From: Coriobacteriaceae bacterium
Lineage (GTDB): Bacteria; Actinomycetota; Coriobacteriia; Coriobacteriales; Atopobiaceae
Length of the DNA: 34,448 nucleotides
Reading direction: 5' to 3'
Assembly: GCA_003862195.1 (NCBI GenBank)
Contig: QOUO01000020.1
Coordinates: 1-34,448 of the forward strand
The notes below the pieces were generated by a model. The model saw nothing but the letters and a program-made list of their open reading frames with translations. It did no database searches and was not told where the DNA came from. Position numbers and translations under genes: made by a program. Positions 1 to 34,448 of the stretch are shown here, in pieces; position 1 is the stretch's first letter; each line of letters starts with the position of its first letter.

Positions 1-17
1 GGGTGGTTGTCGGGCAT
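1..17 (-). CDS. 5' end of a gene running off the window
   Basis: On the minus strand an ATG at 17 is followed by codons for Met-Pro-Asp-Asn-His before the window ends. A purine-rich Shine-Dalgarno-like stretch (AAAGGAAG) lies about seven bases upstream, a normal distance. The DNA between this start and the rightward gene at 245 carries no other open frame, which fits two divergent genes. A six-base hairpin (40-45 with 53-58) would lie in its leader. With five codons visible no function can be given. Confidence 0.45.
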
Positions 18-200
18 GTGAATCTTCCTTTCGTGGAGAGCCCCCTACGCACGGGGGCAATCGACACACGTGGCTGAACACAGGTTGAATGTAGCTTGCA
101 TAGGTCAGCTGGCGCGCAGGCGCGGGCAAGCGCTGGGAAACGATTGCGTGAAGAGCGCGTAAGGCAGCAGGTAGGGGCGCCCGCGCGAACGGTGCGCCGC

Positions 201-206
201 TATAGT
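201..206 (+). promoter_or_regulatory. Candidate -10 element for pth2
   Basis: TATAGT lies 38 bases upstream of the pth2 start inside GC-rich DNA and matches the sigma-70 -10 consensus at five of six positions. I see no good -35 at 16-18 bases upstream. The rest of 18-244 shows no gene. Confidence 0.3.
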
Positions 207-244
207 GGATAGGCAACTGCAAACCACACCGAAGCGGAGATGCC

Positions 245-697
245 ATGCCAAGCTCGTCCTACCTTGCCAAGCAGATGATCGTGATGAGGCGCGACCTCAA
301 GATGCGCAAGGGGAAAATCGCCGCACAGGCGGGGCACGCCTGCGTGGAGGCGACGCTCATGGCGCTCGCACGCGAGCATCGCCTGGACCAGGTGCGCGTG
401 GCGACCGCCGAGGACGGCAGCCCCACCTGGGTCTACCTGGACGACGACGGCACGCCGAGGAGCGCGCTTTCCGACTGGTTCGACGCGGGCGTGGCGAAGG
501 TCTGCGTGTACGTGGACTCCGAGGAGGACCTGCGCGACCTTGCGGAGCGCGGGCGCGAGCGCGGCTTTGCCGTGGCGCTGATCCGCGACGCGGGCCTGAC
601 GGAGTTCCACGGCGAGGCCACGTACACGTGCCTGGCGTTCGAGCCACTGCGCGCGGAGGACATCGACCCGCTCACGGGGAAGCTGCCCCTGTACTAG
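245..697 (+). CDS. pth2: Peptidyl-tRNA hydrolase, Pth2 (archaeal/eukaryotic-type) family
   Basis: A 150-residue cytoplasmic protein predicted to release tRNA from prematurely dropped peptidyl-tRNA. The Pth2 signature is near the N terminus: KQMIVMRRDLKMRKGKIAAQ followed by AGHA (about residues 9-33). The family's C-terminal portion is present as DAGLTEF and TYTCLAFEP (about residues 119-138). Family length is about 115-150 residues, so it is complete. The ATG at 245 is preceded by GGAG at good spacing. Bacteria usually rely on the unrelated Pth1; whether this genome also carries Pth1 cannot be seen here. The gene stands alone between a divergent upstream gene and metF. The family assignment is firm; the substrate role is from family knowledge. 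Confidence 0.85.
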   Translation: MPSSSYLAKQMIVMRRDLKMRKGKIAAQAGHACVEATLMALAREHRLDQVRVATAEDGSPTWVYLDDDGTPRSALSDWFDAGVAKVCVYVDSEEDLRDLAERGRERGFAVALIRDAGLTEFHGEATYTCLAFEPLRAEDIDPLTGKLPLY

Positions 698-707
698 GGG
701 TTGGCAC

Positions 708-725
708 GCCGTGCGCCGGCACGGC
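708..725 (+). terminator. Hairpin downstream of pth2, possible terminator
   Basis: GCCGTGC (708-714) pairs with GCACGGC (719-725) across a four-base loop, eleven bases after the pth2 stop. It is followed by GTCCTTCTCC, which is only moderately U-rich, so termination strength is uncertain. Confidence 0.4.
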
Positions 726-771
726 GGCGCGTCCTTCTCCCCCGGGCGAAGCATTTCAGAACGGTTCCGAT

Positions 772-795
772 TGCGGCGCGCCCACATGCGCCGCA
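772..795. promoter_or_regulatory. Inverted repeat in the metF leader
   Basis: TGCGGCGC (772-779) and GCGCCGCA (788-795) form a perfect 8-bp inverted repeat with an eight-base loop, about 60 bases upstream of the metF start. TATCAT at 797-802 next to it could be a -10 hexamer. It could be an operator or a leader hairpin; nothing in the sequence tells which. Confidence 0.3.
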
Positions 796-853
796 CTATC
801 ATGTTTGGACTATCTTGGGAAATTCTGACCGCACTCGCGACGAGGGGGACCAC

Positions 854-1717
854 ATGCGCATCGACGACATCCTGAAGGGAAAGCAGACCTTCTCTTTCGA
901 GATCTTCCCACCCAAGGGTGACATGTCGGTCCAGCAGGCCACGGCCATCGCGGACGAGCTCACGCTCAACCACCCCGACTGGATCAGCGTCACGTTCAGC
1001 GCGGGCGGGTCGGGCAACTCGCAGCACACCGTCGGCGTCGCCAAGGCCATCCAACAGGCCGGCAAGACGCAGGCCCTCGCGCACCTCACGTGCCTGGGCT
1101 CCTCAAAGCAGGACGTCGACGCGTACGTGCAGGCCATCAAGGATGCCGGCGTCCAGAACGTGCTGGCGCTGCGCGGCGACCGCGTGCCCGGACGCGAGGC
1201 CATCGACTTCGAGCACGCGTCCGACCTGGTGAGCTACCTCAAGGGCACCGGCCTCTGCGTGGGCGCCGCGTGCTACCCGGAGGGCCACGTGGAGTCCGCG
1301 TCGCTGCGCGAGGACGTGGAGCACCTCAAGGCCAAGGTCGACGCCGGTGCCGACTTCCTGGTCACGCAGCTCTTCTTCAACAACGACGACTTCTACCGCT
1401 TCCGCGACCTGCTGGTCCGCGCGCACATCAAGGTGCCCGTGGTCGTGGGCATCATGCCGTTCACGAGCGTCCAGCAGATCCAGCGCATGGCGTTCACCTG
1501 CGGCGCATCCATCCCGTCCAAGGTCATCAAGCGCCTGGTCGCGGCTGGCGACGACAAGGAGGCCCAGCGCAGGGCGGGCGTCGCCTACGCGTGCGAGCAG
1601 CTGGTTGACCTGGCCCAGAACGGCGTGGACGGCCTGCACATCTACACCATGAACCGCCCGTCCATCGGACGCGCCACGCACGACTGCCTGCTCAAGGCGG
1701 GATACCTCAAGGAGTAG
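854..1717 (+). CDS. metF: Methylenetetrahydrofolate reductase
   Basis: A 287-residue cytoplasmic flavoprotein that reduces 5,10-methylene-THF to 5-methyl-THF, the methyl donor for MetH encoded two genes downstream. The N-terminal FSFEIFPPKGD is the MetF strand-1 motif with the catalytic-region glutamate. ALRGDR (about residues 110-115) and the FLVTQLFFN segment (about 169-177) are typical of the FAD barrel. The start is the ATG at 854 with a GAGGGGGA ribosome site; an upstream extension in the same frame has no family similarity. The gene is followed after one base by the MetH reactivation protein, so metF, that gene and metH form one methionine operon. Length matches the bacterial family (about 280-300). 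Confidence 0.93.
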   Translation: MRIDDILKGKQTFSFEIFPPKGDMSVQQATAIADELTLNHPDWISVTFSAGGSGNSQHTVGVAKAIQQAGKTQALAHLTCLGSSKQDVDAYVQAIKDAGVQNVLALRGDRVPGREAIDFEHASDLVSYLKGTGLCVGAACYPEGHVESASLREDVEHLKAKVDAGADFLVTQLFFNNDDFYRFRDLLVRAHIKVPVVVGIMPFTSVQQIQRMAFTCGASIPSKVIKRLVAAGDDKEAQRRAGVAYACEQLVDLAQNGVDGLHIYTMNRPSIGRATHDCLLKAGYLKE

Positions 1718-1718
1718 C

Positions 1719-2450
1719 ATGCCCGCCGTCCCAACCCCCATCCTCAAGAGCTACGAGGTCACGTCCGTCGACCGCAAGGAGGTCCTGCGCTACCTGGGCT
1801 ACCGCGGCCAGGAGGTCACGCCTGAGCTCGACGCGCGCCTCGACGATGCCATCGCCCGCTGCCTCTCCATCGGCAAGCCGCGGTCAAGCCTCGCCACGTT
1901 CGATATTGCCGGGCGAGAAGAACTGCCCGACGGGACCCCGCAGGTCGACCTCAAGGGCACCGCGCTCGTGCTCCAGGGCAAGTCCATGCGCAGGCACATG
2001 GACGGCGCCGTGCGCGTGGGCGTGCTTGCGGTCACCATCGGCATGGGCGTCGAGCGGGAGCTCAAGCGCCTCTCGCTCACGGACCACCTGGGGCAGGTGC
2101 TCTTCGACGCGGCCGCCACGACCATGGTCGAGCGCGCGGCGGACGCCGCCGAGGCCACGCTCGTGGGCATGGCCGCGCAGGACGGCCTCTACACCAACTT
2201 CCGCTTCTCGCCGGGCTACGGCGACATGCCCATGACCACGCAGCCCGTGCTGCTCGACGCGCTCGACGCGCGCCGCCGCCTGGGCATCACTCTCAGCCCC
2301 ACCCTGCTCATGACGCCCACCAAGAGCGTCACGGCCGTGCTGGGCATGTTCACGACGCCGCAGAAGTCCACGCACGCGAGCTGCGCCGACTGCTTCTGCC
2401 GCGCGTTCTGCAACCTTCGCGCAACCACAGGGAGGACCTGCCATGACTAG
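1719..2450 (+). CDS. Cobalamin-dependent methionine synthase reactivation protein (stand-alone)
   Basis: A 243-residue protein matching the MetH C-terminal activation (AdoMet-binding) domain but encoded as a separate polypeptide. Visible markers are RFSPGYGDMP with a following TQP, and the downstream TLLMTPTKSVTAVLGM segment. The C-terminal cysteine cluster SCADCFCRAFC with NLR is typical of the free-standing versions. Its inferred role is reductive remethylation of oxidised cob(II)alamin on MetH using S-adenosylmethionine. It starts one base after the metF stop, with AAGGAG inside the metF end as its ribosome site. Its last eight bases overlap the start of metH, which suggests coupled translation of the two halves. 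A copy of the dispersed 13-mer (1911-1923) lies inside the gene in a non-Gly-Glu-Lys frame. Confidence 0.85.
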   Translation: MPAVPTPILKSYEVTSVDRKEVLRYLGYRGQEVTPELDARLDDAIARCLSIGKPRSSLATFDIAGREELPDGTPQVDLKGTALVLQGKSMRRHMDGAVRVGVLAVTIGMGVERELKRLSLTDHLGQVLFDAAATTMVERAADAAEATLVGMAAQDGLYTNFRFSPGYGDMPMTTQPVLLDALDARRRLGITLSPTLLMTPTKSVTAVLGMFTTPQKSTHASCADCFCRAFCNLRATTGRTCHD

Positions 2451-5022
2451 CGAACCCCAGGCCACGGCCGCAGGCGCACCGCGTGCCACCAAGTCCGTGG
2501 GCACCATAGACGCCCGCAAGTACTTTGGCACCTACGACGAGCGCCGCCTCCGCATAAAGGACGACCACCTCGCGCGCGTGCTCGCGGGCGAGGACTTCCT
2601 GCTGTTCGACGGCGCCATGGGCACGCAGCTCCAGGCGCGCGGGCTCGCGGCCGGCGAGCTGCCGGAGCTCCTCAACCTCACCAACCCGGACGAGATCACG
2701 CAGATCCACCGCGCCTACGTCGAGGCGGGCTCGGAGGTCGTGACCACCAACACCTTTGGCGCGAGCGCACCCAAGCTGGGGGACGCGGCCACGGTGGAGG
2801 AGGTCTTCTCGGCCGCCGTCGCCTGCGCCAAGGCGTCGGGCGCGCGCTACGTCGCGGCGGACATCGGCCCCACGGGTTCGCTCCTGGAACCCATGGGCAC
2901 GCTGCCGTTCGAGGACGCGTACGAGCTCTTTGCGCAGCAGGTGCGCGCGGCGGACACGGCGGGAGCGGACCTCTTCATCATCGAGACCGTTGCCGACCTC
3001 GCGGAGGCCAAGGCCGCCGTGCTCGCGGCAAAGGAGTGCTCTGACCTGCCCATATTCTGCACCATGACCTTTGGCGAGGACGGCCGCACGTTCTTGGGCA
3101 CCACGCCCGAGGTCGCCGCCAAGACGCTCAGCTCGCTGGGCGCCAACGTCGTGGGCATCAACTGCTCGCTCGGCCCCAAGGACGTGGCGCCGCTGGTCGA
3201 GCGCATGCTCCCCTGGTCGAGCGTCCCCGTGATGGCGCAGGCAAACGCAGGTCTCCCCCGCGTGGAGGACGGCGTCACGCTGTACGACATCGCGCCCAAG
3301 GAGTACTGCGAGGCCGTCGCGACCATGCTCGACGCCGGCGTCACGGTCGTGGGCGGCTGCTGCGGCACCACGCCGGACTACATCGCGGGCGAGAAGGACC
3401 TCATTGCCGGCCGCACCCCCACCCCGCGCCACGTCAACCACGACTTCGCGGTCACGAGCTCGCAGCGCCTCGTGAGCATCCCCATGGGCCACGTGGGCGT
3501 CATCGGCGAGCGCATCAACCCCACGGGCAAGCGCCGCATGAAGGAGGCCCTGCGCTCCGGTAACTACGACTACGTGATGCAGGAGGCCATCGGCCAGACG
3601 GACGCGGGCGCGCAGGTGCTCGACGTCAACGCCGGCCTGCCGGAAATCGACGAGTCCGCCACCCTGCGCCGCCTCATGGCGGACCTCCAGGGCGTGACGG
3701 ACCTGCCGCTGCAGGTCGACTCCGCCGTGCCGGAAACCATCGAGGCCGCCGTCCGCAGCTACCCGGGCAAGCCAATCATCAACTCGACCAACGGCAAGCA
3801 GGAGACGATGGACGCCGTGATTCCCATCGCGGCACACTACGGCTGCGCGCTGGTCGCGCTCACCATTGACGAGAAGGGCATCCCCCAGACGGCGGAGGGT
3901 CGCCTCCAGGTCGCGCGCAGGATCGTGGCCGCGACGGACGCGGCCGGCATCCCCCGCGAGGACGTGGTGGTGGACTGCCTCTGCATGGCCGCCTCGACCG
4001 ACCAGCGCGCCCCGCGCCAGATCCTGGACGGCATCACGCTCGTCAAGCGCAAGCTGCCGGGCGTGCGCACGGTGCTCGGCGTCTCCAACATCAGCTTCGG
4101 CCTGCCGTTCCGCCCGCTCGTCAACGCCACGTTCCTTGCGGCTGCCTTTGCGGCGGGGCTCGACCTCTGCATCATCAACCCCATGCAGCAGCGCATCATG
4201 GACGTGGTCAACAGCTGGCGCGTGCTCACGGGCGAGGACCAGAGCGCCCAGTACTACGTGGCCAACTATGCGACGCGAAGCGACAAGGCCCCGGCCGCGG
4301 CATCGGCGGGCGGCTTCGGCGCAAAGGACGCGCCTGCAGAATGCCCGCCTCACGCCACGGCCGGCGCTGGCACGCAGGACGCCGCCTCGTCAGATCCCGC
4401 CGCGCAGGCCAAGGCCATGGTCCTTTCCGGCCGCAAGGGCCCCATGCCGGAGCTCATCACCCAGGTCCTCGCCCAGCACGACGTCATGTACGCCATCAAC
4501 CAGGTGCTCATCCCCGCCCTCGACGAGGTGGGCGTCCGCTTCGAGAAGGGCACGTTCTTCCTTCCGCAGCTCATGGCCTCGGCCGAGGCCGCAAAGGCCG
4601 GCTTCAACACCATCCGCGAGGCCAACGCCGCCTCTGGCACGGAGGTCGCCTCCAAGGGCCAGGTCGCCATCTGCACCGTCAAGGGCGACATCCACGACAT
4701 CGGCAAGAACATCGTCAAGATGCTGCTGGAAAACTACGGCTACGACGTGCTCGACCTCGGCCGCGACGTCGATCCCCAGGTCTTTGCGGACGCCGTGGTC
4801 GAGCACCACGTCAAGCTGGCCGGCCTCTCCGCGCTCATGACCGCGACCGTCCCCGCCATGCAGGACACGATCGAGCTCCTGCGCAAGCAGGCCCCCTGGT
4901 GCAAGGTCATGGTGGGCGGCGCCGTCCTCAACCCCGAGTACGCCAAGATGGTCGGCGCGGACTATTACGCCAAGGACGCGGCCGAGTCCGCCAAGATCGC
5001 CGCGGAGGTCCTCGGCAAGTAG
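2443..5022 (+). CDS. metH: Cobalamin-dependent methionine synthase lacking the activation domain
   Basis: An 859-residue enzyme that transfers the methyl group of 5-methyl-THF to homocysteine through cobalamin. The homocysteine domain carries zinc ligands in GINCSLGP (Cys241) and GGCCGTTP (Cys306-Cys307). The pterin domain begins near GVIGERINPTGK. After a long Ala/Ser/Gly-rich linker (about residues 610-650) come the cap and the B12 domain, with the lower-ligand motif GDIHDIGKN (His751). Full-length E. coli-type MetH is about 1230 residues; the missing C-terminal activation domain is supplied by the gene just upstream. About 55 residues precede the first catalytic domain, longer than usual. 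The frame overlaps the preceding gene by eight bases. A GGGCGAGAAGGAC copy (3387-3399) falls in the linker between the homocysteine and pterin domains. Confidence 0.95.
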   Translation: MTSEPQATAAGAPRATKSVGTIDARKYFGTYDERRLRIKDDHLARVLAGEDFLLFDGAMGTQLQARGLAAGELPELLNLTNPDEITQIHRAYVEAGSEVVTTNTFGASAPKLGDAATVEEVFSAAVACAKASGARYVAADIGPTGSLLEPMGTLPFEDAYELFAQQVRAADTAGADLFIIETVADLAEAKAAVLAAKECSDLPIFCTMTFGEDGRTFLGTTPEVAAKTLSSLGANVVGINCSLGPKDVAPLVERMLPWSSVPVMAQANAGLPRVEDGVTLYDIAPKEYCEAVATMLDAGVTVVGGCCGTTPDYIAGEKDLIAGRTPTPRHVNHDFAVTSSQRLVSIPMGHVGVIGERINPTGKRRMKEALRSGNYDYVMQEAIGQTDAGAQVLDVNAGLPEIDESATLRRLMADLQGVTDLPLQVDSAVPETIEAAVRSYPGKPIINSTNGKQETMDAVIPIAAHYGCALVALTIDEKGIPQTAEGRLQVARRIVAATDAAGIPREDVVVDCLCMAASTDQRAPRQILDGITLVKRKLPGVRTVLGVSNISFGLPFRPLVNATFLAAAFAAGLDLCIINPMQQRIMDVVNSWRVLTGEDQSAQYYVANYATRSDKAPAAASAGGFGAKDAPAECPPHATAGAGTQDAASSDPAAQAKAMVLSGRKGPMPELITQVLAQHDVMYAINQVLIPALDEVGVRFEKGTFFLPQLMASAEAAKAGFNTIREANAASGTEVASKGQVAICTVKGDIHDIGKNIVKMLLENYGYDVLDLGRDVDPQVFADAVVEHHVKLAGLSALMTATVPAMQDTIELLRKQAPWCKVMVGGAVLNPEYAKMVGADYYAKDAAESAKIAAEVLGK

Positions 5023-5073
5023 CGCCGCAACCGCAATCGCCCGTTCTGCCACAGTCATCATCCGTGGAGAAGA

Positions 5074-5106
5074 ACGCCCGCACCGGGTTGAATCCGGTGC
5101 GGGCGT
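5074..5106. terminator. Bidirectional terminator between metH and the GH3 gene
   Basis: A perfect 13-bp stem (5074-5086 with 5094-5106) with a seven-base loop lies between two convergent genes. On the plus strand the tail is CGTCGCTTTGTG; on the minus strand it is TCTTCTCC. Both tails are only moderately U-rich. Position and stem strength support a shared terminator. Confidence 0.7.
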
Positions 5107-5126
5107 CGTCGCTTTGTGCGTCGGCC

Positions 5127-6389
5127 CTACAGGCGCAGCTTGGCGCGGACGATGCGCGTGACGGACTCGTCGATGCGGTCCTCCGTGATGGTGCCGGCCT
5201 TGACCGCGTCGAGCACGCCCTGGTAGCTCTTCTGCAGCTCGGGCGTCATGAGCAGCATGTCCACGCCGGCCTGGATCGCCACCACACCGAGCTCGGCGGC
5301 GGTGTGCAGGCCGCTGACCGCGCCCATCTCGAGCGAGTCCGTGATGATGATCCCACCAAAGCCGAGCTCGCCCCGCAGGACGTCCGTCACGATCCTTTTT
5401 GAAAGCGAGGCCGGCTCGTCCGTGCCCGTGACGTTTGGGCAGCTCATGTGGCCGACCATCACCATGGGGACGCCCGCGGCAATGGCCTTTTGGAACGGCA
5501 CGAGCTCCTCCTGGCGCATCTGGTCGAGCGTCTTGACAGTGGTGATGGTGTCGGTCTCGGAGTCGCCCTCCGCGCCACCGATGCCCGGGAAGTGCTTTGC
5601 ACAGCACATGATGCCGCCGTCCGCAAAGCCCCTGACCGCAGACTCGACCATGGGCGCCACCACGTCCGCCGTCTTGCCAAACGAGCGCTTTGCCATGGTC
5701 TGGCTCGTGCCGTTGACGATGTCCGCGTCCGGCGCGAAGTCGACGTTGAAGCCCAGCGGCACCAGGTAGCCTGCGATCTTCTTGCTCACGTCATAGGCGT
5801 TCTGGGCGTTGCCCGTGGCACCCACGTCGCACATGTTGCCCACGTTCGCGATGGATGGGAATCCCTTGTTGCCGCCAATGCGGCTGACCGTCCCGCCCTC
5901 CTCGTCCACGGACATGAGGAGCGGCAGGCTCACCTCGTCCTGGGATATCTGCGTCGAGTCCGCGAGCATCTGCTCGGCCTGATCCTGGTCCAGCAGGTTC
6001 TGCGCAAAGTAGCACACGCCGCCCACCGGGATCTTGGCAAACGCCTTGCGTGTGGTGTCCCCCGCCGCCGTGACCTGACCCATGCCCGTGAGCGCCTCCG
6101 GCTTGGGAAAGAACATCTGCGCGACCTTCTGCTCGAGCGTGAGCGAGGCGACCTTCTTGGCGACCTTTGTCTCGAGGTCGTCCGCCGTGGACGTCGCGGC
6201 ATCCTTGGCGCTGGCTGCCGAGCCGCTGCTGGAACCATCGTCCTTCTCGCCCTTGGAACCTCCCGTGCATCCCATGACGCCACACGAGAGCGCGACTCCC
6301 GCGGCAACGCCGCCGATGGTCAGCGCGGCACGGCGGGTCATGTTCGCACCCGGCGCCCAATGTTGGGGTGTCTTGTCGCTAACTGCCAT
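5127..6389 (-). CDS. nagZ: GH3 beta-N-acetylhexosaminidase (NagZ-like) lipoprotein
   Basis: A 420-residue glycoside hydrolase family 3 enzyme, predicted to cleave terminal N-acetylglucosamine from peptidoglycan fragments outside the membrane. Visible motifs: CCAKHFPGIGG (Lys265-His266), the downstream GDSETDT acid/base loop region, and ITDSLEMGA with the presumed nucleophile Asp351. The N terminus has a twin-arginine pair followed by a hydrophobic stretch ending in VMGC (Cys41), suggesting a Tat-exported lipoprotein. After the cysteine comes a Ser/Gly/Lys/Asp-rich linker with KGEKDD, encoded by a copy of the dispersed 13-mer (6240-6252). The ATG at 6389 was chosen; a second Met at residue 17 (6341), just before the arginine pair, is an alternative start. 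The GH3 call is firm; substrate and Tat use are inferred. Confidence 0.85.
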   Translation of the reverse strand: MAVSDKTPQHWAPGANMTRRAALTIGGVAAGVALSCGVMGCTGGSKGEKDDGSSSGSAASAKDAATSTADDLETKVAKKVASLTLEQKVAQMFFPKPEALTGMGQVTAAGDTTRKAFAKIPVGGVCYFAQNLLDQDQAEQMLADSTQISQDEVSLPLLMSVDEEGGTVSRIGGNKGFPSIANVGNMCDVGATGNAQNAYDVSKKIAGYLVPLGFNVDFAPDADIVNGTSQTMAKRSFGKTADVVAPMVESAVRGFADGGIMCCAKHFPGIGGAEGDSETDTITTVKTLDQMRQEELVPFQKAIAAGVPMVMVGHMSCPNVTGTDEPASLSKRIVTDVLRGELGFGGIIITDSLEMGAVSGLHTAAELGVVAIQAGVDMLLMTPELQKSYQGVLDAVKAGTITEDRIDESVTRIVRAKLRL

Positions 6390-6474
6390 GGTCGTCCAAT
6401 CGCATTTGTGGCGCCCGTCATCATATGCACGCCTTAAGGATACCGTCTGATGTAGCCGCACGTTATACAAGTCA

Positions 6475-6506
6475 AGGGCACCCTCGTCGAATGGCGAGGA
6501 TGCCCT
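6475..6506. other. Hairpin upstream of the GH3 gene
   Basis: A 12-bp stem with one mismatch (6475-6486 with 6495-6506, loop 6487-6494). On the minus strand it is followed at once by TTGACT, a good -35 hexamer, and then TATAAC. It may be a second terminator for asnS or an operator at the GH3 promoter. Confidence 0.35.
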
Positions 6507-6545
6507 ACGCTTGCAATCAGCTTGTTGCGACGCTTGGCAGCCGGT

Positions 6546-6575
6546 TAAAAGCAGGGCGAGAAGGTCTCCTCGCCC
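6546..6575 (-). terminator. Rho-independent terminator of asnS
   Basis: On the minus strand a 7-bp GC stem (6569-6575 with 6554-6560) is followed by TGCTTTTAA, a genuine U tract, 27 bases after the asnS stop. The stem contains GGGCGAGAAGGTC, a one-base variant of the dispersed 13-mer. Confidence 0.7.
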
Positions 6576-6601
6576 GCCCGAGGCGCCGCCGTGGGCGCGC
6601 C

Positions 6602-8005
<1,404 letters not shown>

Positions 8006-8040
8006 CAGCGGGATCCCCCTTTGGTCTGCGTGGCGCCATC

Positions 8041-8065
8041 GGGCGAGAAGAACGTCCTTCTCCCC
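8041..8065. repeat. Inverted pair of the dispersed 13-mer in the asnS leader
   Basis: GGGCGAGAAGAAC (8041-8053) directly abuts GTCCTTCTCCCC (8054-8065), the reverse-oriented form, giving a near-perfect palindrome able to form a hairpin. It lies 36-60 bases upstream of the asnS start and between two divergent genes. It may be an operator, a leader hairpin or a repeat element. Confidence 0.55.
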
Positions 8066-8208
8066 TGCGCGGGCAAGCCGCCCCGACGCCGACGCGCAAG
8101 TTTTCCAACCCCGTAACCATATCGCAAAACAGCGCCCCTTGCCGCGCGGGACGGGCGCGGGCGGGTGTGCTAGCGTGGGCTCGTCAAAGCCACGTGAAAG
8201 GATGGACC

Positions 8209-9066
8209 ATGCAGAGCATCAGGCTGGCAAACGGGACGATGATCCCGCAGGTGGGGTTCGGGACGTTCAAGATCCCGCGCGAGGACACGCAGCGGGCCGT
8301 GGAACAGGCCCTTGAGCTGGGGTATCGCCACATCGACGGCGCGGCGGCCTACCTTAACGAGAAGGAGGTGGGCGACGCCCTGCGCGCGACCGGCATGGCG
8401 GGCAAGGTGTTTGTGACCACAAAGCTCCGCAACTGCGACCAGGGCTACGACCAGGCGCTGCGCGCGTTCGAGGCGTCCCGCGAGCACCTGGGGCTCGATG
8501 TGGTGGACCTCTACCTCATCCACTGGCCGTGCCCCGCGCGCGACAGCTACGTGGAGACCTGGCGCGCCCTCGCGCACCTGCGGGAGCAGGGCGCCGTGCG
8601 CGAGATTGGCGTCTCAAACTTTTTGGTGGAGCACCTGGAGCGCCTGGTGCGCGAGACGGGCGTGACGCCCGCGGTGGACCAGATCGAGGCGCACCCGCGC
8701 TTCTGGCAGCCCGAGGTGAGCGCCTGGTGCCAGGCCCACGGCGTGACGGTGGAGGCCTACCAGCCGCTCGGCCGTGGCCGCGACATCGAGTCCGCGCCCG
8801 TGCACGCGGCGGCGGAGGTCCACGGCGTCACGTGCGCGCAGGTGGTCCTGCGCTGGCACGTGCAGTCCGGCCGCGTGGCGATTCCCAAGTCCGTGCACGC
8901 GGAGCGCATGCGCCAGAACCTGGACCTCTTTGGCTTCAGCCTCACGGACGCGGAGATGGCCTCCATATCCGCCCTGCACGACGACGCAAACCGCCTGAGC
9001 AGCGACCCCCGCACGTTCGAGAGCCCGCAGGACGAGGCGGACATGCGCGCCCGCATCGCATGCTAG
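8209..9066 (+). CDS. Aldo/keto reductase
   Basis: A 285-residue NADPH-dependent oxidoreductase of the AKR superfamily, with a TIM barrel and no signal peptide. The catalytic tetrad is visible: Asp43 and Tyr48 in [11 protein letters not shown], Lys72 in TTKL and His105 in YLIHWP. The coenzyme loop [13 protein letters not shown] is typical of the AKR5/2,5-diketo-gluconate reductase-like group. The physiological substrate cannot be read from the sequence. The ATG at 8209 follows GAAAGGA. The gene is divergent from asnS. Its stop overlaps the stop of the convergent B3/B4 gene (CTAG at 9063-9066). Confidence 0.9.
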
Positions 9067-9788
9067 CGCAGCTCGGTCTCCGGGTGGTCCTTGGTGAGGT
9101 AGTCCTTGTTGGTGACCGTCGCACCCAGGATCTGCTCGCACTTCTCTGCCAGCTCGTCGATGGCCGCGTGGAGGTCGGCCGAGCGCTCCGGCATCACGTT
9201 CTCCATGATGAACATGCAGTGCGGCGTGGCGTCGCTCACCTCCGTGCGCTGGCCGTCGCGCCAGTTCCAGCAGCGGCACACGGCGCCCGCGTCGTCCAGG
9301 TAGGCGATCTCGCCGGGCAGGGTCGGGTCGCTCTCCTCCTCGCCGATGGGCAGGAAGTAGTCGCCGCCCTCGGTCTTGGCCAGGCGGAACGTGCCCTCGA
9401 TGGCGTCGATGTTCTCCGCGCCGATGGGCAGCGCGTACTTGAGGGAAATTGCGTTGCTGATGTCCACGCTCGGCACGATGTGCCCCACGGGGTTGTCCTT
9501 CATCACGCGCTTGAGCAGGTTCTCGACCGAGCAGCGCGCGCCCTTCTTGGTCTTGAACTTGCGGTAGGCCTCACGCCAGACGGCCACCACGGCGTTCTGG
9601 CTGATGGTGCTGCTCGTGAGCCACTCCTCCGCCTTGGCGTTGGCGCGGTCCAGGAACCTTGCGGCTGCCTTCGCGTTCTCCTCGCTGATCTGGTCCGTCG
9701 GCTTGATGCCGTCCACGCACAGCACGCCGATCTCCACCTCCGGGAAGACCTCCCAGAACGAGTCCTCCACCACGAACCTCTTGCCCAT
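9063..9788 (-). CDS. B3/B4 tRNA-binding domain protein
   Basis: A 241-residue soluble protein resembling the free-standing B3/B4 (PheT beta-subunit-like) family. Supporting segments are the region around KKGARCSVENLLKRV, then DISNAISLKYALPIGAENID (about 110-129), GGDYFLPIGEEE, and the C-terminal HCMFIMENV. In phenylalanyl-tRNA synthetase this fold hydrolyses mischarged tRNA; free-standing members are suspected trans-editing proteins but few are characterised. I chose ATG 9788 because TTGGAGCGAC precedes it; an in-frame Met codon at 9812 would add eight residues without a clear ribosome site. It converges on the aldo/keto reductase with overlapping stops. Confidence 0.7.
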   Translation of the reverse strand: MGKRFVVEDSFWEVFPEVEIGVLCVDGIKPTDQISEENAKAAARFLDRANAKAEEWLTSSTISQNAVVAVWREAYRKFKTKKGARCSVENLLKRVMKDNPVGHIVPSVDISNAISLKYALPIGAENIDAIEGTFRLAKTEGGDYFLPIGEEESDPTLPGEIAYLDDAGAVCRCWNWRDGQRTEVSDATPHCMFIMENVMPERSADLHAAIDELAEKCEQILGATVTNKDYLTKDHPETELR

Positions 9789-10214
9789 GTCGCTCCAATC
9801 GCCCGGGCGCAACGCCGGCGCCGCGTTCTTCTCCTTGGCTCATATCTATACCATACTTTGGAATATTTTGCGCAACAATTCTGCGCGTACGCCAATTCTT
9901 TCAAATCTTTTGTGTCTAAATATGCATTCCAAACTGCATAATTCCCAGGGGAGAAAATCGTGCCGCCGCAGCTTGGGCGCCCCCTTGGCCCCGCGGCGCG
10001 CGCATGGTTTTGACCCATCGGGGCGAATGTCTGCATAGTCGCGCGGGACCGCGGCCGCACCAGCCGCGTGGCCCCCGCCGCACCGTTGCGGAACGGAAAC
10101 GCTCCGCCGCACCGCGCGGCGCACACGGTTAGAATGGAGTGACGGCGCCGGCGGACGGCGCAGGTCACATGGCACGCGGGGCGCTCGCGGCGTCCGGCGG
10201 ATGCGGAGGTTGCT
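9789..10214. other. AT-rich divergent intergenic region before fumC
   Basis: No gene is supported in these 426 bases. The stretch at about 9838-9955 is strikingly AT-rich for this genome. The remainder up to fumC is GC-rich. GTTCTTCTCC at 9825-9834 and GGGGAGAAAATCG near 9951 are variants of the dispersed motif. The region probably holds the promoters of both divergent genes. Confidence 0.6.
9845..9875 (-). promoter_or_regulatory. Candidate promoter of the B3/B4 gene
   Basis: On the minus strand TTGCGC (9875-9870) and TATAGA (9850-9845) are separated by 19 bases, slightly long for a sigma-70 promoter. Transcription would begin near 9838, almost directly on the GGAGAAGAAC motif. Confidence 0.35.
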
Positions 10215-11639
10215 ATGGCAGATGGCACCACGGGCACGCAAGACGGCACCGGCGACCAGGCGTTTCGCGTCGAGCACGACTCCATGGGCGAGGTGCGGGT
10301 CCCCGCGGACGCGCTCTGGGGCGCCCAGACGCAGCGCTCGTACCAGAACTTCCGCATCGGGACGGAGACCATGCCCCGCGGCATCGTCCGCGCCTTCGCC
10401 ATCCTCAAGAAGGCCGCCGCGCAGGCAAACGCGCAACTCGGCACCCTCGACCCCACGGTCGCCTCGCTCATAGAGGAGGCCGCGGACGAGGTCCTGGCCG
10501 GCAAGCACGACGGCGAGTTCCCGCTCAAGGTGTGGCAGACGGGCTCCGGCACGCAATCCAACATGAACGTGAACGAGGTCCTGGCCAACCGCGCCAACCA
10601 GCTCGCGGCCGAGAAGGGCATCGCCCTTGCCAGCCCCGTGCACCCCAACGACTCCGTCAACCGCTCGCAGTCCTCAAACGACACCTTCCCCACCGCCATG
10701 CACGTGGCGGCGGTGCTGGCCGTGCGCCAGGAGCTGGAGCCCGCGGTTGAGCGGCTCATCGCCACGTTCGAGCGGCTCGAGGCCGAGAACGCCGGCGTGG
10801 TCAAGAGCGGCCGCACGCACCTGCAGGACGCGGTCCCCATCGCCTTCAGCCAGGAGATCTCGGGCTGGCGCGGCATGCTCCAGACGTCGCTCGAGCAGCT
10901 TGACGCGAGCCTGCCGATGCTCCGGCGCCTGGCACTGGGCGGCACGGCCGTGGGCACGGGGCTCAACGCGCCGGCTGGCTTCGACACGCTGGTGGCAGAG
11001 CGCATCGCGGCGCTCACGGGCGAGCCGTTCCAGACCGACCCCAACAAGTTCCACGCGCTCACCAGCAAGGACGCCATGGTCTTCTCGCACGGTGCCGTAA
11101 AGGCGCTGGCGGCAAACATGATGAAGATCGCAAACGACGTGCGCTGGCTGGCATCCGGCCCGCGCCTGGGCCTGGGCGAGATCAAGATTCCCGCCAACGA
11201 GCCCGGCAGCTCCATCATGCCCGGCAAGGTGAACCCCACCCAGTGCGAGGCCGTCACGATGGTGGCCGTGCAGGTGATGGGAAACGACGCCGCAATCGGC
11301 TTCGCGGCGAGCCAGGGCAACTTTGAGCTCAACGTGTTCATGCCGGTCATCGCTTACAACTACCTGCAGAGCGCGCGGCTGCTTGCGGACGCCATCGACT
11401 CCTTCAACAGGAACTGCGCCGTCGGCATCAAGGCCAACCGCGAAAAGATGTCCCACAACCTGCACAACTCGCTTATGCTCGTAACGTGCCTCAATCCCTA
11501 CATCGGCTACGAGCGCGCCGCAAAGGTCGCGCACAAGGCGTTTGACGAGGGATGCAGCCTCAGGGAGGCCTGCGTTTCCCTCGGTTACATGACGGAGGAG
11601 AAGTTCGACCAGGTTTTCAAGCCAGAGGAGATGGTCTAG
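10215..11639 (+). CDS. fumC: Class II fumarate hydratase
   Basis: A 474-residue cytoplasmic, iron-independent fumarase interconverting fumarate and malate. The superfamily signature GSSIMPGKVNP with its catalytic serine loop is present (about residues 330-340), with the substrate-site segments TGSGTQSNMNVNE and SSNDTFPTAMH, and SGRTHLQDA for the catalytic histidine region. Length fits the family (about 460-475). The ATG at 10215 follows GGAGGTTGCT. It is followed after four bases by a malic enzyme, so the two likely form an operon converting fumarate via malate to pyruvate. Aspartase and argininosuccinate lyase share the fold, but the overall motifs fit FumC best. Confidence 0.93.
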   Translation: MADGTTGTQDGTGDQAFRVEHDSMGEVRVPADALWGAQTQRSYQNFRIGTETMPRGIVRAFAILKKAAAQANAQLGTLDPTVASLIEEAADEVLAGKHDGEFPLKVWQTGSGTQSNMNVNEVLANRANQLAAEKGIALASPVHPNDSVNRSQSSNDTFPTAMHVAAVLAVRQELEPAVERLIATFERLEAENAGVVKSGRTHLQDAVPIAFSQEISGWRGMLQTSLEQLDASLPMLRRLALGGTAVGTGLNAPAGFDTLVAERIAALTGEPFQTDPNKFHALTSKDAMVFSHGAVKALAANMMKIANDVRWLASGPRLGLGEIKIPANEPGSSIMPGKVNPTQCEAVTMVAVQVMGNDAAIGFAASQGNFELNVFMPVIAYNYLQSARLLADAIDSFNRNCAVGIKANREKMSHNLHNSLMLVTCLNPYIGYERAAKVAHKAFDEGCSLREACVSLGYMTEEKFDQVFKPEEMV

Positions 11640-11643
11640 CAAC

Positions 11644-12801
11644 ATGGACGAGACAAGCGCAAAGAGCCTCAAGCTCCACGAGGAGCTCCAGGGCAAGATC
11701 GAGGTCGTTTCTCGCGCAAAGGCCGAGACGAATGAGGACCTCGCGCTCCTGTACACGCCCGGCGTCGCAGAGCCCTGCCGCCAGATCCAGAAGGACTACA
11801 GCAAGTCCTGGGAGCTGACGCGCCGCTCGCACCTGGTGGCCGTCATCACCAACAGCACGGCGGTCCTGGGCCTTGGTGACATCGGCGCCGCCGCGGGCAT
11901 GCCGGTCATGGAGGGCAAGTGCCTGCTCTTCAAGGAGTTTGGCGACGTGGACGCCTTCCCCATCTGCGTCGACACGCACGACACCGACGAACTCGTGCGC
12001 ACCGTGCAGCTCATCAGCAAGAGCTTTGGCGGCATCAACCTCGAGGACATCGCTGCGCCTCAGTGCTTCGAGGTGGAGGACCGCCTCAAGGAGCTGTGCG
12101 ACATCCCCGTGTTCCACGACGACCAGCACGGTACCGCCATCGTGTCCGCCGCGGGCCTGCTTAACGCCGTCAAGGTGACCGGCAGGAAGATGGGCGAGCT
12201 CAAGATCGTGATGAGCGGTGCAGGCGCGGCCGGCTTGGCCATCGCAACGCTGCTGACCCACATGGGCTTTGGCGACGTCATCCTGTGCGACCGCCACGGC
12301 GCCATCTACGAGGGCCGCGACAACCTGAACCCCTACAAGGAGAAGGTCGCCAAGTACACGAACAAGAACAAGGAGGCCGGTAGCCTGGCCGACGTCCTGA
12401 AGGGCGCCGACGCGTTCCTGGGCGTCTCGAAGCCCGGCCTGGTCACCCCCGACATGGTGCGTACCATGAACAAGGACGCCATCGTCTTCGCCATGGCGAA
12501 CCCCACGCCCGAGATTATGCCGGACGAGGCCAAGGCTGGCGGAGCCAAGGTCGTCGCGACGGGCCGCTCCGACTTCCCCAACCAAATCAACAACGTCCTG
12601 GTGTTCCCCGGCATCTTCAAGGGTGCGCTGCAGGCCAGGGCAAAGCAGATCACCGAGGACATGGAGGTCGCGGCCGCCGAGGCCATCGCGAGCCTCGTCC
12701 CCGAGGACAAGCTCTCCCCGGACTTCATCATCCCGTCCGCGCTCGACAAGAGCGTTGCCGACGTCGTGGCGAAGGCCGTTGCCGACCGCGTCGAGAAGTA
12801 A
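11644..12801 (+). CDS. Malic enzyme (short NAD(P)-dependent form)
   Basis: A 385-residue oxidative decarboxylase of malate to pyruvate and CO2. The N-terminal domain has [11 protein letters not shown] (presumed catalytic Tyr38) and [15 protein letters not shown] with the catalytic lysine region. Metal ligands lie in the EVEDRL and FHDDQHGTA segments. The Rossmann motif is GAGAAGLA (about residues 198-205). It is the compact bacterial form without the phosphotransacetylase-like C-terminal domain of MaeB. Cofactor preference cannot be decided. It starts four bases after fumC and ends before a strong terminator, so it closes that operon. Malolactic enzymes are longer and are excluded by size. 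Confidence 0.92.
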
Positions 12802-12833
12802 CGCTGCGTTAGGCCAACCAGCTTTGACAGGAA

Positions 12834-12875
12834 CGGCGCGCATCAGCCTCGGGTTGGTGCGCGCCGCCTTTTTTT
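12834..12875 (+). terminator. Strong rho-independent terminator of fumC-malic enzyme operon
   Basis: A 15-bp stem with two G-T wobbles (12834-12848 with 12852-12866), a three-base loop and a run of seven T (12869-12875). It lies 32 bases past the malic enzyme stop and 15 bases before the first palindrome of the adjacent array. Confidence 0.9.
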
Positions 12876-12890
12876 CTGCCGACAACAGCC

Positions 12891-13054
12891 CTAATAACAG
12901 GTTCGCGTTGTTAGAGCTGGCCGACGGATTCTAATAACACTTTTTGGCCATAACCTGTTATTAGAAGTTGCGGGAGGATTCTAATAACAGGTTCGCGTTA
13001 TTAGAGTCGCACGAGAAACTCTAATAACAGTTTTTGCCTCAAACCTGTTATTAG
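12891..13054. repeat. Left palindrome array, units R1-R4
   Basis: Four AT-rich inverted repeats, each beginning CTAATAACA and ending in GTTATTAG or a close variant: R1 12891-12914 (24 nt), R2 12931-12964 (34 nt), R3 12981-13004 (24 nt), R4 13021-13054 (34 nt). Every spacer is exactly 16 nt. Short and long units alternate, giving a 90-bp period. R4 has 10-bp perfect arms, R2 nine, R3 eight; R1 has one wobble. The long units have 14- to 16-nt loops and the short units 8-nt loops. The block lies between the malic enzyme terminator and the end of fic, and contrasts sharply with the GC-rich surroundings. Confidence 0.9.
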
Positions 13055-13095
13055 TTCCTCTCCTAGACCCACCCGACAGGATGCTTTTGGGATTA

Positions 13096-14271
13096 TCAAT
13101 CGAGTGGGTCATCGCCGGCACGGAGTATCTCGAGGTATCGCTCGTAGCTAAAGGTACGGTACCTTTGACGTTTCGTGTTCCGCTGCTCCAACACCCCCCA
13201 CGTCACGAAGCTCCCCACCAAGTTACTGGCACTTGTCACGCTGATGCCAAGGCTCCGAGACACGAACGGGATATCGACGATTGGGTTACCCTCCAACAGG
13301 TTCAGGAGTTTGAGGGCATTGCCACTCCTGCGTCCGCTTAGGGACGGCAGGAGTCGCTCCATCTCCTGGTGCAGCTCCGCCAGTTTGATCATTGACTCCC
13401 TGGCATTCAGTGCGCTCTCCCGGAGGCAATCCGAGAAGAACCCAATCCACCCCTCGTAGTCTCCCTTCTCCCTGACGCGCGTCAGCCAGCCGTAATACTC
13501 GCCCCTACGCCTCTTGAGTTCATAGGAGGGATAGAGCACGGGCTTCTCGAGAATTCCATCGTTCATAAGGGAAAGCGTGATGAGGAGACGTCCAACCCTG
13601 CCATTCCCGTCGAGAAATGGGTGCGCCGTCTCGAACTGATAGTGCGCCAACCCCGCCTTAACGATCGGGTCGATGGGCTGCTCGTTGTTGATGAAGTTCT
13701 CAAGGTCAGACAACGTCCTCCCCAAATCCTCGACGTTCGGAGGCACATAGCTGGCCTGAGAGAGCGTGCACCCCGTGGGACCGACCCAGTTCTGCGACGT
13801 CCGCACCTCTCCAGGGTTTCGGTCTCCTCCCCTGACGCCAGCTAGCAGAACGGAATGTACGTCCCTAAGCAGCCTCGTACAGAGTGGAAGGGACTTCATG
13901 TCCTCTTCCGCGCGCTTTGTTGCCCTCACATAGTTGACGACGTCCGTAAGATCGCGACTGGCATTCTTGTCCAACGTCGGATCAAGAACATCGTCGAAGG
14001 TGCATTGAGTACCCTCTATCTGCGAGGACAGTAACGCCTCCTTGCGGACGTACATGGTGAGGTACATGCCGACGTTGGGAACGAACCGAGCCATGCCCTG
14101 AACCTCGCCTATGATGGCACGACATTCGGCAATCGACCGCATCGTCGAGCCATCAAGCTCGAGGGGCAGTACCGACTGCAAGGGCGCGGGGCAGAAGGAG
14201 TTGTAGGCGAGCTTCCCCGATAGGTTCGACACGATCCTGCCCTGCCGACCGGGGACGAACTGATCGAGCAT
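13096..14271 (-). CDS. Fic/DOC-family protein (putative AMP-transferase) with C-terminal winged helix
   Basis: A 391-residue protein with the Fic active-site motif HPFLDGNGRVGR (residues 217-228), in which His217 is the presumed catalytic base. An N-terminal Fic_N-like region carries SSQIEG (S82-x3-E86-G87), which matches the class II inhibitory-helix motif that keeps Fic enzymes auto-inhibited. The C terminus (about 330-385) looks like a winged helix-turn-helix. Family members transfer AMP to protein hydroxyls; the target here is unknown. I chose ATG 14271 because GGTGGAGAG precedes it; a GTG at 14286 would add five residues. A palindrome (R5) ends 17 bases upstream of this start and arrays lie on both sides. 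The GC content is visibly lower than that of neighbouring genes. No separate antitoxin gene is present. Confidence 0.88.
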   Translation of the reverse strand: MLDQFVPGRQGRIVSNLSGKLAYNSFCPAPLQSVLPLELDGSTMRSIAECRAIIGEVQGMARFVPNVGMYLTMYVRKEALLSSQIEGTQCTFDDVLDPTLDKNASRDLTDVVNYVRATKRAEEDMKSLPLCTRLLRDVHSVLLAGVRGGDRNPGEVRTSQNWVGPTGCTLSQASYVPPNVEDLGRTLSDLENFINNEQPIDPIVKAGLAHYQFETAHPFLDGNGRVGRLLITLSLMNDGILEKPVLYPSYELKRRRGEYYGWLTRVREKGDYEGWIGFFSDCLRESALNARESMIKLAELHQEMERLLPSLSGRRSGNALKLLNLLEGNPIVDIPFVSRSLGISVTSASNLVGSFVTWGVLEQRNTKRQRYRTFSYERYLEILRAGDDPLD

Positions 14272-14287
14272 ATCTCTCCACCTCACT

Positions 14288-14411
14288 CTAATAACACTTT
14301 TCGGTCTTAATCTGTTATTAGATTACACGGAACAATTCTAATAACAGATTCGCGTTGTTAAAATCGCACGAGAAACTCTAATAACAGTTTTTGCCTCAAA
14401 CCTGTTATTAG
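14288..14411. repeat. Right palindrome array, units R5-R7
   Basis: Three units with the same architecture as the left array: R5 14288-14321 (34 nt), R6 14338-14361 (24 nt) and R7 14378-14411 (34 nt), with exact 16-nt spacers. R7 is identical to R4. The R6-R7 spacer differs from the R3-R4 spacer by one base. R6 has decayed outer bases. R5 sits just upstream of the fic ribosome site and R6-R7 extend into its probable promoter region. The whole block is a direct copy of R2-R4. Confidence 0.9.
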
Positions 14412-14585
14412 AATCCGTCAGGCGATTCCCATCCCAAGGTCCGCCCACCACGCTCAGCCCTCTGCTGATGTTGTGCCATTGGGCCCGAATGCCGACTCCT
14501 AACACGCGCGGATCGTCTTTCCATGCGAAAATAAGCAGACTAGTGATGTTGCGATGGTATGAGTGCGTGGGAAGGGGGCGTTGGC

Positions 14586-16013
14586 GTGACCGAGAGGCGA
14601 AGGCCCACCAAGAGGTCATCCCAAGGCTCCAGGGGTCCACAAAGGCGCAGCTCTTCTCCCCAAGGTGGAAGGCACGCCAACGCGGACGCACGACAGCGCT
14701 ACGACGCGCCCGTCCGCAGCTTGCACGGCACGCCGCGCAAGGCATCGCACACGTCCGAAACCCGCGACACCCGCCGTACGCGGCAGGGCGAGCGTGGCAC
14801 CAGGCGCTCGCAGCGCGGAACCTCTCCGCAGGAGCTGCGCGGCACCAGGCGCGAGCCTGGCTCCAGGCACGAGTATCGCGACTACGAGCGCGAGATCAGC
14901 CGGCGCCCCAACCGCCCTCCCGCACGGACCGCGCGCCAGCGCCAGCGCGAGCTCGAGGGCGTGCCCATGCGCCGCGAGGAGTACGGCCAGACCGGCATCG
15001 CCCCGCGCAGCCGCGAGAGCCGCCGCAAGCGTGACGAGCGCCTGCGCCAGATCCGCAGCCTGGCGGGCACGCGTCCCTCCTTCCCGTTCAAGCCGCTCAT
15101 CGCAATCGTGGCGGCGCTGCTCGTCGCGGCGGTGGTCTTCCTCGTGGTGACCAACGTCTCCAAGCTCGTGAGCGCGCCGCAGCAGACACAGAAGGCGACC
15201 ACCACGACCACCGTCAAGAGCAAGGGCGGCCTGTCCACGGCGATCGCGAACGCCAAGAACCTGTTCACCACCACGTACGACTGGGACAACCTCTCCGCCA
15301 AGGGCAGCCGCATCACGTACAAGGCAGACGGCAAGACCGTCAGCCGCACGGGCATCGACGTGTCCGAGCACAACGGCAGCATCAACTGGACCGCGGTCGC
15401 GGACGACGGGATCGACTTCGCGTACATCCGCATCGGCTACCGCGGCTCCGTGCACGGCAACATCAAGGCGGACAAGCGCTTCAAGGAGAACTTCGCCGGC
15501 GCCAAGAAGGCCGGGCTCGACATAGGCGTCTATTTCTTCTCGCAGGCGACGACCACCAAGGAGGCCAAGGCCGAGGCCCGCTACGTGGTCAAGCAGCTGG
15601 GCGGCTACGCGACCAAGTACCCCATCGTGTTTGACATGGAGCCTTCCCAGTCCGGCAACGACCGCGTGGCCGAGCTCAGCAACGCGCAGCTCACGGCCGT
15701 GGCGCAGGCGTTCTGCAAGGAGGTCGAGAGCCTGGGCTACCACGCGTGCGTCTATGGCAGCCGCGCCGACCTCGCGCACTACGACCTTTCGAGCCTGACC
15801 GACTACGGCTTCTGGTACGCGGAGTACGCCGACCAGCCCACGATGGCGCTGCGCTTTGGCATCTGGCAGTACTCCGACTCCGCCACGGTGGACGGCATCG
15901 ACGGCAACGTCGACCTCGACCTCGACCTCACGACCGCGCTCAAGAAGGTCGAGGCGAAGGAGAAGTCCAAGGGCGAGAAGGACGACTCCTCGAGCTCGGG
16001 CTCGTCCTCGTAG
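14586..16013 (+). CDS. Membrane-anchored GH25 muramidase (lysozyme-like)
   Basis: A 475-residue type II membrane protein. Residues 1-168 are a highly basic, Arg/Ser/Gly/Thr-rich tail of low complexity, expected in the cytoplasm. One hydrophobic helix (about 170-192) follows, then a Thr/Lys-rich stalk and a glycoside hydrolase 25 domain from GIDVSEHNGSINW (Asp258) to the C terminus. FDMEPS holds the catalytic Asp350/Glu352 pair. The family cleaves the MurNAc-GlcNAc bond of peptidoglycan, so it likely remodels the cell's own wall. The GTG at 14586 was chosen for its AAGGGGG site; an ATG at 14559 would add nine residues. The C-terminal KGEKDD plus serine tail is encoded by a dispersed 13-mer copy (15971-15983). 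The 174 bases between R7 and this gene hold no other gene. Confidence 0.85.
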   Translation: MTERRRPTKRSSQGSRGPQRRSSSPQGGRHANADARQRYDAPVRSLHGTPRKASHTSETRDTRRTRQGERGTRRSQRGTSPQELRGTRREPGSRHEYRDYEREISRRPNRPPARTARQRQRELEGVPMRREEYGQTGIAPRSRESRRKRDERLRQIRSLAGTRPSFPFKPLIAIVAALLVAAVVFLVVTNVSKLVSAPQQTQKATTTTTVKSKGGLSTAIANAKNLFTTTYDWDNLSAKGSRITYKADGKTVSRTGIDVSEHNGSINWTAVADDGIDFAYIRIGYRGSVHGNIKADKRFKENFAGAKKAGLDIGVYFFSQATTTKEAKAEARYVVKQLGGYATKYPIVFDMEPSQSGNDRVAELSNAQLTAVAQAFCKEVESLGYHACVYGSRADLAHYDLSSLTDYGFWYAEYADQPTMALRFGIWQYSDSATVDGIDGNVDLDLDLTTALKKVEAKEKSKGEKDDSSSSGSSS

Positions 16014-16050
16014 GCAACGGCCAAAGCCAACCGCAAGACACGCCGCCATC

Positions 16051-16080
16051 GGCCCCGCGCGACCCAAACCGCGCGGGGCC
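16051..16080 (+). terminator. GC hairpin after the GH25 gene
   Basis: A perfect 11-bp stem (16051-16061 with 16070-16080) with an eight-base loop, 37 bases after the stop. No T run follows, so it is a probable but non-canonical terminator. Confidence 0.55.
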
Positions 16081-16156
16081 AACGCGTTGCGGCGACACGC
16101 CAGCCGCACATCGGCTACCATGCATCACTAACGCTCTTCGTCACAAAGAGGCACCC

Positions 16157-17335
16157 ATGACCGAATGGCTCATACATCACTTCATCAAGGACGCGGACCA
16201 GACGTCGCTCCCCCGCGTCCGCGACGCCCACGGCACGCTCGCGAGCGTCGTCTGCATCGTCTGCAACGTCGCGCTCTGCGTCGCCAAGGCGCTCGTGGGC
16301 CTGGCGGCGGGATCGCTCTCCGTCGTGGCCGATGCCATCAACAACCTGAGCGACGCCTCGAGCAACATCGTGAGCCTCGTGGGCTTCAAGCTCGCGAGCC
16401 GCCCCGCGGACAAGGGGCACCCCTACGGGCACGGGCGCATCGAGTACCTCTCGGGCGTGATAGTCGCGTTTCTCATCCTGCTCGTGGGCGTCGAGCTCGT
16501 GAAGAGCTCGGTGGAGAAGATCGTGAAGCCGGAGCCGGTGGACTTCTCGCTCGTGACGGTGGCCGTGCTGCTGGCATCCATCGCCGTCAAGGCGTGGATG
16601 GCGCGCTTCAACTCCGCGCTGGGCAGGCGCATCGACTCCGTGACGCTCGAGGCGACGGCGCAGGACTCCAGGAACGACGTGATCACGACCGCCGCCGTGC
16701 TGGCCGCGGGCGCCGTGTCGCAGCTGACGGGGCTCGACCTCGATGGCTGGGCGGGCCTCGCCGTGGGCGCGTTCATCGTGTGGAGCGGCTTCTCGCTCGT
16801 GCGTGAGACGCTGGACCCGCTGCTTGGCCAGGCGCCGGACCCCAAGCTCGTGCGGCACATCCACGACACGATCATGAGCTACCCCGGCGTGCTGGACACG
16901 CACGACCTGATGGTGCACGACTACGGCCCCGGCCGCCGCTTCGCGAGCGCCCACGTGGAGATGCCCGCCGAGATCAGCCCGCTCAAGAGCCACGAGGTGC
17001 TCGACTCCATCGAGCACTACTTCTGCGACGAGGAGGGCCTGCCGCTGGTTCTGCACTACGACCCCGTCGTGACGTTCGACCCCAAGGACCGCGACCTGCA
17101 CCACTGGATGTCCGAGCAGGTCAAGTCCATCGACCCGCGGCTGACCATCCACGACGTGCGCGTGACCCAGGAGGGTGGCGCCCAGCACGTCTCGCTCGAC
17201 TGCGTGCGGCCGCACGGGCTCACGCTCTCCGACGACGAGCTGAGCGACATGGTCTGCCAGATCGTGCACCGCCGCTACCCCAAGGCCGTCTGCCACGTGA
17301 CCGTAGACGCGAGCTACGTGTCGACGGGCGTGTAG
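16157..17335 (+). CDS. Cation diffusion facilitator transporter
   Basis: A 392-residue inner-membrane exporter of divalent metal ions, probably proton-coupled. The transmembrane half spans about residues 28-220 with several hydrophobic helices. Metal-site signatures are DAINNLSDASSN in the second helix and DSRND in the fifth. HPYGHGRIEY is the CDF motif between helices. The cytoplasmic part is longer than the usual 90 residues and seems to hold two consecutive ferredoxin-like units (about 230-310 and 315-390). The N..D and D..D site pattern is compatible with Mn/Fe/Zn, so the metal is not assigned. The ATG at 16157 follows AAGAGG. It stands alone, with hairpins on both sides. Confidence 0.9.
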   Translation: MTEWLIHHFIKDADQTSLPRVRDAHGTLASVVCIVCNVALCVAKALVGLAAGSLSVVADAINNLSDASSNIVSLVGFKLASRPADKGHPYGHGRIEYLSGVIVAFLILLVGVELVKSSVEKIVKPEPVDFSLVTVAVLLASIAVKAWMARFNSALGRRIDSVTLEATAQDSRNDVITTAAVLAAGAVSQLTGLDLDGWAGLAVGAFIVWSGFSLVRETLDPLLGQAPDPKLVRHIHDTIMSYPGVLDTHDLMVHDYGPGRRFASAHVEMPAEISPLKSHEVLDSIEHYFCDEEGLPLVLHYDPVVTFDPKDRDLHHWMSEQVKSIDPRLTIHDVRVTQEGGAQHVSLDCVRPHGLTLSDDELSDMVCQIVHRRYPKAVCHVTVDASYVSTGV

Positions 17336-17397
17336 CGGCGCAGGCCGGGCGGGCCGCGCACCGTCGACGGTAGCCGCCATCAGTACGTAAGAAAGCC

Positions 17398-17423
17398 GGG
17401 GCCGCACGCGCCCGTGCGACCCC
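17398..17423. terminator. Hairpin between convergent CDF gene and bioY
   Basis: An 11-bp stem with one mismatch (17398-17408 with 17413-17423) and a four-base loop. On the minus strand it is followed by GGCTTTCTTAC, which fits termination of bioY. On the plus strand it lies 62 bases past the CDF stop. Confidence 0.55.
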
Positions 17424-17470
17424 GACCCATTAAGCCTTCGCCTGTCGGCAACCAGCCAGCCAGCGCTCCC

Positions 17471-18055
17471 CTAGCGCGCGTCACGACCAAGCGCGATGCG
17501 CCCGGCGGCAAACGTGCAGGACGCGATGCCGACCTTCATGAGGTCGAGCGCCACGAACGGAGCGACGCCCGCCGCAAAGGCGGCAGCCGCAGACAGGTGC
17601 GCGACCACCATAAGCTGCGCCCAACCGCACAGGTACACGACGGCGACCATGGCCACGAGCGACACGGCGGCGGACACGACCCACGGCAGGCGCGTGCGAG
17701 AAACGCGCCCGAGCACCAGCGAGCCGACCGCGGCCGCGAGCACGAAGCCCAGGATGAAGCCGCCGGTGGGGCCGGCCAGGCGAACGATGCCGCCCATGTG
17801 GCCCGAGAAGACCGGGGCGCCCAGGGCCCCGATCGCCACGTAGGAGGCGGCGCTTGCCACGGCCTCGCGCGGGCGCAGCGCCAGCACCACGAAGCAGAGC
17901 GCGAGCACCTGCAGCGTGAAGGGCACTGGCACGAGCGGCACCTCGACGTTCGCGCTCGCGATGAGCGCCAGCGTGCCAGCCGCCACGCGCAGGACGGGCA
18001 CGACCGCGCTAAGGCCGTGGGACTCGCCCCTGGAAATGGAACCGTTCCTAAGCAT
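17471..18055 (-). CDS. bioY: Biotin transporter substrate-binding component BioY
   Basis: A 194-residue integral membrane S-component of an ECF-type biotin importer. The family segment VPLVPVPFTLQVLAL is at about residues 39-53, GPTGGFILGF is around residue 90, and about six hydrophobic helices are visible. It may work with a shared EcfAAT module encoded elsewhere; none is in this window. ATG 18055 was chosen because GAGGGGAGATTCC precedes it. It lies 77 bases downstream of degV on the same strand, so it may be read with the fatty acid operon. That would link biotin uptake to biotin-dependent acetyl-CoA carboxylase (accB, accC, accDA) and to birA at the other end. No biotin synthesis gene is seen here. 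Confidence 0.88.
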   Translation of the reverse strand: MLRNGSISRGESHGLSAVVPVLRVAAGTLALIASANVEVPLVPVPFTLQVLALCFVVLALRPREAVASAASYVAIGALGAPVFSGHMGGIVRLAGPTGGFILGFVLAAAVGSLVLGRVSRTRLPWVVSAAVSLVAMVAVVYLCGWAQLMVVAHLSAAAAFAAGVAPFVALDLMKVGIASCTFAAGRIALGRDAR

Positions 18056-18101
18056 GGAATCTCCCCTCATACCATGATCAATCAAACTAGTCACGCCACG
18101 C

Positions 18102-18126
18102 GCGCGGGCGTGCGGGCGCCCCGCGC
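18102..18126 (-). terminator. Weak hairpin between degV and bioY
   Basis: GCGCGGG (18102-18108) pairs with CCCGCGC (18120-18126). No T tract follows on the minus strand, so it may only attenuate or stabilise the message between degV and bioY. Confidence 0.3.
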
Positions 18127-18132
18127 AAGGCG

Positions 18133-19029
18133 CTACTTGGCCCCCTCGGGCACGTCCCAGGCCAGGCTCACGGAGCCCACGCCCAGGTGGAGCGAGACCA
18201 CGGGTCCGCCGTCGCGCTTCTCCACCGTCGCCTTGGGCAGCATGCGGTGCACGCAGTCCACCAGTGCGTCGGCCGCCGCGGAGTCGCCGTAGGACGACAC
18301 GACGAGCAGCCCCTTGCGGGCTCCCTCGGGCACCTGGCGCACCAGGGCGCGGACGGTAGCGCCCATGCCGTGCGCCACGTCCGTGTCGCGGATGCCGCCC
18401 TTGTCGAGCACCATGATGAGGTAGCGGTCGAGCTTGCCGGCCACGGCGCGGCGCATCGCGCCGAGCCTGCCGGAGCGGCGCAGCACGTCGAGCCTGGGCA
18501 CCGTGAACGCGATGCCCTGCAGCGCGCGCGTGCGCTCGAGCTCGGCGGTAGCCTCGCCCAGGGTCGCGCCGCCCGTGACGAGCCTCCGCGCGCGCCTGAC
18601 CATGAAGTCCAGGCCGCCGGACGTCGTCCACGAGTCCACCACGACGATGCGCTCCACCGCGACGCCCTCGCCCAGCAGCTGCTTGCGGGCGTCCACGGCA
18701 CTGCGGTACGTGCCGGAAAGGCGGGACGACATGGTGATGCACAGCACGTCGGACCCGCGGTCGAGCACGCGCCTGAACTCGTCATGGAACGCGGACTGGA
18801 ACACGGCCTCCGTGCTCAGGATCTTGGCGTTGCGGAACAGGGCGTCGTACTCCTCGTTCTCGCCCTCGTACCTCTCCGCATGGCGAACGCCGTCCACCAG
18901 GTAGTGCATGGAGACGACCACGCACCCCAGGGACGCCGCCTCCGCGCGCGTGATGGGGACGGAGCTGTCACACACGATCGTGACGGGGCGGCGCGTCGCG
19001 GGCGCCCTGCCCGTGCCTGTATCGCTCAT
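18133..19029 (-). CDS. DegV-family fatty-acid-binding protein (FakB-like)
   Basis: A 298-residue two-domain DegV protein. Markers are IVCDSSVPIT near the N terminus, ITMSSRLSGTYRSA (about 99-112) and VVDSWTTSGG. Family members bind a fatty acid; characterised FakB proteins present it to the kinase FakA for incorporation into phospholipid. The ATG overlaps the stop of accDA as ATGA (19026-19029), showing translational coupling to fatty acid synthesis. That context supports a FakB-type role in handling exogenous or recycled acyl chains. No fakA is visible in the window. The fold assignment is firm; the FakB function is inference from family and position. Confidence 0.85.
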   Translation of the reverse strand: MSDTGTGRAPATRRPVTIVCDSSVPITRAEAASLGCVVVSMHYLVDGVRHAERYEGENEEYDALFRNAKILSTEAVFQSAFHDEFRRVLDRGSDVLCITMSSRLSGTYRSAVDARKQLLGEGVAVERIVVVDSWTTSGGLDFMVRRARRLVTGGATLGEATAELERTRALQGIAFTVPRLDVLRRSGRLGAMRRAVAGKLDRYLIMVLDKGGIRDTDVAHGMGATVRALVRQVPEGARKGLLVVSSYGDSAAADALVDCVHRMLPKATVEKRDGGPVVSLHLGVGSVSLAWDVPEGAK

Positions 19030-20762
19030 GCGTCGAACCTCCCTATACGACGGAACTTTTCGTATCGCGCGTCGAGAAGTGCGTCCGCCTCGAGCGGGGC
19101 CAGCTCGGAAAGCTCCTGGCTGAGCCGGTCGGCCAGCCTCTCGGCAAACGCCTGCGTACCCAGGCCGTCGGCGTCGATCTCGCCGTCCACGATGCCGAGC
19201 TTCATGAGCGCCGGAGCCGTGATGCCCAGCGCCTCGGCCGCCTCGGCCGCGCGCTTCTGCGTCTTCCACAGGATCGTGGCGCAGCCCTCGGGGCTCACCA
19301 CGGAATAGACGGCGTCGCTCAGCATGAGCACGCGGTCGGCCGCGGCGAGCGCGAGCGCGCCGCCCGAGCCGCCCTCGCCCATGATCACGCTCACCTCGGG
19401 CACGCGCAGGCCGCACATCGCCATGATGTCGTCCGCGATCGCGGCGCCCTGGCCGCGCTCCTCGGCCTCCATGCCGGGGTAGGCGCCCGACGTGTCCACG
19501 AGCGCCACCACGGGACGTCCGAACTTCTCGGCCTGCCTCATGAGGCGCAGTGCCTTGCGGTAGCCCTCGGGCGAGGGCGAGCCAAAGTTGCGCGCCACGC
19601 GCTCCTTGGTGTTGCGGCCGCGGTCCGTGCAGATCACGGTCACGGGGCGCCCGCGCAGGAGGGCGATGCCGCCCACCACTGCCGGGTCGTCGCCAAACTC
19701 GCGGTCACCGTGGAGCTCGATCAGCCCCTCGAAGGCCTGCTCTGCCACGGTGGGCACGCTCGCGCGGTTGGTGTCGCGCACGCGGCGCACCAGGTCGTAG
19801 GGCGTGACGTCCGTGGAGTCGATCGGCTTCTGCATGCGGTGCGGGGCGGGCCAGCGCGGCTCCGTGGGGAAGGCCGCGGGCGCGCGCGGCGCCGCGTGGG
19901 ACGGGTCTGCAATCGCATCGGCGTCGTGCAGGAAGAGCAGGTAGCCGATGGTGTCCTTCAGGTCCTTGCGCTCCACCACCATGTCCACGAAGCCGTGGTC
20001 GAGCAGGAACTCAGCCCGCTGGAAGCCAGCCGGGAGGCGCTTGTGGGTGGTCTGCTCCACCACGCGCGGTCCCGCAAACGCCACGAGGGCGTCGGGCTCG
20101 GCCAGGCAGATGTCGCCGTCCATGGCAAAGCTCGCCGTGACGCCGCCCGTCGTGGGGTCGGTCAGCACCACCAGGTACAGGAGGCCCGCGTCGCCGTGGC
20201 GGCGCACCGCGTTGGTGACCTTCGCCATCTGCATGAGCGAGGTCACGCCCTCCTGCATGCGGGCCCCGCCAGACACGGTGAAGCCCACCACGGGCAGGCC
20301 CTTGCGGGTGGCCCGCTCAAAGCAGCGGCAGATCTTCTCGCCCACGGCACTTCCCATGGAGCCCATCATGAACGAGGAGTCCATCACAAAGAGCGCGCAG
20401 CGCTCGCCCGCGATGGTGGCCTCGCCCGTCACCACGGCCTCGGTCTCGTGCGACTTGACGCGCGCGACGTCGAGCTTGGAGCGGTAGCTGGGGAAGCCCA
20501 GGACGTCGTGCGGGCGGACGTCGCGGTCCCACTCCACAAAGCTGCCCTTGTCCGCGGTGATCGCGATGCGCTCGCGCGCGGTGAGCCTGAGGTGGTGTCC
20601 GCAACGCGGGCACACGTCCAGGTTCTTGGACAGCACGTTGGCCTCGACCACGTGGCGGCAGTGCGGGCAGCGCACCAGGATCATGCGCTCCGGCACGTCG
20701 ACGGGGACCTCGGTCACGGGTCCCTCGAGCTCGTTCACGCTCTTGTCGATCTGGCTACTCAT
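19026..20762 (-). CDS. accDA: Acetyl-CoA carboxylase carboxyltransferase, AccD-AccA fusion
   Basis: A 578-residue fusion of the beta (AccD) and alpha (AccA) carboxyltransferase subunits, which move CO2 from carboxybiotin to acetyl-CoA. The N-terminal zinc ribbon is CPHC...CPRC (about residues 32-54). The AccD crotonase half carries VSGGARMQEG. The AccA half starts near residue 310, with RGRNTKERVARNFG, DTSGAYPGMEAEERGQ and GEGGSGGALAL. Part of the helical N terminus of a free-standing AccA appears missing at the junction. In most bacteria the two are separate genes of about 280-320 residues. The start overlaps the accC stop by eight bases, and the stop overlaps degV by four. Confidence 0.93.
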   Translation of the reverse strand: MSSQIDKSVNELEGPVTEVPVDVPERMILVRCPHCRHVVEANVLSKNLDVCPRCGHHLRLTARERIAITADKGSFVEWDRDVRPHDVLGFPSYRSKLDVARVKSHETEAVVTGEATIAGERCALFVMDSSFMMGSMGSAVGEKICRCFERATRKGLPVVGFTVSGGARMQEGVTSLMQMAKVTNAVRRHGDAGLLYLVVLTDPTTGGVTASFAMDGDICLAEPDALVAFAGPRVVEQTTHKRLPAGFQRAEFLLDHGFVDMVVERKDLKDTIGYLLFLHDADAIADPSHAAPRAPAAFPTEPRWPAPHRMQKPIDSTDVTPYDLVRRVRDTNRASVPTVAEQAFEGLIELHGDREFGDDPAVVGGIALLRGRPVTVICTDRGRNTKERVARNFGSPSPEGYRKALRLMRQAEKFGRPVVALVDTSGAYPGMEAEERGQGAAIADDIMAMCGLRVPEVSVIMGEGGSGGALALAAADRVLMLSDAVYSVVSPEGCATILWKTQKRAAEAAEALGITAPALMKLGIVDGEIDADGLGTQAFAERLADRLSQELSELAPLEADALLDARYEKFRRIGRFDA

Positions 20763-22092
20763 ACAGGTGCTCCATCAGGTTCGTGTGGTAGTTGCCGCTC
20801 AGGAACTCCTCGTTCGAGAGGATGTCGAGCTGCAGGTCGGCGTTGCACTCAACGCCGTCCACCACGAGCTCGCCCAGGGCCGAGCGCATCTTGCGGATGG
20901 CCTCCTCGCGCGTGGGGCTGTACACGATGAGCTTGCCCAGCAGCGAGTCGTAGTACGGCGGCACCACGCCGCCCACGTAGAGCGCGGAGTCAAAGCGCAC
21001 CCACGGGCCGTTCGGCACGTGCAGCATGGTGATGCGTCCGCACGAGGGGAGAAAATCGGCCGTCTCGGCGTTGATCCTGCACTCGATGGCATGTCCGCTC
21101 AGGGGCGCGGACTCCACGCCCTCGGGCAGCGGCATGCCCGCGGCCACGCGAAGCTGCCACTTCACGAGGTCCTTGCCCGTCACGAACTCCGTCACGGGGT
21201 GCTCCACCTGCAGGCGGGTGTTCATCTCCATGAACCAGAAGTGGCCCTCGTCGTCCACCAGGAACTCGATGGTGCCCAGGCCCTCGTAGCCGACGGAGCG
21301 CGCCAGGTCGCGCGCGCACTTGTACATGCGCTGACGCACGTCGTCCGTAACGGCAGGGCACGGGCTGGGGCTCTCCTCCAGGAGCTTCTGGTTCTTGCGC
21401 TGCACGGAGCACTCGCGCTCGCCCAGGCTCATCACGTGGCCAAAGCTGTCGCCAATGACCTGCACCTCGACGTGGTGCGCCGGCGAGACGAACTTCTCCA
21501 TGTAGCACTTGCCGTCGCCAAAGGCGGCGCTCGCCTCGGCGCTGGCGGTCTCGAAGGCCTGGGCCGCGTCCTCCACGCGCTCGACCTTGCGGATGCCACG
21601 GCCGCCGCCGCCCGCGCGGGCCTTCACCAGCACGGGGCAGCCTATGCGCTCGGCCTCCTCGGTCGCCTGCTCGGGCGACTCCAAGAGGTCGCAGCCCGGC
21701 ACGATGGGCACGCCCGCCGCACGTGCCGTGCGGCGCGCCTCGTCCTTGTCGCCCATGCGCTGCATGACCTCTGGGCTGGGCCCTATGAAGACCAGGCCGT
21801 GCTCGCGGCACTCGCGGGCAAACTCGACGTTCTCGGACAGGAAGCCGTAGCCCGGGTGCACCGCAGACGCGCCCGAGGCCAGGGCCACGGTGAGGATCGC
21901 GTCCATGTTGAGGTAGGACTCGCTCGCGCGCGGGCCACCTATGCAGTAGGCCTCGTCCGCCAGCGTCGCGTGCAGGGACTCGGCGTCCGCCGTGGAGTAC
22001 ACCGCCACGGTCTTGACGCCCATCTCCTTGCAGGCGCGGATGACGCGGACCGCCACCTCTCCCCTGTTCGCAATGAGTACCTTCTGGAACAT
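20755..22092 (-). CDS. accC: Biotin carboxylase subunit of acetyl-CoA carboxylase
   Basis: A 445-residue ATP-grasp enzyme that carboxylates biotin on AccB using bicarbonate and ATP. VLIANRGEVAVRVIRA at the N terminus is the classic biotin carboxylase opening. ARAGGGGRGIRKV is the glycine-rich ATP loop, and EMNTRLQVEHPVTE is the metal/bicarbonate segment. Size fits AccC (about 445-450) and there is no fused BCCP domain. It starts three bases after the fabZ stop and overlaps accDA by eight bases at the other end, as expected for an operon with coupled translation. Confidence 0.95.
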   Translation of the reverse strand: MFQKVLIANRGEVAVRVIRACKEMGVKTVAVYSTADAESLHATLADEAYCIGGPRASESYLNMDAILTVALASGASAVHPGYGFLSENVEFARECREHGLVFIGPSPEVMQRMGDKDEARRTARAAGVPIVPGCDLLESPEQATEEAERIGCPVLVKARAGGGGRGIRKVERVEDAAQAFETASAEASAAFGDGKCYMEKFVSPAHHVEVQVIGDSFGHVMSLGERECSVQRKNQKLLEESPSPCPAVTDDVRQRMYKCARDLARSVGYEGLGTIEFLVDDEGHFWFMEMNTRLQVEHPVTEFVTGKDLVKWQLRVAAGMPLPEGVESAPLSGHAIECRINAETADFLPSCGRITMLHVPNGPWVRFDSALYVGGVVPPYYDSLLGKLIVYSPTREEAIRKMRSALGELVVDGVECNADLQLDILSNEEFLSGNYHTNLMEHLYE

Positions 22093-22095
22093 GGG

Positions 22096-22524
22096 CTACT
22101 TCTTCCCCTCCGGCACCAGCGCAAACGACATGTCGGCCACGCAGCACACGGTGTCGCCCACGCGGGCCTCGCCGTGCGCGAAGTGGAACATGCCGTGCGA
22201 GCGCGTGATCTCGCAGTCGAGCTCGACGGTGTCGCCCGGCTTCACGGGGTGCTTGAAGCGCACCTTGTCGAGGCTCGTGTAGTACGGCGTCGCGCCCTTG
22301 GTGCTTCCGTCCTGCGCCAGCAGCACGCAGCAGTTCTGCGCGAGCATCTCGCACAGGATCACGCCGGGCACCACGGGGTTGCCGGGGAAGTGCCCCTGCA
22401 CAAAGAACTCGTCGCCCGTCACGTGCGTGTGGCCAACAGCGCGCCCGTCGACCAGCTCGCAGTCGTCGATGAGCAGCATCGGCGGACGGTGTGGGAGGAT
22501 GGTCTCTATCTCTTCTCTGTTCAT
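22096..22524 (-). CDS. fabZ: 3-hydroxyacyl-ACP dehydratase FabZ
   Basis: A 142-residue hot-dog-fold enzyme that dehydrates 3-hydroxyacyl-ACP in fatty acid elongation. ILPHRPPMLLID opens the domain. GHFPGNPVVPGVILCEMLAQ holds the catalytic His45 and Glu59. Length matches FabZ (about 140-150). No FabA or FabM homologue is visible in the window, so how unsaturated acyl chains are made, if they are, is not shown here. The gene sits between accB (nine bases upstream) and accC (three bases downstream), the same order as in streptococci. Confidence 0.94.
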   Translation of the reverse strand: MNREEIETILPHRPPMLLIDDCELVDGRAVGHTHVTGDEFFVQGHFPGNPVVPGVILCEMLAQNCCVLLAQDGSTKGATPYYTSLDKVRFKHPVKPGDTVELDCEITRSHGMFHFAHGEARVGDTVCCVADMSFALVPEGKK

Positions 22525-22533
22525 GCCTGCCCC

Positions 22534-23043
22534 CTAGTACAGCTTCATGAGCACGCAGCCGTACTCAACGAGCTCGCCGTCGCTCACGCAGATGTCCACG
22601 ACCTCGCCGTCGGCCTCCGCGGTGACCTCGTTCATGGCCTTCATGGCCTCGATCACGCAGAGCGTGTCGCCCTTCTTCACCTTGGAGCCCACGTGCACGA
22701 AGGGCTCGGCGCCAGGCGCGGGCGCCGCGTAGAACACGCCCACCATGGGCGCCTTCACGGCGACGACCTTGGTCATGTCGAGCGGCTTCTCGCCGTCCTG
22801 GCCGTCGTCTGCACCGGCGGCCTGCTCCTGGGCGGGAGCCTCGGCGGGCTCTGCCGCGGGCGAGAGGGACGCGGGCGCCGTGGCAGCGGCGGCCACCGGG
22901 GCCACTGCCTGCGCCATGGCCGGGAAGGCCTCCGGGCGCTCCATCTCGATGGCGCAGTCTCCCTCCTCGATCCTCACGCGGGCGAGGCCGTGCTCCTGCA
23001 TGACCTGTGCGAGCGCGTCAACGCGCGACGTGCTGGTATCCAT
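22534..23043 (-). CDS. accB: Biotin carboxyl carrier protein of acetyl-CoA carboxylase
   Basis: A 169-residue carrier whose C-terminal biotinyl domain contains VIEAMKAMNEV, with the biotinylated Lys135. The middle (about 45-85) is an Ala/Pro/Glu-rich flexible linker, as usual for BCCP. It shuttles carboxybiotin between AccC and AccDA and is the expected substrate of the BirA encoded upstream of the operon. The start lies two bases after the fabF stop. The VKAPMVGVFY segment marks the start of the biotinyl fold. Confidence 0.94.
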   Translation of the reverse strand: MDTSTSRVDALAQVMQEHGLARVRIEEGDCAIEMERPEAFPAMAQAVAPVAAAATAPASLSPAAEPAEAPAQEQAAGADDGQDGEKPLDMTKVVAVKAPMVGVFYAAPAPGAEPFVHVGSKVKKGDTLCVIEAMKAMNEVTAEADGEVVDICVSDGELVEYGCVLMKLY

Positions 23044-23045
23044 GG

Positions 23046-24296
23046 CTACTCACCCTCCTCGTAGCGGCGCAGGGCCACCACGGCGTTGTGTCCGCCAAAG
23101 CCGAGCGACGTCGAGATCGCCCACTTGCCGTCGAACTTCGCGGCCTTGCCGGGCGTGTAGTCGAGGTCGCAGTCCGGGTCGGGCGTCGTGAGGCCGATGG
23201 TGGGCGGGATGACGGAGTCGCGCAGCGCGCAGGCGCAGGCCATGGCCTCGACCGCACCCGTCGCGCCAAGCATGTGGCCGGTCATGGACTTGGTGGAGGA
23301 TATCTGCGCGGCACGCGCGCCCTTCTCGCCCAGGGCCTGCTTGAGGCCGAGGGTCTCCGTCTTGTCGTTGAGCTTGGTCGAGGTGCCGTGCGCGTTCACG
23401 TACAGGCCCTCCTCCACGTCGACGCCGGCCTCGTCCACGGCCTGCCTGATGGCGCGGGTGATGCCGTCGGCGGAGGGGTCGGGGCTCGTGATGTGGTAGG
23501 CGTCGGCCGTGTTGCCGTAGCCGCAGACCTCGGCCACGATGTTGGCGCCGCGGGCCTTGGCGTGCTCGAGCTCCTCGAGCACCAGGATGCAGGCGCCCTC
23601 GCCCATCACGAAGCCGTTGCGGTTTGCGTCGAACGGGCGGCACGCCGTGGCGGGGTCGGGGTTGGTCGTCAGCGCGCGGCAGTTGGTGAAGCCGGCCACG
23701 GAGACGGGCACGATGGCCGCCTCGGTTCCGCCGGCCAGGATCGCGTCGGCGTAGCCGTAGCGGATGGCGCGGAACGCCTCGCCGATGGCGTTGGTGCTGG
23801 TGGCGCAGGCCGTCACCACGGGAAGGGTCGGGCCCTTGGCGTTGTGGCGGATGGAGACCTGGCCCGTTGCCATGTTAGCGATGAGCATGGGCACCAGGTA
23901 CGGGCTCACCTTGCGGGCGCCGCCGTCCATCAGGCGCTTGACCTGCGCCTCGGTGGTGCCGATGCCGCCCACGCCCGAGCCCACGTACACGCCCAGGCGC
24001 TCCGGGTCGATGGCGCCCTCCGCGTCGAGGCCGGCCGAGGCCATGGCCTCGTCGGACGCCACGAGCGCGAACTGCACGTTGCGGTCGTTGTGCAGCGCGA
24101 CGGACTTGCCGAGGGCCGCGGCCGCGTCAAAGCCCTTGACCTCGGCGGCCACGCTCACGCGAAAGCCCGTGGTGTCGAACGCCGTGATGGGCCCGATGCC
24201 GGACTCGCCCTTGACGAGCGCGTCCCAGCTCTGGGGGGCGGTGTTGCCCACGGGGGTGATGGCCCCCATGCCCGTGATGACTACCCTGCGATCCAT
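23046..24296 (-). CDS. fabF: 3-oxoacyl-ACP synthase II
   Basis: A 416-residue condensing enzyme of the KAS II type that elongates acyl-ACP with malonyl-ACP. The active-site Cys164 lies in VTACATSTNA. The two histidines lie in the HGTST and TGHMLGATGAVEA segments, giving the Cys-His-His triad. VVITGMGAITPVGN is the family N terminus. Length matches FabF (about 410-415). It is separated from fabG by a 34-base gap holding a small hairpin (24311-24328) and its own GAGGGG ribosome site. It is the only KAS I/II enzyme in the window. Confidence 0.95.
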   Translation of the reverse strand: MDRRVVITGMGAITPVGNTAPQSWDALVKGESGIGPITAFDTTGFRVSVAAEVKGFDAAAALGKSVALHNDRNVQFALVASDEAMASAGLDAEGAIDPERLGVYVGSGVGGIGTTEAQVKRLMDGGARKVSPYLVPMLIANMATGQVSIRHNAKGPTLPVVTACATSTNAIGEAFRAIRYGYADAILAGGTEAAIVPVSVAGFTNCRALTTNPDPATACRPFDANRNGFVMGEGACILVLEELEHAKARGANIVAEVCGYGNTADAYHITSPDPSADGITRAIRQAVDEAGVDVEEGLYVNAHGTSTKLNDKTETLGLKQALGEKGARAAQISSTKSMTGHMLGATGAVEAMACACALRDSVIPPTIGLTTPDPDCDLDYTPGKAAKFDGKWAISTSLGFGGHNAVVALRRYEEGE

Positions 24297-24310
24297 GTGT
24301 TATCCCCTCT

Positions 24311-24328
24311 GGGGCGCACGAGCGCCCC
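24311..24328 (-). other. Intercistronic hairpin between fabG and fabF
   Basis: GGGGCGC (24311-24317) pairs perfectly with GCGCCCC (24322-24328) across four bases, directly after the fabG stop. No T tract follows, so it is more likely a message-processing or stability element than a terminator. Confidence 0.4.
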
Positions 24329-24330
24329 GT

Positions 24331-25101
24331 CTACATGCAAAGTCCGCCGTCGACCCTGATGACCTCGCCGGTCACGTAACGCGCGGCGTCGGAGGCGAGA
24401 AACGCGACGACCTCGGCCACCTCGTCTGCCGTGCCCAGGCGGCCCAGCGGGATGCGCGCGGCGTAGCCGTCGCGGGCATCCTGCGTGAGCTTGTCGGTCA
24501 TGTCCGTCGCGATGAAGCCCGGCGCGACCGCGTTGGCGGTGACGCCGCGACCGGCGAGCTCCTGGGCCACGGACTTGGTGAGGCCCACGACGCCTGCCTT
24601 GGAGGCGGCGTAGTTGACCTGACCGGCGTTGCCGTGCAGGCCCACCACGGAGCTCACGTTGACGATGCGGCCGCCGCGCTGGCGCACGAAGTTCCTGGCC
24701 AGGGCGCGCGTCATGTTGAACGTGCCCCTCAGGTTGACCTCGATCACGCGGTCGAAGTCCTCGTCGCGCATGCGCGCGAACAGGCCGTCGCGCGTGATGC
24801 CCGCGTCGTTCACGAGCGCCCACACGGGGCCAAAGTCGTCCGTGACCTGCTTGACAGTGGCCTTGACGGCCGCGGAGTCGGACACGTCGCAGCGGTAGGC
24901 CTTGGCGCGGGCGCCGAGATCCTCGAGGGCGGCCACGCGCTCGGCCGCCGCGGCCTCGTTGCCGGCGTAGACGATGGCCACGTCGTAGCCGTCGCGTGCC
25001 AGGCGCTCCGCGCAGGCGCGGCCGATGCCGCGCGAGCCTCCCGTGACGAGCGCGACCCTGCGCGCCGCGTCCTCCTGGCCCGTCGTGTTGTTGCTGTCCA
25101 T
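24331..25101 (-). CDS. fabG: 3-oxoacyl-ACP reductase FabG
   Basis: A 256-residue short-chain dehydrogenase that reduces 3-oxoacyl-ACP with NADPH. TGGSRGIG (about residues 20-27) is the cofactor loop, VNDAGIT the NNAG-type strand, and VSSVVG...YAASK the Ser-Tyr-Lys catalytic set. PGFIATDMT is the usual SDR segment after the active site. About ten extra polar residues precede the Rossmann fold. It starts three bases after the fabD stop. The context makes the FabG assignment firm among many similar SDRs. Confidence 0.94.
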   Translation of the reverse strand: MDSNNTTGQEDAARRVALVTGGSRGIGRACAERLARDGYDVAIVYAGNEAAAAERVAALEDLGARAKAYRCDVSDSAAVKATVKQVTDDFGPVWALVNDAGITRDGLFARMRDEDFDRVIEVNLRGTFNMTRALARNFVRQRGGRIVNVSSVVGLHGNAGQVNYAASKAGVVGLTKSVAQELAGRGVTANAVAPGFIATDMTDKLTQDARDGYAARIPLGRLGTADEVAEVVAFLASDAARYVTGEVIRVDGGLCM

Positions 25102-25104
25102 GGG

Positions 25105-26082
25105 CTATGCCTCCAAGATCTGGCTCACGGCCGCGTCGAGCTGGTCGGGGGTCTCAACGCAGATTGCGGTGACGCCCTCGAGCGTGTGCCTGACGAGCCC
25201 CGTGAGCGTGTGGCCAGGACCGACCTCCACGAAGGTGTCGATGCCGGCTGCCTGCATGCCGCGCAGCTCGTCCACCCAGCGCACCGGGTGCGAGACCTGG
25301 TTCGCGAGCGTCTGCGCCATCGCGGCGGCGTCGCCCTCGTACGGCCCGCCCGTGAGGTTTGACCAGCACGGGACCGCGGGCTGCGCGAGCGGGTGCTCGC
25401 CCAGCCACGTGGCGAGCCCGTCCGCGGCGTCCGCCATGTACGGGCTGTGGAACGCGCCGGAGACGGCCACCTTGACGGAGCGGCCGCGCGCGGCCTTGAC
25501 CAGGCCGTCCAGCGCCTCGCAGGCCTCGGGCGAGCCCGCGGCCACGGTCTGGAGCGGGCTGTTGTAGTTGACGGGCCACGCCTCGCCGGCCTGCGCCGCG
25601 AGCTCCTCCACCTTGGAGGGCTCGAGCTTGAGCACGGCGCGCATGGCGCCGGGGTGCGCCTCGCAGCACGCGGTCATGAGCGTCGCGCGCTCGACCGCGA
25701 GCCGGAACGCGCCCTTGGGCGTGAGGGCGCCGGCAAAGGCCAGCGCGCCGAGCTCACCCAGCGAGTGGCCCGCGACGGCCGCGGGCACCACGCCGCGCTC
25801 GCGCAGCGCCTCGGCCGCGGCGAGGTCGACGGCCAGCACGCACGGCTGCGTGTTGACGGTGAGCGACAGCTCCTCCTTGGTGCCCGTGAAGCACTGGTCA
25901 CTCGTGCCGGGGCGGACGGAGTCCGCCGCGGAGAAGACCGCCCTCGCGGCCGCGGACGCCTCGCAGAGCTCGCGGCCCATGCCAGGCTTCTGCGAGCCCT
26001 GGCCCGCGAAGAGGAACGCGACGTTGGGAAGCGCGCGTGCGGAGGTGTTCTTCTCGCCCGCCACAGTCGCTACCTCACCCAT
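25105..26082 (-). CDS. fabD: Malonyl-CoA:ACP transacylase
   Basis: A 325-residue acyltransferase that loads malonyl groups on AcpP. FLFAGQGSQKPGMG is the family N-terminal loop, GHSLGELGAL holds the catalytic serine, and the GAFHSPYM segment holds the histidine. About 20 residues precede the usual FabD start, including AGEKNTSARAL, encoded by a copy of the dispersed 13-mer (26047-26059). The ATG at 26082 overlaps the end of fabK by 13 bases, which would favour coupled translation. A later start within the extension cannot be excluded. Confidence 0.93.
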   Translation of the reverse strand: MGEVATVAGEKNTSARALPNVAFLFAGQGSQKPGMGRELCEASAAARAVFSAADSVRPGTSDQCFTGTKEELSLTVNTQPCVLAVDLAAAEALRERGVVPAAVAGHSLGELGALAFAGALTPKGAFRLAVERATLMTACCEAHPGAMRAVLKLEPSKVEELAAQAGEAWPVNYNSPLQTVAAGSPEACEALDGLVKAARGRSVKVAVSGAFHSPYMADAADGLATWLGEHPLAQPAVPCWSNLTGGPYEGDAAAMAQTLANQVSHPVRWVDELRGMQAAGIDTFVEVGPGHTLTGLVRHTLEGVTAICVETPDQLDAAVSQILEA

Positions 26083-27014
26083 TTGGTGGCCTCCTTGAGG
26101 CAGGCCTCTGCGCCGCCCATCAGGTCGTCCACGATCTGGGCGGCCGTCTGCTCCTCGTGCACCATGGCGGCAACCTCGCCGGCCATGAAGGATCCCTCCT
26201 GGTAGTTGCCGTCCTTTGCGGCCTTGCGGAGCGACCCCGCGCCGAACTTGCCCAGCTCCTCGGGCGTGGCGCCCTCGCGCTCCATGCGCGCGAACTCCTG
26301 CGAGAAGGGCGTCTTGAGGCACCTGACGGCGCCGTTCATGCTGCGGCCCGTGACGATGGTGGAGAGGTCCTTGGCCTTGAGGATGCGGTCCTTGTACTCC
26401 TGGCTCACCGTGCACTCGCGCGCAACGAGGAAGCGCGTGCCGACCTGGATGCCGACGGCGCCCAGCATGAAGGCCGCGGCGGCCTGCCTGCCGTCCGCGA
26501 TGCCGCCCGCCGCGAGCACCGGCACCTTGACGGCGTCGACCACCTGCGGCACGAGAACCATGGTGGACAGCTCGCCGATGTGGCCGCCAGACTCGCCGCC
26601 CTCGGCCACGAAGGCATCGGCGCCGGCGCGCTCGAGCAGACGCGCGAGCGCGACCGACGAGACCACGGGGATGACCTTGACGCCGGCGGCCTTCCAATCG
26701 CGCATGTACTTGCTGGGGTTGCCCGCACCCGTGACCACGACGGGCACGTGCTCCTCGGCGACGACCTTGGCGACGTCCGCCGCGAAGGGGCTCTGAAGCA
26801 TCACGTTGACGCCGAACGGCTTCTGCGTGCGCGTGCGGACGTCCTGAATCTGCTCGCGAACCCAGTCAGGTCCGGCGTTCATGGCGGAGATGATGCCGAG
26901 GCCGCCAGCCTCGGAGACGGCTGCGGCGAGGCTCGCGTCGGCAATCCACGCCATGCCGCCCTGGAAGATGGGCTTCTCGATGCCCACGAGGTCACAGAGT
27001 GGGGTCTTGATCAT
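26070..27014 (-). CDS. fabK: Enoyl-ACP reductase II (FMN-dependent)
   Basis: A 314-residue FMN TIM-barrel enzyme of the nitronate monooxygenase/FabK superfamily, taken as the last reductive step of each elongation cycle. PIFQGGMAWI near the N terminus, VVVTGAGNPSKY, EGGESGGHIG with the conserved histidine, and AAGGIADGRQ with VGTRFL are all typical of FabK. It is the only enoyl reductase in the cluster and no FabI-like gene is seen here. FabK-type reductases are characteristically insensitive to triclosan. The gene occupies the FabK position of streptococcal clusters, which separates it from plain nitronate monooxygenases. Confidence 0.92.
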   Translation of the reverse strand: MIKTPLCDLVGIEKPIFQGGMAWIADASLAAAVSEAGGLGIISAMNAGPDWVREQIQDVRTRTQKPFGVNVMLQSPFAADVAKVVAEEHVPVVVTGAGNPSKYMRDWKAAGVKVIPVVSSVALARLLERAGADAFVAEGGESGGHIGELSTMVLVPQVVDAVKVPVLAAGGIADGRQAAAAFMLGAVGIQVGTRFLVARECTVSQEYKDRILKAKDLSTIVTGRSMNGAVRCLKTPFSQEFARMEREGATPEELGKFGAGSLRKAAKDGNYQEGSFMAGEVAAMVHEEQTAAQIVDDLMGGAEACLKEATKWVR

Positions 27015-27058
27015 GTGCGCTGAATCCTTAGTCTTGGCGTTTGCTTTGGGCCCTTGGC

Positions 27059-27292
27059 CTACTTGTTGAGAAGGCCGTCGACGATGTCGACGAACTCGCC
27101 CACGGTCTGCGGGTTGGCCTCGGGGTCGATCTCGATGCCGAACTCGTCCTCGCAGGCCATGACCGCCTCGACGGTGGCCATGGAGTCGAGGCCGACGCTC
27201 GCGAGGTTGGTGTCGCGGGTGAGCTCGACGTCGTCCAGGCCCTCCTGGTCCTTGAGGATGGCGACGACGCGATCGAAGGTGGACTCTGCCAT
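27059..27292 (-). CDS. acpP: Acyl carrier protein
   Basis: A 77-residue acidic helical carrier. GLDSMATVEAVM (Ser37) is the phosphopantetheine site; most AcpPs have DSL here, so DSM is a mild variant. It carries growing acyl chains for every Fab enzyme in the cluster. Length is standard. The preceding 106 bases to fabH contain a small hairpin (27312-27328) that could support a higher acpP message level. Confidence 0.93.
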   Translation of the reverse strand: MAESTFDRVVAILKDQEGLDDVELTRDTNLASVGLDSMATVEAVMACEDEFGIEIDPEANPQTVGEFVDIVDGLLNK

Positions 27293-27311
27293 GGTTCTCT
27301 CCTATCTACAG

Positions 27312-27328
27312 GCACCGGTTTCCGGTGC
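27312..27328 (-). other. Hairpin between fabH and acpP
   Basis: GCACCGG (27312-27318) pairs with CCGGTGC (27322-27328) around a TTT loop, 20 bases upstream of the acpP start. It may be a processing or stabilising site. No T tract marks it as a terminator. Confidence 0.35.
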
Positions 27329-27398
27329 GTACGAGGGCACCCTTGTGGCGCCCGGGTTACCTATGTGATGGCGCGGTGTCGCGCCGTGGAAGATGCGA

Positions 27399-28388
27399 CT
27401 AGCTTGGGGTTGCCTTTGGTTCCGCCTCCCAGCGGACGAGCGTGGAGGCGACGTCGAGCCCGGCGCCGAAGCCCACGAGGGCCACGAGCTCGCCTGGCTT
27501 GAGCTCGCCCTTGCGCGCCATGCCATCGAGTGCGAGCGGGATGCAGGCGCTCGAGACGTTGCCCGTGTGCGCGAGGTTCAGCACCACGCGGGACGGGTCC
27601 ACGCCCAGGCGCTCGACTACGGCGTCCACGATCCTCTCGTTTGCCTGATGGAGGACGAAGTGGTCGACCTGGTCAAGCGGCACGCCCGTCTGCTCCGACA
27701 TCTGGCGCAGCTCGCGGGTGACCTCCGTCACGGCGAAGCGGTAGACGCTGCGGCCGCGCATGGTCATGTAGCTGCCGGGCGCGGAATCGACGGACTGGTC
27801 GAAGGGGCTGTTGCCCGCGACGCCGGGGACGTCGATCGCCGCGACGTTGGGGATGGTGCGCAGTCGGCACCACAGCGGCGACTCGCCTCCCGCGCGCACG
27901 ACGACCGCCGCGGCGGCGTCGCCAAAGAGCACACAGGTGGTGCGGTCCTCCCAGTTCATGATGCGCGAGCACTTCTCGGCCGAAAGGACGAGGGCCGTCT
28001 TGGCCCTGCCGCGCGAGAGGTACCCGTCCGCGACGTCGAGCGCGAACACGAAGCCCGAGCACGCGGCGGACACGTCGAACGCAGGGCAGCTCGCGCCGAG
28101 TCGCTCCGCGACGGCGCAGGCCTCCGCCGGCATGAGGTGGTCGGCCGTGGTGGACGAGCACACGATGAGGTCGAGGTCCTCTGGCGCGATGCCGGCGGAC
28201 TCGAGCGCGCGCCTTGAGGCGGACTCCCCCAGCTCGTCCAGGGACTCCGTGGTGCAGACCCTGCGCTCCCTGATGCCGGTGCGCGAGCTGATCCACTCGT
28301 CGCTGGTGTCGAGGAACGTGGAGAGCTCGTCGTTGGTCACACTGCGCGCGGGAAGTGCCGAGCCCGTGCCGATGATGGTGTAGGACAC
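27399..28388 (-). CDS. fabH: 3-oxoacyl-ACP synthase III
   Basis: A 329-residue KAS III that starts fatty acid synthesis by condensing an acyl-CoA primer with malonyl-ACP. The catalytic triad is Cys110 in SAACSGF, His247 in LHQANERI and Asn277 in HTGNVSSA. TGIRERR near the N terminus is the usual CoA-contact segment. It begins with a GTG at 28388 that shares one base with the fabT stop, so translation is likely coupled. The primer preference (straight or branched) cannot be read. Confidence 0.95.
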   Translation of the reverse strand: MSYTIIGTGSALPARSVTNDELSTFLDTSDEWISSRTGIRERRVCTTESLDELGESASRRALESAGIAPEDLDLIVCSSTTADHLMPAEACAVAERLGASCPAFDVSAACSGFVFALDVADGYLSRGRAKTALVLSAEKCSRIMNWEDRTTCVLFGDAAAAVVVRAGGESPLWCRLRTIPNVAAIDVPGVAGNSPFDQSVDSAPGSYMTMRGRSVYRFAVTEVTRELRQMSEQTGVPLDQVDHFVLHQANERIVDAVVERLGVDPSRVVLNLAHTGNVSSACIPLALDGMARKGELKPGELVALVGFGAGLDVASTLVRWEAEPKATPS

Positions 28389-28975
28389 TAGCCCCTGCCT
28401 CCCTTCGAGACAGACATCTTCTTGAGGTATTCGCGCTGCGACTGCTGCGCCTTGGCATAGAAGTGCTCGAGACGCCTGATTCCGTCGAGAAGGACGCGGC
28501 GCTCGGAGACCGAGAGCCCGTCCGAGACCTCCTGTGCCATACGCTGGTTGAAGACCGCGTGGAGGCGAAAGACCTTCTCGCCCTTGCGCGTGAGCACCAC
28601 GTTGACGCGGCGCGCGTCCTCGGGATCGCGCTTCTTCTGGACGTAGCCCCTCTTGACGAGCCTGTTGACGGCCGCCGTCGCGGAGGGTACGCGGATGTCC
28701 AGCGTGCGCGCGAGCTCGGACATGCCGATGGTCGCGTCCTTGTGCAGCGTCTTGCGTCCCACCACCTCGATGAGGTTGAGTTCGGAGACGGTGAGGTCGA
28801 TCCCGTGGGAGCGCTGCGTGAGCGTCTCGAGGCGGTCGATGGAGTCGTAGGTGTTGCTGAGCAGTCGCGAGATCTCGGCTATGAAGTCGTACCCGTTGCT
28901 GACGTCGATTTGGTCCGCAGGGGCGTCAGAGGATACCACGAGCTCTTGTGCATGCCGCTCAAAGGACTTGGGCAC
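28388..28975 (-). CDS. fabT: MarR-family regulator of fatty acid synthesis, FabT-like
   Basis: A 195-residue MarR-type winged-helix repressor. The DNA-binding part runs from LTVSELNLIEVV through IGMSELARTLDIRVPSATAA to LVKRGYVQKKRDPEDARRV (about 60-135). In streptococci FabT, first gene of the same cluster, represses it in response to acyl-ACP. GTG 28975 was chosen because GGGGGAGG lies six bases upstream; an in-frame ATG at 29017 would add 14 residues but lacks a ribosome site. A 19-bp palindrome lies upstream at 29081-29099 and is a likely autoregulatory site. The FabT role is inferred from position and family. Confidence 0.85.
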   Translation of the reverse strand: MPKSFERHAQELVVSSDAPADQIDVSNGYDFIAEISRLLSNTYDSIDRLETLTQRSHGIDLTVSELNLIEVVGRKTLHKDATIGMSELARTLDIRVPSATAAVNRLVKRGYVQKKRDPEDARRVNVVLTRKGEKVFRLHAVFNQRMAQEVSDGLSVSERRVLLDGIRRLEHFYAKAQQSQREYLKKMSVSKGGRG

Positions 28976-29080
28976 GAGTGCCTCCCCCGTGTGACGACGT
29001 TGACCGGAACCTGCCATGACTGCGCGAACGGTGGGCTTGGAAGCCCGTGGGGCCCGGCGACTCGCCGGACCGATTTCCTT

Positions 29081-29099
29081 TAGTTAGTCTATCTAACTA
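29081..29099. promoter_or_regulatory. Candidate FabT operator
   Basis: TAGTTAGTCTATCTAACTA is an inverted repeat with 7-bp arms and a five-base centre, the size and symmetry of MarR/FabT operators. It lies just downstream of the predicted transcription start, about 105 bases before fabT, where a bound repressor would block elongation. Confidence 0.65.
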
Positions 29100-29117
29100 T
29101 CGCAGTGTACGCAATGT

Positions 29118-29145
29118 AGTGTACGCGGTTATGTTGACTTGTCAA
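29118..29145 (-). promoter_or_regulatory. Promoter of the fabT fatty acid operon
   Basis: On the minus strand a perfect TTGACA (29145-29140) and TACACT (29123-29118) are separated by 16 bases. The -35 lies inside a second inverted repeat, GTTGACTTGTCAAC (29133-29146), which could be another regulator site. A second TACACT lies at 29109-29104. Confidence 0.6.
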
Positions 29146-29207
29146 CTTATTTGAGGCACAAAGATCGATCTCCCCGATTCTGCACACGGAGGTTCGATTG
29201 GGTCGCG

Positions 29208-30149
29208 TCAGGCGTCCCGCAGAGAAGTGCGTTCGCAATCGACCGAGAGCGTCGTGCCATCCGCAAGCCCCAGCACGGCGTGCCCCCAGGCGTCGACGGA
29301 GAGGAACGTGCCCTCCCCCGCCAGGCTGCCATCGGTTGCCACGGCGCGCACCCTGCGATCGAGGTTGTAGAGAGATGCCTGGTAGTCGGCCAGAATCGGC
29401 GCGAGCGGGCCGTCGTCGGGCTGGACTGCGAGCCCCTTTGCCCACGCGTCCACGCGGGACACGATCGCGTCGCGAAAGACCGTGGCGACCGCGTCGTAGC
29501 CGGGCAGCTCGCGATCGCGGCCGTCCAGGCACTCGCCCAGGTAGGCGGGCTCGAGCGCGCCGGCCATGCCGTCGTGCACGGCCGTGGGGCGGATGCCGTT
29601 GCCCTTGGGGCGCGTCAGGTTCACGCCGATGCCGCACACGGCGAAGCCGTCCGAGGTCGAGCCAGAGAGCTCAACCAGGATGCCGCCAAGCTTGCGCGCG
29701 CGGTCAACACTGTTGCATATGACCAGGTCATTGGGCCATTTGAGGCGTGGGACCGTCGCACCCAGCGCGTGGCAGGCGTCAAGCGCGCCCAGCCCGCTCG
29801 CAACGGGCAGCGCACGCAGGAGCCCCAGGCCGCGGCTGCCGGCACGGGGGCCGTCCTTCTCGCCCGAGACGGCGTCGCCGCGCTCGCCCACCTTGGGACG
29901 TAGCACGATGGAGAGGTACAGGCCCCCCGGGGGAGAAACCCACACGTGCCCCCTGCGGCCGCGACCCAGCGTCTGGCGGTGCGCCGCGACCGCAGCCCCG
30001 TGCGGGGCGCCCGCGAGCGCGCGGCGGCGGGCCTCGTCGTTGGTGGACTCGCAGGAGTCGAGGACCTCCACGGCGGGAAGGTCCGCCCTTCTCCCCCGGC
30101 TCGTCCCCGGCGTGCCGGGTACCTGCGGTATTTTGCGCCCGGCCGTCAC
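29208..30149 (-). CDS. birA: Biotin-[acetyl-CoA-carboxylase] ligase, class I (no DNA-binding domain)
   Basis: An enzyme of up to 313 residues that activates biotin to biotinyl-AMP and attaches it to AccB. ESTNDEA, GRGRRG (about 63-68), KWPND (137-141), KLGGILVE and GIGVNL are the class-defining motifs. No N-terminal helix-turn-helix is present, so it is not expected to repress biotin genes. The start is uncertain: GTG 30149 lies four bases after the mtnN stop, while GTG 30071 would remove a 26-residue extension without family similarity. An insertion after the VLRP strand (about 86-107) contains SGEKDG, encoded by a copy of the dispersed 13-mer (29853-29865). It follows mtnN in the luxS operon. 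Confidence 0.88.
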   Translation of the reverse strand: MTAGRKIPQVPGTPGTSRGRRADLPAVEVLDSCESTNDEARRRALAGAPHGAAVAAHRQTLGRGRRGHVWVSPPGGLYLSIVLRPKVGERGDAVSGEKDGPRAGSRGLGLLRALPVASGLGALDACHALGATVPRLKWPNDLVICNSVDRARKLGGILVELSGSTSDGFAVCGIGVNLTRPKGNGIRPTAVHDGMAGALEPAYLGECLDGRDRELPGYDAVATVFRDAIVSRVDAWAKGLAVQPDDGPLAPILADYQASLYNLDRRVRAVATDGSLAGEGTFLSVDAWGHAVLGLADGTTLSVDCERTSLRDA

Positions 30150-30153
30150 GCGG

Positions 30154-30852
30154 CTACGCCAGCTCGCGTACCATGCGCTCGACCACGGAGGCGCACAGCA
30201 GCGCGGAGCTGCGCTCGAACGCCGGGTAGTCCTCCGCGGCATCGCCGTTGGCCTTGTCGCTTATGGCGCGCACGACCACAAACGGCACGTGGTTGACGTA
30301 GCAGGTGTGCGCGATGTCGGCACCCTCCATCTCGCAGCAGAGCGCGCCAAAGTCGCGGACGATGCGGTCCTTCTCCTCCTGCGTGCGCACGAAGTGGTCG
30401 CCGGAGGCCACGCGGCCCACAAACACGTGGGCCTGGGGCGCGGCCTCGCGCACGGCCGCCGCCGCGGCGTCGCGCATGCGGGCGTCGGCGGGAAACGCCA
30501 CCACGCCCATGCCCGGCACCTCGCCGGGACGATAGCCCAGGTTCTGCACGTCCACGTCGTAGTGGGCCACGTCGTTGGACACCACCACGTCGGCAAGGTC
30601 CACGTCGTCGCTCAGTGAGCCGGCCACACCCGTGTTGATCACGCGGTCCGCGCCAAAGCGCAGCACGAGCGTCTGCGCGCAGATGGCGGCGTTGGTGCCG
30701 CCCACGCCGCAGCGCACGACCACCACGGGCACGCCGCCCAGCGCGCCCTCGCAGAACTCCATGCCGCTCACGACCGTCGTGTGCGGACGCTCGAGGTGGG
30801 CCTTGAGCAGCTCCACCTCGACGTCCATCGCGCCGATGATTCCCAGCGTCAC
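30154..30852 (-). CDS. mtnN: 5'-methylthioadenosine/S-adenosylhomocysteine nucleosidase
   Basis: A 232-residue nucleosidase that cleaves adenine from SAH (giving S-ribosylhomocysteine for LuxS) and from methylthioadenosine. IGAMDVEVE holds Glu12, CEMEGA holds Glu174/Glu176, and ISDKANGD holds the catalytic Asp199. NTGVAGSL is the ribose-site loop. The GTG start at 30852 is ten bases after the luxS stop. Homologues also cleave aminodeoxyfutalosine in menaquinone synthesis, but adjacency to luxS favours the SAH role. Confidence 0.93.
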   Translation of the reverse strand: MTLGIIGAMDVEVELLKAHLERPHTTVVSGMEFCEGALGGVPVVVVRCGVGGTNAAICAQTLVLRFGADRVINTGVAGSLSDDVDLADVVVSNDVAHYDVDVQNLGYRPGEVPGMGVVAFPADARMRDAAAAAVREAAPQAHVFVGRVASGDHFVRTQEEKDRIVRDFGALCCEMEGADIAHTCYVNHVPFVVVRAISDKANGDAAEDYPAFERSSALLCASVVERMVRELA

Positions 30853-30861
30853 GCGCGCCCC

Positions 30862-31353
30862 CTAGATGGTGCCTGGGTAGTTCATGTGGGCGTCGTCGAT
30901 CACGTTGAGGGTCTTGTCCAGGTAGCGGCGGGCCCACCACTTTGCCTGGTTGAGGTCGGAGTCGTGGTAGTTGCCGCACTCGGCCGGCTTGGCGCCGGGG
31001 ATCTCGCCCTCGAAGTCGCGCACGAACTCGAAGCCGCCCTTGACGAGGGGCAGGACCTCCTGCGGCGTGCACTCGCCAAAGATCAGCAGGTAGAAGCCCG
31101 TGCGGCAGCCCATGGGCCCAAAGTAGACCACGCGGCTGGCCCACTCGGGGTCGTTTCTGAAGTACGTGGCCAGCAGGTGCTCGATGGCGTGGGCCGCGGC
31201 GGTGTCCATGACCGGCTCGCGGTTGGGGGCCGTGAGGCGCAGGTCAAACGTGGTGATGACGGCGCCCGTCTTGGGGTCGCGGTCGACGCGGCTCACGTAC
31301 ACGCCCGGCTCGAGGCGAAGGTGGTCGATGGTAAAGCTTGCAATCTGCTCCAT
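30862..31353 (-). CDS. luxS: S-ribosylhomocysteine lyase LuxS
   Basis: A 163-residue iron/zinc enzyme that splits S-ribosylhomocysteine into homocysteine and the autoinducer-2 precursor DPD. HAIEHLL gives His55, Glu58 and His59. GPMGCRTGFYL carries the catalytic Cys83, and AECGNYHDSDL the metal ligand Cys126. Length fits the family (about 150-170). It begins the leftward luxS-mtnN-birA operon. The leader holds GGAGAAGGAC (31413-31404), a motif variant seen near other gene starts. It faces the SAHH-like gene divergently. Confidence 0.95.
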   Translation of the reverse strand: MEQIASFTIDHLRLEPGVYVSRVDRDPKTGAVITTFDLRLTAPNREPVMDTAAAHAIEHLLATYFRNDPEWASRVVYFGPMGCRTGFYLLIFGECTPQEVLPLVKGGFEFVRDFEGEIPGAKPAECGNYHDSDLNQAKWWARRYLDKTLNVIDDAHMNYPGTI

Positions 31354-31482
31354 GGTGCGCGTTCCCTTCTTGAGGCTGGCGCGCCGCCACGGGGGCGACG
31401 GCCGTCCTTCTCCACTGTGTTTTCATTGCGCGTGAAATTACCCCGCAACGCGCTATGACGATACTATCTTTGTCCCGCCGCG

Positions 31483-31511
31483 TTAAGGGCACGCGCGCAC
31501 CCGCATATAAA
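31483..31511 (+). promoter_or_regulatory. Candidate promoter of the SAHH-like operon
   Basis: TATAAA (31506-31511) with 17 bases to TTAAGG (31483-31488), a poor -35. It is the only AT-rich -10 candidate seen before the SAHH-like gene. Transcription would start near 31518. Confidence 0.4.
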
Positions 31512-31512
31512 T

Positions 31513-31530
31513 CCCCGCAACCTTGCGGGG
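31513..31530 (+). other. Perfect hairpin at the 5' end of the SAHH-like transcript
   Basis: CCCCGCAA (31513-31520) pairs with TTGCGGGG (31523-31530) across two bases. It starts two bases after the -10 hexamer, so it would span the predicted transcription start and act as an operator or a 5' stability element. Confidence 0.5.
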
Positions 31531-31591
31531 CCGGCGGGCCCGTGCGCCGCCTGCCACGCGACGGCAGCCAACTGCAACCAAGGGAGGGGCC

Positions 31592-33103
31592 ACGAACACC
31601 CAAGACACCTTTGCCAACTGGGCGTGCGCGTGGGCGCAGGCCACCAACTCGTCGCTGGCGGGAACCTCCGTCCACGTGGGCGAGAAGGACCTCCATGCGG
31701 ACGGGGGCGCGCTTGCCCTCCGCATGGCGGAGTGGGGCCTCGTCCCCACGGCCGACCCCGCGGCGCCCCTGCGCTACCCGGAGCTGCCCGCCCGCGAGGA
31801 GCCCTCTGCCGCGGAGGCCTGGTCCCGCGCCCGCGAGGGCATGCCCGTGTCCGCCGCGCTCGCGCGCGAGCTCGCGGCGGACGGCCTGCTGCGCGGCGTG
31901 CGCATCGCCATGAGCCTCATCGTGGAGCCCAAGACGGCCGTGCTGGTGGAGCGCCTGGCGCAGGCCGGCGCCACCGTGGGCGTCTACTGCCACGCGCACG
32001 AGTGCCACCAGTACATTGCGGACGAGCTCGCCTCCCGCGGCTACGCCATCGAGGCGAACTCCGCCTGGACCCCCGCGCAGGAGCGCGAGGGGGCCCTGCG
32101 CCTGATGGACCGCATCCGCCCCAACGTCGTGATAGACGACGGCGCCAACTTTGCGCGCCTCCTCGTGATGGAGCGCCCCGCACTTCTCCCCCAGCTGATC
32201 GGCGTGGCGGAGGAGACCACGTCCGGTGTGCGCGCCTTCCAGGCGATGCAGGCTGCGCGCGAGCTGCCCTTCCCCGTGGTGGCCGTCAACGACTCGCAGC
32301 TCAAGACCCGCTTTGACAACCGCCACGGCACGGGCGAGACCTGCGTGGCCACCACGCTCGAGCTCCTGGGCGCGGGCTGCCTTGCCGGCGCGCGCGTCGC
32401 CGTGATGGGCTACGGCCCCGTGGGCGAGGGCTTTGCGCGCCGCGCCCGCGTGTTGGGCGCCCGCGTCACCGTGGTGGAGCTCGACCCCGTCCGCGCGCTC
32501 GAGGCGCGCTTTGCGGGCTTCGACGTGGCCCGCGCCGCGGAGGCCCTCCCCGCGGCGGACATGGTCGTCTCCGCAACGGGCGTCCGCCACACGCTGCCGC
32601 TCGACCTGCTGCGCACCCTGCCCAACGGCTGCCGCGTGGTGGTGATCGGCGGCATCGCCAACGAGGTCGCGCTGGACCAGGTGGTCGCCGCGGGCGGCGC
32701 CATCCTTCCGGGCGAGAAGGACGGCATCTCCCAGCTGCGCGTTCCCCAGGGACCAACGCTCGCCCTGCTTGCCGCCGGCGACGGCGTGAACTACGCCGCG
32801 GGCCCCGGCAACCCCATTGAGATAATGGACCTTAGCTTTGCCGTGCAAATCCTGGCCGTGGAGCACCTGCTGCGCAACCGCGGCGCGCTGCCCAACCGGG
32901 TGCTGCGGCTGGGGCCCGATGCGGACCGCCGCATCGCCACGCTCGCGCTCGCGGTCCGCGGCGTCACACTGGACGCCGCGCCCGAAGCCGACACGGCGGA
33001 CGGCTCCACCTTCGTTCCCGACTGGCGCGTCACGCGCTTCTCGGACGCCGTCACCACGCCCGCCGCCGCACCCGCGTCACCCAACCCAAAGGAGCTCCCA
33101 TGA
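31592..33103 (+). CDS. Divergent S-adenosylhomocysteine hydrolase-like protein
   Basis: About 503 residues with the SAHH two-domain layout. Conserved: VEPKTAVLVE, DDGANFAR, EETTSGV, VNDSQLKTRFDN (Lys238 and the Asp-Asn pair), the NAD motif GYGPVGEG (273-280) and VELDP. Not conserved: the histidine of the usual LHxxxE(K)TA strand is replaced, GHFDxE is GGIANE (354-359), the second catalytic histidine is absent, and the C-terminal Lys/Tyr tail is missing. It is therefore an SAHH homologue with altered chemistry or substrate, perhaps S-inosylhomocysteine, rather than a standard SAHH. A good ribosome site (AAGGGAGGGG, 31579-31588) points to an ACG codon at 31592; the only other upstream start is TTG 31523, at the 5' end of the predicted transcript. 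It carries two copies of the 13-mer (31678-31690, 32710-32722) and overlaps the amidohydrolase by ATGA. Confidence 0.75.
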   Translation, partial: TNTQDTFANWACAWAQATNSSLAGTSVHVGEKDLHADGGALALRMAEWGLVPTADPAAPLRYPELPAREEPSAAEAWSRAREGMPVSAALARELAADGLLRGVRIAMSLIVEPKTAVLVERLAQAGATVGVYCHAHECHQYIADELASRGYAIEANSAWTPAQEREGALRLMDRIRPNVVIDDGANFARLLVMERPALLPQLIGVAEETTSGVRAFQAMQAARELPFPVVAVNDSQLKTRFDNRHGTGETCVATTLELLGAGCLAGARVAVMGYGPVGEGFARRARVLGARVTVVELDPVRALEARFAGFDVARAAEALPAADMVVSATGVRHTLPLDLLRTLPNGCRVVVIGGIANEVALDQVVAAGGAILPGEKDGISQLRVPQGPTLALLAAGDGVNYAAGPGNPIEIMDLSFAVQILAVEHLLRNRGALPNRVLRLGPDADRRIATLALAVRGVTLDAAPEADTADGSTFVPDWRVTRFSDAVTTPAAAPASPNPKELP

Positions 33104-34443
33104 GCCAGCAACCAAAGGCCACCCTGTACGCCGCGCCGCTCGTCATCCCCGTGACCGGGCCCGTCATCTGCGGCGGTGCCGTCGCCGTGCGCGACGGCCG
33201 CATCCTGCACGTGGGCACGCGCGACTGGGTGGAGCAGAAGCTGACCGAGGACGGCCTCGCCCCGCAGCAGGTGGACGTGCGCCCGTGGCGTGGGCTCGTC
33301 ACGCCCGGCCTAGTCAACGCGCACACGCACCTGCAGTACACGGGCATGGCCTCCGTCGGCTCGCGCGAGTACCCCAGCTTCCGCGCGTGGGAGCTCGCGT
33401 TCAACAAGATATATGACAGCCCGGAGCAGAAGCCCTGGCGCGCCTGGTCGCACGAGGGCGCGCGCCAGATGGTCGAGGCGGGCATCACGGCCGCCGCGGA
33501 CGTCGTGAGCGACGTGGAGGCCGCGGACGCCCTCCTGTCCCAGGGACTCCACGGCATCGCGTACTGGGAGGTGATGGACTGGGACAACGAGGACTGGAAG
33601 CAGCACGGCAAGGAGGCCCTTCTCGCCCACATCGCAGACATCCGCAGGATGGGCGTGACGGAGCTGGGCATCAGCCCGCACGCGCCGTACTCGCTGGGAT
33701 CCGGCCCGCTGCTCGACCTGCCGGACATCGCGCGCCAGCTGGGCATGCGCCTGCACATCCACCTGGGCGAGACCCCGGCCGAGGCCGGCCACCTGCCCTC
33801 GCGCCTCACCAACCAGACGTCCTGGGCGTGGAACCGCACGGAGTGGCAGAGCTTCAACGACCTCAAGCGCGCGGGTGCCGGCGCGAGCGCCATCCAGTTC
33901 CTGGACCAGCTCGCGGTCCTGGGTCCGGACGTCCACATCGCCCACGGCGTCCACGCCTCGCGCGAGGACCGCAGGATCCTGCGGCAGCGCGGCGTCTCCG
34001 TGGCGCTGTGCCCGCGCTCCAACCGCGTCACCTGCACCGGCGCGGACGCCCCCGTCGCGCGCTACCTGGAGGAGGGCAACCCCCTGTGCGTGGGCACGGA
34101 CTCGCTTTCCTCCTGCCCGAGCCTCGACGTCCTGGACGACGTGGCCATGCTGTACGACATCGCCATCGCGCAGGGCTACGAGGGCCCGGACCTCTCGCAC
34201 CGGCTCATCCGCATGATGACGCTGGGCGGCGCGGAGGCCATGGGCCTCAACTGCGGCCCCAAGCGCATCGGTCAGATCAACGTGGGCGCCCAGGCCGACC
34301 TCGCGTTCTTCGACGTGCCTGTCGACGTGTCGTCACCCCAGGCGCTCGAGGACACCATGGAGCGCTTCGTCCGCCACGGCTCCGGCACCTGCCGCGCCAC
34401 CATCATCGAGGGAAGGGTCGCCTATGACCGCATCTGGAACTGA
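33100..34443 (+). CDS. Amidohydrolase, SAH/MTA/aminodeoxyfutalosine deaminase type
   Basis: A 447-residue metal-dependent hydrolase of the TRZ/ATZ (MtaD/SsnA-like) group. Metal and catalytic motifs: NAHTHL (His75, His77), HIHLGET (third histidine and the catalytic Glu), AHGVHAS, CPRSN and GTDSLSS with the metal Asp. Relatives deaminate the adenine of S-adenosylhomocysteine, methylthioadenosine or 6-amino-6-deoxyfutalosine, or guanine. Its start overlaps the stop of the SAHH-like gene as ATGA, so the two are co-translated. That pairing favours SAH, converted to S-inosylhomocysteine, as substrate, but menaquinone synthesis is an alternative because MtnN homologues also act there. It ends five bases before the window edge. 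Confidence 0.82.
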   Translation: MSQQPKATLYAAPLVIPVTGPVICGGAVAVRDGRILHVGTRDWVEQKLTEDGLAPQQVDVRPWRGLVTPGLVNAHTHLQYTGMASVGSREYPSFRAWELAFNKIYDSPEQKPWRAWSHEGARQMVEAGITAAADVVSDVEAADALLSQGLHGIAYWEVMDWDNEDWKQHGKEALLAHIADIRRMGVTELGISPHAPYSLGSGPLLDLPDIARQLGMRLHIHLGETPAEAGHLPSRLTNQTSWAWNRTEWQSFNDLKRAGAGASAIQFLDQLAVLGPDVHIAHGVHASREDRRILRQRGVSVALCPRSNRVTCTGADAPVARYLEEGNPLCVGTDSLSSCPSLDVLDDVAMLYDIAIAQGYEGPDLSHRLIRMMTLGGAEAMGLNCGPKRIGQINVGAQADLAFFDVPVDVSSPQALEDTMERFVRHGSGTCRATIIEGRVAYDRIWN

Positions 34444-34448
34444 CCGCA

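Follow-up and report, generated by a model that had tools for sequence, protein, structure and literature searches.

Gene content and organization of the locus

The window, that is the whole stretch of 34,448 nucleotides that was analysed, ends in two overlapping genes of the forward strand. The first, whose conserved part lies at positions 31592 to 33103, codes for an SAHH-like protein matching Pfam PF05221 (AdoHcyase) and PF00670 (AdoHcyase_NAD) over cut-off, and the second, at 33100 to 34443, for a COG0402-type amidohydrolase (adenine-type deaminase, PF01979) with HxH, HxxE, H and D motifs. The ATG of the deaminase gene overlaps the stop of the SAHH-like gene (ATGA). The pair is faced on the minus strand by its divergent neighbour luxS (30862 to 31353; PF02664 and NF002604 over cut-off) and by mtnN/pfs (30154 to 30852; NF004079 and TIGR01704 over cut-off), coding for an MTA/SAH nucleosidase in which, according to the alignment, the normal adenine-type Asp is kept (ISDKAN). 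ORF coordinates, strands and profile matches thus confirm an earlier note on this DNA, which described the SAHH-like gene as translationally coupled to an amidohydrolase and facing luxS-mtnN.

A Cupin_5 (DUF985) gene begins at position 34424 of the forward strand, inside the 3' end of the deaminase gene; its initial codons run to the window end at 34448, and the gene continues on another contig of the assembly, C11. The last 127 bases of the window are exactly the first 127 of C11, in which Cupin_5 (PF06172 match, C11:157-636) is followed by a nucleosidase gene, and the last 127 bases of C11 are exactly the first 127 of contig C77, which harbors genes for an SBP, a permease and an ATPase. Exact overlaps of 127 bases are the pattern of contig ends in a de Bruijn assembly, so that the cluster of the window very probably continues over C11 and C77 and is complete.

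The SAHH-like protein and its active site

The SAHH-like protein passes the cut-off of the NCBIfam model NF004009 ‘adenosylhomocysteinase’ (512 bits for a cut-off of 485) and reaches about half that of TIGR00936 (ahcY; 258 versus 498 bits). Pfam matches and an AF2 model (pLDDT 86.8, pTM 0.83) both give it an SAHH fold with the NAD-binding domain. With a Z of about 45 and an rmsd of 2.4-2.7 over about 400 residues, the model is closest to the SAHH or S-inosylhomocysteine hydrolase (SIHH, EC 3.13.1.9) structures of Pyrococcus furiosus, Thermotoga maritima and Methanococcus maripaludis, which a profile search also ranks closest.

The histidine of the GHFDxE motif, already recognized as missing, is indeed absent from the window protein (GGIANE), and two further histidines are also gone, HxExK reading IVEPK and GxGHP reading GPGNP. 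In all 52 aligned homologues the water-activating His (H55) is Ile or Val, the gate His (H301) is Gly and H353 is Asn. The first residue table comprised 34 homologues, with the same changes in 34/34, and was brought to 52 by the addition of Actinomycetaceae; the fixation of the three changes in both sets indicates neither sequencing error nor decay. By contrast with the 0/52 of this His-less family, base and gate His are found in 45/45 SAHH/SIHH-type genome proteins. All three histidines and the HxTxE motif are present in 25/25 normal SAHHs of Coriobacteriia, and the catalytic and gate His in the T. maritima, P. furiosus and M. maripaludis enzymes and in 20/20 clostridial SIHH-type proteins. 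The equivalents of D131, E156, T157, K186, D190 and N191 are kept in 52/52 homologues, which together with the Pfam NAD-domain match substantiates the proposal that the NAD site and the Lys/Asp-Asn motif are retained. ExK is likewise kept, with its Glu and Lys in 52/52 (as IxExK or VxExK), and the adenine-reading motif HxTxE/Q is found in none. HxExK, with its Glu/Lys pair, is the fingerprint of S-inosylhomocysteine-preferring enzymes (PMC10978960).

In SAHH, His55 is the base activating the water molecule for addition to the 4',5'-unsaturated 3'-keto intermediate; His301 stabilises this intermediate and serves as the gate of the homocysteine channel. The C4' proton is dealt with by Asp131, the 3'-OH is in contact with Lys186, and His353 reaches the base through its main chain only (PMC4647836). 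Set against these roles, the residues kept and lost suggest that the redox half of the reaction and the C4' proton step look preserved in the His-less protein, and that the water-addition half does not.

The phylogeny called for in the earlier note placed the SAHH-like protein neither with SAHH nor with SIHH: the His-less family, including its member from Roseateles, forms one side of a 100/100-supported branch opposite the catalytic SAHH/SIHH, and a second tree gave the same split (SH-aLRT 100). Its C-terminal tail is short, as had been noted, but this is not distinctive, since the tails of T. maritima and archaeal SAHH/SIHH are also short (PMC10978960). A C-terminal DWxxTR(F/Y) motif, not predicted as ordered, is conserved in the members from Atopobiaceae and Bifidobacteriaceae and absent from the Actinomycetaceae members that were read. 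A YCHAHEC motif was considered as a substitute for the lost histidines and rejected, being confined to Atopobiaceae.

Distribution and composition of the cluster

The cluster recurs in Atopobiaceae, Bifidobacteriaceae and Actinomycetaceae (the last two labels are the GTDB families of Alloscardovia and Scrofimicrobium; Parafannyhessea umbonata 105184 carries the genus label of the window). Gene contexts were taken from 45 genomes, the tally covering any gene found within the retrieved stretch, whether or not in strict operon order. Typically, the SAHH-like and deaminase genes are accompanied by Cupin_5 (PF06172), an SBP_bac_3 protein, a permease and an ATPase, which make up an amino-acid-type ABC importer, and often by a nucleosidase. 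Cupin_5 is found near the pair at all 44 unfused loci (27/27 in Bifidobacteriaceae, 5/5 in Atopobiaceae and 12/12 in Actinomycetaceae), upstream or some distance off in a few (L085, L099). Importer genes lie nearby in nearly all loci with a long enough contig, with some exceptions. Neither structures nor literature yielded a function for Cupin_5: none of its solved structures carries an annotation, and no reaction is given in the papers found.

Where it can be counted, the pairing with the deaminase is obligatory. The co-occurrence search suggested earlier found the SAHH-like gene and the deaminase gene in the same 41 of 151 Bifidobacteriaceae genomes (hypergeometric probability about 1e-37, uncorrected for relatedness), and a natural fusion exists in a Clostridiales Family XIII MAG as one protein of 1036 residues (SAHH-like 53-568, deaminase 569-1027). 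This MAG also keeps an intact SIHH-type gene. On a Roseateles plasmid, an intact HxExK SIHH-type gene and a His-less gene stand next to each other in one operon; the plasmid also has genes for a LacI regulator, an ABC importer of carbohydrate type, a homologous deaminase (39% identity) and a RihC-like nucleoside hydrolase, and the pair is conserved in Roseateles. With an intact gene beside it, the His-less protein probably has a function other than that of SIHH, or an additional one. The idea of a simple bacterial counterpart of the methanogen SIHH is not sustained by this arrangement, nor by the wide distribution in Clostridia of HxExK SIHH-type enzymes with all histidines. Plasmid matches in Nonomuraea and Rubrobacter, which have no deaminase cluster, were rejected as members; the motifs of the former are those of a normal His-containing SAHH, and those of the latter were seen in part only.

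The earlier note had also proposed a second, AI-2-free branch of SAH disposal beside the Pfs/LuxS route, which the gene contexts do not support. Adjacency of the pair to luxS-mtnN was observed in the genus of the window only and was discarded as a functional clue; elsewhere the pair lies beside the ABC importer, Cupin_5 and often the nucleosidase, pointing to the scavenging of an imported compound. Of the 41 Bifidobacteriaceae with the SAHH-like gene, 39 have LuxS, which also occurs in 84 genomes without that gene and in 8/9 pair-bearing genomes tested across groups. The cluster is an addition to the Pfs/LuxS route and not a replacement.

In the deaminase, H75, H77, H221, E224, H282 and D334 are invariant among 30 homologues and correspond to the metal and catalytic residues of COG0402. 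Its description as an SAH/MTA deaminase type holds at the level of the amidohydrolase superfamily and not for that type by equivalog score: none of the curated models reached its equivalog cut-off (for example 47 bits for PRK15493, cut-off 779, and 99 bits for PRK07228, cut-off 522), and 30/30 homologues match at superfamily level only. The protein is no closer to one than to another of the SAH/MTA, 5'-deoxyadenosine, 8-oxoguanine and aminofutalosine deaminases. Its structural model is poor (pLDDT 67.6); the nearest structures are those of MTA/SAH and aminofutalosine deaminases, which tie, with guanine deaminases almost level (Z 30-32), and the model was set aside as a guide to substrate specificity.

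The importer and the nucleosidase provide further indications on the substrate. Among 33 actinobacterial SBPs, the Arg binding the amino-acid carboxylate is present in 33/33 and the Asp binding the amino group in 23/33, suggesting that the ligand bears an amino acid, as SAH does. The GlnBP sequence used as the yardstick for these residues agrees with the 1ggg chain where the alignment covers it. Ser replaces the Asp in 9/33.

The cluster nucleosidase (PNP_UDP_1) scores below all curated MTAN and futalosine-hydrolase cut-offs. It shares with futalosine hydrolase and MTAN the fold, the catalytic Glu and, in most members, the EMEG motif, and differs from them by an Asn that replaces the MTAN Asp contacting purine N7 in 17/17 genomes, in the family alignment and in that with PDB sequences. 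Asn at the N7 position is the residue of the 6-oxopurine-restricted trimeric PNPs (Asn243), in which it sets 6-oxopurine specificity. Together, the ExK pair of the SAHH-like protein and the Asn-type nucleosidase suggest that a hypoxanthine nucleoside follows the deamination step. The route through a partner deaminase and a hypoxanthine nucleoside, put forward in the earlier note, is thus strengthened by the obligate pairing, the fusion and the invariant SIHH-type Glu/Lys. More than half of the clusters examined have no nucleosidase nearby. Finally, a search of 17 cluster loci and the window for Rfam elements, including SAM/SAH riboswitches, gave none at gathering scores.

Candidate reactions and relation to known systems

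The reading that we tentatively favour combines import, deamination and an NAD-dependent removal of the 5'-group without the water-activating His, with SAH as the substrate; taken jointly these elements are possible rather than probable, and we infer the substrate, the order of steps, the chemistry and the functions assigned to Cupin_5 and the importer from the residues and gene contexts described above. The ABC importer would take up an adenosyl compound, most likely SAH, SAM or another 5'-substituted adenosine being possible, and the amidohydrolase would deaminate its adenine to hypoxanthine, giving an S-inosyl compound. The SAHH-like protein would hold this hypoxanthine nucleoside via the SIHH-type Glu/Lys pair, the bound NAD and the retained Lys/Asp/Asn/Thr set would oxidise the 3'-OH, and the retained Asp would deprotonate C4', so that the 5' thiol (homocysteine) leaves. 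As the water-activating and gate histidines are gone, re-hydration of C5' would be absent or done differently, and Cupin_5 and the 6-oxopurine-type nucleosidase may finish the nucleoside remnant. In a more specific and unlikelier form, the protein would be an NAD-dependent S-inosylhomocysteine lyase, a new enzyme class oxidising C3', eliminating homocysteine and releasing an unsaturated or 3'-keto nucleoside; this version, judged as a whole, includes the processing of the product by Cupin_5 and the 6-oxopurine nucleosidase and the supply of sulfur and purine to animal-associated bacteria from SAH outside the cell.

Several observations count against the favoured reading. The carbohydrate-type importer of Roseateles indicates that an amino-acid-bearing substrate is not universal, and the Ser found in some of the actinobacterial SBPs, the equidistance of the deaminase from several types, the lack of a riboswitch and the frequent lack of a nucleosidase weigh in the same direction. 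The loss of the water-activating and gate His would fit another substrate or another reaction equally well.

The main rival is that the cluster takes up and degrades some other adenine nucleoside, be it MTA, 5'-deoxyadenosine, SAM or a modified one, and that the SAHH-like protein performs another NAD-dependent step on the deaminated product, for example 3'-oxidation with base loss or an epimerisation. We regard this as rather doubtful, though a serious candidate: classic hydrolysis is questionable without all three histidines, the deaminase is unassignable below superfamily level, the Roseateles pair is embedded among a carbohydrate-type importer, a LacI regulator, a nucleoside hydrolase and an intact SIHH-type gene, and the LuxS of most bearers means that the cluster is not needed for SAH disposal. 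However, both amino-acid-binding residues are kept by the importer in most actinobacterial clusters, and the fold and retained catalytic set are those of SAHH/SIHH.

It is unlikely, and more so than the lyase, that the protein is an ordinary SIHH in disguise, producing inosine and homocysteine with, for example, the new Tyr or Asn activating water. The closest structures and the conservation of ExK and of all cofactor and 3'-redox residues would agree with such an enzyme, whereas the strict partition of the base and gate histidines, the separate clade and the retention of an intact SIHH-type gene in both Roseateles and the Clostridiales MAG argue against it. It is improbable that the protein is a catalytically dead regulator of IRBIT type, which would bind NAD and an inosyl ligand and act on the deaminase or the importer: the lost histidines, the fusion with the deaminase and the precedent of AHCYL1/2, SAHH paralogues described as inactive (PMC12955632), could speak for it, but the invariance of K186, D190, N191, D131, E156 and T157 in every homologue is unexpected for a dead enzyme. 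Finally, a role in the futalosine pathway of menaquinone synthesis, as an aminodeoxyfutalosine deaminase with an associated protein, was rejected as scarcely credible. In its favour, a single stretch of alignment links the deaminase to the model of aminofutalosine deaminase, at a score far under the cut-off. Against it, the menaquinone gene set that the earlier note named as a refutation was looked for without MqnA/MqnD (PF02621) being found in the genome of the window (assembly 99% complete), the same search being positive in T. maritima, Thermus and others.

The nearest known system is a pathway of SIHH plus the deaminase DadD, reportedly described by Miller, Xu and White in 2015. As known from Methanocaldococcus jannaschii and T. 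maritima (PMC10978960), it shares with the present cluster the SAHH fold, the Glu/Lys pair, a partner deaminase and the short tail, whereas the His-less protein has no catalytic or gate His, has an obligate deaminase neighbour and belongs to a separate clade, and its cluster adds the importer, Cupin_5 and the 6-oxopurine-type nucleosidase. Fold, NAD site and the K186/D190/N191/D131/E156 set are common to the His-less protein and AhcY/SahH (EC 3.3.1.1; TIGR00936; NF004009), from which it differs by the replacement of three active-site histidines and by ExK in place of TxE/Q. AHCYL1/AHCYL2 (IRBIT) are also SAHH paralogues with substituted catalytic residues, but they are eukaryotic signalling proteins, whereas the His-less protein has an intact redox set and is encoded in a metabolic cluster.

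Through this putative uptake-and-salvage cluster, which is conserved in gut and animal-associated bacteria, members of the gut flora may import and exploit SAH or a similar adenosyl compound; the cluster also provides a metabolic context for DUF985/Cupin_5, a domain of no known function. The NCBIfam name ‘adenosylhomocysteinase’ is, on these residue patterns, probably wrong for the His-less family, to which automatic annotation and at least one metabolic model, that of Bifidobacterium longum BB-46 (PMC8660834), probably assign the wrong reaction. In a survey of 2004, B. longum was reported as one of just two organisms to carry luxS together with sahH (PMC524169), an oddity for which the His-less family offers an explanation. 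Every SAHH-family match in the 151 Bifidobacteriaceae genomes scores as the His-less type, and no further SAHH-family proteins were found in them at E <= 1e-20. The B. longum ‘sahH’ of both studies (PMC524169, PMC8660834) is very likely the His-less protein, and the idea that bifidobacteria have two ordinary routes of SAH disposal is probably mistaken.

Possible non-AUG start codon

In the window (31570-31600), as in some of its relatives within the Atopobiaceae, the SAHH-like gene has no ATG, GTG or TTG codon at its conserved start. At this position ACG (ACG AAC/GAC ACC) is kept in the window and in three stretches from relatives (L033:5990-6010, from Parafannyhessea umbonata 105184, L034:5992-6005 and L035:5990-6005), preceded in two of these Atopobiaceae sequences by a Shine-Dalgarno-like GGGAGG. 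Non-AUG initiation is possible in these genomes.

Distribution and position of related genes

The cluster occupies a fixed site in most Bifidobacteriaceae (L077-L104), where it lies 3' of a radA-like gene and faces a region resembling truB/rbfA/infB (genes named by eye), suggesting an old insertion followed by many losses. SAHHs with the S-inosylhomocysteine-type motif HxExK and all histidines are common in the sampled clostridial order (89 of 297 genomes matched; 20 were read, L106-L125) and mostly lack an adjoining deaminase.

Gene content and split genes

In the window's genus, an opposite-strand gene, ATPase-like by eye (GTKWCGKTW), lies between the Cupin_5 and nucleosidase genes (L033:9327-10613; contig C11 of the window's own assembly, G000:C11:1347-2684, L142), and no such insertion was seen in clusters outside this genus. 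Some genes are split. In the genome from which the window comes, the gene for the importer's binding protein (G000:C77:21-1044, L157) lies in two frames, with a break near base 350 (NPAYTP, then WVIDDKP), representing either a frameshift or an assembly error. In Scrofimicrobium canadense (L042:5626-8309), both genes of the pair, SAHH-like and deaminase, lie in two frames, through either sequencing errors or decay. Finally, genes for type II fatty acid synthesis form a run at 23046-29017 in the window, upstream of the luxS-mtnN side; it comprises FabF, FabG, FabD, FabK, FabH and a MarR-type regulator (assigned by eye).
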